This document shows, in pieces, positions 1 to 64,000 of a DNA stretch of 64,000 nt. The translations under genes and the position numbers were made by a program. Under the pieces are notes generated by a model. That model was given only the letters and a program-made list of their open reading frames with translations, did not search any database and was not told the origin of the DNA. The number at the start of each line of letters is the position of its first letter. Position 1 is the stretch's first letter. Source of the DNA: Synechococcus sp. BSA11S (GTDB taxonomy: Bacteria; Cyanobacteriota; Cyanobacteriia; PCC-6307; Cyanobiaceae). The stretch is taken from the NCBI RefSeq assembly GCF_014224355.1, contig NZ_VNWP01000008.1:1-64000 (forward strand), read 5' to 3'.

Positions 1-2
1 AC

Positions 3-110
3 CGCTGGCTACGTCGCTATCTGGGGATCTATAACGGCAACAGGTGCCACATGGCTCTCGGTGGCCTCACGCCTCAGCAGTCCCTCCAGCGACTGCTGAT
101 CGCTGAATGA
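3..110 (+). pseudogene. IS481-family transposase, C-terminal remnant (cut by window edge)
   Basis: Reading from base 3, 35 codons end at a TGA at 108-110. The peptide contains RRYLGIYN followed by HMALGGLTPQQSLQRL, which is the typical end of IS481/IS3-superfamily integrase-core transposases (the 'YN..R.H.AL.G.TP' signature). The rest lies outside the window, so whether the full gene is intact cannot be judged. A neighbouring degenerate IS3 remnant suggests that this is a decayed mobile-element site. Confidence 0.6.
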
Positions 111-336
111 CCTGGTGAGAAAACACACCTAGACGCTGCTGAAAGAGAAGTCAACCAGGATCTGGCCGTTGTAGACACTAGCCAGGGTGGCACGCAACGA
201 GCCTGGGATCATGGTGGGGCTGACCCGGTTCTGAGGACAAGTTGACAAGGGTCACATCCTGACCACCAGACTGTCCATCGATGACCAACCCCCAGCGGCA
301 GCGGCAGGAGGCGCCGGCAAAGCGGGCGGCCGAGAA

Positions 337-871
337 CGCGCTCGGCTCACCGCTGACATCGAGGCAGTGTTCCGGGAGCACCGCGGTTTCCACGGATCCC
401 CGCGGATCCACCAGGAGCTGCGCGCTGCAGGGCATCCGATAGGACGCCACCACCATCGGGACCACAGCCAGCTGGCGGTACCTGGCGGTGTGGATCGACC
501 TGTTCAGCCGCCGGGTTGTCGGCTGGAAGCTGGATCAGCGGATCGATGCAGCCCTTGGTCATCGAGACCCTTCACCGGGCTCTGGGCCATCGTCAGGTGC
601 AACCGGAGCAGCTGCTCCTGCATACGGATCAGGGCAAGCCCAGAACCGGGCTAATGCGTACCGCGACCTGCTGAGGAAACGCGAAATTGTCTGCGGCATG
701 TCCGAAAAGGGCTGCTGCTGGGACAATGCCGTGGCGGAGAGTTTTTTCTCCACCATGTAGCCGAAGGCTTCTGCGAAGCAGTGATTGGAGCGCGATCTGG
801 CCTTCTGGATCGAGGGGTATTACGACCGCGAGCGCCGTCACCCAACAATCGGTTACCTCAGCCCACATTGA
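337..871 (+). pseudogene. Degenerate IS3-family transposase (OrfB) remnant
   Basis: Pieces of an IS3 OrfB transposase occur in the right order but in different frames. An HTH_21-like piece (FREHRGFHGSPRIHQEL, about 367-450) comes first. A DDE-core piece (WIDLFSRRVVGWKLDQRID, about 488-550) follows, then LLLHTDQG (about 610-637). Next are the region around the catalytic Glu (KGCCWDNAVAESFFST, about 708-756) and the C-terminal FWIEGYYDRERRHPTIGYLSP (about 803-868). At least three frame changes and an internal deletion between the first two pieces show that it is inactive. OrfA and terminal repeats were not recognised. The 465 bases after it, up to the tyrosine kinase gene, hold no gene. Confidence 0.8.
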
Positions 872-1052
872 AGTACTGGATGGAACTCTTCAGGGTAATC
901 TGCACGTGCAGTCGATACGCTTGTAGCTTCTCAAGGCTGCCTCGGCTATGGCAATAGCAGCAATTAGAGGTGCCCTTAAGAGTCTTGTCGGATGGTCGGC
1001 TCCTCTGTTAATCTTTAATGCCTTTCTCGTGGAATCCTAGGCTTTCAAGTAT
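872..1052. other. Gene-free, AT-richer spacer
   Basis: This stretch between the IS3 remnant and the 3' end of the tyrosine kinase gene has no open frame of note. It is visibly richer in A and T than the rest of the window. No terminator with a T-run was found. It may be leftover insertion-sequence or horizontally acquired DNA. Confidence 0.5.
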
Positions 1053-3431
1053 TCATGACAGCCAATCCTTGAGACCTCTCTTCACCCGCTTGGCATTGGC
1101 TTTGGTGGGAAGGAAGGCCTTGATTCCCTGGGGCTTGGTCCTGTCCTCACGCTCACCACCGGTGTTGTAGTAGTTGTAAGCCGTGCTGGGATCCAGCGCA
1201 GAGGCTCCATCGGTGTAGCTGCCATAGCCATACTTCGAATAGCCATAGATGTTGGTGCGATCGCCAGAGGCGATGCGCGAATTGGTCACTACCCCCAGCA
1301 GTGGGGCACCCGCCGCTCGGATGCGCTCCACAGCCTGAGCGGGCAACTGGCGGTCCACCTTGTTCAGGCCCACCACCAGCAGGATTCCATCCAGGTTTTC
1401 CGCCAGGAGTGAGGCATCGGCCAGGCCCAGGGCCGGCGGGGTGTCGTACAGGATCAGGTCGTAGGCGCCCGACGCGGCGATGTCCTGCACCAGGTGGCCC
1501 ATGCGCTCGGAGCTCATCAGCCGCGGCGGGTCCGGCACCCGGCGGCCGGCGGTGAGCACCTGCCAGCTGGCGTGGTCAGGCACCGTCTGCAGCAGTGAGC
1601 GCCAGTTGGCACCGTCCTCGGTGAGCAGGTTGGAGAGGCCACTCAGGTTGTTCAGGCCCAGCCGGTGGTGCACCTGCGGCTGGCGCAGGTCCGCATCCAC
1701 CAGCAGCACCCGCTTGCCCAGTTCGCTCAGGGTTTTGGCCAGCAGCACGATCAGCAGGCTCTTGCCTTCCGACGGCACCGAGCTGCTCACCGCCACCGAT
1801 TTCACCGGTCGGTCGCTGTTCAGGAAGCGCAGGCTGGTGTAGAGATTGCGGAACGCCTCCTGGTAAGTGAAGCGCTGGTAGCCGGCCATGCCGGTCTGCT
1901 GGGCGTCGAGATCATTGAGCAGGAAGCGCTTGTCGCGCCGCACCCCCTCGAAGAAGGAGATGTAGGGGATGTGGCCCAGCAGGGGCACCTTCAGATCCTC
2001 ACGCACTTCACCCGGCGTGTGGAACACATGATCAAGGCGATCCCGCACCAGGGCCACACCGCCTCCGGCCACCACCCCCAGCAGCAGGCCCTGCAGAAGC
2101 CCCCTGCCCAGACGTGGTTCCACCGGGGTGGGATTCACCGCCGCCGGGCTGATCACCTTCCAGGGCACATTGTTCTGGGCGATCTCCAGCTGGAACTGGT
2201 CGCGGGTGCTCTGGTAGCTGGCCAGGTTGCCCTGGGCGATCTCCAGTTTCTGCTGCAGGTCTTCGTACTGGCGCAGCAGGGCCGGCTGGCTGCGGAAGCG
2301 GTCGTCGGTGCCGCCGATCTGGGAGCGCAGCGCCGCGATCGAGCCATCGAGCTGCTGCAGGGTGGCATCCACCGCCTCCAGTTCCTTGCGCTGCAGCGCC
2401 GGCTTCAGCTGGTCGCGGGCGCTGATCAGGTTGCGCAGGTAGGGGGAATCGGCGGTGTAGATCGAGCGGGCCTCGGCGATCTCCCCCTCCAGCCGGTTGA
2501 GCTCGGTGAGCAGCGGCTGGTTGGGCACATCCAGGGTCACGCTCGTGCCGGAGCCAGCGGATTCGGTGCTGCCCCTATCGCCAGCGGAGCTGGTGAACGT
2601 GCGGGCGGTGAGCCGGCCGGCCGCCACATCGGCCCGCACCTGCTGCAGCCGGCGGCGTTCCGCCAGCTGGTTCTCGAGAGAGCCGCGCAGCTCTTCGGCC
2701 TGGCTGCGCACGGCGGCGGCTTCGGTTTCAGGGGCCAGCACGTTGTTGCTGGTGCGGAAGCGCTCCAGTTCACCCTGGAGTTCGGAGCTGCGGGCCTGCA
2801 GTTCCGGCGCCTGTTCGTCGAGGAATTTCACCCCTTCGGTGAGCTTCTCGCGCCGCTGCTGCAGGGCCCAGCTCAGGTAGGCCTTCTCGGTGAGCTTCAG
2901 GGTTTCGTTCACCAGCTCCGGGCTGCCGCCTCGGGCCTGCACGGCCAGCACCCCAGAGGCCAGGATCGGGTTTTTCTGGGTGGGATCGGCCGACACCAGG
3001 CTCACCGTCACCTGGGGAAGCTTCTGATCGGAATACCGCCGCTGCAGGTCGGTGAACACCGGCTCCAGCACCGTGGGGCTCTCCAGCACCCGGATCAGGG
3101 TGGGCACATCGTTGCGGCTCACATTGCGGGCCACCGAGGCGATCGCTCCGGAACCGGCATCGCCGCCGGTAGCCCCACCGCTTTCACTGATCGGATCGGA
3201 GATCAGCAGGCTGAAGCCCCCCAGGAACACCGGGCTGTTGATGCGTCGGTACACCGTCCACAGTCCGGCCACCAGGGTCACCGCCACCGCGGTGGCCAGG
3301 AAGATGCGCCGCCGCCGCTGCAGGATCCGCACCAGCCCCTTGAGGCCCACGCCGCTCTCCTCCAAAGGCGCGGCCGCCGGCATCAGGGCATAGGCCGTGG
3401 GCGCTGGGGTGTCCGGGGTGCTGGAGGCCAT
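1053..3431 (-). CDS. Polysaccharide-biosynthesis tyrosine autokinase (Wzc/BY-kinase family)
   Basis: This inner-membrane protein is predicted to control the chain length and export of a surface polysaccharide and to autophosphorylate on tyrosine. From the ATG at 3431 it has 792 residues. An N-terminal Wzz-type domain with a first membrane segment (TAVAVTLVAGLWTVY) is followed by a long coiled-coil periplasmic part and a second membrane segment. The cytoplasmic kinase has Walker A SVPSEGKS (about residue 555), A' VLLVDADLRQPQ and Walker B LILYDTPPALG. The C-terminus has the expected tyrosine cluster (NIYGYSKYGYGSY, TAYNYY). The frame stays open upstream to 3548, but the protein start with family character is here. 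It is divergent from the HpsJ/exosortase operon, which fits a shared exopolysaccharide role. Confidence 0.9.
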   Translation of the reverse strand: MASSTPDTPAPTAYALMPAAAPLEESGVGLKGLVRILQRRRRIFLATAVAVTLVAGLWTVYRRINSPVFLGGFSLLISDPISESGGATGGDAGSGAIASVARNVSRNDVPTLIRVLESPTVLEPVFTDLQRRYSDQKLPQVTVSLVSADPTQKNPILASGVLAVQARGGSPELVNETLKLTEKAYLSWALQQRREKLTEGVKFLDEQAPELQARSSELQGELERFRTSNNVLAPETEAAAVRSQAEELRGSLENQLAERRRLQQVRADVAAGRLTARTFTSSAGDRGSTESAGSGTSVTLDVPNQPLLTELNRLEGEIAEARSIYTADSPYLRNLISARDQLKPALQRKELEAVDATLQQLDGSIAALRSQIGGTDDRFRSQPALLRQYEDLQQKLEIAQGNLASYQSTRDQFQLEIAQNNVPWKVISPAAVNPTPVEPRLGRGLLQGLLLGVVAGGGVALVRDRLDHVFHTPGEVREDLKVPLLGHIPYISFFEGVRRDKRFLLNDLDAQQTGMAGYQRFTYQEAFRNLYTSLRFLNSDRPVKSVAVSSSVPSEGKSLLIVLLAKTLSELGKRVLLVDADLRQPQVHHRLGLNNLSGLSNLLTEDGANWRSLLQTVPDHASWQVLTAGRRVPDPPRLMSSERMGHLVQDIAASGAYDLILYDTPPALGLADASLLAENLDGILLVVGLNKVDRQLPAQAVERIRAAGAPLLGVVTNSRIASGDRTNIYGYSKYGYGSYTDGASALDPSTAYNYYNTGGEREDRTKPQGIKAFLPTKANAKRVKRGLKDWLS

Positions 3432-3560
3432 ATCTGCCGAACTTTGAGCTGAGTGTATGGGAATTCCCCGGGCACGCCATCCAGGCTGTGGCGCTTTGCA
3501 GGCCTCCCACGGCCATTGGCTGAACACGCGTCGTAACCTCGCGCACAAAGCCCGTGCTTC

Positions 3561-4379
3561 ATGACGATTGAGCTGCAGGACGACTTCAGCCGTCGCAAAG
3601 TTCGCAGCCTCGGCCGCCTCTGCGCCTACACCCTGCTGCTGGTGTTTCTGGCCAGCGTGCTCACGGCGCTAGTGCCACCACCCTTCGCCAGCCCCCAGCG
3701 CATGCTGGCGGTGATCACCGAAGTGCTGGAGCGCTCCACCCTGCCGGCGGTGGCCGTACTGTTCCTGTTCTTCGGCTTCAGCGGCGATGCCCTGCCGGCC
3801 CTGTGGGAATGCTGGCTGGCCCGCTGGCTGCAGCCGCTGCTGCGCCTGGCCGCCCTCTCGTACCTGCTCACGGCCGTGGTGGTGGTTGGTGTGGGGCAAC
3901 GGCTCACTACCGACGGCGTGGCTTCCCTGGATGGCCAGCTGCGCACCTCCATGGAGAACCTGGGCAAGTTCCGCGAGCAGGTGGACGGGGAGACCAGCGT
4001 GGAGCGGCTGCGGGCGCTCGTGGCCCGTCAGCCCCAGATCCTGCAGGCCCTGCAGCAGGAGGGCACTCCCCTCAATCAGAACAGTCCCCTGCCGGAACTG
4101 CGCCAGCAGGTGGATCGGCTGCTCACCAGGGCGGAGGCCAACCTGAGCCGGCAGAGTCAGGTGGCTCGTTCCAATGCCGCCGGTCAGCTGGCCCGCCAGA
4201 TGGTGCGGCTGGCGATCACGGCCCTGATCTATGCCCTCTACTACCTCGCTGCTGCGCTGATCTGGCCGCGCTCGTTGCAGACCACCGTGGAGCGGGTGCT
4301 GGAGGCTCGCCGTCTCAGGCAGGCCCTTGAAGACGACGAGCTCGACGCCGAATCCGGACCGAACGAGACGCCTGCATGA
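3561..4379 (+). CDS. HpsJ-like polytopic membrane protein
   Basis: The 272-residue protein has three hydrophobic segments in its first half (about residues 17-40, 58-75 and 85-108). A soluble, Gln/Leu-rich, probably coiled-coil stretch follows (about 115-205), then another membrane segment (about 212-230) and an acidic tail. This layout matches cyanobacterial HpsJ-family proteins, which are linked to hormogonium polysaccharide secretion in filamentous species; the family assignment is from memory of the pattern. Its stop overlaps the start of the exosortase gene (ATGA), so the two are probably translationally coupled. It is the first gene of a rightward operon divergent from the Wzc-like kinase. 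Confidence 0.6.
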   Translation: MTIELQDDFSRRKVRSLGRLCAYTLLLVFLASVLTALVPPPFASPQRMLAVITEVLERSTLPAVAVLFLFFGFSGDALPALWECWLARWLQPLLRLAALSYLLTAVVVVGVGQRLTTDGVASLDGQLRTSMENLGKFREQVDGETSVERLRALVARQPQILQALQQEGTPLNQNSPLPELRQQVDRLLTRAEANLSRQSQVARSNAAGQLARQMVRLAITALIYALYYLAAALIWPRSLQTTVERVLEARRLRQALEDDELDAESGPNETPA

Positions 4380-5287
4380 TCAAGGCCACGGCTGAAGGCT
4401 GGGCGCGGCTCACCCTGCTCTCCTGCCTTGCTGCTGCTCAGCTCACCCTGCTGGTTCGGGCCGACTACGCAGCCTTCGCGATCATGGCCAGCCTGTCGTG
4501 GCTGGCCGGGGCCCTGCTGCTGATGGAGCGCGAAGAACAGACCTCAGCCCCGGCCCTTGATCAGCTGCCGCGCTCCAGAGTGCTGCCCGGCTTGCTGCTG
4601 CTGCTCTGGAGCCTGCTGGTGCTCAGTCGCGTGGCCCGTCTCTACGACCCTCTGCTGCACCTGCTGCCCCTGGCCTCCCTGCTCGGGCTGGCCCTGCTGG
4701 GCGGCCTGGCCTGGCGCTCCTCCGGCCTGGCCGCCCTGGCCCTGATCGGTGCCCTGCTGCCGGCCCAGGTGCTGATCAACCGCTTCCTGCCCACCGCCCC
4801 CCTGGCCTCGCTCACCGCCTGGGCCTCCTCCCTGCTGCTCTGGCTGCTGGGTCGCCCGGCCTTCGCCGAAGGGCGAAACATCGTGTTGCCAGGGCAGGTT
4901 CTGGTGGTGGATGCCAGTTGCACCGGCGTGAACACCATGGCCCTCTGCCTGGCGGCGGCGGTGGTGCTGGTGATCCTGCTGCCGCCGCCCGCTTGCCCGC
5001 CGTTTTCGCGTCGATCCCCCTCGATCGCCGCCGGCCTCGTTCTCGGCCCGCTCGCCGTGCTGCTCGCTTTTGCCGTCAATCTCGTGCGGATCGTGCTGCT
5101 GGCCCACACCGATTTCACCCCAGACCTGGAGGGGCTGGCCCAGTGGCGCAGCTTCGGCTTCTGGCACGACGGCCTGGGCTCGAATCTCTTCTCCCTGGGG
5201 GCCATGACCCTGGTCTGCCTGGTCTGGGTGCTGGTGCTGGAGCTGAATCTGCGCTCCGCCCGCCTGCTGCGGGGCACTCGGCCATGA
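4376..5287 (+). CDS. Exosortase/archaeosortase family protein (cyanoexosortase)
   Basis: This is a predicted membrane-embedded transpeptidase that processes PEP-CTERM-type sorting signals, normally tied to exopolysaccharide production. It has 303 residues and about eight hydrophobic segments. The three expected catalytic residues are visible: Cys182 in DASCTGVNTM, Arg238 in VNLVRIVLLAH and His264 in FWHDGLGSNLF. The length and order match the exosortase family. It overlaps both neighbours by 4 bases (ATGA). No protein with a PEP-CTERM-like C-terminus was recognised in this window, so substrates must lie elsewhere. Confidence 0.85.
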   Translation: MIKATAEGWARLTLLSCLAAAQLTLLVRADYAAFAIMASLSWLAGALLLMEREEQTSAPALDQLPRSRVLPGLLLLLWSLLVLSRVARLYDPLLHLLPLASLLGLALLGGLAWRSSGLAALALIGALLPAQVLINRFLPTAPLASLTAWASSLLLWLLGRPAFAEGRNIVLPGQVLVVDASCTGVNTMALCLAAAVVLVILLPPPACPPFSRRSPSIAAGLVLGPLAVLLAFAVNLVRIVLLAHTDFTPDLEGLAQWRSFGFWHDGLGSNLFSLGAMTLVCLVWVLVLELNLRSARLLRGTRP

Positions 5288-5793
5288 GCGGCGCGCGCTG
5301 GGCCCTGTTCGCCCTGGCGGCCTGGAGCGTGGTGCTCTCGCTCGAAACCTGGTTCCGCCGGCCCGGTGCTGGATCCTGGCCCGCCTTCCCCGATCAGCTC
5401 GAGCGCAACGGCCGCCTCTACCGGCGCACTCCGGCCGCGGGCGATCCCGGTGAGCTCCCGCCGGCGCTCACCCTGCTGGCGGCGGCCGATTACCAGCCCA
5501 CCGCTGGCGGCGGCGGCCCGCCGATCCGTCTGCGGCTGCTCACCCTGGCCAGCAGCGGCACCGGCGTGGCCATGCCGGTGCAGGCGATCGGGCCGGAGCT
5601 GGTGGGGCCCACAGCCCGAGGCCAGTGCGTGGTGCTCGATGCCGGCGGAAACCGAGTGGCCCAGCTGCCCACCAACGCCGCCTGGCTGGCCTGGATGGCG
5701 CAGCAGCCCCCATCGCGGCCCGCCCTGCTCGCCTGGCTGGCTGGCCTGCGCCCCTACCGCGCCAACCTCTGCCTCTGGGAAGGTCGTCCTTGA
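5284..5793 (+). CDS. Exosortase-associated protein (probable cyanoexosortase system component)
   Basis: The 169-residue protein has an N-terminal membrane anchor (ALFALAAWSVVLSLE) and a mainly extracytoplasmic domain. The start chosen is the ATG overlapping the exosortase stop; the open frame runs further upstream only as a shadow of that gene. Small single-pass proteins directly after cyanobacterial exosortases are annotated as 'cyanoexosortase system-associated', and position is the main evidence here. It contains an Arg-Gly-Gln-Cys segment and a C-terminal ANLCLWEG, so two Cys are available for a disulfide. Its own stop overlaps the TTG start of the next gene. Confidence 0.6.
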   Translation: MSGARWALFALAAWSVVLSLETWFRRPGAGSWPAFPDQLERNGRLYRRTPAAGDPGELPPALTLLAAADYQPTAGGGGPPIRLRLLTLASSGTGVAMPVQAIGPELVGPTARGQCVVLDAGGNRVAQLPTNAAWLAWMAQQPPSRPALLAWLAGLRPYRANLCLWEGRP

Positions 5794-7790
5794 TCAGCTC
5801 CCAGCGGCTTCAGAGGCTGCCGCGCCGCCTGGCCGTGATGGCGGTGGATGCCCTGCTGATCGCCCTCAGCTTCTGGCTGAGCTTCGCGCTGCGGATCGGC
5901 CAGTGGAACTCCCCCTGGTTCCAGAGCAACCTCCACCTCCTGCCCTGGGCGGTGGGAATCGCCTGGCTCGTGCTGCTGCTCAGCGGCTGGTACCGGGGGC
6001 TCACCCGCTACTCCGGCAGCCACACCCTCTACGGCCTGCTGCCCCGCAGCGGCCTGATCGTGCTGCTGCTGCTGCTGGTCTCCACCCTCAGCGGCCGGGC
6101 CGATCCACCCTTCCGCAGCTTCTGGATCCTGTTCTGGCTGCTTTACTCCGGCGCCGCCATCGCCGTGCGCATCGGCCTGCGCGATCTGCTGCGGCTCTGG
6201 CTGGCCCGGCCGTCGTTGAGGCCGATGTTGCCAGCGCGTGCAGCCAGGGACCAGGAGAGGGGCGCCCCGGTGCAGGCGGTGGTGTACGGGGCCGGCCAGG
6301 CGGCCGCCCAGCTGCTGGCCGACCTGCGCTACACGAGCGCCTACCGGCTGCTGGCCGTTGTCGATGACGACCCCTCGCTCTGGGGCCGCCGCCTGCAGGG
6401 AATCCCGATCCATTCCCCCCACGAGCTGCCGCGCCTGATCGAGCGCCATGGCCTCCAGCAGGTGCTGCTGGCCATCCCCTCGGCCCCACGCCGGCGCCGC
6501 CTGGAGCTGGCCGGGCAGTTCAGTGCCCTGGGGCTGGCGGTGCTCACCATCCCCTCCTTGGCCCGCATCGCCGCCGGCGATCAGCAGGTGAGCGAGCTGC
6601 GGGCCGTGGCGATCGAGGACCTGCTCGGCCGCGAGACGAGCGATCCCGACCCCGCCCTGCTGCGGGCCGCCGTGGGCGGCAAGGTGGTGCTGGTCACCGG
6701 GGCCGGCGGCTCGATCGGCTCCGAGCTCTGCCGCCAGATCCTGCGGCTCGGGCCCCGCCGCCTGGTGCTGCTCGATCGCAGTGAGGTGGCCCTCTATGAG
6801 CTCGAGCAGAGTCTCGAAGGCTTCAGGTCACAGGCCGATGGGCCCTGGCCCCATCCCCTGGCGGTCCTGGGCGACGCCTGCAACCAGGCTCGCCTGGAGA
6901 GCCTCTGCCGTGAGCAGGCCGTGCAGGTGATGTTCCATGCCGCGGCCTACAAGCACGTGCCCCTGCTTGAGCAGAACGCCTGCGCGGGGGTGGCCAACAA
7001 CGTGCTCAGCACCCGCGTGGCCCTGGAGGTGGCCTTCAGCTGCGGCATGGAGCGCTTCACGCTGATCTCCACCGACAAGGCCGTGCGCCCCACCAACGTG
7101 ATGGGCGCCAGCAAACGGATCTGTGAGCTGCTGGTGCAGGCCGCCGCCCAGCGCAACGGGCCGATCTGCTCGATGGTGCGCTTCGGCAATGTGCTCGGCT
7201 CCTCCGGCTCGGTGGTGCCCCTCTTCCGCCGCCAGATCGCCGCCGGGGGGCCGGTCACGGTGACCCACCCGGAGATCACCCGCTACTTCATGACCATTCC
7301 AGAAGCCGTGGAGCTGGTGCTGCAGGCCAGCGGCATGGCCAGTGGCGGAGAGGTGTTCGTGCTCGACATGGGCGAGCCCGTGCGCATCCTCGATCTGGCC
7401 CGCCAGATGATCCGCCTCTCGGGCTGCTCCATCTGCGACGACGACCACCCCGAGGGGGAGATCGCCATCCGCTTCAGCGGCCTGCGCCCCGGCGAGAAGC
7501 TCTACGAGGAGCTGCTGATCCAGCCAACCGACCAGCCCACGGACCATCCCCTGATCCGCAAGGCCCACGAGCAGTTCCTGCCCTTCGAGCAGCTCGAGCC
7601 GCTGCTCGCCCAGCTGCAGCAGGCCCTCGATCACTGGGACGACCGGATGCTGTTCCAGGCCCTCCAGGCGCTGGTGCCGGAATACCAGCCACCCCAGGCC
7701 TCCCCTGCGTTGGCTGATCTCAGCGGGCGTCGTACCAGGAGCGACCGTCCTGGCGGCGATGGCGGTGGCGCCGGGCTTCCCGCCGCGTGA
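5790..7790 (+). CDS. CapD/WbpM-type nucleoside-diphosphate-sugar 4,6-dehydratase
   Basis: A membrane-bound SDR enzyme that makes 4-keto-6-deoxy sugar nucleotides, the first step toward rare amino sugars in capsule or O-antigen. It has 666 residues from the TTG at 5790 (TTGA overlap with the previous stop); the ATG at 5838 is an alternative. There are four N-terminal membrane helices (to about residue 130). A CoA-binding-like Rossmann domain follows (VVYGAGQAAAQLL, about 165), then the catalytic SDR domain with VTGAGGSIGSE (about 303), HAAAYKHVPLLEQN, STDKAVRPTNVMGASKR and RFGNVLGSSGSVVPLF. The Met-x-x-x-Lys in place of Tyr-x-x-x-Lys is typical of this subfamily. It closes the polysaccharide operon, and its last 71 bases overlap a convergent gene. 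Confidence 0.88.
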   Translation: MISSQRLQRLPRRLAVMAVDALLIALSFWLSFALRIGQWNSPWFQSNLHLLPWAVGIAWLVLLLSGWYRGLTRYSGSHTLYGLLPRSGLIVLLLLLVSTLSGRADPPFRSFWILFWLLYSGAAIAVRIGLRDLLRLWLARPSLRPMLPARAARDQERGAPVQAVVYGAGQAAAQLLADLRYTSAYRLLAVVDDDPSLWGRRLQGIPIHSPHELPRLIERHGLQQVLLAIPSAPRRRRLELAGQFSALGLAVLTIPSLARIAAGDQQVSELRAVAIEDLLGRETSDPDPALLRAAVGGKVVLVTGAGGSIGSELCRQILRLGPRRLVLLDRSEVALYELEQSLEGFRSQADGPWPHPLAVLGDACNQARLESLCREQAVQVMFHAAAYKHVPLLEQNACAGVANNVLSTRVALEVAFSCGMERFTLISTDKAVRPTNVMGASKRICELLVQAAAQRNGPICSMVRFGNVLGSSGSVVPLFRRQIAAGGPVTVTHPEITRYFMTIPEAVELVLQASGMASGGEVFVLDMGEPVRILDLARQMIRLSGCSICDDDHPEGEIAIRFSGLRPGEKLYEELLIQPTDQPTDHPLIRKAHEQFLPFEQLEPLLAQLQQALDHWDDRMLFQALQALVPEYQPPQASPALADLSGRRTRSDRPGGDGGGAGLPAA

Positions 7791-8184
7791 ACTCACCCAC
7801 GCTCGGGTTGGCCACCACCGGATCCACATGGGCCACCTGCGCCCAGAGGTCGCGCTCCGCCCAGCGCACCGTGTGGCTGATCCGATCGTGCTTCGACACA
7901 TGGCACCAGCGGCTGCCCCCGCAGGCCGGGCAGAACAGCTCCTCCAGCCATTCGTTGCTGAGCACCAGCACCGGGTAGGCCTGGATCACCAGCCGCGCTT
8001 TCTTGTCGCTCATGCCCCGCTGCTTGAGCTGCTCGGGGGTGAGCAGGTGCAGAAAGTACTTGCGGCCGTTGCCCAGCAGGCGCTGCTCGGGGTGGGCCGG
8101 GCAGAACAGCTCCCGCCTGCGCGGCCGGCGGTTGCGCCGTGGTGATTCAGGCTCCGGAAGCGCTGATGGCATCGAGGACGGCAT
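7720..8184 (-). CDS. Conserved cyanobacterial protein with zinc-ribbon-like cysteines
   Basis: The 154-residue protein has a very basic N-terminus (RRNRRPRRR). Two Cys pairs or knuckles (FCPAHPEQ near residue 27, FCPACGGSRWCH near residue 84) could bind zinc, and the tail is basic and ends in RSWYDAR. I recognise the general pattern of a cyanobacterial hypothetical protein but no function. The gene lies downstream of polA on the same strand (77-base gap) and its 3' end overlaps the capD-like gene by 71 bases, tail to tail. Nucleic-acid binding is a guess from the charge and Cys pattern. Confidence 0.65.
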   Translation of the reverse strand: MPSSMPSALPEPESPRRNRRPRRRELFCPAHPEQRLLGNGRKYFLHLLTPEQLKQRGMSDKKARLVIQAYPVLVLSNEWLEELFCPACGGSRWCHVSKHDRISHTVRWAERDLWAQVAHVDPVVANPSVGEFTRREARRHRHRRQDGRSWYDAR

Positions 8185-8261
8185 CGGGGACCGGTGGACT
8201 CACCTGAATCCGATTATCAACCAGGTCCGCCGTGCCCGGTACCTACCGGCTGCCGCTCCGC

Positions 8262-11099
8262 TCACTTCGCCTCCATCCAGTTCGGCCCCACCCCCGTGTC
8301 CACCAGCAGCGGCACCCGCAGGCGCACGGCGTTCTCCATCACCTGCTTCACCGCCGCCAGCACCGCCTCGAGCGCCTCGGGAGCCGCTTCCAGCACCAGT
8401 TCGTCGTGCACCTGCAGCAGCAGGCGCGCCGGCAGGCCCGAGGCCCGCAGCTGCTGGTCGAGCTGCACCATCGCCAGCTTGATGATGTCGGCGCTGGAGC
8501 CCTGGATCGGCGCATTGGCCGCCGCCCGCAGCTGCTGGGCCTCCATCCCGGCCCGGCGGGCCACCTCCAGCTCGATCTCCTCCGGCGGCTTGCCCCGCAG
8601 CCGCCCCAGCCCGCCTGGGTCGAAGGCGAAGGGCCGCCGGCGCCCCAGGATCGTTTCCACATAGCCGCGGCTGAGGGCCAGCCGTTCCTGCAGCTCCAGA
8701 AAGGCGAACACCTTCGGGTAGCGCTGCTTGTACTTGCTCAGGAACTCCTTGGCCTCGGCCTGGCTGACGCCGGTTTCGCGGGCGAAGCGCTGGGCGCCCA
8801 TGCCGTAGATCACGCCGAAGTTGATCGTCTTGCCCAGGCGCCGCTCGTCCGCTGTCACCTCCTCTTTCTCCAGCAGCAGCCGGGCCGTGAGGGCGTGCAC
8901 GTCGTCGCCCTTGGCGTAGGCCTCCACCAGCAGCTCCTCGCCGCAGAGGTGGGTGAGGATGCGCAGCTCGATCTGGGAGTAGTCGGCACTGATCAGCTGC
9001 CAGCCCTCCTGGGGCAGGAACGCCTTGCGGATGCGCCGGGAAAACTCGGTGCGGATGGGGATGTTCTGCAGGTTCGGGTTGCTGCTCGACAGGCGCCCGG
9101 TGGCGGTCACGGCCTGGTTGAAATCGGTGTGTACCCGGCCCGTTTCCGGCTCCACCAGCGCCGGTAGCGCATCCACGTAGGTGCTCTTGAGCTTGCTCAA
9201 GGTGCGGTGCTCCAGCACCAGCGGCACCACCGGATGGTCGCCGCTGAGCTTCTCGAGCACGGCGGCATCGGTGCTCCAGCCGGTCTTGGTCTTGCGCGAT
9301 TTCCTGCGCTCGAGCCCGAGCGTCTCGAACAGCAGCTCCCCCAGCTGCTTGGGTGACGCCAGGTTGAACTCCACCCCGGCGGCCTGGCGGGCGCCGGCCT
9401 CGAGGCCGGCGAGGGTGCCGGCCAGTTCCTCGCTCAGGGTCGCCAGGTAGGGCTTGTCGATGCGGATGCCGGTGGCCTCCATCCGCGCCAGCACCGGCTC
9501 CAGGGGCAGTTCCACCTGATCGAGCAGCTTCGGCAGGGCCTCCCCCAGCTCCTGCAGCTGGCCGCGCAGCAGCGGCGTCAGCCGCCAGGTGAGATGCACA
9601 TCCATGGCGCAGTAGCGGGCGGCGGCCTCGATCGGCACCGCCGCGAAGGTCTCCCCCTTGGCCACCAGCGCGCTGAAGCTGGTGGGCGTGAAACCGAAAT
9701 TGCGCTCCGCCAGCACCTCCAGCCCGTGCTTGGCATTGGCATCGCGCAGGTAATCCGCCAGCAGGGTGTCCATCACCACCCCCTCCAGGCTGAGGCCGTG
9801 GCGCAGCAGGATCAGCCGGTCGTACTTGGCGTTCTGCAGCGTTTTCGGGTGCCGGGTGCTCTCCAGCCAGGGGGCCAGGGCCGCCAGCACCTGATCCAGC
9901 GGCAGCTGCTGGGCCGCTGGCTGGTGCGCGATCGGGATGTAGGCCAGCTCGCTGACCCCTTCGCCCCAGCAGAGCCCCACCCCCACCAGTTCCGCCTGGA
10001 AGGGGTTCAGGCTTGTGGTCTCGGTGTCGAGGGCGATCGGCCGGGCGGGATCGCTGGCGGCCATCAGCCGCTCCAGCAGGGCTTCCAGCTGCGCCGGGGT
10101 CTGGATGATCTCCGGCTCCAGGCTTGGCGGGGCGCCGTCTGGAGCGGCCGCTGAGGCAGATGGCTCCTGGGCCCGGTGATCGGCGGAGAAGGCCCGCTCG
10201 AAGGCCCCCAGCTGCCGGGCCAGGCTGTGCAGCTCCAGCTCCTCCAGCCGCTGGGCCAGGGCCGCGGCGTCCACGTCGCCGAGCGTCAGCCGCGGTTCGG
10301 CCGGCAGGGGGATGTCCACCAGGATCTCGGCGAGCATGCGCGAGCGGTAGGCGTTCTCCCGGTCGGTTTCGAGCTTGGTTTTGAGGGCGCCCTTCTGCTG
10401 ATCCAGCGCCGCGTAGATGCCATCGAGGTTGAGGTGGGCCTTCAGCAGGGTGATGGCGGTCTTGGGTCCCACGCCCTTCACCCCGGGGATGTTGTCGCTG
10501 GCATCGCCGGTGAGGGCCTTGAGGTCCACCACCTCCTCCGGCGGCACCCCGAGCTTGGCGATCACGCCCTCGCGGCGGATCGTCAGCGGGCCTGAGCTTT
10601 TCGCATAGGGTCCGCCGCCCATGTACAGCACGGCGATGTCGCGGGCGTCATCCACCAGCTGGAACAGGTCGCGATCACCCGAGAGGATCCGCACCCGCCA
10701 GCCCGCGTCGGCGGCCCGGTTGGCCAGGGTGCCGAGCACGTCGTCGGCCTCGTAGCCGGGGGCCATGCACAGGGGCAGATCCATCGCCCCGGAGAGGATC
10801 TCCTGCAGGTTGGCCAGATCAGCGAAGAACTGCTCCGGCGCCTCATCCCGGTGGGCCTTGTAGCTGGCGTCGGCCTCGTGGCGGAAGGTGGGCTCGGCCG
10901 TGTCGAAGGCGATCACCACCCCCTGGGGGGTCAGCCCCTTCACGTTCTCCAGCAGGGCCTTGAGAAAGCCATAGGTGACGCTGGTGGGCACCCCCTCCCT
11001 GGTGCTCAGGCCCCCCTCGCCCCCCTTGGCGAAGGCGTAGAAGCTGCGGAAGGCCAGGGAATGGCCATCCACGAGCAGCAGCATCGGTGCCTCGGCCAT
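8262..11099 (-). CDS. polA: DNA polymerase I
   Basis: This is the repair and Okazaki-fragment polymerase, 945 residues from the ATG at 11099. The 5'-3' exonuclease domain is N-terminal (LLLVDGHSLAFRSFYAF, GDRDLFQLV, GVKGVGPKTA). A 3'-5' exonuclease domain retains the DxE motif (IALDTETTSLN) and a YCAMDVHLTWRL motif, so proofreading appears intact. The polymerase domain shows motif A (ISADYSQIELRIL), the O-helix region (RRLGKTINFGVIYGMG) and motif C (LLLQVHDELVLEA). The frame continues 102 codons further upstream, but the family start is clearly MAEAPMLLLVDG. It is divergent from a small gene at 11157. Confidence 0.95.
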   Translation of the reverse strand: MAEAPMLLLVDGHSLAFRSFYAFAKGGEGGLSTREGVPTSVTYGFLKALLENVKGLTPQGVVIAFDTAEPTFRHEADASYKAHRDEAPEQFFADLANLQEILSGAMDLPLCMAPGYEADDVLGTLANRAADAGWRVRILSGDRDLFQLVDDARDIAVLYMGGGPYAKSSGPLTIRREGVIAKLGVPPEEVVDLKALTGDASDNIPGVKGVGPKTAITLLKAHLNLDGIYAALDQQKGALKTKLETDRENAYRSRMLAEILVDIPLPAEPRLTLGDVDAAALAQRLEELELHSLARQLGAFERAFSADHRAQEPSASAAAPDGAPPSLEPEIIQTPAQLEALLERLMAASDPARPIALDTETTSLNPFQAELVGVGLCWGEGVSELAYIPIAHQPAAQQLPLDQVLAALAPWLESTRHPKTLQNAKYDRLILLRHGLSLEGVVMDTLLADYLRDANAKHGLEVLAERNFGFTPTSFSALVAKGETFAAVPIEAAARYCAMDVHLTWRLTPLLRGQLQELGEALPKLLDQVELPLEPVLARMEATGIRIDKPYLATLSEELAGTLAGLEAGARQAAGVEFNLASPKQLGELLFETLGLERRKSRKTKTGWSTDAAVLEKLSGDHPVVPLVLEHRTLSKLKSTYVDALPALVEPETGRVHTDFNQAVTATGRLSSSNPNLQNIPIRTEFSRRIRKAFLPQEGWQLISADYSQIELRILTHLCGEELLVEAYAKGDDVHALTARLLLEKEEVTADERRLGKTINFGVIYGMGAQRFARETGVSQAEAKEFLSKYKQRYPKVFAFLELQERLALSRGYVETILGRRRPFAFDPGGLGRLRGKPPEEIELEVARRAGMEAQQLRAAANAPIQGSSADIIKLAMVQLDQQLRASGLPARLLLQVHDELVLEAAPEALEAVLAAVKQVMENAVRLRVPLLVDTGVGPNWMEAK

Positions 11100-11156
11100 C
11101 CCCGTCCCCTTCCCCATGCCGGCTGGGGCATTCTGGGGGGCAACGGTCGTGCCGCC

Positions 11157-11399
11157 ATGACGCGCCAACCCCGCCGCTACGCCATCCACCTGCTCCTGGC
11201 CGGAGGGCACCGGGAACTGGTGCACTTCCCCACGCTCGAAGCCTTTCAGCAGTGGTACGGCACCGTGCTCAACGCCGGTCCGCCCGAGGCCTTCATCAAT
11301 GTGCCGATCAACGACCTGGAGGGGGAATACCTGGTGCTGCGTCCGAGCAGCGTGATCGGCATCCGGGTCGAGCCGAGGTACACCGCCCTCGACGACTGA
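11157..11399 (+). CDS. Small conserved hypothetical protein
   Basis: The 80-residue protein starts MTRQPRRYAIHLLLAGG and contains a FPTLEAFQQWY segment and a C-terminal EYLVLRPSSVIGIRVEP that looks like a beta-rich ligand or membrane-contact domain. There is no signal peptide or membrane segment. It lies 57 bases from the divergent polA start and 23 bases before the antiporter gene, so it may be co-transcribed with that gene. Small proteins of this type are widespread in picocyanobacteria; I do not know a function. Confidence 0.65.
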   Translation: MTRQPRRYAIHLLLAGGHRELVHFPTLEAFQQWYGTVLNAGPPEAFINVPINDLEGEYLVLRPSSVIGIRVEPRYTALDD

Positions 11400-11422
11400 G
11401 TCCATGGTGGTTGAATCGTGCC

Positions 11423-12748
11423 ATGACTGATGCCCCCGAGAGGCTCCAGCTGCTCTGGGGGATCACCGTGTTCTCCGGTGCCCTCGCCCAGCTCGCCTCC
11501 CTGCTCACTGGCCTGCCGTCGGTGGTGCTGCTGCTGGCCTCCGGTCTGTTGATCGGCCGCGCGGGGCTGGGGCTGGTGGACCCCTTCGCCCTGGGCAGTG
11601 GCCTGGAAACCATCGTGGGGCTCCTGGTCAGCCTGGTGCTGTTCGACGGGGGGCTCAAGCTCAGCCTCCCCGGCACCACCACCCGCCAGGCGGTGCTGCG
11701 GATCGTGCTGGTGCGTCTGCTGGTGGCCCTTCCCGCCGGCCTGCTGGCGGCCCACTGGCTCGCCGGTCTGAGCTGGCAGCTGGCGGCGGTGTACAGCGCG
11801 ATCGTGCTGGGCACGGGCCCCACCGTGGTCACCCCCCTGATTCAGCAGATGCGCCTGGCGCCTCCCCTGGGCGATGTGCTGGAGGGCGAGGGCCTGGTGC
11901 TGGAGCCGGTCGGGGCCGTGCTGGCGCTGCTGCTGCTGGAGCTGGTGCTCACCGACCACTACGACTGGCAGGACCTGGCCCTGGAATTGCTGCAGCGGCT
12001 CGGCTTCGGCGTGGCCGTCGGTGCCCTGAGCGGCCTGTTGCTGGCGGTGCTGCTGCGGCGGCTGCCGGTCGACCCCGAGAGCGGTCTGCGTCTGCAGCTC
12101 ACCCTGGGGGTGATGTTCCTGATGTTCACCGGCTGTGAGGTGCTGATGCCCGAATCGGGCCTGCCCGCCGCCGTGATGGCCGGGGTGCTGGTGGGCCGCT
12201 TCGCCGACACCGACGCCGCCATGCTCGACGACCTGATCCGCCAACTGGCCAAGCTGGCGATCAGCATCCTCTTCCCGCTGCTGGCCTCCGACGTGGCCTG
12301 GGCGGATCTCAGCCCCCTCGGCTGGGGTGGTGTGGCCTGCGTGCTCACCCTGATGCTGCTGGTGCGGCCCGTGGCCATGCAGATCGCCACCTACGGCCTT
12401 CCCCTCAGCGCCGGCCAGAAGCTGCTGCTGAGCTGGCTGGCCCCCCGCGGAATCGTCACCGCCGCTGTGGCCAGCCTGTTCGCCCTGCGGCTCTATGAAG
12501 CGGGGGTGGAAGGGGCCGGAGCGCTGCAGGGGCTGGTGTTCCTCACGATCCTGATGACCGTGGGCCTGCAGGGATTCACCGCGACTCCCCTGGCGGGCCT
12601 GCTGGGCCTGCGCCTCACCGTGGAGGAGATGGAGACGGAGGAGCGCCAGCGGGAGGAAGCCAGGGATCAACAGCTGGCTGCTGCCGGGGTCATCCCGGCA
12701 GCGGCTGCGGCCAGTCAGGCCTTGCCCCTGGAGAACCCTCAGCCCTGA
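11423..12748 (+). CDS. Cation:proton antiporter, CPA1-like, with atypical ion-site motifs
   Basis: The 441-residue protein has about 12 membrane segments and a short charged tail, fitting the Na+/H+ exchanger (NhaP/CPA1) fold. The helix-5 region reads [11 protein letters not shown], where typical NhaP proteins have a T-D-P motif. The helix-6 region reads [13 protein letters not shown], where the usual Asn-Asp pair would be; here it is Leu-Glu. The family assignment is therefore firm but the transported ion and coupling are uncertain. The C-terminal FDGG and [20 protein letters not shown] segments are well conserved. Its 3' end overlaps that of gltX by 10 bases, tail to tail. Confidence 0.8.
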
Positions 12749-14205
12749 GCGAGGGCCTGGCGCAGCCGCGCCCGGTCTTCGCCGCTGGTGTGCAGCAGGC
12801 GCCAGGTGGTGACCAGATCCGGACCCTGCAGGCTGCCCAGCAGGCCCGCCCGCAGGCTCTTCATCAGCACCCCCTTCTTAACCCCGGCGGCGCTGGCCGC
12901 CTCGGCCAGCAGGCTTTTGGCCTGCTCAACGCTCAGATCCGGGCAGTCGGCGGAGTCGCTGGCGTCGCGTCCCTCAAGCCGCTCGAGCACAGCCGTGAGG
13001 GCCGCGATCGCTCCATCGGCCCGCAGCTGCTGGCGGGCGCCGGCGTCGGGCTCGGGCCGCTCGAAGAACGGCCTGGCCTGCTCGACCCCATCGCGCAGGG
13101 TGGTGAGGGAGGGGCCGAGCAGCTCGGAGAGCTCCTGCTCCCAGGCCTCAGGGCTGGCGCCTGACGCACTCCAGCCTTCGGCCTGCCAGAGCGGAACCAG
13201 GGCCTCGCGCAGCTCGCTGGGGGCCAGCTCGTGCAGCACCTGGGCGTTCAGCCAGTTGAGCTTGTCCCAGTCGAAGCGGGCCCCGGCCCGGTTGACCCGA
13301 TCGAAGTCGAACGCCGCGGCGGCCTGCTCGAGCGTGAACCGCTCCCCCAGGCCCTCCGGCGGCGACCAGCCCAGCAGGGTCATGTAGTTGGCGAGGGCCT
13401 CGGCGGTGTAGCCCATGGCGCGGAACTCACCCACCGAGGTGACGCCATCGCGCTTGGAGAGCTTGCGGCCCTCCTGGTTGAGGATCAGGGGCGTGTGGGC
13501 GAAGACGGGCAGCGGCAGGCCGAGGGCCTCGTAGAGCAGCAGCTGCTTGGCCGTGTTGGCGATGTGGTCCTCGCCGCGGATCACGTGGCTGATGGCCATG
13601 GCGGCATCGTCGACCACCACCACCAGGTTGTAGAGCGGGTCGCCGATGCGATCGGCTGGCGCCCGCCGGGCGATCACCATGTCGCCCCCCAGGTCGCTGC
13701 CGCTCCAGCGCATCTCCCCGCGCACCAGATCGCTCCAGCCGATCGTGGCGCCATCGTCGATGCGGAAGCGCACCACCGCGTCGCGGCCTTCGGCGATGAA
13801 TGCCTGCTGCTGCTCGGGCGTCAGATGCCGGTGCCGGTTGTCGTAGCGGGGTGCCGAGCCGCTGGCCTTCTGCCGCTCACGCATCTGCTCCAGCTCGGCT
13901 TCGGAGGCGAAGCAGCGGTAGGCGTGCCCCGAGGCGAGCAGCTGGGCGATGGCGGCGCGGTGGGCCTCGATCCGCTCGCTCTGGATCACCGGCTCGTCGT
14001 CCCAGCTGAGGCCGAGCCAGGCCAGACCATCGAGGATGTTGGCGGTGTAGTCCGCCCTGGAGCGCTCCCGGTCGGTGTCTTCGATGCGCAGCAGGAACGC
14101 TCCACCGTGGTGGCGGGCGAACAGCCAGTTGAAGACCGCCGTGCGGGCGGTGCCGATGTGCAGGGTTCCCGTGGGGCTGGGAGCCAGACGAACCCGAACC
14201 GTCAC
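12739..14205 (-). CDS. gltX: Glutamyl-tRNA synthetase
   Basis: This class I synthetase charges tRNA-Glu, which in cyanobacteria also feeds tetrapyrrole synthesis through HemA. It has 488 residues from a GTG at 14205. The HIGH-type motif reads [13 protein letters not shown], the KMSKS-type motif is KLSKRDG, and IEDTDRERS follows the Rossmann start. The start cannot be further upstream because the frame would run into the tRNA-Asp gene 24 bases away. No good Shine-Dalgarno sequence is seen. The GTG overlaps the stop of a five-codon ORF beginning with ATG at 14219, which could couple translation. Confidence 0.93.
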
Positions 14206-14229
14206 CGGCAGATGCTCATGAGAGTGAAA

Positions 14230-14303
14230 CGGGACTGACGGGATTCGAACCCGCAACTTCCGCCGTGACAGGGCGGTGCTCTAACCGGTTGAACTACAGT
14301 CCC
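14230..14303 (-). tRNA. tRNA-Asp (anticodon GTC)
   Basis: A 74-base cloverleaf is read on the minus strand. The acceptor stem GGGACTG/CAGTCCC is perfect and the discriminator is G, as expected for Asp. The anticodon stem is CCGCC/GGCGG with loop CTGTCAC giving anticodon GTC, and the T arm contains GGTTCGAATCC. CCA is not encoded. It lies between hcp and gltX on the same strand. Confidence 0.96.
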
Positions 14304-14345
14304 AGATGGCCAGGGGCTGAGGGGCGAAAACCCTGGCCTGATCTG
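14303..14345 (-). promoter_or_regulatory. Long hairpin between hcp and tRNA-Asp
   Basis: Bases 14308-14315 (GGCCAGGG) pair perfectly with 14331-14338. After a two-base bulge, 14303-14307 (CAGAT) pairs with 14341-14345. The 13-bp stem lies immediately upstream of the tRNA-Asp 5' end as transcribed and 81 bases downstream of the hcp stop. It lacks a T-run, so it could be a processing or stability structure, or a weak terminator of hcp. Confidence 0.55.
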
Positions 14346-14426
14346 GCTTCTGGCGTCGTGACGACGACCAGAGAAGTATCCACTGCCGCTGGCCCCGCCG
14401 TCAACCGGCTGGCCAGCAGGCGAGCT

Positions 14427-14615
14427 CTAGGGGCGGAAGCCGGCGGGTTCGATCAGGCGAACCTGATTGCCCCTGGCGGTGAATTCCCGGCCCTGATCGC
14501 TCTGGACCACCACGCGGCCCCCGGATTTGACCCGGATGACCCTCGCGCGTACCCAGCCGAGAGCCGCAGACTCCAGCACCTTGACCACATCACCGGGTTG
14601 TAGATCCAACTCCAT
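14427..14615 (-). CDS. hcp: Hyperconserved 62-residue protein Hcp
   Basis: The protein from the ATG at 14615 begins MELDLQPGDVVKVLESAALG and ends RLIEPAGFRP. It looks like a small SH3-like beta barrel with many Lys/Arg (VRARVIRVKSGGRVVV). The length of 62 residues and the position between tRNA-Trp and tRNA-Asp, flanked by rplS and gltX, match the picocyanobacterial 'hyperconserved protein', whose molecular function is not settled but has been linked to translation by gene context. The identity is from memory of sequence and context, not a search. An upstream in-frame start at 14681 would run into tRNA-Trp and is rejected. Confidence 0.8.
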   Translation of the reverse strand: MELDLQPGDVVKVLESAALGWVRARVIRVKSGGRVVVQSDQGREFTARGNQVRLIEPAGFRP

Positions 14616-14637
14616 GTCCGGAACCAGGAAAGAGCAG

Positions 14638-14740
14638 GAAGGGGCATCGAGCGCGCCGTGGAGGACTTGAACCCCCGACATCAGGTTTTGGAGACCTGCG
14701 TTCTACCAGCTGAACTAACGGCGCATGACGATGCCCCTTC
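14638..14740 (-). repeat. 12-bp perfect inverted repeat enclosing tRNA-Trp
   Basis: GAAGGGGCATCG at 14638-14649 is the exact reverse complement of CGATGCCCCTTC at 14729-14740. The arms sit 2 bases from the 3' end and 4 bases from the 5' end of tRNA-Trp, so in the transcript leader and trailer can form a helix stacked on the acceptor stem. Such a helix is a plausible substrate or guide for 5' and 3' tRNA processing. Confidence 0.85.
14652..14724 (-). tRNA. tRNA-Trp (anticodon CCA)
   Basis: A 73-base cloverleaf on the minus strand. The acceptor stem GCGCCGT/ACGGCGC is perfect with discriminator G. The D arm is GTTCAGCTGGTAGAAC. The anticodon stem is CAGGT/ACCTG with loop CTCCAAA giving anticodon CCA. 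The T arm is GGGGGTTCAAGTCCTCC. CCA is not encoded. It is enclosed by the 12-bp inverted repeat at 14638-14740. Confidence 0.96.
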
Positions 14741-14741
14741 A

Positions 14742-14765
14742 GCCGGTGCACGAAGTGGCACCGGC
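14742..14765 (-). terminator. Hairpin after rplS (possible terminator or processing site)
   Basis: GCCGGTGC at 14742-14749 pairs perfectly with GCACCGGC at 14758-14765 around an 8-base loop. It lies between the rplS stop (14789) and the tRNA-Trp leader helix. No T-run follows, so termination may be partial and it may instead separate the mRNA from the tRNA by cleavage. Confidence 0.5.
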
Positions 14766-14788
14766 ATGGGCCAATGAACGATGAAGCT

Positions 14789-15319
14789 TCAGCGATCGAA
14801 GCGTTGCTTCACGCGGGTAGCTTTCCCCACACGGTCGCGCAGGTAGAAAAGTTTGGCACGCCTCACTTTACCGCGACGCTCCACCTTGACGGTGGCGACC
14901 TGGGGGCTGTGCAGCAGGAAGACCCGCTCCACACCCACACCCTGGAAGATCCGGCGCACGGTGATGGTTTCGTTCATCCCGCCGTGGCGCTTGGCGATCA
15001 CCACCCCTTCGTAGGGCTGGATGCGCTGCTTGTTGCCCTCGCTGATGCGCACACCGACGCGCACCGTGTCGCCCACGTAGATCTCGGGCAGATCGCTCTT
15101 GAGCTGCTCGGCTTCAAAGGCCTTGATCAGGTCCTGGGCGCTCAGCTTGCCGGTGCGAGCCGGGGTCACGGCGGGCTTCTCCTCCACGGCCGTGGCGGCG
15201 ACGGCCTCGACCACGTCCGTCTGATCAACGTCCGTCTGATCCACGCTCGTCTCATCCATGTTGGTGTCGTCCTTCAGTGCGGCCTTCGGTTCGGCGCTGT
15301 CGTTCAAATCGGCTGCCAT
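14789..15319 (-). CDS. rplS: 50S ribosomal protein L19 with N-terminal extension
   Basis: L19 lies at the 30S-50S interface. The conserved core is the last 115 or so residues ([55 protein letters not shown]). The first 60 or so residues are an acidic, low-complexity extension with near repeats of VDQTD, giving 176 residues from the ATG at 15319; bacterial L19 is usually near 115-120. N-terminal extensions on L19 occur in picocyanobacteria as far as I recall. If translation began at the internal ATG at 15259 (MDETS), most of the extension would remain. Confidence 0.93.
15216..15260 (-). repeat. Triplicated 15-bp unit in rplS
   Basis: GTCCGTCTGATCAAC (15216-15230), GTCCGTCTGATCCAC (15231-15245) and GCTCGTCTCATCCAT (15246-15260) are tandem near-copies in frame. 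They encode [15 protein letters not shown] in the L19 extension. This unit can change in number without a frameshift. Confidence 0.8.
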
Positions 15320-15361
15320 CCCAGAATTGCGATCGACCGGCCAAACAACCACTGTAACGGC

Positions 15362-15685
15362 TCATGTTCCCCCATCCTCCCGGGCCTCCTGTCTCTCCGC
15401 CCGGCTGCGCCGGCGGCTCCAGCCCTGCAGGGCCAGGCCGCTGCCGGTGATCAGCATCCAGAGCAACCCCAGGCCATTGAGCGCCACATAGAGCGTTTCG
15501 CCCGCAGGAGAGAGCCATTCGCCTTCGTGCAGCACCATCAGCACGTGCACCTGATCGCGGCTGAGCCCACCCCAGTCGCGCAGCAGGCGGTAGCCCATGC
15601 CGCTGGTCACGGTGATCAGCAGCGGCAGCACCACCACCGGCCCGATCAGGGCATGCCAGCGGCGCAGCCGGGCCAGGACCTGCAT
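15362..15685 (-). CDS. PepSY-associated membrane protein (small)
   Basis: The 107-residue protein has two clear membrane segments: HALIGPVVVLPLLITVTSGMGYRLL near residues 11-35 and a second near residues 68-85 (NGLGLLWMLITGSGLALQG). Between them is a GLSRDQVHVLMVLHEGEW stretch. The W-H-x-L-x-G start and the T-S-G-x-x-Y motif resemble PepSY-associated TM helix proteins, here reduced to one TM pair and lacking the large periplasmic PepSY repeats. The tail is basic. Its 43-base distance from rplS suggests an independent leftward gene. The function is unknown. Confidence 0.65.
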   Translation of the reverse strand: MQVLARLRRWHALIGPVVVLPLLITVTSGMGYRLLRDWGGLSRDQVHVLMVLHEGEWLSPAGETLYVALNGLGLLWMLITGSGLALQGWSRRRSRAERQEAREDGGT

Positions 15686-15745
15686 GGTGCTCAGCAGCGA
15701 TCAGGAAAGTTGATAGCTTGAATCCTGGAATGCCCGGCACCGTCA

Positions 15746-16609
15746 ATGAATCTGTTCGCAGACCTGCTGGCGAGTACCCCGGGCCGTGCCGCCACCGGTG
15801 CCGCCTCAGCCGTCACCAGCACCGGTCCGCGCATCCAGAAGGGACGGCGGGGCGTGGAGATCAAATCGGCCCGCGAAATCCAGGTGATGCGCCAGGCCAG
15901 CCGCATCGTGGCCACGGTGCTGCGCGAGATCATGGAGATGGCCGCTCCGGGCCTGACCACCGCCGACCTCGACCGCCACGCCGAGCAACGCATCCGCGAG
16001 ATGGGCGCCACCCCGAGCTTCAAGGGCTACCACGGTTTTCCAGCCAGCATCTGCGCCAGCATCAACAACCAGGTGGTGCATGGCATCCCCAGCGCCAAAC
16101 AGCTGATCAGGGAGGGTGACCTGGTCAAGATCGACACCGGCGCCTACTTCGAGGGCTACCACGGCGACAGTTGCGTGAGCATCTGCGTGGGTGACTGCTC
16201 CGAGGACACCACCCGGCTCAGCCGCGTGGCCCAGGAATCGCTGATGCGTGGCCTCGGCAAGATCAAGGCGGGCAACACCCTGCTCGACATCGCGGGCGCC
16301 GTGCAGGATCACGTCGAGGCCCACGGCTACAGCGTGGTGGAGGACTACACCGGCCACGGTGTGGGCCGCAACCTGCACGAGGAGCCCTCGGTGTTCAACT
16401 TCCGCACCAGCGACCTGCCCAACCTCAAGCTCCGCGCCGGCATGACCCTGGCTGTCGAGCCGATCCTCAATGCCGGCAGCAAGAAGTGCCGCACCCTGCG
16501 TGACCAATGGACGGTGGTCACCGTGGATGGCTCGCTCTCGGCCCAGTGGGAGCACACGATCGTGGTCACCTCCGACGGCTGCGAGATCCTCACCGACCGC
16601 GACTTCTGA
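15746..16609 (+). CDS. map: Methionine aminopeptidase type I
   Basis: This enzyme removes the N-terminal Met from nascent proteins. It has 287 residues and a roughly 35-residue N-terminal extension before the core ([18 protein letters not shown]). Metal ligands of the pita-bread fold are visible: [17 protein letters not shown] (two Asp), [17 protein letters not shown] (His), LAVEPILN (Glu) and QWEHTIVVT (Glu). The start ATG at 15746 is favoured because it is the first good in-frame ATG after the divergent PepSY-type gene. It is convergent with the following SDR gene. Confidence 0.93.
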
Positions 16610-16640
16610 GCTCGTGACACAGGATCCCTGTCCCTGATCC

Positions 16641-17417
16641 TCAGCCGGCGGCCCTGCTGAACAGGCTTCCGTACAGGTGGCGCAGGGCCATCTGCAGCGG
16701 CACCAGCACCAGCGTGAGCGGATTGGGGGTCACGATGATCAGGCCGAAGCCCCGGCGGGCCTGGGCGATCACCTGGCCGGCCACGAAGCCCGGGCTCATC
16801 ACCCCGAAGGGATTGAGGGCGGAGCGGAACGGTCCGAGCACCAGGCGCCGGATCCGGCAGGGATTCTCCCCCTGATGGTCGAGCACCCGCAGGCTGATCA
16901 GCTGGCCGAGCAGGCGCTTGCTGATCTCATAGAGCGGGCTGAGGGCCGGCAGCAGCTCCGCTTCCGAGGTGTTCACCCACACCTCCCGGCAGGGGCCGCC
17001 GGCGGGCGCTTCGTCCAGCCCCAGGAACAGCTCCAGCAGCCGCCAGGCGCTGAGGGCATTCACCTCCAGGCTGCGCCCCATCGCCGCGGCGCTGCGGTCG
17101 CCGTAGACGTTCACGCCGTGGTTGATCACCAGGATGTCGACCTCGCGCAGCAGTGGTTCCAGCTGCTGCTCCTCCCCGCAGCACCAGACCACGCAGCGCA
17201 GGGGGATCGGCCTGCCCTGCCCGTCCTGCAGAGCCACCGGCTCCGTGGCGGTGGTCAGGGCGATCAGCTCGGCCCCCTGGTCATGCAGGGCCCGCAGCAG
17301 GGCCGTGCCCAGGGCGCCGCTGGCTCCGGTCACCGCCACCCTGCGTCCCCGCAGTGGCAGCAGCGCGCCTGTGAAGGGCAATGACAGCAGGGGCGCTGAG
17401 GGGGTCTGACCAGGCAC
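16641..17417 (-). CDS. Short-chain dehydrogenase/reductase family protein
   Basis: The 258-residue Rossmann-fold protein has the nucleotide motif VAVTGASGALGTALL near residue 30, an INHGVNVYG strand near the NNAG position, and a catalytic Tyr-x-x-x-Lys (YEISKRLLG) with a preceding VNTSEAE. The C-terminal 60 or so residues contain a hydrophobic stretch (FGLIIVTPNPLTLVLVPLQMAL), suggesting membrane association. In other cyanobacteria similar SDR domains are fused to sterol-desaturase-like domains; here there is only the SDR. The substrate is unknown. Confidence 0.75.
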   Translation of the reverse strand: MPGQTPSAPLLSLPFTGALLPLRGRRVAVTGASGALGTALLRALHDQGAELIALTTATEPVALQDGQGRPIPLRCVVWCCGEEQQLEPLLREVDILVINHGVNVYGDRSAAAMGRSLEVNALSAWRLLELFLGLDEAPAGGPCREVWVNTSEAELLPALSPLYEISKRLLGQLISLRVLDHQGENPCRIRRLVLGPFRSALNPFGVMSPGFVAGQVIAQARRGFGLIIVTPNPLTLVLVPLQMALRHLYGSLFSRAAG

Positions 17418-17546
17418 GGAGTCGGTCGGGATGGGGCATTCTTTGCAGGGAAATCATCCGTGATCGGCATCGCCCCCCGGCGGGCCGCCTGCGCGACCGC
17501 GAAGCTTTCCCGTCCTGGATGATCTCCGTTCCCCCTCTCACCACCC

Positions 17547-17984
17547 TTGGGTCAGTTCTTCCGCTTCGGTGCCGCCCCTTCCAGTGCCACCGCCGCCAGC
17601 CAGGACCCGGGACTGGTGGCTCTCTATGCGCCCTACTGCGACGGCGTGACGCGTGAGGCCTGGTTGATCCAGGCGCTCGATCGCCTCACCCTCGGGGAAC
17701 TCGATGGGGTGAGGTGCCTGAGGCCGGAAGGGGAGCATCCCTTCCAGCTGCGCTGGCAGGCGGGGCTCGCTCCGCAGGAGATCAGCCACTGTGAGCTCGG
17801 CTTCCCGGCCTCGCCTGAGCTCAGCTATCGCTTCGAACTGCCCACCCACCAGCTGGTGCGCTGGCTGATGGACCTGCTGGAGCAGCAGAGTGGCCAGGTG
17901 TTCGAGGCGTCGGCCTGCGATCTGCCCGAGAGCTTCTGGCGCTGGCTGCTGCTGGGGGAGTCCCCGCAGGCCACCGCCGCATAG
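17547..17984 (+). CDS. Conserved hypothetical protein
   Basis: The 145-residue reading starts at a TTG (GQFFRFG) because no in-frame ATG or GTG occurs before it; a GTG about 23 codons in (VALYAPYCDG) is an alternative. The middle contains GVTREAWLIQALDRLTLGEL and the C-terminus FWRWLLLGE. There is no membrane segment or known motif. The next gene starts 34 bases after its stop, so the two may form an operon. Codon use looks like the surrounding genes, supporting it as a real gene. Confidence 0.55.
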   Translation: MGQFFRFGAAPSSATAASQDPGLVALYAPYCDGVTREAWLIQALDRLTLGELDGVRCLRPEGEHPFQLRWQAGLAPQEISHCELGFPASPELSYRFELPTHQLVRWLMDLLEQQSGQVFEASACDLPESFWRWLLLGESPQATAA

Positions 17985-18018
17985 ATTGACGGCCCAGCGC
18001 CCAGCCCGAGGTCATTCC

Positions 18019-19116
18019 ATGAGCAGCACCCTGCTGATCGGATCCTGTGATCCCTTCAGCGGCAAGTCCGCCCTGGTGCTCGGCCTGACCCGGACCCTGG
18101 CCCAGAAGGGCTTCCCGGTCCGCTACGGCAAGCCTCTGGCCACCAGCGTGCGTTCCGCCCGCCCGGGGGAGGCTCTATCCCAGGGCTGCCTCGACGACGA
18201 CGTCCGCTTCATCGGCAACATCCTCGGCCTGCCCGAGGCGCATCTGCTGCCCTCCCTGCATCTGCTCGAGGCCTCCACGGCCCAGGACCGGCTGCTGCGC
18301 GGCGACCTGGATCCCGGTGAGGGCTTCGCCCGTCTGCGTGACCAGCTGGCGGCCTACCCCGATGGCCTCACCCTGCTGGAGGGCACCGGCACCCTCAGCG
18401 AAGGCCTGCTCTATGGCCTCAGCCTGCCCCAGCTGGCCCGGGGACTCGACGCTCCCGTGGTGCTGGTTCACCTCTGGGACGACAGCCGCAGCGTCGATCC
18501 GCTGCTCGCGGCCCGCCAGCAGCTGCAGGACCAGCTGGCCGGCGTGGTGCTCAACGCCGTCGACCCCGACGCCGCGGAGCGCCTGCGGGCCGACGTGGTG
18601 CCGGCCCTCGAGCAGCTGGGTCTGCCGGTGTTCGGCGTGATGCCCCGCAGTCCGCTGCTGCGCAGCGTCACCGTGGAGGAGCTGGTGGAGCGCCTCGAGG
18701 CCCGGGTGCTCTGCTGCCACGAGCGGCTCGATCTGCTGGTGGAAACCCTTTCGATCGGTGCGATGAACGTCAACTCCGCCATGGAGTTCTTCCGCCGCCG
18801 CCGCAACATGGCGGTGGTCACCGGTGCCGACCGCACCGACATCCAGCTGGCGGCCCTGGAGGCCTCCACCCAGTGCCTGATCCTCACCGGGGCCGGTGAA
18901 CCCCTGCCCCAGCTGATCAGCCGCGCCGAGGAGCTCGAGGTGCCGATCCTCAAGGTGGAACAGGACACCCTGACCACGGTGGAAGTGATCGAGCGCGCCT
19001 TCGGTCATGTGCGCCTGCACGAAACCGTGAAGGCCAGTTACGCCATTCGCCTGGTGGAGGAGCACTGCCGTTTCGATCGCCTCTACGCGCGACTCGGACT
19101 GGCGGTGCAGGGCTGA
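18019..19116 (+). CDS. BioD-like P-loop protein with DRTGG domain (phosphotransacetylase N-terminal-like)
   Basis: The 365-residue protein has an N-terminal dethiobiotin-synthetase-like ATPase domain (GSCDPFSGKSALVLGL near residue 7; LLEGTGTLSEG near 115). A C-terminal DRTGG domain follows (VVTGADRTDIQLAAL near 275). These two domains normally precede the catalytic phosphotransacetylase domain; that domain is missing and the length matches the stand-alone cyanobacterial version. It is therefore not an acetyl-P-forming enzyme by itself and is more likely a regulator. The DprA-like gene follows by 55 bases. Confidence 0.8.
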   Translation: MSSTLLIGSCDPFSGKSALVLGLTRTLAQKGFPVRYGKPLATSVRSARPGEALSQGCLDDDVRFIGNILGLPEAHLLPSLHLLEASTAQDRLLRGDLDPGEGFARLRDQLAAYPDGLTLLEGTGTLSEGLLYGLSLPQLARGLDAPVVLVHLWDDSRSVDPLLAARQQLQDQLAGVVLNAVDPDAAERLRADVVPALEQLGLPVFGVMPRSPLLRSVTVEELVERLEARVLCCHERLDLLVETLSIGAMNVNSAMEFFRRRRNMAVVTGADRTDIQLAALEASTQCLILTGAGEPLPQLISRAEELEVPILKVEQDTLTTVEVIERAFGHVRLHETVKASYAIRLVEEHCRFDRLYARLGLAVQG

Positions 19117-19171
19117 ACCATGGGCCCCGCAAGGGCGCTGCTAGTTTCCCCCCATCGGATGCATTCACGAG

Positions 19172-19684
19172 GTGACCCGGTCCCTTGATCTGCCGGCCCT
19201 CGACCGGATCGACACGCTGGCGCAGGAGCTGGCCCTGCTCCAGGATCGCGGCAAGCGCCGCATCGCCATCCTCGGCAGCCGCCATGTCCCGGCCGTCTCG
19301 ATCCACCTGGTGGAGCTGGTGGCCCGCTCCCTGGCCCAGGAGGGTCACAACCTGATCACCTCCGGCTCCCAGGGGGTGAATGCGGCGGTGATCCGTGGGG
19401 TGATCAGTGTCGATCCGGCCCGGCTCACGGTGCTCCTGCCCCAGAGCCTGGAGCGCCAGCCCAGAGAGTCACGGGAGCAGATCGAGCGGGTGCTGCATCT
19501 GGTCGAGAAGCCCGAGCACGACGAACTTCCCCTGCCGATGGCCAGCAGCCTCTGCAACCAGGAGATCATCGGTCGCTGCGACCAACTCATCTGCTACGCC
19601 TTCCACGACAGTGAGACCCTGCTCTCCAGCTGCCGCACCGCTGAAGACATGAACAAGGTGGTCAGCCTGATGTTCTTCGACTGA
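19172..19684 (+). CDS. DprA/LOG-like Rossmann protein ('DNA recombination-mediator protein A')
   Basis: The 170-residue protein starts at a GTG at 19172. It has a nucleotide-binding Rossmann core: RIAILGSRHVPAVS, LITSGSQGVNAAVIRG (the SGG-like loop of DprA/LOG proteins), LTVLLPQSLERQP and a final EDMNKVVSLMFF. It is shorter than DprA and lacks the C-terminal winged helix, so a role in natural transformation cannot be assumed. Its last 23 bases overlap the convergent NfeD gene. I recall this as a conserved cyanobacterial family. Confidence 0.65.
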   Translation: MTRSLDLPALDRIDTLAQELALLQDRGKRRIAILGSRHVPAVSIHLVELVARSLAQEGHNLITSGSQGVNAAVIRGVISVDPARLTVLLPQSLERQPRESREQIERVLHLVEKPEHDELPLPMASSLCNQEIIGRCDQLICYAFHDSETLLSSCRTAEDMNKVVSLMFFD

Positions 19685-20111
19685 GGGTCGCGAGCACCTG
19701 CAGGCGGGTCCCCTCCCGCCTCAGCACGGTCACCTCCTCCCCTGCCTGGGGGGCCGGCCCCCGGCCGTTCTCCAGCAGCTCGGCCGCCCAGCTCTGGCCC
19801 TGCCAGCGCACACGACCCCGCCCGCGCCCGTCGAAGGGCTGGATCACCTCCGCCCGCTCGCTGCCGGGCTCACTGAGGGCATCGGGTGCCGAGCGGCCCC
19901 GCAGCGACCAGCGCCTCAGCCCCACGTAGCCCGCCAGGAAGAGCAGGCTGAACAGCGCCAGCTGGATCCCGGCGGCCAGGGGCAGCAGCGCCGAGATGGC
20001 CGAGAGCAGCAGCGCCGCCACCCCACCGATCACGAACCCATCCACGCTGGGGAAGATCAGCTCCAGCAGCAGCAACACCCCGCCACCGGCCAGCCAGATC
20101 AGGGGATGCAT
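19662..20111 (-). CDS. NfeD-family membrane protein
   Basis: The 149-residue protein has two or three N-terminal membrane segments (IWLAGGGVLLLLELIF, FVIGGVAALLLSAIS, IQLALFSLLFLAGYVGL). A small OB-fold-like C-terminal domain follows (GRGRVRWQGQSWAAEL, AGEEVTVLRREGTRLQV), typical of short NfeD proteins. NfeD proteins partner with SPFH proteins in membrane microdomains. An SPFH gene starts 104 bases away in the opposite direction, which strongly supports the pair. Confidence 0.85.
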   Translation of the reverse strand: MHPLIWLAGGGVLLLLELIFPSVDGFVIGGVAALLLSAISALLPLAAGIQLALFSLLFLAGYVGLRRWSLRGRSAPDALSEPGSERAEVIQPFDGRGRGRVRWQGQSWAAELLENGRGPAPQAGEEVTVLRREGTRLQVLATLSRRTSG

Positions 20112-20214
20112 CACAACAGCGCGGGGGTCTCCAGTCTGCGGCGAAGGGTCTTCCTAGGCTGAAGCCGGCTCTGCTCGGGCCGCTGTTCCGTTCTGCGCTG
20201 CGGCGCCTGCTGCC

Positions 20215-21123
20215 ATGGAAGGTCTGTTCTCCATCCCCGCCCTGGTGCTTCTGGCCGTGCTCGGCGCCAGTGGGGTGAAGGTCACCAGCGGGGGGCGCTC
20301 CCGGCTGGTGGAGCGGCTCGGCCGCTACGACCGGGAGCTGCAGCCGGGCCTCTCCTTCGTGCTGCCGGGTCTGGAGCGGGTGGTCAGCAACCAGTCGCTG
20401 AAGGAGCGGGTGCTCGACATCCCCCCCCAGCAGTGCATCACCCGCGACAACGTCTCGATCACCGTCGATGCGGTGGTCTACTGGCAGCTGCTGCAGCACG
20501 CCAAGGCCCACTACGGCGTGGATGATCTGCAGGCGGCGATGGTGAACCTGGTGCTCACCCAGATCCGCGCCGAGATGGGCAAGCTCGACCTCGATCAGAC
20601 CTTCACCACCCGCCAGGACGTCAATGAGATGCTGCTGCGGGAGCTCGACCAGGCCACCGATCCCTGGGGGGTGAAGGTGACCCGGGTGGAGCTGCGCGAC
20701 ATCATGCCCTCGCCGGGCGTGCAGCAGGCCATGGAGATGCAGATGAGCGCCGAGCGGGAGAAGCGGGCGGCGGTGCTGCGCTCGGAAGGGCAGCGGGAAG
20801 CGGAGGTGAATGCCGCCAAGGGCCGCGCCGAGGCCCTGGTGCTCGATGCCAAGGCCCAGCAGGAGGCGCTGCTGCTCGATGCCGAGGCCCAGGCCAAGCA
20901 GCAGGAGATGCTGGCCATGGCCCGCGGCCACGCCGCGGCCGAGCTGGCCCGGCTGATCGAGGCCAGCCCGTCGGGTTCCGAAGCGCTGCGGCTGCTGCTC
21001 GCCCAGGACTGGATGGAGATGGGCGAGCAGCTGGGCAAGGCGCCCGGCGGCAGTGTGCTGATGGTGGATCCCCAGAGTCCTGCCGCCCTGCTGGCGGCCC
21101 TGCGGGGGCTGCAGAAGGGCTGA
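20215..21123 (+). CDS. SPFH-domain protein (stomatin/slipin family)
   Basis: The 302-residue protein has one N-terminal membrane segment (LVLLAVLGASG) and a full SPFH/band-7 domain: RLVERLGRYDRELQPGLSF, VLDIPPQQCITRDNVSITVD, VVYWQLL and VTRVELRDIMPS. An Ala/Glu-rich coiled coil follows (REKRAAVLRSEGQREAEVNA, AQQEALLLDAEAQAKQ). It would form oligomeric membrane scaffolds, probably with the divergent NfeD protein. The C-terminus ends with a Leu/Ala-rich helix. Confidence 0.9.
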   Translation: MEGLFSIPALVLLAVLGASGVKVTSGGRSRLVERLGRYDRELQPGLSFVLPGLERVVSNQSLKERVLDIPPQQCITRDNVSITVDAVVYWQLLQHAKAHYGVDDLQAAMVNLVLTQIRAEMGKLDLDQTFTTRQDVNEMLLRELDQATDPWGVKVTRVELRDIMPSPGVQQAMEMQMSAEREKRAAVLRSEGQREAEVNAAKGRAEALVLDAKAQQEALLLDAEAQAKQQEMLAMARGHAAAELARLIEASPSGSEALRLLLAQDWMEMGEQLGKAPGGSVLMVDPQSPAALLAALRGLQKG

Positions 21124-21135
21124 GGCGTTCCGGGT

Positions 21136-21567
21136 TCAGGCTGCCAACACGGCCCTGAGGCCTTCCAGGTAGAGCAGGGCCGTGCTGAGCAGGGCACCCG
21201 CCCAGCAGAGGGAGCGCAGCAGCGGCACGTCGCCCACGTAGGCGCCGATGTAGGCCAGCCGCAGCAGCGGTTGCAGCAGGGCCGCCACGGTCACCGGCAG
21301 GCCGCCCGCCCCCGCCTGCAGGCAGAGCAGGCAGGCCGGCGCGTGCAGGGTGAAGGCCTCGAAGCTGTTCTGGTGCGCCCAGCTGGCCCGCTGACCCCAG
21401 GCCGGCAGCCGCTCGAACATCGCCCGCGGCGCCGCCAGATCGGCCGGGGTGAAGTCGGCGCTGGCCCGCCCGGCCCCCAGGGGCACCAGGCTGAGGACCA
21501 CCACCGCCCCCGAGAGCAACAGCGACCAGGCCAGGGCGGGGGCGGAGGCGATGAGGGCGGCGGGCAT
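21136..21567 (-). CDS. MAPEG-family membrane protein
   Basis: The 143-residue protein has four membrane segments: ALAWSLLLSGAVVVLSLVPLG, the FTLHAPACLLCLQA region, LLQPLLRLAYIGAYV and SLCWAGALLSTALLYLEGL. The A-x-x-N-x-x-E-x-F motif (WAHQNSFEAFTLHAPA) is the glutathione-binding signature of MAPEG proteins. This is notable because glutathione-cycle genes follow at 22134. A TTG two codons upstream is an alternative start. Confidence 0.8.
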   Translation of the reverse strand: MPAALIASAPALAWSLLLSGAVVVLSLVPLGAGRASADFTPADLAAPRAMFERLPAWGQRASWAHQNSFEAFTLHAPACLLCLQAGAGGLPVTVAALLQPLLRLAYIGAYVGDVPLLRSLCWAGALLSTALLYLEGLRAVLAA

Positions 21568-21632
21568 CGGCAACGGAGAACAGCAGGGCCTCTTTTCTAG
21601 GATTGAGCCCGATCCGAGCGCAGCCGCTGCCC

Positions 21633-22124
21633 ATGGCCGACACCTACTCCTTCGACGTGGTTTCCGATTTCGACCGGCAGGAACTCGTGAATGCCGTGGA
21701 CCAGGTGCGACGCGAGGTGGGCCAGCGCTACGACCTCAAGGACTCCAGGACCGAGATCGAGCTGGAGGAGGGCAGCCTCACCATCACCACCGCCAGTGAC
21801 ATGACCCTCGAGGCGGTGGCCGACGTGCTGCGCCAGAAGGCCACCAAACGCCAGCTCTCGCTGAAGATCTTCGATTTCCAGACCCCCGAGCCCGTGGGCG
21901 GCAACCGCCTCCAGCAGGTGGTGAAGTTGCGCAAGGGACTCAGCCAGGAGCTGGCCAAGTCGCTCAGCAAGACCGTCCGCGACCGGATCAAGAAGGTGAC
22001 GGTGGCGATCCAGGGCGAGAGCCTGCGGGTCACCGGCAAGAACAAGGACGACCTGCAGCAGGTGATCCAGATCCTGCGCGCCGAAGACCCGGAGGTGCCG
22101 CTCCAGTTCGAGAACTACCGCTGA
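21633..22124 (+). CDS. YajQ-family nucleotide-binding protein
   Basis: The 163-residue protein matches YajQ/UPF0234 in length and motifs: YSFDVVSDFDRQELVNAVDQ at the start, RYDLKDSRTEIEL, RQLSLKIFDFQ, KKVTVAIQGESLRVTGKNKDDLQQV and a final PLQFENYR. In some bacteria members bind cyclic di-GMP and act with transcription factors; this has not been shown for cyanobacteria. The ATG at 21633 is the family start. It ends 9 bases before the oxoprolinase gene, so the three genes may be co-transcribed. Confidence 0.92.
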   Translation: MADTYSFDVVSDFDRQELVNAVDQVRREVGQRYDLKDSRTEIELEEGSLTITTASDMTLEAVADVLRQKATKRQLSLKIFDFQTPEPVGGNRLQQVVKLRKGLSQELAKSLSKTVRDRIKKVTVAIQGESLRVTGKNKDDLQQVIQILRAEDPEVPLQFENYR

Positions 22125-22133
22125 GGCTCCTGG

Positions 22134-25863
<3,730 letters not shown>

Positions 25864-25877
<14 letters not shown>

Positions 25878-27639
25878 AGGTCGGCGCCTGCTGGGCCTCG
25901 CTGTCGTGCTGCTGCCGCTGGCGGCAGGGGCGAATGTGCTCCAGGAGGCCGGCCAACGGTTCCAGCCGCTCTGGTCGGCGGGGGGCATGGTGGCCAGTCA
26001 GGAGGCGGAGGCGTCCCGGGTCGGCCGCGATGTGCTGCGGGCGGGGGGCAATGCCGTGGATGCGGCGGTGGCGGCTTCCTTTGCTTTGGCGGTCACCCAC
26101 CCCCAGGCGGGGAACCTCGGCGGCGGTGGGTTCCTGGTGCTCTGGCAGCCGGAGCGGCTCAGCCGCGGGCGGCCGCTGGCGCCCCGGGAGCTGCGGGTGG
26201 GCCAGGGCCGGGCGGTGACGATCAACTTCCGGGAGCGCGCCCCCCTGGCGGCCGGCCCCGATCTGCTGCTCGATGCCAGTGGCAGGGTGGACCGCCGCAA
26301 GGCCACCCGCAGCCTGCTCAGCACCGGGGTGCCCGGCACGGTGGCGGGCCTGCTGCTGGCCCACCGCCACTACGGCCGGCTCCCCCTGGCTCGCCTGATC
26401 GCCCCCTCGATCCGCCTGGCCGATCAGGGCGTGGTGGTGAGCAAGTCCCTGGCGGATTCCCTTAAGGCCGCGGCACCGCGGCTGCGTGCCGATCCCGAAT
26501 CGGCGCGGTTGTTCTTCCGCCCCGGGGGGAAGCCCTACCGACCCGGTGATCGCCTGCGCCAGCCGGAGCTGGCCGGCACCCTGCGCCGCATCGCGGCAGA
26601 GGGGGAGCAGGGGTTCTATGCAGGGCCGGTGGCCCAGCGGCTGGTGGCGTTGATGCGCCGCCGCGGAGGCCTGATCAGCGCCGACGACCTTCGCCTCTAC
26701 CGGGCCCGCCTCCAGGCTCCGCTGCTGGGCGACTGGCGGGGCCATCCCGTGATCGCCATGCCCCCGCCCAGCTCCGGCGGGGTCACCCTGATCCAGCTGC
26801 TCAACATCCTCGAAGGCTTCGACCTGGCGGCCCTGGGGCTGAACAGTGCCGCGACCCTGCATCCGATGGTGGAGGCGATGAACCTGGCCTACCGCGACCG
26901 CAACCGCTGGCTGGGGGATCCACGCTTCGTGGCGATGCCCCTGAAGCGCCTGCTGAGCCAGGGCTATGCCGATCAGCTGCGCCGCACGATCCGACCCGAT
27001 GGCCACCGCCCGGCCGGCGAGCTGGATCCACCCCCCGCTGGCCGCACCGTTGAAAGCACCGACACCACCCACCTCTCGGTGATCGATCGCGACGGCACGA
27101 TGGTGGCCACCACCACCACCTTGAATTTCCCCTACGGCAATGGCGTGAGCGTGCCCGGCGCCGGGTTCCTGCTCAACAACGAGATGGACGATTTCACCGC
27201 CCTGCCGGGGGAGCCCAATGCCTTCGGCCTGGTGCAGGGGAAAGCCAATGCCATCGCACCCGGCAAGCAGCCGCTGAGCTCGATGGCGCCCACCCTGGTG
27301 CTCAGCCCCGAGGGGCTGCCGTTGCTGGCCACCGGCAGCCCTGGTGGCAGCCGCATCATCACCACCGTGCTGCAGGTGCTGCTCAACCGGCTCGAGCATG
27401 GCCTGAACCTGGCTTCCGCCGTGGCGGCCAGCCGGATCCACAGCCAGCACTGGCCCGATCAGCTGGCGGTGGAGGAGGGCCTCAGCCCCGACACCCTCAG
27501 GATCCTGGAGGCGATGGGACACCGCTGGCGGCTGGTGCCTGCCATGGGGGCGGCCCACTCGCTCGAGGCCCTTCCCGGGGGCGGCACCCTGGGGGCGGTC
27601 GATCCCCGGCGAGCCGAAGCGGCCGTCTCGGGTGAGTGA
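25864..27639 (+). CDS. ggt: Gamma-glutamyltransferase (glutathione hydrolase)
   Basis: The 591-residue protein has a putative signal peptide (LLGLAVVLLPLAAGANV), so periplasmic action is likely. The nucleophilic Thr401, where the precursor is self-cleaved, is in ESTDTTHLSVIDRDG. Substrate residues include GGNAVDAAVAASFAL and NLGGGGFLVLW near the N-terminus, NEMDDF, and the SSMAPT and GSPGGSRII segments of the small subunit. It would release glutamate from glutathione or transfer it to amino acids, producing substrates for the overlapping 5-oxoprolinase gene. Confidence 0.93.
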
Positions 27640-27641
27640 AA

Positions 27642-27663
27642 CCGGGCTACTCCCGGAGCCCGG
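27642..27663 (+). terminator. Hairpin after ggt
   Basis: CCGGGCT at 27642-27648 pairs perfectly with AGCCCGG at 27657-27663 around an 8-base loop. It starts 2 bases after the ggt stop. There is no T-run. It lies between ggt and the convergent HdeD-family gene, so it may end transcription from either side. Confidence 0.45.
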
Positions 27664-27699
27664 CCCGTGCCCACCGCCTCTCTGTCAGCCTGCTCCGCA

Positions 27700-28218
27700 T
27701 CAGCCTGGTGACGAGCTGGGCCGGGCCACCAGCAGGTTCACGGCCGAGAAGACCAGGGCGATGCCCAGCAGGGTGCCGATGGCCCAGACGCTGTCGCTGG
27801 GCCACTCGGCGATCAGCAGAACGCCCAGGCCAGCGGTCACCAGTCCATCGGCGAGCACCAGACCCCTGGCGGGGATCTCGGAGGCGGCGGCGGCGGCCAG
27901 CTCCATCAGTCCCTCGATCACCAGCAGCAGGCCGGCGAACAGGGTGAGGCTCACTTCGCTGATCACCGGATTGATCAGGATCCAGAGGCCACCCGCCACG
28001 TAGAGCAGGCCACTGAGGCCGCGGAAAATCTGGCTGCGCAGATCAGCCGCTCCTGTGATCCTGATCAGCTGGGAGAGGCCGCTGGCGATGGCCACCCCTC
28101 CGATCGCGATCGTGAGCAGGGTCGCCGAGACGAACGGCAGGGCCAGCGCCAGCATCGCCGCCGCCAGGACCAGCCCTGCCGCCAGCCAGCGCAGGGGACG
28201 GGAGGCGGGAATCGACAT
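27700..28218 (-). CDS. HdeD-family membrane protein
   Basis: The 172-residue protein has six hydrophobic segments, the layout of HdeD/DUF308 proteins: LAAGLVLAAAMLALALPF, LTIAIGGVAIASGLSQLI, GLSGLLYVAGGLWILINP, LTLFAGLLLVIEGLMEL, LADGLVTAGLGVLLIAEW and IGTLLGIALVFSAVNLL. The W-P-x-D-S-x-W-x-I-G segment is typical of the family. HdeD is associated with acid resistance in enterobacteria, but its role in cyanobacteria is unknown. It is divergent from the DUF2231/ARTO operon, separated by 142 bases with no other gene. Confidence 0.85.
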   Translation of the reverse strand: MSIPASRPLRWLAAGLVLAAAMLALALPFVSATLLTIAIGGVAIASGLSQLIRITGAADLRSQIFRGLSGLLYVAGGLWILINPVISEVSLTLFAGLLLVIEGLMELAAAAASEIPARGLVLADGLVTAGLGVLLIAEWPSDSVWAIGTLLGIALVFSAVNLLVARPSSSPG

Positions 28219-28360
28219 GCCAGGGTCTCGACTTCGGCAACGTTAAGGACCCGATCCAAATCACAGAGAACCTGATTCGCTGACCAGGCCAGCGGCTGCC
28301 GGCCCCGGCGGCGCAAGCTGAACCCAGCCGTGGCCAACCCGACAGGCCGGGCCTCTGTCC

Positions 28361-28858
28361 ATGCTCGAGCTTCTTCCTCCTCTCAACGATCGCAACCTGC
28401 CCTGGATGGACACGATCCATCCGATCGTGGTGCACTTCGTGATCGCGATGGCCCTGATCGCCTTTGTCTTCGATCTGATCGGCCGCCTGGCTGGCAAGCC
28501 GTCGCTCTACGAGGTGAGCTTCTGGAACCTGCTCTTCGCCACCGTCGCGATCTTCATCGCGATCATCTTCGGCCAGGTGGAGGCCGGTCTGGCCAACCCC
28601 TACGGCGCCTCCCGCGAGATCCTCAACCTGCACAGCACCCTGGGCTGGGTGCTGGCCGGGGTGCTCTCGGTGCTCACCGCCTGGCGCTATGTGATCCGCA
28701 GCCGTGATCCCCGGCAGTTGCCGCTGGCCTTCCTCGGGGCGGGCAGCCTGCTCAGTGCGCTGGTGGTGGTGCAGGTCATCCTCGGCAACCAGCTGATCTG
28801 GGTCTACGGCCTGCACACCGTCAAGGTGGTGGAGGCCATGCGCCAGGGGCTGGTCTGA
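28361..28858 (+). CDS. DUF2231-like membrane protein, first of a pair
   Basis: The 165-residue protein has four membrane segments. It begins LPWMDTIHPIVVHFVIAMAL, the 'HP..VHF' signature of DUF2231 proteins, where the two His could bind heme or metal. A second conserved region reads LNLHSTLGWVLAGVLS. The last codon is followed by a start for the next gene in a TGATG arrangement with one shared base. It is the first gene of the alternative-oxidase operon, suggesting a role as an accessory membrane, possibly redox, subunit. Confidence 0.75.
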   Translation: MLELLPPLNDRNLPWMDTIHPIVVHFVIAMALIAFVFDLIGRLAGKPSLYEVSFWNLLFATVAIFIAIIFGQVEAGLANPYGASREILNLHSTLGWVLAGVLSVLTAWRYVIRSRDPRQLPLAFLGAGSLLSALVVVQVILGNQLIWVYGLHTVKVVEAMRQGLV

Positions 28859-29433
28859 TGGAACTCGGAGCCAATGGGCTGCCCTACCGGCTGCCGATTC
28901 ACCCCAACCTGGTGCATCTCACGATCGGCCTGTTCGTGATTGCGATCGCCTTCGACATCGCCGGGGCCCTCTTTCCCTTCGAGAAGCGCCTGTTCCGCTT
29001 CCTGGCCCTGCCCGTCACCCGCGCCGGCCTTCACGATGTGGGTTGGTACAACCTGCTGGCCTGTTGCCTGATCAGTTTCTTCACCGTGGCGGCCGGCTTT
29101 GTGGAGATGCAGCTCGCTGACCCGTTGCCCGGTGTCACCAGCAGCTTCGCCATGGGCAGCACCGCCACCATGCTCTGGCATGGGGCCGTGGGCGTGGCCC
29201 TGCTGTTCGCCATCGTGCTGATGACCCTATGGCGCGGCTTCCAGCGCTTCCGCTGGCGCTGGGAGATGGGCCGCCAGGTGCAGTGGAGCTACCTGCTGGT
29301 GGGCCTGCTGGTGTTCGCTCTGATGGCCTGGCACGGCACCCTCGGCGCCCAGCTGGGGGTGGAGTTCGGGGTGCATGTCACCGCCAGCCAGCTGCTGGCC
29401 GACGGCGCCAGCCTGCGGGAGGCCCTGCCATGA
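28858..29433 (+). CDS. DUF2231-like membrane protein, second of a pair
   Basis: The 191-residue protein has about four to five membrane segments. It repeats the signature of its neighbour: LPIHPNLVHLTIGLFVIAIA near residue 15, then DVGWYNLLACCLISFFTVAAGFVE and a conserved His in LWHGAVGVALLF and MAWHGTLGAQL. The two proteins are probably old duplicates that now form a pair. The stop overlaps the subunit II start by 4 bases (ATGA), which ties it to the oxidase. Confidence 0.75.
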   Translation: MELGANGLPYRLPIHPNLVHLTIGLFVIAIAFDIAGALFPFEKRLFRFLALPVTRAGLHDVGWYNLLACCLISFFTVAAGFVEMQLADPLPGVTSSFAMGSTATMLWHGAVGVALLFAIVLMTLWRGFQRFRWRWEMGRQVQWSYLLVGLLVFALMAWHGTLGAQLGVEFGVHVTASQLLADGASLREALP

Positions 29434-30332
29434 CCAGCACCCCCAGGCGTTTTCCCCTGCCCCGGCTGATCGGCCTGGCCCTCTGGCTGGTGCTCCTGAC
29501 CCTGCTCAGTGTCTGGATGGGGGCTCAGGTGCCCCGCTGGTTGCCGGTGTCGGCTTCCTCGGCGGCCCCACTGGTGGATGGCCTCTTCGGCTTCGAGACC
29601 GCCGTCGCCACCTTCGTGTTCGTGGGTGTGGTCTCGGTGATGGTCTGGGTGGTGCTGTTCAACCGGGCCGAGAAGTACGACATCAGCGATGCGGAGCCGA
29701 TCGAAGGCAACACCACCCTCGAGATCACCTGGACCGTGATTCCCCTGGTGCTGGTGATGGCGATCGCCGCCTACACCATCCAGGTCAACCGCCAGATCGG
29801 TCTGATCGGCCCCATGGACCATGCCCATGGCCCGGCGCTGGGAGGCGGCGAGGTGCAGGTGATCGCCCGCCAGTGGTCGTGGGAGTTCCGCTATCCGGTG
29901 GCGGGGGTGTCCTCCACTGAGCTGCACCTTCCCCTCGACCGGCGCCTCGGCCTGCAGCTGGAGAGCGACGACGTGATCCATGGCTTCTACGTGCCGGCCT
30001 TCCGGCTCAAGCAGCAGGTGATCCCCGGCCGCTCGATCACCCTGTTCATCACCCCCACCCGGGCGGGGCGCTACCGCCTGCGCGACTCCGAGTACAGCGG
30101 CACCTGGTTCGCGGCCAACCAGGCCGATGTGGTGGTGGAGAGCGAAGAGGCCTACCAGAGCTGGCTGAGCCGCGCGGCTCGCCTGCCGCTCCAGCCCGGT
30201 CTGAGCGACGCCGCCCGCGAATTCGCCCAGCAGCGCAGTGGCGAACGCCCCAGCGGCTACGCCACCATCCAGCCGGCCCCACCACCGCTGGTCAATGTGC
30301 CCGGCTCCAACACCCTTCCCCACGACGGCTGA
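29430..30332 (+). CDS. ctaC: Terminal oxidase subunit II lacking the CuA site (ARTO type)
   Basis: The 300-residue protein has two membrane segments (about 12-30 and 49-72) and a cupredoxin domain. The fold is kept (VIARQWSWEFRYP, DVIHGFYVPAFRLKQQVIPGR), including the His of DVIHGF. The CuA loop, normally C-S-E-x-C-G-x-x-H-x-x-M, here reads DSEYSGTWFAAN: Asp219, Ser223, Phe227 and Asn230 replace the two Cys, His and Met. A CuA-less subunit II implies that electrons do not come from cytochrome c; quinol is a reasonable inference, as proposed for the cyanobacterial alternative respiratory terminal oxidase. No N-terminal lipobox Cys is seen. Confidence 0.9.
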   Translation: MTSTPRRFPLPRLIGLALWLVLLTLLSVWMGAQVPRWLPVSASSAAPLVDGLFGFETAVATFVFVGVVSVMVWVVLFNRAEKYDISDAEPIEGNTTLEITWTVIPLVLVMAIAAYTIQVNRQIGLIGPMDHAHGPALGGGEVQVIARQWSWEFRYPVAGVSSTELHLPLDRRLGLQLESDDVIHGFYVPAFRLKQQVIPGRSITLFITPTRAGRYRLRDSEYSGTWFAANQADVVVESEEAYQSWLSRAARLPLQPGLSDAAREFAQQRSGERPSGYATIQPAPPPLVNVPGSNTLPHDG

Positions 30333-30336
30333 TCCC

Positions 30337-32028
30337 ATGACCTCCTCCGCCGGCGTTGATGCGCGCATCCTCAGGGCCCCCCATCCGGTGCCCGGTGCTC
30401 CGGACAACTGGAAGCGCTTCTTCACCTTCAACACCGATGCCAAGGTGATCGGCATCCAGTACATCGCCACCGCTCTCTTCTTTCTGCTGGTGGGCGGCCT
30501 GCTGGCCATGATCATGCGCGGAGAGCTGATCACACCGGCGGCGGATCTGGTTGATCGCACCGTGTACAACGGCCTCTACACGATGCACGGGACGATCATG
30601 TTGTTCCTGTTCATCTTTCCGGTGCTCAACGGGCTCAACAACCTGCTGATCCCCTGCATGATCGGCGCCCCCGACATGGCTTTCCCCAAGCTCAATGCCG
30701 CCGCCTTCTGGCTGGTGCCGGTGTTCGGGGTGATTCTGATGGCCAGCTTTCTGGTGCCTGGAGGGCCGGCCTCCTCCGGCTGGTGGTCGTACCCGCCGGT
30801 GAGCCTGCAGAACCCCCTCGGCCATCTGATCAACGGCGAAGCTCTCTGGATCCTGGCGGTGGCCCTCTCCGGCATCTCCTCGATCATGGGGGCCGTCAAC
30901 TTCGTGACCACAATTCTGCGCATGCGGGCCCCGGGCATGACCCTCAGCCGGATGCCGATCTTCTGCTGGACGGCCTTCTCGGCCCAGACGATCCAATTGA
31001 TCGGCCTGCCGGCGCTCACGGGTGGGGCGGTGATGCTGCTGTTCGATCTGGTGGTGGGCACCTCCTTCTACCGGCCGGAAGGGGGCGGTGATCCGGTGCT
31101 CTATCAGCACTTCTTCTGGTTCTATTCCCACCCGGCCGTGTATGTGATCATCCTGCCGGTGTTCGGGGTGTTCTCCGAGCTGTTTCCGGTCTATGCCCGC
31201 AAGCCCCTGTTCGGCTATCCCTTCGTGGCCGGGGCCTCCCTGGTGATCGTGGGGCTCAGCCTGATCGTCTGGGTGCACCACATGTTCCCGAGCGGCGTGC
31301 CCCAGTGGATGCGCGATGCCTTCATGGTCACCACCATGCTGATCGCGGTGCCCACCGGCATCAAGGTGTTCGCCTGGCTGGCCACCCTCTGGGGCGGCAA
31401 GTTGCGGTTGAACACGGCGATGCTGTTCGCCCTCGGAGGGCTGTTCAACTTCGTGTTCGCCGGGGTGACCGGCATCATGCTGGCCACCGTACCGGTGGAC
31501 ATTCACGTCAACAACACCTATTTCGTGGTGGGTCATTTCCATTATGTGATCTATGGCGCCGCCACCATGGGCGTCTATGCGGCGATCTACCACTGGTTTC
31601 CGAAGTTCACCGGCCACATGTATTACGAGGGCCTGGGCAAGCTCCACTTCCTGCTCACCTTCATCGGTACCAACCTCAACTTCTTCCCGATGCATCCGCT
31701 CGGCCTGATGGGCATGCCGCGCCGCGTTTCCTCCTACGACCCCGAATTCGCCTTCTGGAACGTGATCGCCAGCCTCGGTGCCTTCCTGCTCGGGGTGTCA
31801 ATCATTCCCTTCCTGCTCAACCTGGTGAGCTCCTGGGTGCGGGGCGCCAAGGCGCCGGCCAACCCCTGGAATGCCATCGGTCTGGAGTGGCTGCTGCCCT
31901 CACCGCCGCCGGCGGAGAACTTCGAGGAGCATGTGCCCACCGTGATCAGCGGCCCCTACGGCTACGGCACCGGCCGGCCGCTGGTGGAGCACCAGGCCGA
32001 GATCGAACGTGCCCTCCAGCAGGCCTGA
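30337..32028 (+). CDS. ctaD: Heme-copper oxidase subunit I, A2 type
   Basis: The 563-residue protein has 12 or more membrane segments and reduces O2 at a heme-CuB centre. Heme and copper ligands are visible: TMHGTIMLFLFIFP (low-spin heme His), FYSHPAVYVIILP (CuB His265 with the cross-linked Tyr), VHHMFPSG (two CuB His) and VGHFHYVIYGA (high-spin and low-spin heme His). Helix VI reads Y263-S-H-P-A267 rather than G-H-P-E, so the D-channel Glu is replaced and the enzyme belongs to the A2 subgroup with a Tyr-Ser pair. It starts 4 bases after subunit II. Confidence 0.93.
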   Translation: MTSSAGVDARILRAPHPVPGAPDNWKRFFTFNTDAKVIGIQYIATALFFLLVGGLLAMIMRGELITPAADLVDRTVYNGLYTMHGTIMLFLFIFPVLNGLNNLLIPCMIGAPDMAFPKLNAAAFWLVPVFGVILMASFLVPGGPASSGWWSYPPVSLQNPLGHLINGEALWILAVALSGISSIMGAVNFVTTILRMRAPGMTLSRMPIFCWTAFSAQTIQLIGLPALTGGAVMLLFDLVVGTSFYRPEGGGDPVLYQHFFWFYSHPAVYVIILPVFGVFSELFPVYARKPLFGYPFVAGASLVIVGLSLIVWVHHMFPSGVPQWMRDAFMVTTMLIAVPTGIKVFAWLATLWGGKLRLNTAMLFALGGLFNFVFAGVTGIMLATVPVDIHVNNTYFVVGHFHYVIYGAATMGVYAAIYHWFPKFTGHMYYEGLGKLHFLLTFIGTNLNFFPMHPLGLMGMPRRVSSYDPEFAFWNVIASLGAFLLGVSIIPFLLNLVSSWVRGAKAPANPWNAIGLEWLLPSPPPAENFEEHVPTVISGPYGYGTGRPLVEHQAEIERALQQA

Positions 32029-32031
32029 GCG

Positions 32032-32631
32032 ATGACCATCAGCACCTCTCACGATGCCGCCGCCGCCCCCCAGGGGCATGGGGCGGCCCATGCCAACCAC
32101 AGCCTCACCGGCTTCATCATCTTTCTCTGCTCCGAGAGCGTCATCTTCCTGGCCTTCTTCAGTGGCTATGCCGTGCTGAAGCTCTCGGCCCTGCAGTGGC
32201 TGCCGCCGGGAGTGGAGGGGTTGGAGTGGCGCACGCCCCTGCTCTACACGGTGGTGCTGGTCTCCAGCAGCGGCACCGTGGCTCTGGCGGAGCGCTGCCT
32301 CTCCAGGGGCAAGCTCTGGGGATTCCGCGCCTTCTGGCTGCTGAGCATGGCGATGGGGGCGGTGTTCCTCTACGGCCAGGCGATCGAGTGGCGCTCGCTG
32401 GGCTTCGGCATCACCAGCGGCAGTTTCGGTGGTTGCTTCTACCTGCTCACCGGCTTCCACGGCCTGCATGTGCTCAGCGGGATCCTGCTGATGGCCCTGA
32501 TGCTCCAGCGCTCCTTCCGCCCCGCCAACTACGCCGCCGGTGAGCAGGGGGTGATCGCCACCTCCCTGTTCTGGCATTTCGTGGATGTGATCTGGGTGCT
32601 GCTCTTTCTTCTGCTCTACGCCTGGTCATGA
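32032..32631 (+). CDS. ctaE: Heme-copper oxidase subunit III
   Basis: The 199-residue protein has five membrane segments, fitting the shorter five-helix subunit III type. Family features are the SVIFLAFFSGYAVL segment, the conserved Glu in LCSESVIFL, TSGSFGGCFYLLTGFHGLHV and the final FWHFVDVIWVLLFLLLYAWS. It starts 3 bases after the subunit I stop and its own stop overlaps the GMC oxidoreductase start (ATGA), so all three subunits and the flavoprotein are coupled. Confidence 0.92.
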   Translation: MTISTSHDAAAAPQGHGAAHANHSLTGFIIFLCSESVIFLAFFSGYAVLKLSALQWLPPGVEGLEWRTPLLYTVVLVSSSGTVALAERCLSRGKLWGFRAFWLLSMAMGAVFLYGQAIEWRSLGFGITSGSFGGCFYLLTGFHGLHVLSGILLMALMLQRSFRPANYAAGEQGVIATSLFWHFVDVIWVLLFLLLYAWS

Positions 32632-34130
32632 TCGTCGACGACCGGCACCACGATGTGATCGTGATCGGCTCAGGCGCCGCCGGTGGCACCCTGGCCGGGG
32701 CCCTCGCGGCCAGGGGCCGCTCGGTGCTGCTGCTGGAGCGCGGCGGGGCGATGGATCTGGCCGATCAGAACGTGGCCAGCGTGGATCTGTTCCGCAAGGA
32801 CCGCTATCACCCCAGTGAGGCCTGGTTCGGCCCCGACGGCGATCCCTTTGCTCCCCAGACCATCTATGCCCTGGGCGGCAACACCAAGATCTGGGGCGGG
32901 GTGCTGGAGCGCATGTGGCCCCGGGAGTTCGAGGGTCTGCCGCTGCAGGAGGGGGTGGCTCCCGCCTGGCCCCTCAGCTACGACGAGCTCGCCCCCTGGT
33001 ACGAGCGGGCCGAAGGGCTCTACCGGGTCCATGGCCGTGCCGGCCTCGACCCCCAGGAGCCCCCCCGCAGCGGCGCCTATCCCCATGCCCCCCTGCCGCT
33101 CGATCCGCTCTTCGAGCCCCTGCGCCAGGGGCTGCTGCGCCAGGGCTGCCACCCCTACGACCTGCCCCTGAGCTGGTCCGAGGCCCCAGAGGATCCCAGC
33201 GGCGACGCCGAGCTGTTCGGGGTGCAGCCGGCCCTGACCCACTCCGGAACCCGGCTGATCGGCAATGCCCGGGTCACCCAGCTGCACGTCGATCCCAGCG
33301 GCCGCGAGGTCAAGGGGGTGGAAGCCGAGATCGACGGCCAGTGCTGGATGTTCCACGGCGATCAGGTGGTGCTGGCCGCCGGAGCGGTGAACACTCCGGC
33401 GCTGCTGCTGCGTTCCCGCAGCGCGCTCCATCCCGATGGCCTGGCCAACGGTTCAGATCAGGTGGGCCGCCACCTGATGAAGCCCCAGCTCACGGCGATC
33501 CTGCAGCTGGCCCGCGAGCCCCACAGCGGCCGCTTCCCCCGCAGCCTCGGCGTCAACGACTACGCCTGGGGGGATCAGAACGTCAGCTTTCCCCTCGGCC
33601 ACATCGAAACCGGTGGCGGGGTGCTGCAGGACGCCCAGTTCGCCGAGTCGCCGCCCGTGCTGTCGCTGGTCACCCGGCTGCTGCCCAACGCGGCCCTGGA
33701 GCAGCTGGCGGTGCGCTCGATCTGCTGGTGGGCGATGAGCCCGGTGCTGCCCGATCCCGAGAACCGCATCGAGCTTCGTGGGCAGAGGCTGAGCATCCAG
33801 TACCTGGCCAACAACCTCGAGGCCCACGACCGGCTCGTGTACCGCTGGCTCTCCATGCTCAGGGTGGTGGATGCCGATCCGCTCACCCCCCAGGTGCGCC
33901 CGGCCCCCTTCTATCCCCGCGGCGAGGCTCCCCTGGCCGTGATCGGCCACGCCTGCGGCACCTGCCGCATGGGCGACGATCCGGCCACCTCGGTGGTCGA
34001 CCGTGACGGCCGCGTCCACGGCCTGGCCAACCTGACCATCGCCGATGCCAGCGTCTTCCCCAGCTGCCCGATGGTGTCGCCCGGTCTCACCGTGATCGCC
34101 AACGCCCTGCGGGTGGCGGAGCGGCTCTAG
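32628..34130 (+). CDS. GMC-family FAD oxidoreductase linked to the ARTO operon
   Basis: The 500-residue flavoprotein has an N-terminal FAD site (DVIVIGSGAAGGTLAGALAA near residue 9) and LLLERGG. A C-terminal active-site His lies in IGHACGTCRMGDDP and the FAD-binding end is NLTIADASVFPSCPMVSPGL. It has no membrane helix or signal peptide. GMC enzymes oxidise sugars, alcohols or choline; the substrate here is unknown. Translational coupling to subunit III suggests that it feeds electrons into the same quinone/oxidase chain, which is inference only. Confidence 0.87.
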   Translation: MIVDDRHHDVIVIGSGAAGGTLAGALAARGRSVLLLERGGAMDLADQNVASVDLFRKDRYHPSEAWFGPDGDPFAPQTIYALGGNTKIWGGVLERMWPREFEGLPLQEGVAPAWPLSYDELAPWYERAEGLYRVHGRAGLDPQEPPRSGAYPHAPLPLDPLFEPLRQGLLRQGCHPYDLPLSWSEAPEDPSGDAELFGVQPALTHSGTRLIGNARVTQLHVDPSGREVKGVEAEIDGQCWMFHGDQVVLAAGAVNTPALLLRSRSALHPDGLANGSDQVGRHLMKPQLTAILQLAREPHSGRFPRSLGVNDYAWGDQNVSFPLGHIETGGGVLQDAQFAESPPVLSLVTRLLPNAALEQLAVRSICWWAMSPVLPDPENRIELRGQRLSIQYLANNLEAHDRLVYRWLSMLRVVDADPLTPQVRPAPFYPRGEAPLAVIGHACGTCRMGDDPATSVVDRDGRVHGLANLTIADASVFPSCPMVSPGLTVIANALRVAERL

Positions 34131-34166
34131 GCTGCCCCCATCCGGGGTTTGGAGGATCGAACACCC

Positions 34167-34460
34167 ATGGCCCAACGCGGATCCGCTGGCAGCCCCATCC
34201 TCGCCAGTGCCATCGCCGGGGCGGTGATCGGCGCGGCGGGCCTGGCCTGGTGGTTGCTGGCGCAGGCCGAACACCGCCGCCTGGCCCTGCGTCAGCGGCG
34301 CACCCTCACCCTCTCGCGCTTGCAGGGGGGGTCCCGCGAGGGTGACGACAGCGAGCGCCGGCCCCTGCTGGAGCGGGAGCTGCAACACAAGGTGAACGAG
34401 CTGAACCGGGCGATCGAAGATGTTCGCCGTCAGCTGGAGACCCTCACCCCCGAAGCCTGA
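34167..34460 (+). CDS. Small single-pass membrane protein with coiled coil
   Basis: The 97-residue protein from the ATG at 34167 is preceded by a GGAGG Shine-Dalgarno at about 34151-34155. One membrane segment (ILASAIAGAVIGAAGLAWWLL, residues 11-31) is followed by an Arg-rich linker and an amphipathic coiled coil (LERELQHKVNELNRAIEDVR). No family was recognised. It lies between the GMC gene and ilvD on the same strand and could belong to either unit. Confidence 0.7.
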   Translation: MAQRGSAGSPILASAIAGAVIGAAGLAWWLLAQAEHRRLALRQRRTLTLSRLQGGSREGDDSERRPLLERELQHKVNELNRAIEDVRRQLETLTPEA

Positions 34461-34510
34461 GCGGGCGGGGCACGCCTCGGTAGGTTGCTTGCGCTGCCAC
34501 TGCAGGGATC

Positions 34511-36181
34511 ATGCTCCGTTCCGCCGCCATCACCGCAGGCGTTCAGCGTTCTCCCAACCGGGCCATGTTGCGGGCCGTCGGCTTCGGCGACGGTGATTTC
34601 AGCAAGCCGATCATCGGCATCGCCAACGGCTACAGCACGATCACGCCCTGCAACATCGGTCTGAACGATCTGGCCCGCTGCGCCGAGGAGGCCGCCCGCC
34701 TGGCGGGGGCCATGCCCCAGATGTTCGGCACGATCACCGTCAGCGACGGTATCTCGATGGGCACCGAGGGGATGAAGTATTCCCTGGTGTCGCGGGAGGT
34801 GATCGCCGATTCGATCGAGACCGCCTGCAACGCCCAGAGCATGGATGGCCTGCTGGCCATAGGCGGCTGCGACAAGAACATGCCTGGCGCCATGCTCGCC
34901 ATGGCGCGCATGAACATTCCGGCGATCTTCGTCTACGGCGGCACGATCAAACCCGGCCGGCTCGGCCCCTGCGACCTCACCGTGGTGAGTGCCTTCGAGG
35001 CGGTGGGCCAGTTCTCGGGTGGGCGCATCGACGAGGAGGAGCTGCTGGCGATCGAGAAGAACGCCTGCCCCGGCGCCGGCAGCTGCGGTGGCATGTTCAC
35101 CGCCAACACGATGAGTTCGGCGTTCGAAGCGATGGGCCTGAGCCTGCCAGGCAGCTCCACCATGGCGGCCGAGGACCCGGAGAAGGCCGAGAGCGCTGCC
35201 CGCTCTGCGGAGGTGCTGGTGCGGGCCATCGAAGCGAACATCCGCCCCCGTGATCTGATCACCCGCGAGGCGATCGAGAACGCCATCAGCGTGATCATGG
35301 CGGTGGGAGGCTCCACCAACTCGGTGCTGCACCTGCTGGCGATCGCCCGCACCGCCGAAGTTCCCCTCACGATCGATGATTTCGAAACCATCCGTCAGCG
35401 GGTGCCGGTGATCTGCGATCTCAAGCCCAGCGGCCGCTTCGTGACGGTGGATCTGCACCGGGCCGGTGGCATCCCCCAGGTGATGAAGCTGCTGCTGGAT
35501 GCCGGCCTGCTGCACGGCGATTGCCGCACCATCGAAGGCCTCACCATCAAGGAGGTGCTGGCGGAGGTGCCCAGCGAGCCCCCCGCCGATCAGGAGGTGA
35601 TCCGGCCCCTCTCCAATCCCCTCTATGCCAAGGGGCACCTGGCGATTCTCAAGGGCAACCTGGCCGAAGAAGGGGCCGTCGCCAAGATCAGCGGCGTCAA
35701 GACCCCGGTGATCACCGGCCCGGCCCGGGTGTTCGAGAGCGAGGAAAGCGCCCTTGAGGCGATCCTCTCCGGCGGGGTCCATGCCGGTGATGTGGTGGTG
35801 GTCCGCTACGAGGGCCCGGTGGGTGGGCCCGGCATGCGCGAGATGCTCTCCCCCACGGCCGCGATCGTGGGCCAGGGGCTTGGGGAATCGGTGGCCCTGA
35901 TCACCGACGGTCGTTTCAGCGGTGGCTCCTACGGCCTGGTGGTGGGCCATGTGGCGCCTGAGGCCGCCGTGGGCGGCACCATCGCCCTGGTGCGGGAAGG
36001 CGACAGCATCACCGTCGATGCCCACCAGCTGCTGATCCAGCTGAATGTGGAGCCAGCCGAGCTCGCGCGCCGCCGCGCGGCCTGGGTGGCACCGGAACCC
36101 CGCTACCGCACGGGGGTGCTCGGCAAGTACGCCCGCCTGGTGAGCAGCAGCAGCCTGGGGGCGGTCACCGATCAGGGCTGA
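34511..36181 (+). CDS. ilvD: Dihydroxy-acid dehydratase
   Basis: This is the third shared step in valine, leucine and isoleucine synthesis, carried out by an Fe-S enzyme. It has 556 residues. Visible conserved parts are [19 protein letters not shown] near the start, the cluster Cys in [31 protein letters not shown] and the C-terminal [17 protein letters not shown]. The ATG at 34511 gives the family start. Its last 17 bases overlap a convergent small gene. Confidence 0.95.
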
Positions 36182-36563
36182 GCAGGGCCCGCAGCCGCCG
36201 GGCCAGGGCCTCCAGCCCTGCACCGTCGGCCGGTCGCTCGCAGCGCTGGCCACTGTCGCCGTCCATCCAGACCGGGTGGTGGCCCTGCCAGAGCATGGGC
36301 TGATCCGTTTGCTCGGGCCAGCTCAGCATCAGGTGCAGATCCCCTCCACTGCGGTAGATCTCCAGCTCGATGTCGTTGAGCTCTGTTCGCTCGCCATCGG
36401 CCCGGCGGCAGAGCAGCCGCAGGGTGCACTCCTCACCGGCCTCGCCGGCCTCCGCTCCCGGGGAGATCAGATCAGTTGAACCTGAGCGGAGCACCGCCGC
36501 ATGCCGGTGGGGTTTCAGGCAGAGGTCGGCGGCAGCGGCCACCCGCCTCAGCAGCTCGCTCAT
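36165..36563 (-). CDS. Conserved hypothetical protein
   Basis: The 132-residue soluble protein from the ATG at 36561-36563 begins [20 protein letters not shown]. It contains a beta-rich middle ([35 protein letters not shown]) and a helical C-terminus ([13 protein letters not shown]). No known motif is recognised. It starts 1 base from the stop of the CIA30 gene upstream, so it is the last gene of a leftward operon with pgl and gnd. Confidence 0.65.
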
Positions 36564-36564
36564 C

Positions 36565-37137
36565 TCAGGGAACGGCCCGGATCGCCTCCACGCCCAGGCG
36601 CAGGGCACCGGCGCGGAAGCCGGGATTGGGGCGGCCATCGTCGCCGAATTTCGAGTGCAGGATCTGCAGCCGCGTGATCCGGGAGGGATCGAAGCGCAGC
36701 AGGGGCAGGGTCATCGGCTGGGCCCGCACCGAGGCCTTGAGTTGCTCGAAGGGGATCTCCACCGTGGTCAGGCCCTCGGAACTGGTGGCGAATTCGCTCA
36801 CCCAGCGCAGCCCCCCCGGAATCAGTTCGGTGAGGCCGGCCACCCCATCGGCGCAGGCCACCGCCAGCTTGTAGCGCCGCCCGTCGCCGCGCAGGTCGAG
36901 CTGGAGCGCCCGGTAGGCACTCAGATCCAGGGGCGGTGAGAACAGCGGGGAGCGGCAGCTCACGAAGCCGCCCCCGGCTTCGATCACCTCCGCCTCCAGC
37001 ACCAGCCCCGATGGTCCGCTGCGGCAGACGCCGCTGCTGCGGCCCCCCATGATCGTGTCGTTCAGGGCCAGCCAGCCGCTGAAGCCATCACCGCTCACCA
37101 CCAGCAGGGGTGCCACCATCAGGGCCAGCTCGATCAC
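36565..37137 (-). CDS. CIA30-family protein
   Basis: The 190-residue protein resembles the galactose-binding-like CIA30 domain: WLALNDTIMGGRSSGVCRSG near residue 22, LVLEAEVIEAGGGFVSCRS, YRALQLDLRGDGRRYKLAV and a final RPNPGFRAGALRLGVEAIRA. The start is a GTG overlapping the pgl stop (GTGA). CIA30 is a complex I assembly factor in mitochondria; in cyanobacteria the role is unproven. There is no signal peptide. Confidence 0.8.
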   Translation of the reverse strand: MIELALMVAPLLVVSGDGFSGWLALNDTIMGGRSSGVCRSGPSGLVLEAEVIEAGGGFVSCRSPLFSPPLDLSAYRALQLDLRGDGRRYKLAVACADGVAGLTELIPGGLRWVSEFATSSEGLTTVEIPFEQLKASVRAQPMTLPLLRFDPSRITRLQILHSKFGDDGRPNPGFRAGALRLGVEAIRAVP

Positions 37138-37865
37138 TCCTCCAAGCCTGCCGCAGCGGCGGCATCGGCGAGGATCAGCACCGGCTGGCGGGGGCTCACC
37201 AGCCGTGCCGGCGTGCGCTCGGGGGATTCATCGGGATCGAGCAGGCGCCGCAGGGCCTCCTGCTTGCCAGCGCCGCTCACCAGAAACAGCACCTGGCGCG
37301 CGGCGCTCAGCACCGGAGCGGTGAGGGTGACCCTGGGCAGCCCCTTGCCTTCGCTGACCGTGGCCTCCCGATCGACCACCCTGGTGGCCGGGGTGCCGGG
37401 AAACAGGGAGGCCGTGTGGCCGTCTTCCCCCAGCCCCAGCAACACCAGATCGAGGATCGGGGGATCGCCCGGGCAGATCCTGGCCACCAAGGCGGCGTAG
37501 GCCTCGGCGCTGGCCTCCGGGCTCTCCAGCTCGGTGGGCACCGGCCGGAAACAGGCCTCCGAGCCCGGGGCCTCCGCCAGCAGGCTCTGGTGCAGCATCA
37601 GGGCATTGCTGGAGGGGTCGTCGGCCGCCACCCAGCGCTCATCGCCCAGCAGCACATCCACCCGTGGCCAGGGCAGCCGCTCCCGGCCCAGCAGGCGGTA
37701 GGCCGCCGCCGGGGTGCCGCCACCGGCCAGGGCGATCTGGGCCCGATCCCTCTGGGCCAGGGCCAGATCGATGCAGGCGGCGATGGTCTCGGCGGTGCGC
37801 CGGGCCAGCTCCTCACCGTCGGCGGCCACTTCGATCCGGTAGCTGGCCGGGGGCTGGCTGCGCAT
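37134..37865 (-). CDS. pgl: 6-Phosphogluconolactonase
   Basis: This is the second step of the oxidative pentose phosphate pathway. The 243-residue protein shows the family pattern: IALAGGGTPAAAYRLLG near residue 45, VDVLLGDERWVAADDPSSNA, ILDLVLLGLGEDGHTASLFPG and LFLVSGAGKQEALRRLL. The ATG at 37865 overlaps the last base of the gnd stop (TGATG), so gnd and pgl are coupled. The GTG at 37874 is a less likely start. Confidence 0.93.
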   Translation of the reverse strand: MRSQPPASYRIEVAADGEELARRTAETIAACIDLALAQRDRAQIALAGGGTPAAAYRLLGRERLPWPRVDVLLGDERWVAADDPSSNALMLHQSLLAEAPGSEACFRPVPTELESPEASAEAYAALVARICPGDPPILDLVLLGLGEDGHTASLFPGTPATRVVDREATVSEGKGLPRVTLTAPVLSAARQVLFLVSGAGKQEALRRLLDPDESPERTPARLVSPRQPVLILADAAAAAGLEE

Positions 37866-39280
37866 CACAGCCACTCGGTGTGGAAGCTGCCCTCACGGTC
37901 CACCCGTTGGTAGGTGTGGGCGCCGAAGCAATCGCGCATGGCCTGGAGCAGGTTCTGGGGCAGCCGCGCCGTGCGGTAGCTGTCGATGTAGTCGAGGGTG
38001 CTGCTCAGGCAGGGCACGGGAATGCCGGCCAGGGCCGCACCGGCCACCACCTGGCGCAGGCCGGGCAACCGGGCGTTCACCTGCTCGGCGAACCAGGGGT
38101 CCACCATCAGGTTGGGCAGGCCCGGGTTGGCGTCGTAGGCGTTCTGGATGCGCTGCAGCAGCTTGGCGCGAATGATGCAGCCCCCCTTCCAGATCTGGGC
38201 GATGGCGGAGAGGTTGAGGTTGTAGTCGTGCAGGGAGGAGGCTTCCACCATCAGGGCCATGCCCTGGGCGTAGCTGGCGACGCAGGCCAGGGTGATGGCA
38301 TCGCGCAGGGCGGGCATCCCCTCGCCGGGATCGCCCAGGTCCACCGCCACCGCCTCGGGGCCGGGAATGATGCCTTCCGCCGCCTGGCGCTCGCCGTGCA
38401 GGGAGCTCATCACCCGGCCATTGAGTGCCGCATAGATCGTGGGCACCGGCACCCCCATCTCCAGGGCGCTGACCACGGTCCAGAGGCCGGTTCCCTTCTG
38501 TCCGGCCACATCGAGGATCTTCTCCACCAGGTCGCCGCCATCCTCAGGATCGCGGGTGCGCAGACACACCTCGGTGATCTCCACCAGGTAGGAGGAGAGC
38601 TCCTCCAGCTGGTTCCAGCCGTCGAACACCTGGGCCATGGCCAGGCCATCCATGCCGGCCGAGCGCTTCATCAGGTCGTAGGCCTCCACAAGGATCTGCT
38701 CGATCCCGTACTCGATGCCGTTGTGGACCGTCTTGACGAAATGGCCGGCACCGCCGGGGCCGATGTAGGTGACGCAGGGGCCGTCGTCCACCTGGGCGGC
38801 CATCTTGCGCACCAGCCCCTCGATGGCGTCGTAGGCGGCCTTGGTGCCACCGGGCATCATGCTCGGCCCCTCCAGGGCCCCCTTGGCACCGCCGGAGACC
38901 CCCATGCCGATGTAGCCGAAGCTCTGGCTTTCCAGCTCCTTCACCCGCCGCTCGGTGTCGGTGTAAAGGGAGTTCCCGCCATCGATCAGCAGATCGCCGT
39001 CTTCCAGCAGGGGGGAGATCGAGGCGATCATGGCGTCGATCGGAGCGCCCGCCTTGATCATCATCAGGATCCGGCGGGGGCGTTCCAGGGCCCCGACGAA
39101 CTCCTCGAGCGTGTGGGCACCGATGATGTTCAGCCCGGCGGCGCGGCCGTTCAGAAAGTCTTCGGTCTTGGCGTAGGTGCGGTTGTAGACGACGCTGGAG
39201 TAGCCGTTGCGTTCGGCGTTGAGGACCAGGTTCTCGCCCATCACTCCGAGGCCGATCAGGCCGAAGTGCGCTTTGCTCAT
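37865..39280 (-). CDS. gnd: 6-Phosphogluconate dehydrogenase (decarboxylating)
   Basis: This is the third oxidative pentose phosphate step, yielding ribulose-5-phosphate, CO2 and NADPH. The 471-residue protein has GLIGLGVMGENLVLNAERNG for NADP, DGGNSLYTDTERR, GGAKGALEGPSMMPGG, VGPGGAGHFVKTVHNGIEYG-like residues (seen as YIGPGGAGHFVKTVHNGIE) and IWKGGCIIRAKLL. It is close to glgC and pgl, giving a sugar-phosphate block. Confidence 0.95.
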   Translation of the reverse strand: MSKAHFGLIGLGVMGENLVLNAERNGYSSVVYNRTYAKTEDFLNGRAAGLNIIGAHTLEEFVGALERPRRILMMIKAGAPIDAMIASISPLLEDGDLLIDGGNSLYTDTERRVKELESQSFGYIGMGVSGGAKGALEGPSMMPGGTKAAYDAIEGLVRKMAAQVDDGPCVTYIGPGGAGHFVKTVHNGIEYGIEQILVEAYDLMKRSAGMDGLAMAQVFDGWNQLEELSSYLVEITEVCLRTRDPEDGGDLVEKILDVAGQKGTGLWTVVSALEMGVPVPTIYAALNGRVMSSLHGERQAAEGIIPGPEAVAVDLGDPGEGMPALRDAITLACVASYAQGMALMVEASSLHDYNLNLSAIAQIWKGGCIIRAKLLQRIQNAYDANPGLPNLMVDPWFAEQVNARLPGLRQVVAGAALAGIPVPCLSSTLDYIDSYRTARLPQNLLQAMRDCFGAHTYQRVDREGSFHTEWL

Positions 39281-39294
39281 GAGGGTTTGGCGTG

Positions 39295-39328
39295 CAGGCC
39301 GTGCGGCCTCAGTGTGGCCGCGAGCCTG
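39295..39328 (-). terminator. Hairpin between glgC and gnd
   Basis: GCGGCC at 39303-39308 pairs with GGCCGC at 39316-39321, and an outer CAGGC/GCCTG pair (39295-39299 with 39324-39328) extends the stem across small internal loops. It sits in the 87-base gap between the glgC stop and the gnd start. No T-run follows, so attenuation or processing is as likely as termination. Confidence 0.4.
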
Positions 39329-39367
39329 CCGGAACGCCGCCGGGCCAGGCCCTGTGTCAGCAAGCGC

Positions 39368-40663
39368 TCAGATCACGGTGCCGTCGGCAATGGTGGCGTT
39401 CTTCTCCACCACCACGATGCCGTTGCGGATGTAGAAGCCCAGTTCCGGCCGGTCGGCCTCCTCGATCCGTTCCTTGTTCACGATCGTGACGTTGCGCCCG
39501 ATGCGCACGTTCTTGTCGAGGATCGCCCGGCGCACGGTGGTGCCCCGGCCCACGCCAACGGGAATGCCGCCCCGTTCGCGCAGCACCGCCCGCTCCTCGG
39601 CGGACTCGAAGAAGTCGGCCCCCATCACGAGGGTGTCCTGCAGCACCACTTCCCCTTCGATGCGCGAGCGCACGCCGAGCACGCAGTGGTGAATGCTGCA
39701 CTCCTGCAACAGGGAGCCCTCTCCGACGATCGATTGGGTGACCTGCGCATCCAGAAGCTTGCTGGGGGGTAGGTAGCGGGGCCGGGTGTAGATCGGGAAC
39801 TGTTCGTCGTAGAAGGAAAAGGCCGGCCGGGGTTGGTCGGTGAGGGCCAGGTTGGCCTCGTAGAAGGCCCCGATCGTGCCGATGTCCTCCCAGTAGTCGT
39901 CAAACAGGTAGGCCCGCAGGTTGTCACCCCGCCCGAGCGCCGTGGGGATGATCTCCTTGCCGAAATCGGTCGAGCCGGGGTTCTGCGCCAGCAGATCGAA
40001 CAGGGTGTCGCGGCTGAAGACGTAGATCCCCATCGAGGCCAGATAAGGCCGCCGGGCCGCCTCGGCTTCCGCCAGTCCCAGGCGGGCCGTGTCCACCTTC
40101 ATGGCCTCAAGCGCGGCGCCCTTGGGTTTTTCCGAGAACTCCCGGATGCGTCCGTCGAGGTCAGTGCGCATCAGTCCGAAGGCTTCGGCCTGCTGCGCGT
40201 CCACCGGCAGGGCTCCCACCGTGAGGTCAGCGCCGGTCTGGATGTGGTGATCCACGAAACGGCTGTAATCCATCCGGTAGAGCTGATCACCGGAGAGGAT
40301 CAGATATTGATCCACATCCCATTCCTGGAACAGCCACTGGTACTTGCGCACGGCATCGGCAGTGCCTTCGAACCAGCTGGGGCTGTCGGGGGTCTGCTGG
40401 GCAGCCAGCACTTCCACGAAGCCCTGCCCGAAGCCGGCCGAAAGGTTGTAACTCTGGGTGAGGTGGCGGTTCAGCGACGCGCTGTTGAACTGCGTGAGCA
40501 CGTAGATCTTGTTGATCCCCGAGTTGATGCAGTTGCTGACGGGGATATCAATCAGGCGATATTTACCGGCGAGCGGTACAGCGGGCTTGGCCCGCATCTT
40601 CGTGAGGGGATAGAGCCTGGTACCGGCGCCACCGCCGAGAATGATCGCCAGAACCCGCTTCAT
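39368..40663 (-). CDS. glgC: Glucose-1-phosphate adenylyltransferase (ADP-glucose pyrophosphorylase)
   Basis: This enzyme makes ADP-glucose for glycogen and is normally activated by 3-phosphoglycerate in cyanobacteria. The 431-residue protein starts [20 protein letters not shown], the nucleotide site. It shows [43 protein letters not shown] and a left-handed beta-helix C-terminus with [13 protein letters not shown] strong Shine-Dalgarno (GGAGGG) precedes the ATG at 40663. Confidence 0.95.
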
Positions 40664-40784
40664 CCATTCCCTCCGAAACTGCTGCCATCAGCGTGCGAGC
40701 ACCGTACCGGATCGGGTGCCTCCAGAACCTCGCCTGGAGCGGCAGAGAACAAAAACGTGGCAAGCCGCTGTAGCCCCGGTGACA

Positions 40785-42095
40785 TCAGGACTCCTCGCTC
40801 GCTCCATCGAGGGCAAACAGCTGGTGCAGCGCCTGCATGGCCTGATGGCGCTGCTGACGCGGCTGGGGTGCCCGAAGATTGGTGACCGGGCTGTGCAGGA
40901 TCTTGTTGATGATGCCCTTGCTGAGGGCTTCCACCACCTTGCGCTCCCGCACCGAAAGGTCGGGACCCATGCGGCTGAGCGCTTTCTGCAGCTCCTGCTC
41001 GCGGATCTGCTCGAGCTGCTGACGCAGGCGGTTGAGGGTGGGCACCGCCTCCAGGCCGTCCCACCATTCCAGAAACTGGCGGGCCTCCTCCTGCAGCAGC
41101 CCTTCGGCTTCGGCGGCGATCTCCCGGCGGGCCTCCTGGTTGCGGGTCACCACCTCCTGAAGATCGTCGACGTCGAAGGCGTCGACGCCGCTCAGCTGGT
41201 CCACGTCGGCGCTGATGTTGCGCGGCACACCGATGTCGATGAGCATCAGTGAGGAACGACGGTTCAGGCCTTTGAGCCGCTCGGCCGCGATGATCGGTTC
41301 CTCGGCGCCGGTGCTGGTGAACACCAGCGAGCAGGTGCTCAGGCAGTGATCCAGGTCGCTCAGGGGGCGGCACTGGACGGGAAAATCAGGAAAATCAGCC
41401 GCCAGGGCCTCGGCGCGTTCGGTTGTTCGGTTGAGCAGCACCAGGCCACGGCAGCCCTTGGCCTGCAGGTGCTGCAGCAGCAGCCGAGCCATCCGACCGG
41501 CTCCCACCACGGCCACCTGCTCCTGATCCAGGGGGACCAGCTCGTCGAGGCCCCTGGCCTGGCCCACCTTGAGCTGGGCCAGCTCCACGGCGGCCGAGCT
41601 GATCGAGACCGCCCCGGTGCCCAGGTTGGTCTCGCTGCGCACCCGTTTGCCCGTGCTCACCGCCTGGTTGAGCAGGCGGTTGAGGATCGGTCCGATCGAG
41701 CCGTGTTCCTGGCCCAGCCGCACCATCTTCTTCACCTGGGAGAGGATCTGGCCCTCGCCCAGCACCAGGCTGTCGAGGCCGGCGGCCACCCGCAGCAGGT
41801 GCGCCACCGCCTCCTCGTGGTGGAAGGTGAACAGGTGGGGGGTGAGATCTCCGAAGGCCAGGCCGGAGTGCTGGCTCAGGAACGAGCCCACCGCATGGAT
41901 TCCCTGCTCCGGGCTGCGCAGCAGGGTGTAGATCTCGAGCCGGTTGCAGGTGCTGAGGATCGACGCCTCGAGCACCTGGGCGTCCCCGCGCAGGTTCTGG
42001 AGTGATTCCTCCATCGTCTGCTCGGGGATGCTCAGTCGCTCCCGGATCTCGACCGGAGCCGTGCGATGGCTGAGGCCGACGACGGCGATGTGCAT
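40785..42095 (-). CDS. hemA: Glutamyl-tRNA reductase
   Basis: This enzyme reduces glutamyl-tRNA to glutamate-1-semialdehyde, the entry to heme, chlorophyll and bilins. The 436-residue protein begins [19 protein letters not shown]. Catalytic Cys lies in [16 protein letters not shown] binding in [18 protein letters not shown] and the domain end in [14 protein letters not shown]. The C-terminus carries a dimerisation helix region. It ends 121 bases before glgC; the gap has only weak hairpins. Confidence 0.95.
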
Positions 42096-42105
42096 GGGGA
42101 GGGAC

Positions 42106-43110
42106 TCAGCGCAGGGCGACGCTCTGGGCGCCGGGCTTGATGTGCACCGTATCGGTGAAGCGCGCCGAGGAATCGAGGGAGCTGATGATCAGGCTGCTGG
42201 TGCGGGTGCAGTCGCGCTCGAAGACCACCCCCTTGAACAGCAGACCGGGCGTGATGCCGCTGCCGGCGAAAACCACATTCTCACCGGAGGCCAGCTCTTC
42301 GGCCTCGTAGACCTTGTCGATGTCGGTGATGCCCATCGAGTTGAGGCGCTCGATGTTGCCCTCCTTGGTGTAGTCGGCCCACTCGCTGGTCTGGGCGATG
42401 GCCGGGTCGTACACCAGCTGACCCTGGAAATGGGCCCCGAGGCAGCGCAGTGCCGCTGCCGAGATCACGCCCTCGGGGGCGGCGCCGATGCCCATCAGGG
42501 CATGGGTGCCGGTGCCGGCGAAGCCGCAGGCGATCGCGGCCTGCACGTCACCGTCGCTGATCGGCTTCACCCGGGCGCCGGTGGCGCGGATCTCGGCGAT
42601 CAGGTCCTTGTGGCGGGCGCGGTCCATCACCACGATCACCAGATCGCTGGCGGGCATGCCCAGGCACTCGCTCAGGATGGCGATGTTCTCGGTGGCACTC
42701 TTGCGGATGTCCACCTTGCCCTTGGCGGCCGGAGGTGCGGCCAGCTTCTTCATGTAGAAGTCGGGGGCGTTGAACAGGCCACCGCGGTCGGAGGCGGCCA
42801 GCACGGCCATCGATCCATCCTGGGCGTTGGCGCAGAGGTTGGTGCCCTCGCAGGGATCGACGGCGAAATCAACGCCGGGGCCGGTGCCGCTGCCCACTTC
42901 CTCGCCGATGTAGAGCATCGGGGCCTCATCGCGCTCGCCTTCGCCGATCACGATCCGGCCCTGCATGGCGATGGATCCCATCCGGGTGCGCATCGCTTCG
43001 ACGGCGGCGGCGTCGGCCTCATCTTTTTTGCCGAGCCCGGTGAGATGGGCGGAGGCGATGGCGGCCTGCTCGACGACTTCGAGCAGTTCCTGAATGAGGG
43101 TGCGATCCAC
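42106..43110 (-). CDS. glpX: Fructose-1,6-/sedoheptulose-1,7-bisphosphatase, class II
   Basis: This is the Calvin-cycle phosphatase that in cyanobacteria acts on both bisphosphates. The 334-residue protein starts at a GTG at 43110 ([17 protein letters not shown]), which gives the exact family length; the frame continues to 43185 but without homology. Motifs: [39 protein letters not shown] and GGAAPEGV-type loop seen as [15 protein letters not shown]. It ends 10 bases before hemA, so these two are probably co-transcribed. Confidence 0.94.
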
Positions 43111-43275
43111 GACGGTCCGGCAGGGGGGAGAGAAGGCGTCAGCGAAAAGACAGGCAGACCAGCTGCGGCAAGGTCTTTCCGACACGAAGCGGGCGTCACT
43201 GTATCAGCGCCACGTGAGCCCCCCCACCGCCACTTCCTACAATCAACCGGCTCCTTTGCCCCGGTGGCCCCAACC
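43111..43275. promoter_or_regulatory. Divergent promoter region between glpX and rpe
   Basis: This 165-base region separates two Calvin-cycle genes pointing in opposite directions. A TGTATCAGCG segment at about 43199-43208 could hold a -10 element for rpe, but no convincing -35 or operator was identified. The shared position would allow joint control. Confidence 0.35.
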
Positions 43276-43959
43276 ATGAGCACGAAGCCTCTGGTGATCG
43301 CCCCGTCGATCCTTTCCGCAGATTTCGCCCGCCTCGGTGACGAGGTGAGAGCCGTCGACGAGGCAGGAGCCGACTGGATCCATGTCGACGTCATGGACGG
43401 CCGTTTCGTCCCCAACATCACGATCGGTCCTCTGATCGTCGAGGCCCTGCGTCCCGTCACCCGCAAGCCCCTCGATGTCCACCTGATGATCGTGGAGCCC
43501 GAGCGTTATGTGGGTGACTTCGCCAAGGCCGGTGCCGATCACATCTACGTGCAGGTGGAAGCCTGCCCGCACCTGCACCGCAACCTGGGGCAGATCAAGG
43601 ACCTGGGCAAGAAGGCCGGTGCTGTGCTCAATCCCGGCACTCCCCTGGAAACCCTGGAGTACTGCCTCGAGCTCTGCGATCTGGTCCTGATCATGAGCGT
43701 CAACCCCGGCTTCGGGGGGCAGAGCTTCATCCCCTCGGCCGTGGAGAAGGTCCGCCGCCTGCGCCGCATGTGCGACGAGCGCGGACTCGACCCCTGGATC
43801 GAAGTGGATGGGGGCCTCAAGGCCAACAACACCTGGCAGGTGGTGGAAGCCGGGGCCAACGCCATCGTGGCCGGTTCAGCCGTGTTCAACGCTCCCGACT
43901 ACCGGGCCGCGATCGAGGGCATCCGCCACAGTCGCCGTCCCGAGGCGGTGCTCGTCTGA
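43276..43959 (+). CDS. rpe: Ribulose-phosphate 3-epimerase
   Basis: This enzyme interconverts ribulose-5-P and xylulose-5-P in the Calvin and pentose phosphate pathways. The 227-residue TIM-barrel protein starts at the ATG at 43276. Metal and catalytic residues are visible: [33 protein letters not shown] (Asp), HLMIVEP (His), [15 protein letters not shown] and [12 protein letters not shown] (Asp). The open frame upstream to 41944 is a shadow of glpX and hemA. Confidence 0.95.
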
Positions 43960-43987
43960 ACGGCTGAACGGCTCAGCGGCTGAACTG
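43956..43987 (+). repeat. Tandem 8-bp repeat at the rpe stop
   Basis: Four consecutive near-copies: CTGAACGG at 43956 and 43964, CTCAGCGG at 43972 and CTGAACTG at 43980. The first copy contains the TGA stop of rpe. The period of 8 means that stops occur in different frames. Confidence 0.75.
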
Positions 43988-43998
43988 CAGCCGCCGTC

Positions 43999-44031
43999 AA
44001 CGGGAACCGGGTGTCGGCCGCGGTTCCCGTT
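43999..44031. terminator. Bidirectional terminator-like hairpin between rpe and ccsA
   Basis: AACGGGAACC at 43999-44008 pairs perfectly over 10 bp with GGTTCCCGTT at 44022-44031; the loop has 13 bases. It lies between the convergent genes rpe and ccsA and could end transcription from both. T residues follow only weakly. Confidence 0.65.
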
Positions 44032-44050
44032 CTGTCGCTGGGTTCAGGCC

Positions 44051-44965
44051 TCACGCCCCCAGGAACCAGCCGTAGCTGTGCAGACCGATGCCCAGCAGGT
44101 TCACGCCGATGTAGCAGACGACAATCACCAGCAGGCCGGCCACCGCCACCAGGGCGGGCCGTCGTCCCTGCCAGCCCCGGCTCAGACGGCTGTGCAGGTA
44201 GGCGGCGTAGACCAGCCAGCAGATCAACGCCCAGGTTTCCTTGGGATCCCAGCTCCACCAGCTGCCCCAGGCTTCATTCGCCCAGACGGCCCCGCTCACC
44301 AGGCCCACCGAGAGCAGCAGGAACCCCACGGAGATCGTGCGGTAGCTGAGGCTGTCGAGCTGCTCGCTCACCCCGATCGACACACTGCTCAGCTGCAGGT
44401 TTCCGGCATCCCCGGCCCCGGCCAGCTTGGCCTGGCGATAGCCGCCGCTGCCGATCGAGCTGCTGCGCAGTTGCAGGTCCTGGCCGCGATCGGTGAACAG
44501 CACCGCCACCGAGAGCAGTGAACCCACGAGCAGGGCGGCATAGCTCACCATGATCACGCTCACGTGCATCACCAGCCAGCTGGAGCGCAGGGCAGGCACC
44601 AGTGGTGAGGCCTCCTGCAGGCGATCCGGCAGCGCGAAACTGGCGAAGGCCAGGCAGCCCAGGCCCATGGGTGTGGCCGCCGCGGGCACCAGCGGACTGG
44701 GCCAGGAGCGCTCCACCAGCAGCTGGGTGAGGGTGCAGGCCCAGGCCAGGAAGCAGAGGGATTCGTAGAGGTTGCTGATCGGGAAATGGCCCGACTCCCA
44801 CCAGCGCAGGGTGAGCTGGGCCGTGAGACTCAGGTTGGCGGCCGCCACCATCAGACGGACGAGACTGTTGGAGCGCCCGCCGCTGAGGCTCCAGAAGGCC
44901 AGGGGCAGGGCCACCAGCAGGAGCGCGAAGGCCAGCAGGCCCAGGGAGAGAACCGGATCGTTCAC
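44051..44965 (-). CDS. ccsA: Cytochrome c biogenesis protein CcsA
   Basis: This is the heme-handling subunit of the system II cytochrome c maturation machinery in thylakoid or plasma membranes. The 304-residue protein has about eight membrane segments. The tryptophan-rich WWD motif reads [18 protein letters not shown], and conserved His occur in [18 protein letters not shown] and near the C-terminal end ([23 protein letters not shown]). The start is a GTG at 44965. Its partner CcsB/Ccs1 is not in the window. Confidence 0.92.
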
Positions 44966-45020
44966 AGAAGCTCGCTCGGGGCGGGGCGAATCAGTGGACC
45001 AGTCTGCCTGCAGGCCCGGC

Positions 45021-46226
45021 TCAGCGGCTGGCCTGACGTAACAGCACCAGGCCCAGGGCCAGGCCGATCAGCACGGGCGACCAGGCCGCCAGCACAGGGG
45101 CGAGGGTGCCCTTGACCCCCAGGGAGCTGAAGATGAAGGACATCAGGTAATAGGAGAAGATCAGCAGAACGCTGATGCCGAAACCCTGGCTGCGGCTGGT
45201 GCGGGCATTGGGTCTGACCCCGAGGCTGCTGCCGATCAGGCCGAAGACCAGGCAGATGGCCGGGAAGGCGAATTTCTCCTGGATCCGCACCCGCAGGCGC
45301 CGGGCTTCCTTCTGATCACCGGCCTCCCGCAACAGCACCTCAGCCCGCAGGGCCTGGGAGACCGACATGCTGGCCGCATCCTTGGGCAGGGCCGCCAGCT
45401 TGAGAGGACCCTGGTCAAGCGGGTAGAGATAACGATCAAACTTGGCCGAGGTGGTGGTCTCGTTCTCACCCACCAAAACGATCTGACCATCGCGGAATTC
45501 CCACATCCCCGCTGAATCGTTCCACGTCCCCTGTCTGGCCTTGAGGATCTGGGTGCCGCTGGCACGGCTGAAATCCAGCACCGTCACATCCTTCATCTCT
45601 CCATCCCTGAACTGACGGGAATAGAACAGCTGGGAGAGATAGCGCTCGCTGCCGGTGTCATCGCGGTCGCTGGGTCGTCGGCTGAAGCGGGAATAGATGA
45701 TGTTGCTGCCCTTCTCCGCTGCGATCGCCTTGCCCAGGGCCTGGTTGAGGGTGTTGGTGGCCTCCAGGTTGGCGCTGGGAACGATCAGGTCGTTGAACAC
45801 GAAGGTGAGCAGGCTCATCAGCACCGCCACGATCAGGGCCGGCAGCACCATCCGCCAGGTGCTCACCCCCACGCTGCGCAGGGCGATCAGTTCGCTGTTG
45901 CTCGAGAGGGTGCTGTAGGCCAGCAGGGTGGCCATCAGGGTGGCCATGGGGAACGAGAGCACCAGGAAGCCGGGCATCCTCAGACCGAGCACCTGCAGGG
46001 CGGTCAGCATCGGCAGGCCCGATTCGGCCACCCGCCGCACCAGCTCGAAGACCACACCCACCGAAAGCGACACCGCGGTGAAGGCTGCGATGCCGAACAA
46101 CAGGGGCCCCAGCAGCTCGTTGGTGAGCCAGCGATCCATCAGCGGCAGGCGCTGCCAGGAGAGCGTGAGGGGCCGCAGCAGGCGCTTGACCCTTGGATTG
46201 GCTGGGTGGTTCGTCAACACGCTCAC
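45021..46226 (-). CDS. LptF/LptG-family LPS transport permease
   Basis: This inner-membrane permease extracts lipopolysaccharide with LptB. The 401-residue protein has three N-terminal membrane segments ([19 protein letters not shown] near 40, [21 protein letters not shown] near 90, [19 protein letters not shown] near 130). A periplasmic jellyroll and three C-terminal segments follow, the family layout. A single permease gene fits cyanobacteria, where it probably works as a homodimer. The GTG start overlaps the lptB stop (GTGA). Confidence 0.88.
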
Positions 46227-46951
46227 AGCTGAAATCCCTCCCCCAGGTAGTGACGTCGGACCAGGGAGTCGCTGGCCACCTCGGAAGAGGGGCCCGACGC
46301 GAGAATGCTGCCCTCGGTGAGGATGTAGGCCCGATCGGTGATCGCCAGGGTTTCGCGCACGTTGTGGTCGGTGATCAGCAGCCCCATGCCCCGCTGGCGC
46401 AGGGTGCCGATCAGAGCCTGAAGGTCGGCCACCGCCAGGGGATCGACGCCCGCGAAGGGTTCATCCAGCAGGAGATAGCGCGGTCCCTCATGGCCCACCG
46501 CCAACGCCCTGGCCACCTCGCAGCGACGACGCTCTCCGCCCGAAAGTTGGTAGCCGCGGCGGTGCTGGAACTTGCTCAGGTGGAATTCCTCGATCAGTTG
46601 CTCCAGCCTCTGGCGCCGCACCCGCAGCGGTGTCCCGCTCTGCTGCAGGGCCACCTGCAGGTTCTCGCGGGTGGTGAGCTGCCTGAACACACTGGCTTCC
46701 TGGGGCAGGTAGCCGATGCCGAGCCGTGCCCGTTTGGGCATCGGCAGACCTTCGACCCGGCGCCCATCCAGCAGCACCTGACCCCTGTCGGGCCTGAGCA
46801 GACCCGTCACCAGATTGAAGGTGGTGGTCTTGCCGGCACCGTTGGGGCCGAGCAGGCCCACGACTTCTCCAGGCTCGAGCTCCAGGCTCACCTCCTTCAC
46901 CAGGGGACGGCCGCCCAGGCTCAGGGCCACGCTCTCCAGGGAGAGGCTCAT
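46223..46951 (-). CDS. lptB: LPS export ABC transporter ATP-binding protein
   Basis: The 242-residue ABC ATPase has Walker A LLGPNGAGKTTTFN, Q-loop YLPQEASVFRQL, signature LSGGERRRCEVARAL, Walker B YLLLDEPFAGVDP and switch His in LLITDHNVRETLAITDR. The LSGGERRR and DHNVRETL motifs are typical of LptB. It overlaps lptA (ATGA) and the permease gene, forming a three-gene outer-membrane assembly operon. Confidence 0.94.
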   Translation of the reverse strand: MSLSLESVALSLGGRPLVKEVSLELEPGEVVGLLGPNGAGKTTTFNLVTGLLRPDRGQVLLDGRRVEGLPMPKRARLGIGYLPQEASVFRQLTTRENLQVALQQSGTPLRVRRQRLEQLIEEFHLSKFQHRRGYQLSGGERRRCEVARALAVGHEGPRYLLLDEPFAGVDPLAVADLQALIGTLRQRGMGLLITDHNVRETLAITDRAYILTEGSILASGPSSEVASDSLVRRHYLGEGFQL

Positions 46952-47484
46952 CGAAACGGCTGGCTGGGGGTCTGCAGGGGCACGCCGGCTGGCTGGATCT
47001 GGGGGGTGGTCTGGATCAGGAGGGTGCTGAACACCTGCTGGCCTTCCAGGGGCTGGGCGAGGGCCCGCTCCCGATCCACCAGGTAGGTGACCCGGTCGGC
47101 CTGAAGGGTGTTGCCGTCGTCCTGGATCACGTCCACATCGCCGCTGAGGATGATCATCCCCTCACGGGTGAAGTACTGGGCCTGGCGGGAGGTGGCCACC
47201 ACCCTTCGATCGGGATAGACGATCCTGACGTTGCCGCTGGCCGTGATGATGCCGGTGACGTTGTCCGCCTGCTGGCGGTCGGATTCGATCGTGACCTGGC
47301 CGGTCGGCGCCGGGGCGGTCTCGGCGGTGACCTCGGCCGTCCCCGACTGGGGGGCGGGGCCGACCTGCTCCCCGGGCTGGATCGGCCTGGCGCAGGCGGG
47401 CCCCACCGATCCCAGCATCAGCAGCACGGCTGCCAGGGCCTGAGGGGGGGATGGGCGAAGGGCCGCAAACCTGGGGCACCCCAT
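46948..47484 (-). CDS. lptA: LptA/OstA-like periplasmic LPS-bridge protein
   Basis: The 178-residue protein from the ATG at 47484 has a signal peptide (ALAAVLLMLGSVGPACA). The OstA-like beta domain contains VTIESDRQQADNVTGIITAS, NVRIVYPDRRVVATSRQAQY, MIILSGDVDVIQDDGNTLQA and VTYLVDRERALAQ. It would carry lipopolysaccharide across the periplasm from the LptBF complex. The frame upstream of 47484 is not convincing. Confidence 0.85.
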   Translation of the reverse strand: MGCPRFAALRPSPPQALAAVLLMLGSVGPACARPIQPGEQVGPAPQSGTAEVTAETAPAPTGQVTIESDRQQADNVTGIITASGNVRIVYPDRRVVATSRQAQYFTREGMIILSGDVDVIQDDGNTLQADRVTYLVDRERALAQPLEGQQVFSTLLIQTTPQIQPAGVPLQTPSQPFR

Positions 47485-47492
47485 CCGCACAC

Positions 47493-47879
47493 TCACAAAC
47501 TGACAGGGCAATCTACGGGCCAGCGCCGCAGGCTGGGCAGGGGCAGGGCGGCTGGATCGTCTCCGGCCTGAAGACACGCGAGTCGCGCCACGCTGGCCTG
47601 GCGCAGGTGGTCGAGGTCGAGGCCGAGCGCCTCAGGACCGCTGCGGGCCAGCCTGCCCAGTCCTTCACCCAGCAGCACCGTGGCGCCGCGCTGGTTGCCG
47701 CGCTCCAGGTGGAGATGGGCCACGGCGATCTGCAGCAGACCCTGGAGAACGGGCCGATCGGGCCCCTGGGTTTCATGCCAGAGCTCCTCGAAGCTGTCGT
47801 GGCAGGAATACCACTCCCCGGCATTGAAGAGGTCGACGGCCCGCTGGAAGCGGGGGTCGGCGTCGAGCAGCTCGTTCAC
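47493..47879 (-). CDS. DUF309 domain protein
   Basis: The 128-residue helical protein has the DUF309 signature: FNAGEWYSCHDSFEELWHET near residue 18 (His-Asp and Glu-x-x-W) and GLLQIAVAHLHLERGNQRGA. These residues may form a metal or ligand site. The start is a GTG that overlaps the typA stop (GTGA), so the gene is coupled to typA. The function is not known. Confidence 0.82.
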   Translation of the reverse strand: MNELLDADPRFQRAVDLFNAGEWYSCHDSFEELWHETQGPDRPVLQGLLQIAVAHLHLERGNQRGATVLLGEGLGRLARSGPEALGLDLDHLRQASVARLACLQAGDDPAALPLPSLRRWPVDCPVSL

Positions 47880-49681
47880 CGTTTGGCGGGCTTCTTCGCC
47901 GGCAGCTTGCGCAGCCGGATCGACTCCGGGGTGACTTCCAGCATTTCGTCGGGGCCGATGTATTCGAGTGCCCGCTCCAGGGTCATCTGGATCGGCGACT
48001 GCAGGGTGTCAAGCACCTCAGCGCCGGCCGAGCGGATGTTGGTGACCTGCTTGGCCTTGCAGACATTGAGCTCGAGGTCGGGCGGACGGTTGTGCTCGCC
48101 GACGATCATGCCCTTGTACACCTTGGTGCCAGGGGTGATGAAGAACTGGCCACGGTCTTCGGCGCCCTTGAGGGCATAGAACGTGGCGGTCCCCTCTTCG
48201 TAGGCGATCAGCACCCCGTTGCGACGGGCATCGAAATCACCCTGCATCGGGCGGTATTCGAAGAAGGAGTGGCTCATGATCCCCTCGCCTCTGGTGGCGC
48301 GCACGAACTCTCCGCGGAATCCGATCAGCCCCCGTGCCGGAACCACGAACTCCAGCTGGGTACGGCCATCGCTGCCTGTTTCCATGTTCTGCATCTCGCC
48401 CTTGCGCATGCCCAGCTTCTCGATGCAGCTGCCGACGGCCTCCTCGGGGACATCCATCACCAGGGTCTCCACCGGTTCGCAGGGGGTGCCATCGATGGTG
48501 CGGAAGATCACCTGGGGCTGGGACACCTGAAATTCAAAGCCTTCCCGGCGCATGGTCTCGATCAGGATGCCCAGGTGAAGCTCACCACGGCCGCTGACGG
48601 CGAAGCGATCCGGGGAATCGGTGTCCTCGACCCGCAGGGCCACATTGGTCAGCAGCTCCTTCTGCAGCCGGTCGCGCAGCTGGCGGCTGGTGACGAACTT
48701 GCCTTCCTTGCCGGCGAAGGGGGAATCGTTGACCACGAAGGTCATCTGCAGGGTGGGTTCATCCACCCGGATCAGCGGCAGGGCCTCGGGATGCTCGGGA
48801 CAGGCGATGGTCTCGCCGATGTTCACCTCGTCGAACCCGGCCACGGCCACCAGATCACCGGCACGGGCCTCGGCGATCTCCACCCGGGCCAGCCCTTCGA
48901 AACCCAGCAGCTTGCTGATCCGGCCGCGCTTGATGCTGCCGTCGTCGCGGATGAGGGCCGCCGGCTGGCCCGACTTGATCGTGCCGTTGTGCACCCTCCC
49001 GATCATGATCCGCCCGAGGAAGTCGGAGTAGTCGAGGGTGGTGACCTGCAACTGCAGGGGCTTGGTGGCATCACCGACCGGCGGTGGCACGTGGCGCAGG
49101 ATGGCCTCGAAGAGCGGCTTCATGGTTTCGCTCTCCGTGGCCATGTCCGGCTTGGCGTAGCCGCCCATGCCGCTGCCGAAGAGGTAGGGGAAGTCGCACT
49201 GGTCGTCGTCGGCGCCCAGTTCGAGGAAGAGATCCAGCACCTTGTCGACAGCCTGTTCGGGATCCACCCGGGCCCGGTCGATCTTGTTGACGAACACGAT
49301 CGGTCGCAGACCCTGCTCCAGGGCCTTCTTCAGCACGAAACGGGTCTGGGGCATCGGGCCCTCGTTGGCATCCACGATCAGCAGCGCCCCGTCGACCATG
49401 CCCAGAACCCGCTCCACCTCACCGCCGAAATCGGCGTGGCCAGGGGTGTCGACGATGTTGATGCGGGTGTCGCCGTAGGTGACGGCGGTGTTCTTGGAGA
49501 GAATCGTGATGCCGCGCTCGCGCTCCAGGTCGTTGGAGTCCATCACACAGGTGGGCACGGCCTCCCCTTCGCGGAAGATGCCCGACTGCTGAAGCAGGGC
49601 ATCCACCAGGGTGGTCTTGCCATGGTCCACATGGGCAATGATCGCGATGTTGCGAATCGGTGCGCTCTGATTGGCGCTCAT
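47876..49681 (-). CDS. typA: Translational GTPase TypA/BipA
   Basis: This ribosome-binding GTPase is involved in stress and cold adaptation and in ribosome assembly. The 601-residue protein from the ATG at 49681 has G1 [17 protein letters not shown]2/G3 [14 protein letters not shown] and [16 protein letters not shown], and G4 FVNKIDR. The C-terminal BipA-specific domain includes [20 protein letters not shown] and [17 protein letters not shown]. The frame upstream of 49681 has no homology. Confidence 0.95.
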
Positions 49682-49710
49682 ACGGGATCTCTCGCTTAAT
49701 CTTGTCGGCA

Positions 49711-49727
49711 GCAACCGAAACGGTTGC
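49711..49727. promoter_or_regulatory. Perfect palindrome in the typA leader
   Basis: GCAACCG at 49711-49717 and CGGTTGC at 49721-49727 are exact reverse complements separated by AAA. It lies 30 bases upstream of the typA start. It could be an operator for a dimeric regulator or an RNA hairpin near the ribosome site. Confidence 0.5.
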
Positions 49728-49853
49728 AACAATCCATCACCTTATCCCAGCACCACCGAAGAGCCTCCGGTCTGATCAGTTAAAGGAGCAGATGCGCCAG
49801 ATCCGGATGCGCCAGGTGCGCTTCACGGCTCAGCCGCTGGTCTGCCAGGCCGC

Positions 49854-50600
49854 TCAACCTCCCAGCTGGCGGGCCGGTTCGAACAGGCGCAGGGCCTCGA
49901 GCGACCCCTCATAGCGCCAGTGCCAGGGCTCGTAGCTCACCCCCTGGCTGTTGCCCCTGGGGAAGGAGAGCTGGAAATGGAAACGATTGGCATTGGCATC
50001 GAGCCAGCGGAAGGCGGCCGTGCGATCGAAGCTTTCACTCAGGTCGCTCTGGGGGTTGGCGCCGTCCCCGAGGTCGACCGCGTAGCCGGTGCTGTGCTCG
50101 GAGAACCCTGGTGGTGCACTGACCTCGGCCCGCTCCTGGGCGCTCTGGTTCCGCTCCGCCTTCACATCGAAGAAGATCCCCTGCTGCAGTTCGATCGAGC
50201 GAAAGGCGCTCAGCAGGCGCAGGTCCACACCATCGTCGGCGGCAGCCCGCTGCATCGCCAGCAGCGCTTCAGCGGCCTCGGGCCGCAGCTTCAGCCCCGG
50301 GGCCACCGCCACCAGCAGGCTGCTGCCCGCTTCGGGGTAGGGAAAGTGGCCCAGCAGGCGGCCGTCGAGGCTCTGGCGCGCCTCCAGGCCAGGCACCGGG
50401 GGCGGCGCCAGCCAGCGCCGCAGCGGCTGAAGGAACAGCACCACCCCGGCGCCCGCCACCGCCAGCAGGACGCCGATCGTGGTGGCCACGGGCTTGAGCA
50501 GACCTCTGCGGCCACGGCCCTCGGGCAGGGAGCGGCGTGCCACCGGCAGATCCTCGCGCTGCTGATCGCGCTTCAGGCGCTGCGGCCTTTGCGGGGGCAC
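49854..50600 (-). CDS. M15-family D-alanyl-D-alanine carboxypeptidase (VanY-like)
   Basis: The 248-residue protein has an N-terminal membrane anchor (VATTIGVLLAVAGAGVVLFL, about residues 38-57) and a periplasmic M15B domain. Zinc and active-site motifs are SEHSTGYAVDLGD and YEPWHWRYEG, with LLSAFRSIELQQ before them. It trims D-Ala from peptidoglycan peptides. The start is uncertain: the GTG at 50600 (VPPQRPQRLKRDQQRE) is chosen; 50627 is the frame limit. It is divergent from chlP. Confidence 0.85.
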   Translation of the reverse strand: MPPQRPQRLKRDQQREDLPVARRSLPEGRGRRGLLKPVATTIGVLLAVAGAGVVLFLQPLRRWLAPPPVPGLEARQSLDGRLLGHFPYPEAGSSLLVAVAPGLKLRPEAAEALLAMQRAAADDGVDLRLLSAFRSIELQQGIFFDVKAERNQSAQERAEVSAPPGFSEHSTGYAVDLGDGANPQSDLSESFDRTAAFRWLDANANRFHFQLSFPRGNSQGVSYEPWHWRYEGSLEALRLFEPARQLGG

Positions 50601-50719
50601 GCAACCTCGTAACAAACTTCGACACAATCGTAGGTGTCAGCCCTGGCCTGACCAGCATCGAACTGGGCGTGGGTGTTAGCTTCGCGCCCAAGGATCATTC
50701 CCGCGGAGCAGGTTTCAAG

Positions 50720-52129
50720 ATGTTGCGAGTCGCAGTGGTGGGTGGCGGCCCGAGCGGTTCCTGCGCAGCCGAAGTGCTAGCGAAGGCTGGAATTGAGACC
50801 TGGCTGTTCGAGCGCAAGCTTGACAACGCCAAGCCGTGTGGTGGAGCCATTCCGCTCTGCATGGTCGAGGAATTCGACCTGCCCGAGTCGATCATCGACC
50901 GGAAGGTTCGCAACATGCGCATGATCTCCCCCTCCAATCGTGAGGTGGATATTCATCTCGACAACAAGGACGAATACATCGGCATGTGCCGGAGGGAAAT
51001 CCTCGACGGTTTCCTGCGCAACCGGGCGGCTGATCTTGGAGCCCACCTGATCAATGGTCTCGTTCAGTCCATCGACACCGGCTCATCGCGCCAGGGTCCC
51101 TACACCCTGCACTATGCCGACTACTCCGGCGGTGGCCCAACCGGCGAGATCAAGAGCCTCGAGGTGGACCTGATCGTGGGAGCGGATGGAGCCAACAGCC
51201 GGGTGGCCAAGGCCATGGATGCGGGCGACTACAACGTGGCCATCGCCTTTCAGGAGCGGATCCGCCTGCCCAGGGAGGAGATGAGCTACTACGAGGATCT
51301 GGCCGAGATGTACGTCGGCACCGACGTCTCCCCTGATTTTTATGCCTGGGTCTTCCCCAAGTACGACCACGTGGCCGTGGGAACGGGAACGATGCAGAAA
51401 AATCAGGCCCTCATCAAGAGCCTCCAGAAGGGCATCCGCAAGCGGGCCAGTGCACGGCTGCTGCGTGGTGAGGTGATCAAGGTGGAGGCCCACCCGATTC
51501 CTGAGCATCCCAGGCCCCGTCGGGTGGTGGGTCGGATGGCTCTGGTGGGCGATGCCGCCGGCTACGTCACCAAGAGCTCCGGGGAAGGGATCTACTTCGC
51601 CGCCAAGAGCGGGCGCATGTGCGCCGAGCAGATCGTTGCCGCCAGTGCCTCCGGCAGCAGGATTCCCACCGAATCCGACCTCAAGGTCTACATCCGCAAG
51701 TGGGACAAGCAGTACGGGGCCACCTACAAGGTGCTGGAAATTCTCCAGAACATCTTCTACCGCAATGATGCGGCCAGGGAGGCTTTCGTCGAGATGTGCG
51801 ACGACAAGGACGTGCAGCGGCTCACCTTCGACAGCTACCTCTACAAGCGGGTGGTGATGATGAACCCATGGCAGCAGATCAAGCTCACCCTGCTCACCCT
51901 CGGTGCGGTGCTGCGCGGCAATGCCCTGGCCCCACAGTCCTACAAACCCGTGCCCAGCGTGGTCCGCAGTCCTGAGGAAATGGAAGCCTGGTTGGCCACC
52001 CTCGCTCAGGAATCGGAGCAGCAGCAGGGAGTGGGCCGAGCCAAGGGTGAGCCCCCAGCCAGTGCTGTGGCGGCCACCCCTGAGGTGAGCAAGGAGCAGC
52101 GGGAACCCGCGCTGGCGGCCAAGGGCTGA
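50720..52129 (+). CDS. chlP: Geranylgeranyl reductase
   Basis: This enzyme reduces geranylgeranyl groups to phytyl for chlorophyll a and tocopherol, a photosynthesis marker. The 469-residue flavoprotein has FAD motif VAVVGGGPSGSCAAEVLAKAG at the start, GADGANSRVAKAM, VGDAAGYVTKSSGEGIYFAA and a long C-terminal part with MNPWQQIKLTLLTLGAVLRG. The C-terminal 50 residues are Ala/Glu-rich. The ATG at 50720 gives the family start. Confidence 0.95.
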   Translation: MLRVAVVGGGPSGSCAAEVLAKAGIETWLFERKLDNAKPCGGAIPLCMVEEFDLPESIIDRKVRNMRMISPSNREVDIHLDNKDEYIGMCRREILDGFLRNRAADLGAHLINGLVQSIDTGSSRQGPYTLHYADYSGGGPTGEIKSLEVDLIVGADGANSRVAKAMDAGDYNVAIAFQERIRLPREEMSYYEDLAEMYVGTDVSPDFYAWVFPKYDHVAVGTGTMQKNQALIKSLQKGIRKRASARLLRGEVIKVEAHPIPEHPRPRRVVGRMALVGDAAGYVTKSSGEGIYFAAKSGRMCAEQIVAASASGSRIPTESDLKVYIRKWDKQYGATYKVLEILQNIFYRNDAAREAFVEMCDDKDVQRLTFDSYLYKRVVMMNPWQQIKLTLLTLGAVLRGNALAPQSYKPVPSVVRSPEEMEAWLATLAQESEQQQGVGRAKGEPPASAVAATPEVSKEQREPALAAKG

Positions 52130-52135
52130 GGGGAG

Positions 52136-52165
52136 AGCTGAGGCTGGTCCCCTCCAGCCTCAGCT
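52136..52165. terminator. 12-bp perfect hairpin between chlP and glyS
   Basis: AGCTGAGGCTGG at 52136-52147 pairs exactly with CCAGCCTCAGCT at 52154-52165 around a 6-base loop. It lies just after the chlP stop, and its right arm contains the glyS stop codon. It can serve both convergent genes. No T-run is seen. Confidence 0.75.
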
Positions 52166-54334
52166 GCTGAGCCTGCTGAAGTCGGCCAGCTCCCCTGCCT
52201 GGTTGCGCAACAGCCCGAGCAGGTTCAGGCGGTTGCTGCGGACGGCTGGGTCGTCGCACATCACCATCACGCTGGTGGCCCCGTCGAAGAAGGCCGAGAG
52301 GGCCACGGCCCCTTCGGCCAGCTTGCTGGCCAGCTCGCGGTAGCGCACCTCGGGGTTCCGCACCGCCAGGATCGGCTCCAGCTCCTCCAGCACCTGCAGC
52401 ATGCCTGCCTCGCTGGCGGAGCTGAACAACGCCGGATCCACCACCGCCGCCGGGCTCAGCACATCGGCTGGCAGGTTTCCCTTCACCGCCAGCCGTGCCG
52501 CCCGTTGCACCACGGCCTGCACCGGCGCCAGCTGGCCGTCACGGCGCAAGTGCGCCAGCAGGGTCAGGCGCTGACGCCCATCGATCGGGTCGCCCAGCAG
52601 GCGCTGGGCTGGGACCCCATCCCCCGCCACGGCCTGGACGAGGTCGGGATCGAAGCCTTCCTCGTCGAACAGGGAGACCATGCGCTGGCGCAGGGCTTCC
52701 ACCAGTTCGGCGGCGAGAGCGGGGGCCTCGATCTCCAGCTCGGGCAGTCGCTGGGCCCAGTGGGCTGTCGCCTGCTCCAGCAGGCTGACCAGATCCAGGG
52801 ACCAGCCCCGCTCCCAGAGGATCTGCAACACGCCATTGCCTGCCCGGCGCAGGGCGTAGGGATCCGAGGAGCCGCTCGGTCGTTCTCCTTTGGCATAGAT
52901 GCTGAGCAGCAGTTCCAGGCGCTCGGCCAGGGCCACCACCGCCCCGGCACTCGACGCGGGCGGCTGATCCGAAGCGCCCCGCGGCAAGTAATGCTCCAGC
53001 ACCGCCAGGGCCACGTCCCTGGATTCCCCCTCCGCCAGGGCGTACTTGGCCCCCATCACCCCCTGCAGTTCCGGGAATTCACCCACCATCTGACTGACCA
53101 GATCGTGCTTGCAGAGGTGCGCCGCCCGCAGGGCCGCGACCTGGCTCTCCGGCGGCAGGGAGAGGTGCTTCAGCAGCAGTCCGCACAGCCAGTGGAGGCG
53201 ATCACTGCGATCGAGCAGGCTGCCGAGGCCATCCGCGAAGGTGACGCTGGCCAAGCGCTGGCGCCGCTGCTCGCAGGTGATGGCGCGGTCGGCTTCCAGA
53301 AAGAACTCCGCATCGGCCAGGCGGGCTTTGAGCACCCGTTCATTGCCTCGCCGCACTGTGTCGGCCGCTTCCGGCAGACCATTGCCGATACAGAGAAAGC
53401 GGGGCAGCAGGCTGGCCTCGGCTGAGAGGGCGAGGGGATCCTCCGGCGCATCCAGACGGCGCAGGGGAACGTAGCGCTGGTGGCTGCGCATCACCGTGCT
53501 CAGCACCTCCGGCGGCAGGGCCAGGAAGCGCGGCTCCACCGATCCCTCGATCAGGCTTGGGCTCTCCACCAGATCCACCAGTTCCTCGAACAGCTCCTCG
53601 GGCAGGTCAGGCCGCGCCTGGGCCGCTGTGGCGGCCTCAAGCACCTGCTGGCGGATCCAGTCGGCCCGTTGCTGGCGTTCCACGAGCACGCCGCCGGCAG
53701 CCAGGCTTGCGCTGTGACTGTCGGCGTCGGCAATGGCCGGCGTCTGCTCCGACAGCCGATGGCCGCGGCTGATCCGGCCGCTGCGGATCGCTGGATCACT
53801 GCCCTCCAGCACCAGGGGAATCACCTGCTGATCGAGCAGGGCCACCAGCCAGCGGATCGGCCGGCTGAAGCGCAGCTCCCCTTCGCCCCAACGCATGAAG
53901 CGTCTCCCCTGCAGGCCGGTGATCCAGGCCGGGATGCGCTCCGCCAGCACCTCCGCGCTGGGGCGACCCGGCTGCAGGATCCGGGCGAACACGAACGGGC
54001 CCTTGGCGGTCTGGCGCACCTCCAGGCTGGCTGGATCGACCCTGCAGCGGTTGGCGAAGCCGATGGCGGCCGGGCCCGGTCGTCCATCCACGAAGGCCTG
54101 GGCGGCGGGTGGACCCTTGCGTTCCTCCGCCAGGTCATCCTGAGCCAGGTGCAGATCGGCGACGCGCACCACCAGGCGCCGCGGTGTGCCGGTGGCCTGG
54201 ACAAGGCCATGGGGCAGGCGCTGGGCGGCCAGGTCGTGACGCACCTGCTGCTCCAGCTGGGGCAGAGCCAGGCGCGCGAAATCGGCCGGCAGTTCTTCGG
54301 TTCCGATTTCCAGCAGGAACGTGGCCACTCGCAC
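52160..54334 (-). CDS. glyS: Glycyl-tRNA synthetase beta subunit
   Basis: This is the tRNA-binding subunit of the bacterial alpha2beta2 glycyl-tRNA synthetase. The 724-residue protein begins ATFLLEIGTEELPADFARLA. It contains GPPAAQAFVDGRPGPAAIGF, RFMRWGEGELRFSRPIRWLV and the C-terminal anticodon domain with KGERPSGSSDPYALRRAGNG. The start is a GTG at 54334. The alpha subunit is not in the window. It is divergent from sir. Confidence 0.94.
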   Translation of the reverse strand: MRVATFLLEIGTEELPADFARLALPQLEQQVRHDLAAQRLPHGLVQATGTPRRLVVRVADLHLAQDDLAEERKGPPAAQAFVDGRPGPAAIGFANRCRVDPASLEVRQTAKGPFVFARILQPGRPSAEVLAERIPAWITGLQGRRFMRWGEGELRFSRPIRWLVALLDQQVIPLVLEGSDPAIRSGRISRGHRLSEQTPAIADADSHSASLAAGGVLVERQQRADWIRQQVLEAATAAQARPDLPEELFEELVDLVESPSLIEGSVEPRFLALPPEVLSTVMRSHQRYVPLRRLDAPEDPLALSAEASLLPRFLCIGNGLPEAADTVRRGNERVLKARLADAEFFLEADRAITCEQRRQRLASVTFADGLGSLLDRSDRLHWLCGLLLKHLSLPPESQVAALRAAHLCKHDLVSQMVGEFPELQGVMGAKYALAEGESRDVALAVLEHYLPRGASDQPPASSAGAVVALAERLELLLSIYAKGERPSGSSDPYALRRAGNGVLQILWERGWSLDLVSLLEQATAHWAQRLPELEIEAPALAAELVEALRQRMVSLFDEEGFDPDLVQAVAGDGVPAQRLLGDPIDGRQRLTLLAHLRRDGQLAPVQAVVQRAARLAVKGNLPADVLSPAAVVDPALFSSASEAGMLQVLEELEPILAVRNPEVRYRELASKLAEGAVALSAFFDGATSVMVMCDDPAVRSNRLNLLGLLRNQAGELADFSRLSS

Positions 54335-54416
54335 AGCTCAGCAGCCTGTGACTGTATTGAAAGCCCGTCAGCCCCACCCTGCTTCGCTACCTTCAAAGGA
54401 CGCTGGTGCCCCTGTT

Positions 54417-56279
54417 GTGACCCTGACCCCCGAACGTCATCGCAGGTCGTCAGGGATCGGCCGTACGCAGACTGAAACCGAGTCAGGGGTTGCTGAGGAA
54501 CGAGCCTCTCCCGCCAGGCCAGGGGCCGCCGGCAACGGCCATGGCGACCCCGAAGCGGCAACCAAGCCCCCCAGCAAGTTCGAGCGGCTGAAGGCGGCCA
54601 GCGACTACCTGCGGGAGCCTCTGGCCACCGAACTGGAGAACGAGAAGCCCTTCTTCACCGATGGCGCTGTTCAGATTCTCAAGTTCCACGGCAGCTACCA
54701 GCAGGACGACCGCGACAACCGTCAGAAGGGCCAGGAGAAGGACTGGCAGATGATGCTGCGCCTGCGCAGCCCCGCCGGTCGCATTCCAGTGCCGCTCTAC
54801 CTGGCGATGGATGACCTCGCCGATCGCCTCGGCAACGGCACCCTGAGGCTCACCACCCGTCAGGCCTTTCAGATGCATGGCGTCGCCAAGGCCGACATCC
54901 GTGAGGTGATCGGCACGATCGTGCGCTCGATGGGCTCCACCCTCGCCGCCTGCGGCGACATCAACCGCAACGTGATGGCTCCGGCCGCTCCCTTCGAGAA
55001 GGGCGGGTACCCCGTCGCCAGGCGCCTGGCCGATGAGATCGCCGACCTGATCGCTCCGGTGGCGGCCGAGGGGTCGTACCTGGATCTCTGGGTCGATGGT
55101 GACCACAGCTACCGCTTCAAACCGACCGCGGCGGTGAAACGCGCCCGCCGGCGGCAGCAGGAGGGGGCCGGATACAGCGGCGACCCCAGCGAGCCGCTCT
55201 ACGGAGGCACCTACCTCCCACGCAAATTCAAGGTGGCCGTGACGGTGCCAGGGGACAACTCCGTGGATCTGCTCACCCAGGACATCGGCCTGGTGGCGTT
55301 CACCGATCCCTCGGGCCGCCTGCGCGGTTGCAACGTCTACGTGGGAGGTGGCATGGGCCGCACCCACAACAAGGAGGAAACCTTCGCCCGCACCGCCGAC
55401 CCACTCGGCTACGTGGCGGCCGACGATGTGCTCGATCTGGTGCAGGCCATCGTGGCCCTCCAGCGTGACCATGGCGACCGGAACCAGCGGCGTCACGCCC
55501 GCATGAAGTACCTGATCCACGACCGCGGGGTCGACTGGTTCCGCCAGGAGCTCAGCCGCTACCTGAAGGCGCCGATCAAGCCCCTGCGGGCGGAACCGAA
55601 GCCTCGCCTGGACGACTACCTCGGTTGGCACCGCCAGAGCCGTGGTCTCTGGTTCGTGGGGCTGCCCCTGCTCTGCGGACGGCTGGAGGGTGAGCGCAAG
55701 CGCGGCTTGCGGCGGCTGATCGAGACCTACCAGCTGGAGGTGCGGCTCACGCCCAACCAGGATCTTCTGCTCTGCTCGATCGGCACCTCCCAGCGCAGCA
55801 GCGTGAAGGAGGCCCTGGCCGCCCTTGGCTTCGAGGCCCCGGAATCGCCCTCCCTGCTGGCACGCCATGCCATCGCCTGCCCGGCGCTGCCCACCTGCGG
55901 ACTGGCGATCACCGAATCGGAGCGGATCCTGCCCTCCGTGCTCGAGCGCCTCGAGGCGCAGCTGCAGCGGCTCGGCATCGAGCGTCCGGTGCTCGTGCGC
56001 ATGACCGGCTGCCCGAACGGTTGCGCCAGGCCCTACATGGCCGAAGTCGGCCTGGTGGGCAGCGGCGTCGAGCAGTACCAGCTCTGGTTGGGGGGGACTC
56101 CCAACCTCACCCAGCTGGCGGCTCCTTATCTGGAACGCATGCCTCTGGCCGAGCTGGAGTCCACCCTGGAGCCCCTGCTTCTGCGCTGGAAGAGCGAGGG
56201 TGGTCGCCAGAGTTTCGGCCAGTTCGTCTCCGGCCTCGGGGCCGAGCGGATTCAGGACCTGCTCCCCGCCGCCAGCTGA
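54417..56279 (+). CDS. sir: Ferredoxin-sulfite reductase
   Basis: This siroheme/4Fe-4S enzyme reduces sulfite to sulfide with photosynthetic ferredoxin. The core starts with PSKFERLKAASDYLREPL. Substrate Arg/Lys regions are LRLTTRQAFQMHG and GDINRNVMAPAAPF. The four cluster Cys are in ACPALPTCGLAI and RMTGCPNGCARPYMAEVG. The start is uncertain: the GTG at 54417 gives 620 residues and leaves room for the divergent glyS promoter; the GTG at 54321 would give 652 but overlaps glyS. The first 55 or so residues are low complexity. Confidence 0.92.
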   Translation: MTLTPERHRRSSGIGRTQTETESGVAEERASPARPGAAGNGHGDPEAATKPPSKFERLKAASDYLREPLATELENEKPFFTDGAVQILKFHGSYQQDDRDNRQKGQEKDWQMMLRLRSPAGRIPVPLYLAMDDLADRLGNGTLRLTTRQAFQMHGVAKADIREVIGTIVRSMGSTLAACGDINRNVMAPAAPFEKGGYPVARRLADEIADLIAPVAAEGSYLDLWVDGDHSYRFKPTAAVKRARRRQQEGAGYSGDPSEPLYGGTYLPRKFKVAVTVPGDNSVDLLTQDIGLVAFTDPSGRLRGCNVYVGGGMGRTHNKEETFARTADPLGYVAADDVLDLVQAIVALQRDHGDRNQRRHARMKYLIHDRGVDWFRQELSRYLKAPIKPLRAEPKPRLDDYLGWHRQSRGLWFVGLPLLCGRLEGERKRGLRRLIETYQLEVRLTPNQDLLLCSIGTSQRSSVKEALAALGFEAPESPSLLARHAIACPALPTCGLAITESERILPSVLERLEAQLQRLGIERPVLVRMTGCPNGCARPYMAEVGLVGSGVEQYQLWLGGTPNLTQLAAPYLERMPLAELESTLEPLLLRWKSEGGRQSFGQFVSGLGAERIQDLLPAAS

Positions 56280-56656
56280 TGGCGGCGCCGTGCCGCCCCG
56301 GCCCTGCCGCTCTGCTGGCGGGCTTCGCCAGCCTGGCCCTGCTGGCCAGCGGTTCAGGGATCCCGCCGCTCGAGGCGCGCACGATGCCCCCACGACCGAA
56401 AACTCCCGTCAGGCTCTATCAGCCCGACGGTGACACCTGCCGGGAGGAGCACCTGCTCAAGGCCTACCGGAACCAGTTGCAGCAATTTGCGGATCAACCA
56501 CCGCAGGTGCTGCAGCGCCTGCGTCAGATGCAGCTGGAGCTGGGGGAGGCCAGCTTGAAGCGCTGCGCCAACGAGGGGCTGATCAGCCGTGAGGAGGCTG
56601 ACCGCATCTGGAGGGAGCTGCAGCGTCAGCCCCTGCCAGGATCCCAGCCGCCATAG
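56279..56656 (+). CDS. Small secreted hypothetical protein
   Basis: The 125-residue protein starts at an ATG sharing one base with the sir stop (TGATG). It has a signal peptide (LLAGFASLALLASGSG, then PPLEARTMPP) and a mature part with two Cys (DGDTCREEHLL, SLKRCANEGL) and helices (LQQFADQPPQVLQRLRQMQL). No family is recognised. Coupling to sir suggests a linked function but proves none. Its end overlaps the convergent VanX-like gene by 31 bases. Confidence 0.65.
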   Translation: MAAPCRPGPAALLAGFASLALLASGSGIPPLEARTMPPRPKTPVRLYQPDGDTCREEHLLKAYRNQLQQFADQPPQVLQRLRQMQLELGEASLKRCANEGLISREEADRIWRELQRQPLPGSQPP

Positions 56657-57360
56657 ATCGCGACGGCCTCCCCCTGCCGCCAGGCCCAGAGCTGATCACC
56701 ATGGCTGAAATGCCACCACTCGTTGGGGTGCTGGGCGAAGCCGGCGCCGGTCATCACCTCGCGCAGCAGGCAGCGCCGCCGGTGCCACTCCAGCTCACGC
56801 TCGCCTGATCCTCTGGCGCCCTCAAGGCGTTGCTCTCGCTTCGAAGGGTCGTAGTGGTCGGGCTCCGAGACCGCCCCGATCGCATCGATCTCGCCGCCCA
56901 GGTCGAGCGGTTCGCCGTCACGGGTCGCCAGGGTGAGGTCCACGGCCGCACCGGTGCTGTGGGGAGGCGGTGTGGCCGGATTCCGGCTGGGGGGTGCCCA
57001 GAAGCGGCCCACCTCCGCCGTCACCGCCTCCAGCGCGGTGCTGTTCTGCCGAGGGTCCACGCCCAGCCGCCGGCATTCGCTGCTGATGGTGTGCTCCACC
57101 ATGAACTGCTGAACCTGTACGGGCCGCCAGCCGTCGAAGATGGCCAGACACCAGCTGCTCTGCTGGCGCTGCAGCTCGATCTGGGCCCTGAGCAGGCGTT
57201 CCACCACGCCGCGACGCAGCTGGAAAGGGCTGCGGCCCTCCCCGTAGGGGGCCCCCAGCGACGCGTAGGGGTGGGGCTCGAGGCGCAGCAACGCCTCGGG
57301 CAGGGGCACCAGGGGTTCGGCGGACTCCTGGATCGGAATCGGGCTCCAGGGCCTGAGCAT
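56626..57360 (-). CDS. M15-family D-Ala-D-Ala dipeptidase-like protein (VanX-like)
   Basis: The 244-residue protein has the M15D motifs: WCLAIFDGWRPVQVQQ, SxHxxGxAxD as HSTGAAVDLTL and ExWH as NEWWHFSHGDQLWAW. It probably hydrolyses D-Ala-D-Ala dipeptides, recycling cell-wall D-alanine. No signal peptide is seen, so it may be cytoplasmic. The start chosen is the ATG at 57360; the GTG at 57372 is four codons upstream. It lies 34 bases downstream of recG. Confidence 0.85.
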   Translation of the reverse strand: MLRPWSPIPIQESAEPLVPLPEALLRLEPHPYASLGAPYGEGRSPFQLRRGVVERLLRAQIELQRQQSSWCLAIFDGWRPVQVQQFMVEHTISSECRRLGVDPRQNSTALEAVTAEVGRFWAPPSRNPATPPPHSTGAAVDLTLATRDGEPLDLGGEIDAIGAVSEPDHYDPSKREQRLEGARGSGERELEWHRRRCLLREVMTGAGFAQHPNEWWHFSHGDQLWAWRQGEAVAIYGGWDPGRG

Positions 57361-57394
57361 GGCGGAGCTCACGCGCGCGGGTGGCGGGGACGGC

Positions 57395-59965
57395 TCAATT
57401 CAAGCTGCCGGCTTCCGCCTGTCGCTGTCGTTGCTCGAGCAGCGCCTGGCGCAGGCCAGGGTGCTGCTCCAGCTCGGGATCGAGCTCCAGCAGCCGCCGC
57501 GCCAGCGCTCGCGCCTGCTCCAGCACCTCCCCGTCGTCGCTGAGGCTGGCCAGGGCCAGATCGGGCAGCCCCGACTGCCGGGTTCCCAGCACCTGCCCGG
57601 GGCCCCGCAGCTGCAGATCCATCTCGGCGATCTCGAAGCCGTCGCTGGAGCGCACCAGCAGCTCCAGCCGCTGCTGGGCCTGCCCTGCCTTGCCGTCGTT
57701 GATCAGCAGGCAGTGGGAGGCGGCCGCCCCCCGGCCCACCCGCCCCCGCAGCTGGTGAAGCTGGGCCAGCCCGAAGCGCTCGGCGTGCTCGATCACCATC
57801 ACGCTGGCCTCGGGCACATCGACCCCCACCTCCACCACGGTGGTGGACACCAGCACATCGCAATGGCCGCTGGAAAAGGCACCGATCGCCTCCTGCTTGC
57901 GGGGGCTCGGCATGCGCCCGTGCAGCAGGCCCACCCGCAGCTCCGGGAACACCTCCTCCTGCAACTGGTGGTGGACGGCCACGGCCGAACGCAGGTCCAG
58001 GGTCTCCGACTCCTCCACGAGGGGCAGCACCACATAGGCCCGCTGGCCCCGGGCCACCTCCTCGCGGATCAGCTCGTAGGCCTCCTGGCGCTGGCCCCCC
58101 CGCAGCAGGCGGGTGCGGATGGGGGTGCGTCCCGGCGGCAGGCCATCGATCTGACTCACCTCCAGGTCGCCGTGCACCGAGAGGGCCAGGGTGCGCGGGA
58201 TCGGTGTGGCGGTCATGGTCAGCAGGTGAGGCTGCAGGCCCTTGCCCATCAGCCGGTCACGCTGGCGCACGCCGAAGCGGTGCTGTTCATCCACCACCAC
58301 CAGCCCCAGCCGGGCGAAGGCCACCGGATCCTCGAGCAGCGCATGGGTGCCCACCAGCAGCTGCAGCTGACCATTGGCCAGGTCCTGGAGCAGCTGGCGG
58401 CGACGCCCTGCCGGGGTGGATCCCGTCAGCAGGGCCGTGCTCACGTGCAGCGGGCTGAGCCATTCCCCCAGCTTGCGGGCATGCTGCTCGGCGAGCACTT
58501 CCGTGGGGGCCATCAGGGCCCCCTGGCAACCGGCTTCGATGGCCACGAGCAGGGCCGCGATGGCCACCACGGTCTTGCCGCTGCCCACATCCCCCTGCAG
58601 CAGGCGCGCCATCGGCTGCTCCTGCTCCAGATCGGCCTGAATGTCGGCCAGCACCCGCCGCTGGGCCTGGGTCAACTGGAAGGGCAGCAACTCGAGAAAG
58701 GAGGCCATCAGGCTCGACTGTCCCCTGGGCAGTCGAAGGGGCCGCGCCGGGCGCCGGGCCAGCTGCCGGCGCCGTTGCAGCAGGCTGAGCTGCAGCAGCA
58801 GGAATTCATCGAAGACCAGCCGGTGGCGGCTGGCCCTGAGTGCCTCGCGATCAGCGGGATCGTGCAACCCGCGCAGGGCCGTGGCTCGATCCAGCAGACC
58901 CTCCTGCTGCCGCAGGGCGGCCGGCAGGGGATCACCCCAGTGCGCCGCGGCGGAGAGCACCGTCTGGATGGCCTGGCGCAGACGTTCGGCGCCGAGCCCC
59001 TCGGTGAGGGCATAGACCGGCACCAGCCGTCCGATCCGGCGCGAGCGCACAGGGGTGCCCGGGGAGTCGAGCACTTCCAGCAGGGGATCCTGCAGGGTGG
59101 GTCCGTAGGGGGTCTGCCGTACCAGGCCGCTGGCGGCCACGCTGCAGCCGGGGGGGAACTGCCGCTGCTGGGCCTTGAGCCAGCCCGGGGAACTGAACCG
59201 CTTGCCGGCGAAGAACTTGCTGAGCCGCAACCGTCCGGTGATGTCGTGCACCTGCAGTTCCAGGATCACCAGCCTGGGGTTGCGGGGGCTGGCGAAGGCA
59301 TGGCAGCGCTTCACCGTGGCCACGATCGTGGCCGTGCTGCCGGGAACCAGCTCCTGAATCCGCACCAGATTGGCGTAGTCGAGATAGTCGCGGGGGTAGT
59401 GGCGCAGCAGATCCCGGGCCAGCAGCAACCCCAGGCTGGCCAGGCGCGTGGCGGTTTTCGGTCCGATCCCCGGCACCTCGCCCAGGGGGGTGTCGGGTTG
59501 GAGGAGACCGGCCGTCCTGCGGGCTGCCGCGCCCCCGCTGCCGGAGGGCGCCGGCGAGGGGGCCAGCCTCAGTCGAGGGGGTCCGGGTGGGCGTGGAGGA
59601 TTCAGGCTTCGGCGCAGGCCATGCAGCCGCTCCCGGCAACGCCGCAGCAGCGACTGGCGCTGGGCCTGGGACAGGTCGTCGTAGCGCCTGAACAGGTCGG
59701 CCAGGGTGGCCAGGGCGGCCGCTGCCTCTGGCAACCTCTGGATCAGACCCTCAGGGGGCCGGCGGCACTCGCGCTCGAGAAACACGCTGAACCGTTCCCG
59801 ACGGCCCTGAAGGTTCTCGAAGCCGCGCTCCACCTCCAGCTGCAGCGCCTGCTGCAGGGTGGTGATCCAGGTCCCGTGGTCCTCGGAGGACCCAGCGGCG
59901 GGACCGGGCGACTCGCCCGGGGTCAGGCCGGGGCCTGGGGGCTGGACTGGCTGTCCTGCATCCAC
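57395..59965 (-). CDS. recG: ATP-dependent DNA helicase RecG
   Basis: This enzyme remodels stalled replication forks. The 856-residue protein (GTG start at 59965) has a roughly 150-residue N-terminal extension, then the wedge domain with GIGPKTATRLASLGL, and helicase motifs: Walker A LLQGDVGSGKTVVAIAALL, DEQHRFGVRQR, TMTATPIPRTLAL, VSTTVVEVGVDVPEASVM and QLRGRVGRG. The C-terminus has LRGPGQVLGTRQSGLPD. The start is uncertain: no ATG occurs in the plausible range and the chosen GTG overlaps the upstream gene by 43 bases. Confidence 0.9.
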   Translation of the reverse strand: MDAGQPVQPPGPGLTPGESPGPAAGSSEDHGTWITTLQQALQLEVERGFENLQGRRERFSVFLERECRRPPEGLIQRLPEAAAALATLADLFRRYDDLSQAQRQSLLRRCRERLHGLRRSLNPPRPPGPPRLRLAPSPAPSGSGGAAARRTAGLLQPDTPLGEVPGIGPKTATRLASLGLLLARDLLRHYPRDYLDYANLVRIQELVPGSTATIVATVKRCHAFASPRNPRLVILELQVHDITGRLRLSKFFAGKRFSSPGWLKAQQRQFPPGCSVAASGLVRQTPYGPTLQDPLLEVLDSPGTPVRSRRIGRLVPVYALTEGLGAERLRQAIQTVLSAAAHWGDPLPAALRQQEGLLDRATALRGLHDPADREALRASRHRLVFDEFLLLQLSLLQRRRQLARRPARPLRLPRGQSSLMASFLELLPFQLTQAQRRVLADIQADLEQEQPMARLLQGDVGSGKTVVAIAALLVAIEAGCQGALMAPTEVLAEQHARKLGEWLSPLHVSTALLTGSTPAGRRRQLLQDLANGQLQLLVGTHALLEDPVAFARLGLVVVDEQHRFGVRQRDRLMGKGLQPHLLTMTATPIPRTLALSVHGDLEVSQIDGLPPGRTPIRTRLLRGGQRQEAYELIREEVARGQRAYVVLPLVEESETLDLRSAVAVHHQLQEEVFPELRVGLLHGRMPSPRKQEAIGAFSSGHCDVLVSTTVVEVGVDVPEASVMVIEHAERFGLAQLHQLRGRVGRGAAASHCLLINDGKAGQAQQRLELLVRSSDGFEIAEMDLQLRGPGQVLGTRQSGLPDLALASLSDDGEVLEQARALARRLLELDPELEQHPGLRQALLEQRQRQAEAGSLN

Positions 59966-61170
59966 TGCTGTTCCGCTTCCAGGGCCCGGGCCCGCCGCTG
60001 CCAGTGGCGGTACTGCTGAGCCATTTTGCGCACGCTGGCCCGTCGCTGCTCCAGGCGCTTGCGGCAGGTGCGCAGGCGGGGTTGCTCGTATTCGATGTCG
60101 CCTGTGCGCAGCAGCACCCCAAGGGCCTGCACCTGCGCGGGAGTGTCGGGGGTGCCGAAGGGCAACTGGATCTTCAGCAGGTTGGCCGGGGCCGGCAGGG
60201 CCTCCAGCTGTCCCTGCAGGACAGCGTCGAGCAGGCTCAGGGGCAGCAGGCTGCGGGTGAGCCCCAGTTTGATCAGATCCAGGTTGATGGCGTGGGACAG
60301 GTTGCGCAGGCGCCGCTGCAGGGCACGGTCCAGGGCCTTCCACCACTCCAGCAGCTCCAGGGGCTGCCTCGGCACCAGGCCCGGTTCATTCCGGCTGCCT
60401 TCGGGCTCATTCGAGGGTGACTCAGCTGGGTCCGCGCTGTGCGGGCCGCTGAGGCCAGGTCCCTGGTCTTGGGTCTCCCCGGGGTTGGCCATCACCAGCA
60501 GGGCGCGCAGGATGTCGGTGGGATCGTCAGCCTCGCCCTCCACCGGATCTGCTCCGCTGTCGTCTTCTCTGTCCTCTTCGACTTCTTCGCCCTCCTCGAG
60601 GTCGACGTCCTGGTTCTCGTGCCCGCCGATGTCGTTGGAAGGGGCCTCGAGAAGCTCGCTGAGGCCGGCCAGCGCGGGGATACCAGCGGAGAACAGCTCG
60701 GCGGAGAGGGGCAGGTTCAGATCCAGCCGGATCGAGCCGGCCGGCTCCTCACGCTCCTCCTGATCGTCCGTCTCAGGGTCGGATCCGGCCCCGGAGGACA
60801 TCTGCTCCAGGACCTGGTTGAGGCGCCGTTGCTCCAGCTCCCCCTGGCGCCTCTTCTCGGTCTGAACCTGGCGGGCGAGCACCAGGAGCTGCTCGAGGGT
60901 CAGGAGGCAGCCGCAACGGTGGACCAGTTGCTCCAGCCGCCGGGGCAGTTCCTGCCGCTGGAGGTCAGTGAGCTGCTGGTAGCGCTCGGGGACCACCTGG
61001 GTGGCCACATGAAAAACGGCCTGCTGAACAGCGTCCAGCAGGCCTTCGCGCAACACCTGGAGGTAGAGGGCCAGGTCGCGGTACAGGTCCCGATGACCCA
61101 CCGCCAGACTCCGACGAATCCGATCCAGGTGCCCTCGGGCTTCGGACAACGCGGTGGCGCTGGTCTCCAA
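59923..61170 (-). CDS. Hypothetical acidic and coiled-coil protein between tsf and recG
   Basis: The 415-residue protein has an N-terminal helical part (about residues 1-125, with LYLQVLREGLLDAVQQAVFH). A strongly acidic low-complexity middle follows (about 150-260, with DLEEGEEVEEDREDDSG). The C-terminal helical and basic part includes LEWWKALDRALQRRLRNLSH and ends with RKRLEQRRASVRKMAQQYRH. No membrane segment or known domain is recognised. The position between tsf and recG is one I recall for picocyanobacterial hypotheticals. Its end overlaps the recG start. Confidence 0.7.
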   Translation of the reverse strand: METSATALSEARGHLDRIRRSLAVGHRDLYRDLALYLQVLREGLLDAVQQAVFHVATQVVPERYQQLTDLQRQELPRRLEQLVHRCGCLLTLEQLLVLARQVQTEKRRQGELEQRRLNQVLEQMSSGAGSDPETDDQEEREEPAGSIRLDLNLPLSAELFSAGIPALAGLSELLEAPSNDIGGHENQDVDLEEGEEVEEDREDDSGADPVEGEADDPTDILRALLVMANPGETQDQGPGLSGPHSADPAESPSNEPEGSRNEPGLVPRQPLELLEWWKALDRALQRRLRNLSHAINLDLIKLGLTRSLLPLSLLDAVLQGQLEALPAPANLLKIQLPFGTPDTPAQVQALGVLLRTGDIEYEQPRLRTCRKRLEQRRASVRKMAQQYRHWQRRARALEAEQQWMQDSQSSPQAPA

Positions 61171-61214
61171 TCGGCTGAGGCGTAGGGACTGAGGAAGGGG
61201 AACGCCGGCGGGGC

Positions 61215-61877
61215 TCAGGCCGCCTTGCCGGTGATGGCGGCCACTTCGGCGGCGAAGTCGGTCTGTTCCACCTCGATCCCTTCGCCGAGGGTGTAGCGGG
61301 TGAAGCGACGCACCTGGACGTTTTCGCCGATCTTGCCGGCCACCTGCTTGACCAGCTCGGCCACGGTGATCGAGCTGTCCTTGATGAAAGGCTGCTCCAG
61401 CAGGGCCAGTTCCTTGAGGCGCTTGCCGATGCGCCCCTCGACGATCTTCTCCTTCATCTTGTCGGGCTTGCCCGCCAGGTCGTCGCGACCCATCTCGATC
61501 TGCTTTTCACGCTCACCCACTGCCGCGGGAATGTCGGTGGTGCTGACGTATTCGACATTGGGGCAGGCGGCAATCTGCATCGCCACATTGCGCAGCAGAT
61601 CCTGGAAGAGGTCGCCGCGGGCGACGAAATCGGTTTCGCAGTTCACCTCCACCAGCACACCCACCCGTGCCCCGGTATGGATGTAGCTGCCGATGGCACC
61701 TTCAGCGGCCGTGCGGCCCGCTTTCTTCTCGGCGGTGGCGATGCCTTTCTGGCGCAGCCATTCGGCGGCTTTGCCCATGTCGCCCGCGGATTCTCCGAGC
61801 GCCTTTTTGCAATCCATCATGCCGGCGCCTGTCTTCTCGCGCAGTTCCTTGACGAGCTTCGCTGAGATTTCAGCCAT
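61215..61877 (-). CDS. tsf: Elongation factor Ts
   Basis: This is the nucleotide exchange factor for EF-Tu. The 220-residue protein begins [21 protein letters not shown] with the UBA-like core, then [20 protein letters not shown] and the Tu-binding region, and [20 protein letters not shown]. The length is that of the short cyanobacterial type. It follows rpsB after 103 bases containing a hairpin. Confidence 0.95.
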
Positions 61878-61919
61878 GGGAGGGAGAGGGAGGAAAGGAA
61901 GAGTTGGGTTGGTAATCAG

Positions 61920-61942
61920 GGGTCCCGAACATGCCGGGACCC
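61920..61942 (-). promoter_or_regulatory. Hairpin between rpsB and tsf
   Basis: GGGTCCCG at 61920-61927 pairs perfectly with CGGGACCC at 61935-61942. It lies in the rpsB-tsf gap and lacks a T-run. It may attenuate transcription or set the ratio of the two products by RNA processing. Confidence 0.5.
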
Positions 61943-61980
61943 AGGGGGACCATCAGTCCTGAGGGTGGAGCCGCCTGGCT

Positions 61981-62697
61981 CTAGCCTTCGTCGTTGTCGT
62001 CGCGCTGCTCCTGGTTGCCGTGGCGACCTTCGTTGATCGCGTCAGCAAGGCGACCCAGCACGAGCTGCACGGAGCGGACCGCGTCGTCGTTGCAGGGGAT
62101 GGGGACGTCGGCGAGGTCGGGATCGCAGTTGGTGTCGAGCATCGACACCAGGGGGATGTCGAGCTTGCGGCACTCGAGCACAGCATTGTTCTCGCGGCGC
62201 TGGTCCACCAGCACCACCACGTCCGGCAGGCGGCGCATGTTCTTCAGGCCACCGAGATACTTCTGCAGGCGCTCCAGCTCACGGCGCAGCACGGCCCCTT
62301 CTTTCTTGGGGCGCATGGCGATGGCTCCGGAGCTCTCCATCCGCTCCAGATCCTTGAGGCGATCGATGCGGGCACGCATCGTGCTCCAGTTGGTGAGCAT
62401 GCCACCCAGCCAGCGCTGGTTGACGTAGGCGGCGCCGCAGCGACTGGCCTCGATGGCAATCACCTCGGAGGCCTGTTTCTTGGTGCCCACGAAGAGGAAG
62501 CGCTTGCCGCTGCGGGAGGCATTGCGGGTCCACTTGTAGGCATTGTTCATGCAGACGGCGGTCTGCACGAGATCAATGATGTGAACCCCATTGCGCGCGC
62601 AATAGATGTAGCGCGACATCTTGGGATTCCAGCGACGCGTCTGGTGCCCGAAGTGGGCGCCAGCCTCCATCATCTCGGAGAGGGTGACAACAGCCAT
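61981..62697 (-). CDS. rpsB: 30S ribosomal protein S2
   Basis: The 238-residue protein from the ATG at 62697 shows the S2 signatures [20 protein letters not shown] and [20 protein letters not shown], then [27 protein letters not shown] and [18 protein letters not shown] (seen as [14 protein letters not shown]). The C-terminus is acidic. It is followed by tsf, the usual order. Confidence 0.95.
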
Positions 62698-62836
62698 GGT
62701 TGGGAAGGGTTTCGGGTTCGCCTCCACCTGCCAGGGATCAGACGCGATGACCCGAAAGGAGGATCACCGGTGCCGACTGAGCACCCGAAACGGACAGGTG
62801 TGCGGTTTGTTAAGGACGCTCCAAGCTACCAAACGG
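62698..62836 (-). promoter_or_regulatory. rpsB leader with alternative base-pairing elements
   Basis: The 139-base gap upstream of rpsB contains ACCCGAAA at 62750-62757 and again at 62783-62790, and the reverse complement TTTCGGGT at 62710-62717. Either of the two distal copies can pair with the one near the start codon, so two exclusive hairpins are possible (the second extends to 9 bp). A TTAACA segment at about 62808-62813 on the minus strand could be a -10 box. This is compatible with an autoregulatory S2 leader, but no known motif was matched. Confidence 0.5.
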
Positions 62837-63769
62837 TCAGCGAAGGCCTGCAGCGTGCGCCTCTCGGAACAGAGCTCGCACCCCCAGGCGGTTGAGGGGC
62901 AGCCGCAGCAGCTCCATGGCCAGAGCGTTGTGGCCGTGGCGAATCAGCCAGGCCAGCAGCGGCCTGAGCGTGCGCTCGTTGAGCAGACCCCCCAGGGTGA
63001 GCAGCTCCCAGAGCAGGCGGTGCCACCAGGTGAACTGAATGATGAAGCGCACCCGCCGGGTGGGGTGCTTGCGGTAGAAAACCAGCCCCATGCGGGCCCG
63101 TTCCTGCTCGATCCGCACCAGATCAGGCAATTGCTCGAGGCTGAGGGCCGGGTGCCAGTGGTATCCCACAGCCGCCGGGCAGCGCACCAGCTCAACCCCC
63201 AGTCGGCGCAGCCGCTCGCCCAGCTCCAGGTCCTCCCAGCCGTAGAGGCGGAAGCCCGTATCGAACAGGCCGGCCCTCTCCAGCACCTGGCGATCAATCG
63301 CCACGTTGCCCGTGGCGAAGTAGGCCCAGGAGTGATCGCTCAGCTTGTGGGGCTCGCTGGTGGGATCATCGAAATTGGCGGTGTTGATCACGGCTCCGTA
63401 GGTGAAGCAGAGCCGATTGCCGCTCTGCCGCCAGCGGGCCTCCAGAGCCCGGGCATGCTCCAGCAGAAAGGAGCTGGTGACCACCAGATCACTGTCGATG
63501 AACACGATCACGTCACCGCGAGCCTCATCCACGCCCCGGTTGCGGCCCTCGGCGGGCCCGCCATGGTCCTGCTCGATCAGGCGCACATGGGGGAATCGCG
63601 GGGCTTCCTGCCGCAGCCAAGCGGCGGTGCCATCGGTGGAGCCGTCGTCGACCACCACCACCTCGTAACCCTCCAGCGGAAGGCCCAGCTGCTGATCCTC
63701 GAGGGCGAGCAGGGCCTTCTCCAGGATCGGGCGGCGGTTGTAGGTGGGGATGACGACGCTGGGGAACAT
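62837..63769 (-). CDS. Family 2 glycosyltransferase
   Basis: The 310-residue GT-A protein starts FPSVVIPTYNRRPILEKAL. Donor and metal motifs are VVVVDDGSTDGT and IVFIDSDLVV (DxD), with GPAEGRNRGVDEARGD between and the acceptor motif GWEDLELGERLRR (the ED of GT2). The C-terminus has a hydrophobic amphipathic region (FTWWHRLLWELLTLGG). The ATG at 63769 is chosen since the alternative at 63796 lies against the upstream terminator. The acceptor is unknown. Confidence 0.87.
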   Translation of the reverse strand: MFPSVVIPTYNRRPILEKALLALEDQQLGLPLEGYEVVVVDDGSTDGTAAWLRQEAPRFPHVRLIEQDHGGPAEGRNRGVDEARGDVIVFIDSDLVVTSSFLLEHARALEARWRQSGNRLCFTYGAVINTANFDDPTSEPHKLSDHSWAYFATGNVAIDRQVLERAGLFDTGFRLYGWEDLELGERLRRLGVELVRCPAAVGYHWHPALSLEQLPDLVRIEQERARMGLVFYRKHPTRRVRFIIQFTWWHRLLWELLTLGGLLNERTLRPLLAWLIRHGHNALAMELLRLPLNRLGVRALFREAHAAGLR

Positions 63770-63797
63770 GGCTGGCGGCCGGTGGGAGTGGGGCATG

Positions 63798-63820
63798 AAA
63801 AAGGGATCCCTCAGGATCCC
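63798..63820 (-). terminator. Rho-independent terminator
   Basis: On the minus strand GGGATCC (63820-63814) pairs with GGATCCC (63809-63803) around a 4-base loop and is followed directly by TTTTT (63802-63798). It stands about 32 bases after the stop of the partial gene at 63852. It is the only intrinsic terminator with a T-run recognised in the window. Confidence 0.8.
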
Positions 63821-63851
63821 CACGCCCCGGAGGGCGAAACCAGCGCCAGGC

Positions 63852-64000
63852 TCAGTCGGCGGCGCCGCCGTTGTTGGCGGTGCCGGTGACGCCGTTGCCG
63901 GCCCCTTCACCGCGGCCGTCGTTGCGGAGCTTGCGCTTCTTGAACTTACGGGCGTAGGCGCGGTTGCGTTCCTGTTTTTCCTTTTTCAGATTCCTGCGTT
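63852..64000 (-). CDS. Small very basic protein, C-terminal part (cut by window edge)
   Basis: The reading frame enters at the window edge with two bases of a codon and gives 48 residues before TGA at 63852-63854. The first part is strongly basic (RRNLKKEKQERNRAYARKFK, then KRKLRNDGRG) and the tail is Gly/Asn-rich (EGAGNGVTGTANNGGAAD). A Lys/Arg-rich small cyanobacterial protein of this kind looks like an RNA- or ribosome-binding factor, but I do not recognise a named family. The N-terminus is outside the window. Confidence 0.6.
   Translation of the reverse strand, partial: RRNLKKEKQERNRAYARKFKKRKLRNDGRGEGAGNGVTGTANNGGAAD

Follow-up and report, generated by a model that had tools for sequence, protein, structure and literature searches.

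The ARTO operon of a Synechococcus/Cyanobium-type cyanobacterium and a possible flavoprotein-fed respiratory module

How electrons reach a heme-copper oxidase that lacks a CuA centre is the question raised by six genes on the forward strand at positions 28361–34130 of the window, the 64,000-nucleotide stretch of DNA analysed here. They encode, in order, two DUF2231 proteins, oxidase subunits II, I and III (ctaC, ctaD and ctaE) and a GMC flavoprotein. The genes are tightly coupled, with successive junctions of a 1-base overlap, a 4-base overlap, a 4-base gap, a 3-base gap and a 4-base overlap, and the ORF coordinates agree with a preliminary description that placed two DUF2231 genes upstream and a GMC gene downstream with overlaps or gaps of 1–4 bases. 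All six products score above Pfam cut-offs (DUF2231 twice, COX2_TM with COX2, COX1, COX3, and GMC_oxred_C with GMC_oxred_N). None of the six reaches the cut-off of any NCBIfam model, the closest scores being 663.3 versus 670.75 bits for CtaD_CoxA and 128.8 versus 147.7 bits for CoxB. Subunit I (ctaD, 30337..32028, +; COX1 E 3.4e-154) has 563 residues counted from the in-frame ATG at 30337, the mechanical ORF opening earlier at GTG 30238, and subunit III (ctaE, 32032..32631, +; COX3 E 4.1e-31) has 199.

Judged by its sequences, the operon encodes the cyanobacterial alternative respiratory terminal oxidase (ARTO), as first proposed: it joins a CuA-free subunit II homologue to a complete heme-copper subunit I, the heme and CuB His being present in all 120 ARTO sequences aligned. 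Here the operon, from a Synechococcus/Cyanobium-type cyanobacterium, takes a form with six genes. CuA-free oxidases form their own clade in the tree, and this one is distinct from the aa3 operon of the same genome (second COX1 at C42, CuA motif in L033); a search of that genome found no cydA. The three-subunit core with a CuA-free subunit II is the same in the ARTOs of Synechocystis PCC 6803 (ctaCII, named sll0813 in the available part of PMC7796093) and Anabaena PCC 7120 (coxBAC3). The DUF2231 pair lies 5′ of ctaC, the order suggested by coxBAC3; compared by printed gene order, the Anabaena operon alr2729-alr2730-coxB3-coxA3-coxC3 (PMC6616624, in excerpt) parallels DUF2231-DUF2231-ctaC-ctaD-ctaE, whereas the window operon closes with a GMC gene that the Anabaena operon, as printed there, does not include. 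We infer from this order that alr2729 and alr2730 are DUF2231 proteins.

The wider comparison covers 386 cyanobacterial genomes, 97 of which were counted ARTO-positive, a set fixed by hand from subunit II matches at E <= 1e-44 plus G076, G080 and G093. Motif confirmation covers the genomes that were fetched and, of the three additions, G076. G209, G249, G316 and G348 were excluded despite overlapping values of 1e-40 to 1e-43; the three that were read (G209, G249 and G348) are of the CuA type. The ARTO tree contains one lineage B locus twice (L074 and L191), and L064, L069, L079, L082 and L086, which have no ctaD longer than 530 aa, stand outside it.

Subunit II (ctaC, 29430..30332, +; 300 aa; COX2_TM and COX2) does not carry the CuA ligands. 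Reading and alignment of the former CuA loop (residues 219–230, D...S...F..N; 30084..30119, +) place Asp219, Ser223, Phe227 and Asn230 opposite the Cys, Cys, His and Met of six CuA-type subunits, and His184 of the DVIH motif (29979..29981, +) is the sole CuA ligand retained. Among 56 aligned ARTO ctaC sequences D219, S223 and H184 occur in 56 and F227 in 55, and N230 is local, many other ARTOs having Met at that position. Since the C/C/H/M columns align in the CuA-type subunits and His184 is kept, the loss is real; an alignment artefact is ruled out by D219 and S223 in every ARTO sequence. The replacement of the four ligands and the retention of the DVIHGF His, first described from the sequence alone, are confirmed for the window ctaC. 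The CuA-free ctaC of ARTO is already published and is not new here.

In A2-type heme-copper oxidases Tyr-Ser replaces the helix VI Glu, and the D- and K-channel residues are kept. Helix VI of ctaD reads Tyr-Ser-His-Pro-Ala by sequence and alignment (residues 263–267, with His265 and Ala267; 31123..31137, +), and Tyr-Ser is seen in the window ctaD and in the displayed alignment rows. Throughout the 120 ARTO subunit I sequences E286 is replaced by Ala, and D135, N124, N142, K362 and Tyr288 (bo3 numbers) are present along with the heme and CuB His. The initial assignment to the A2 type survives in the motif and the channel residues; the helix VI motif itself proved unspecific, and its Ala, common to all six CuA-type subunit I sequences examined, was rejected as an ARTO marker.

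The E. coli bo3 and aa3-600 quinol oxidases, of the same superfamily as the window oxidase, also lack CuA. That the missing CuA makes ARTO quinol-type was not borne out, because the bo3 quinol cluster is missing from all 120 aligned subunit I sequences, a set with many close relatives and a diverse subset of 51. The cluster is Arg71-Asp75-His98-Gln101 (position 101 appears as Glu in PMC10256718 but is Gln in the E. coli gene), and every ARTO sequence has V/I/F, L/F/M, V/F/L/I and G/S/A at these positions. The window ctaD is closer to the corresponding subunit of the Mycobacterium smegmatis complex (6adq, E 9.2e-144) than to bo3 (1fft, E 4.9e-104). A different quinol site within subunits I and II may exist, and would be compatible with the absent cluster. 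ARTO could then be a conventional quinol oxidase whose subunits I and II oxidise plastoquinol at an unrecognised site, with the DUF2231 proteins accessory or structural and the GMC protein metabolic under shared regulation. A review calls ARTO a bo3-type oxidase fed by plastoquinol (PMC6616624, in the part available), and the former CuA loop of ctaC resembles that of the aa3-600 quinol oxidase in alignment (subunit II match E 1.2e-18); the absence of the bo3 cluster in 120 of 120 sequences speaks against this explanation, which we consider rather unlikely.

The neighbours of the oxidase bear on the same issue. Orthologues of the GMC gene (32628..34130, +; 500 aa; GMC_oxred_C E 3.4e-21, GMC_oxred_N E 1.4e-6), defined as full-length matches with at least 46% identity, occur in 48 of 386 genomes, all 48 counted ARTO-positive, and in none of the 289 ARTO-negative genomes; 73 of 386 have any match at E <= 1e-20. 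Five full-length matches at 42–43% and one at 41% were excluded. Of the five, those in G203, G336 and G060 are located about 3.6–9 kb away from the ctaC of a lineage B ARTO, in two cases on the other strand. In 47 of 48 genomes the orthologue follows ctaC on its strand, 2.3–5.2 kb in the 3′ direction. Each of the 67 named loci with a ctaE and room of 1.6 kb or more carries it, and in all 69 named loci where both genes are present GMC shares the strand of ctaE at a spacing of −4 to 125 bases. With such counts (67/67 and 47/48), a chance neighbour was rejected. A named example from outside the family, plasmid A of T. variabilis ATCC 29413, has the full order DUF2231-DUF2231-ctaC-ctaD-ctaE-GMC; the named relatives used for comparison were plasmid sequences. 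Loci L056 and L060 of family f7, which we label Nostoc-type, also carry GMC. In lineage A the gene is at the locus in 41 of 51 rows, and its absences fall in one branch of nine rows and in a single further row. The linked flavoprotein is therefore not essential to ARTO, and these 10 rows favour the conventional quinol oxidase. The possibility that the DUF2231 and GMC genes are not conserved beside ARTO failed; both are conserved partners, which makes "electron-transfer module", the term of the preliminary description, a fair one for a set whose GMC member is not universal.

What the flavoprotein does is less readily read from its family. It has an FAD motif near its first residues and no obvious signal peptide on reading, and G14, G16 and G19 of GxGxxG, together with E37, are found in all 103 sequences of the linked GMC clade, which holds many close relatives (diverse subset, 36). 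The nearest solved structure is glucose dehydrogenase 8hdd (E 4e-31). With the FAD glucose dehydrogenase of Burkholderia cepacia type and the large subunit of fructose dehydrogenase the protein has in common the GMC fold, the FAD motif and full-length alignment, but the linked clade is without their 3Fe-4S Cys loop (0/103) and their His/Asn pair (cluster and pair as given in the available text of PMC6719666). The canonical catalytic His is present in 14 of 103 sequences, and the partner site is G/S/P/T in all 103 and Asn or His in none. Alignment of the clade sets His441 (33948..33950, +) and Ser484 (34077..34079, +) of the window copy at these two sites, and CtFDO is a known case of a His-Ser pair (PMC8171062, in excerpt). 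This GMC member is probably no longer doing canonical alcohol chemistry. The unconserved pair weakens its candidacy as an ordinary glucose or alcohol dehydrogenase, and sugar or alcohol oxidation is not implied by a downstream GMC gene here. A GMC paralogue with His, Asn and Cys loop occurs near three lineage B ARTOs (L191–L193). The GMC tree is unrooted, and the direction of change of the catalytic pair is not readable from it alone; a ctaD-GMC distance correlation of 0.85 is expected from shared ancestry alone and was not counted as evidence.

The DUF2231 genes are the other conserved partners. Protein a (28361..28858, +; 165 aa, a four-helix membrane protein; PF09990 E 6.3e-36) and protein b (28858..29433, +; 191 aa; E 8.2e-36) score 123.9 and 123.6 bits against a cut-off of 26.4. 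The pair is present at the locus of 54 of 56 ARTO ctaC genes, a frequency that counts against a merely accessory role beside a conventional quinol oxidase, and at least two DUF2231 genes were counted by hand in 26 of 26 ARTO-positive versus 2 of 72 ARTO-negative genomes. One of these two, G062, has a tandem of another DUF2231 kind. In 54 of 54 aligned rows His20, His25, His91 and His152 of protein a and His15, His20, His108 and His173 of protein b are invariant, and in the same rows the four-His face of each is the less basic one, so that the four His are predicted to lie on the periplasmic face. With this His pattern the proteins might ligate heme b; a literature search found no biochemistry of DUF2231 proteins, and one paper among those searched names the family. 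Two of the protein a His are shared with other DUF2231 proteins and a third is near a His of theirs, so the site may be general and not ARTO-specific. AlphaFold2 models (mean pLDDT 82.3 for protein a, lower near His20 and His152, and 75.6 for protein b) are less certain around several invariant His in both. Foldseek (best E 0.11 and 0.41) and VIA (best Z 14.8 and 13.2, usual values for helical bundles) returned many generic helical bundles and, among these, bd oxidase, oxidase subunit III, CcmC/CcmF, designed binders of porphyrin or diheme and, in Foldseek only, STEAP1; no match was significant, and the fold is likened to a generic four-helix bundle.

A His-rich site on the periplasmic side and tight linkage 5′ of ctaC might also be expected of an assembly factor inserting CuB or heme into subunit I, and in Fischerella NIES-4106 a heme O synthase-type gene (protoheme IX farnesyltransferase) lies upstream. 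We regard this role as quite improbable: the CuA-type oxidase operon of the window's own genome has no DUF2231 gene, and in G036 (L176) the order DUF2231a-DUF2231b-NDH-2 is found with a best subunit II match of 5.6e-24, below ARTO strength. The latter arrangement also weighs against the conventional quinol oxidase.

NDH-2 recurs in the second ARTO lineage (B), whose loci have other flavoproteins nearby, NDH-2 in half of the rows, or a different GMC. In Fischerella NIES-4106 the DUF2231 pair is immediately preceded by an NDH-2 annotated ndbC, in Gloeothece PCC 7822 another is 9 bases 3′ of ctaE, and at L077, L078 and L081 the gene lies on the strand of ctaE, 0.35–0.7 kb beyond its 3′ end. The NdbC-type NDH-2 is thus, like the window GMC, a flavoprotein adjoining the DUF2231 pair or 3′ of ctaE, although it belongs to the Pyr_redox_2 family. 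Synechocystis NdbC is assigned to the plasma membrane, as is ARTO (PMC6878006, in excerpt), and both are less abundant in glucose-grown cells (PMC9175036, in excerpt). A flavoprotein and DUF2231 proteins might instead form chiefly a plasma-membrane ferric reductase delivering electrons to Fe(III) in the periplasm, with ARTO giving access to O2 as an alternative acceptor. The predicted periplasmic face of the His site fits, as does the lower ferric reductase activity and iron uptake of a Synechocystis ARTO mutant (cited in the part of review PMC7676907 available). Heme, CuB and proton-channel residues are retained in 120 of 120 subunit I sequences, however, so O2 reduction is seemingly under selection, and we think a chiefly ferric reductase very improbable.

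Our preferred reading, to which we give an even chance, is a respiratory module fed by a flavoprotein, with the DUF2231 pair as the possible site of electron entry; support for a module is good, and its mechanism is our inference. The flavoprotein, of GMC fold here and NDH-2/NdbC at some ARTO loci, would pass cytosolic electrons into the membrane, where quinone is their most likely acceptor. Together with subunits I and II, the DUF2231 pair would build the periplasmic-side entry site missing from the core, either a His/acid quinol site or a holder for a b-type heme, and electrons would continue by way of the low-spin heme to the heme-CuB centre for the reduction of O2. For the module we count GMC and NDH-2 linkage, DUF2231 co-occurrence, the invariant His, the absent bo3 cluster and the shared localisation and glucose response of NdbC and ARTO, which together point to it. 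Counted against it are the generic bundle predicted for DUF2231, models unsure near the His, the partly shared His of DUF2231a, the possible quinol site elsewhere in subunits I and II and the 10 of 51 lineage A rows without GMC. So are two statements of a review, which regards ARTO as a bo3-type plastoquinol oxidase and locates the Anabaena enzyme in the honeycomb membranes of heterocysts and not in the plasma membrane (both in the available part of PMC6616624). In a stronger form, which we judge unlikely, ARTO would be no stand-alone quinol oxidase; it would reduce O2 as the terminal part of a dedicated flavoprotein:DUF2231:heme-copper complex. DUF2231 would then be a new redox module of the membrane, working with heme or quinone, whose periplasmic four-His site takes the place of CuA as well as of the bo3 quinol site, and evolution would have swapped the input flavoprotein between NDH-2 and a GMC protein without its former alcohol chemistry.

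Beyond the published loss of CuA, the further findings are the conserved GMC linkage, the invariant DUF2231 His, the absent bo3 quinol cluster, NDH-2 in lineage B, the unspecific helix VI Ala and a GMC clade keeping the FAD motif without the His/Asn pair. Plastoquinol as the ARTO donor rests on likeness to bo3 in the review (PMC6616624), the available part of which contains no direct test of it, and ARTO has no bo3 quinol cluster. The locus points to three candidate partners of ARTO, the flavoprotein and both DUF2231 proteins, and defines individual residues for mutation. If the module is true, it would connect NdbC-type NDH-2 with ARTO at the molecular level, and perhaps also with the role in iron reduction proposed for ARTO. 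The association of a known respiratory oxidase with two unstudied membrane proteins and a flavoprotein gives a testable idea of its electron supply.

Six open reading frames follow one another on the forward strand at 28361-34130, neighbours overlapping or separated by 1-4 bases, and Pfam assigns them in order to DUF2231, DUF2231, COX2, COX1, COX3 and GMC oxidoreductase; zero NCBIfam models reached the cut-off for these frames. They correspond to two membrane proteins (DUF2231a and DUF2231b), subunits II, I and III (ctaC, ctaD, ctaE) of the alternative respiratory terminal oxidase (ARTO), and an FAD flavoprotein (GMC). Upstream lie a DUF308 protein gene on the opposite strand and a gamma-glutamyltransferase-like frame, and downstream an ssl2009-like frame and ilvD, the gamma-glutamyltransferase-like frame and ilvD being named by reading only. 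The stretch 22134-27639, just upstream of the operon, holds a 1247-aa frame that overlaps the gamma-glutamyltransferase-like one and resembles a fused 5-oxoprolinase/hydantoinase, also by reading only. The 2.88 Mb cyanobacterial host genome contains one further COX1, within an ordinary ctaC-ctaD-ctaE set bearing the CuA motif (L033); searches of this genome found no cydA match and no DUF2231 besides the operon pair.

Subunit II of the window carries Asp219, Ser223, Phe227 and Asn230 where six aligned CuA-type subunits carry Cys, Cys, His and Met, which bears out the preliminary description of a CuA-free protein; ARTO subunit II without CuA is already published (PMC6616624, citing Howitt and Vermaas 1998). 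Among 56 ARTO ctaC sequences (the window's plus 55 from fetched loci of relatives), Asp219 and Ser223 occur in 56/56 and Phe227 in 55/56, and the remaining CuA ligand His184 is kept in all 56. Asn230 is a local feature, Met being retained there in many other ARTOs. Because the replacement residues are fixed across this set, the former CuA site is a conserved, remodelled one and has not simply decayed. In subunit I the heme and CuB His and the helix VI Tyr are all present in 120 of 120 ARTO sequences, as are D135, N124, N142 and K362 (E. coli bo3 numbers). The A2-type assignment stands insofar as Ala replaces the helix VI Glu in all 120, but six of six CuA-type sequences have the same Ala, so the signature cannot tell ARTO from its CuA relatives. 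The further step from a missing CuA to a quinol-type enzyme does not hold as a deduction: unlike E. coli bo3, ARTO subunit I lacks the quinol cluster, the residues quoted in PMC10256718 being replaced in the 120 sequences (R71 by V/I/F, D75 by L/F/M, H98 by V/F/L/I, Q101 by G/S/A), and we treat quinol-type ARTO as a hypothesis. In sequence the subunit also resembles actinobacterial aa3 oxidase more closely than it does bo3. With subunit II devoid of the CuA ligands and subunit I of the bo3 quinol cluster, both textbook electron-entry points are thus missing from ARTO.

The expectation that the DUF2231 and GMC genes would be conserved beside ARTO was confirmed. The DUF2231 pair is found at the locus of 54 of the 56 ARTO ctaC genes (exceptions L074 and L086). 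Of 386 cyanobacterial genomes, 97 were counted as ARTO-positive, and GMC orthologues, defined as full-length matches with at least 46% identity, occur in 48 genomes, every one ARTO-positive (48/97 versus 0/289 ARTO-negative genomes); GMC is present in 25/25 ARTO genomes of the window's own family. The gene lies 2.3-5.2 kb 3' of ctaC on the same strand in 47 of the 48, while the 48th copy is on a separate contig and the ARTO of that genome is near a contig end. A scan of named genomes gave 80 loci, the top-ranked of 563 or more relatives, Synechococcus sp. RCC307 and SynAce01 among them. Here GMC is present in 67/67 loci that have ctaE and enough room (1.6 kb or more), and ctaE and GMC are co-stranded and -4 to 125 bases apart in 69/69 loci having both. 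In 35 other, on the whole more distant loci this gap ranges from 3 to 2723 bases, with a median of 43.

Less regular loci were also encountered. About 1.7 kb separates DUF2231a from the start of DUF2231b in L152 (9001-11742), where the two do not overlap. L128 (6841-7769, from a MAG) has DUF2231a and a short DUF2231b with an NDH-2-like match nearby, and ctaC was not found in the remaining 8.5 kb of the locus. In L189 (7666-9364, genome G060) NDH-2, DUF2231a and DUF2231b seem intact, but the frames of ctaC and ctaD are short (105 and 452 aa); elsewhere G060 has a full ctaC-ctaD-ctaE without adjoining DUF2231. Picocyanobacterial ARTO operons on contigs titled as Bifidobacterium breve (L150) and Prochlorococcus marinus MIT 9215 (L153) MAGs are probably due to mislabelled records or mixed bins.

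Among 98 genomes searched, a hand count gives two or more DUF2231 matches in 26 of 26 ARTO-positive versus 2 of 72 ARTO-negative ones. Each protein of the pair has four invariant His (54/54): His20, His25, His91 and His152 in DUF2231a, and His15, His20, His108 and His173 in DUF2231b. AlphaFold2 models both as four-helix bundles (mean pLDDT 82.3 for DUF2231a and 75.6 for DUF2231b), with confidence dips (block means 56-65) at DUF2231a His20 and His152 and DUF2231b His15 and His20. Helix limits put all four His of each protein at one membrane face, those of DUF2231a at the start of helix 1, the start of helix 3 and just past helix 4. The positive-inside rule is used to orient membrane helices, and because the opposite face is richer in Lys/Arg (54/54 rows, both families), the His face is predicted to be periplasmic. 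Other DUF2231 proteins share the HP His and that of helix 3, and have a C-terminal His that is near but shifted; His25 is peculiar to the ARTO-type pair. Fold searches with both models gave no significant match, and the His may bind heme, a metal or quinol. A second DUF2231 kind, with a GHPxHP start, occurs at separate loci (L177-L182, L190) that show no match to the operon's other genes save a partial GMC-protein match in L180.

Among solved structures the window GMC is closest to glucose dehydrogenase (8hdd) and to fructose dehydrogenase. Across 103 ARTO-linked GMC sequences the FAD site (Gly14, Gly16, Gly19, Glu37) is invariant, and all have His400, a position occupied by Gly in three canonical paralogues. 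Just 14/103 have His at the catalytic His position, 0/103 have Asn or His at the Asn position, and the Cys loop is absent, in contrast to B. cepacia glucose dehydrogenase with its His476/Asn519 pair and 3Fe-4S Cys loop (PMC6719666). The Trichormus variabilis GMC is intermediate, with the Cys loop present but Asn and Ser at the catalytic pair. The window protein retains His441, paired with Ser484, and since such a pair is known in CtFDO (PMC8171062), it may carry out some chemistry. In L103 (13330-18493) and many picocyanobacterial loci the ARTO-linked GMC is followed on its 3' side by a GH63/MGH1-like glycoside hydrolase gene (~880-900 aa). In stretches long enough to show it, a second GMC lies past the hydrolase, with a Cys-rich loop in the L103 and L137 copies.

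A subunit I tree made by a quick method divides ARTO into two lineages, A and B, names coined here that differ from the type-1/type-2 ARTO of the literature. The view of GMC as the ARTO partner applies to lineage A in 41 of 51 rows, but not to the other ten, a nine-row branch of family f7 (labelled Nostoc-type here) plus L062, nor to lineage B (eight rows, seven loci), where the nearby flavoprotein is NDH-2-like (four loci) or a GMC paralogue (three loci) that keeps the canonical residues and is on the opposite strand in L192 and L193. At least five changes of state are required on the tree. Plasmid A of T. variabilis ATCC 29413 (L194) carries DUF2231-DUF2231-ctaC-ctaD-ctaE-GMC followed by cydAB, and therefore GMC is possible with a Nostocaceae ARTO. 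This plasmid and that of Nostoc sp. C057 (L199), which also bears an ARTO operon, are typed as conjugative; nifV and nifH lie ~5-9 kb from the operon in L199. The lineage B loci L191, L192 and L193 have nearby a glucose-1-dehydrogenase-like SDR, a GH63-like hydrolase, an SMP-30/gluconolactonase-like protein and canonical GMC, though no single gene of these need be present at all three loci; the arrangement gives the impression of sugar oxidation grouped around the oxidase.

The NDH-2-like flavoprotein, a Pyr_redox_2 protein, is present at nine fetched loci with 47-62% identity to the L187 copy (L079 and L187 are the same place). It lies on the same strand upstream of the DUF2231 pair in L187 (3 bases), L188 (~0.1 kb) and L189 (~0.2 kb), and on the same strand 0.35-0.7 kb 3' of ctaE in L077, L078 and L081. 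The L083 copy is divergent, and the one in L176 follows DUF2231b after 3 bases. The source genome of L176, G036, has a best subunit II match of only 5.6e-24, presumably of CuA type. Fischerella sp. NIES-4106 has an ndbC-annotated gene, its product 62% identical to the L187 protein, upstream of DUF2231-DUF2231-ctaC-ctaDII-ctaEII, with both DUF2231 proteins annotated hypothetical. Gloeothece PCC 7822 has a relative (49-50%) that begins 9 bases past ctaE, and its DUF2231 pair is elsewhere on the plasmid. A more distant NDH-2-like match (28-30%) occurs at 24 of 158 loci searched, mostly divergent from DUF2231a where mapped; the same search gave none in the window. For Synechocystis, NdbC as well as ARTO subunits have been placed in the plasma membrane (PMC6878006), and growth on glucose goes with a lower abundance of both (PMC9175036). 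The location of Anabaena ARTO in heterocyst honeycomb membranes (PMC6616624) counts against a purely plasma-membrane picture.

The oxidase itself is already known, and a published Anabaena operon places two additional genes ahead of coxBAC3 (PMC6616624); these, alr2729 and alr2730, are listed as 'hypothetical protein' (PMC4390870). Within the open-licence PMC papers searched, NdbC, ARTO, plasma membrane and Synechocystis occur together in three, DUF2231 is named in one, and GMC oxidoreductase, cyanobacteria and terminal oxidase were not found together. Given the observed gene content, coupling, conservation and residue patterns of the module, the most likely mechanism is one in which a cytosolic flavoprotein would deliver electrons at the membrane to quinone or to the DUF2231 proteins, the His face of the latter would supply the electron-entry site that the oxidase core is without, and electrons would pass through low-spin heme and heme-CuB to O2. 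The DUF2231 pair might instead have an assembly role; its linkage to NDH-2, seen also in a genome that lacks an ARTO-strength match, speaks more for electron transfer. A Synechocystis mutant in ARTO is reported to show lower ferric reduction (PMC7676907), an activity that might be a by-product of that entry site.
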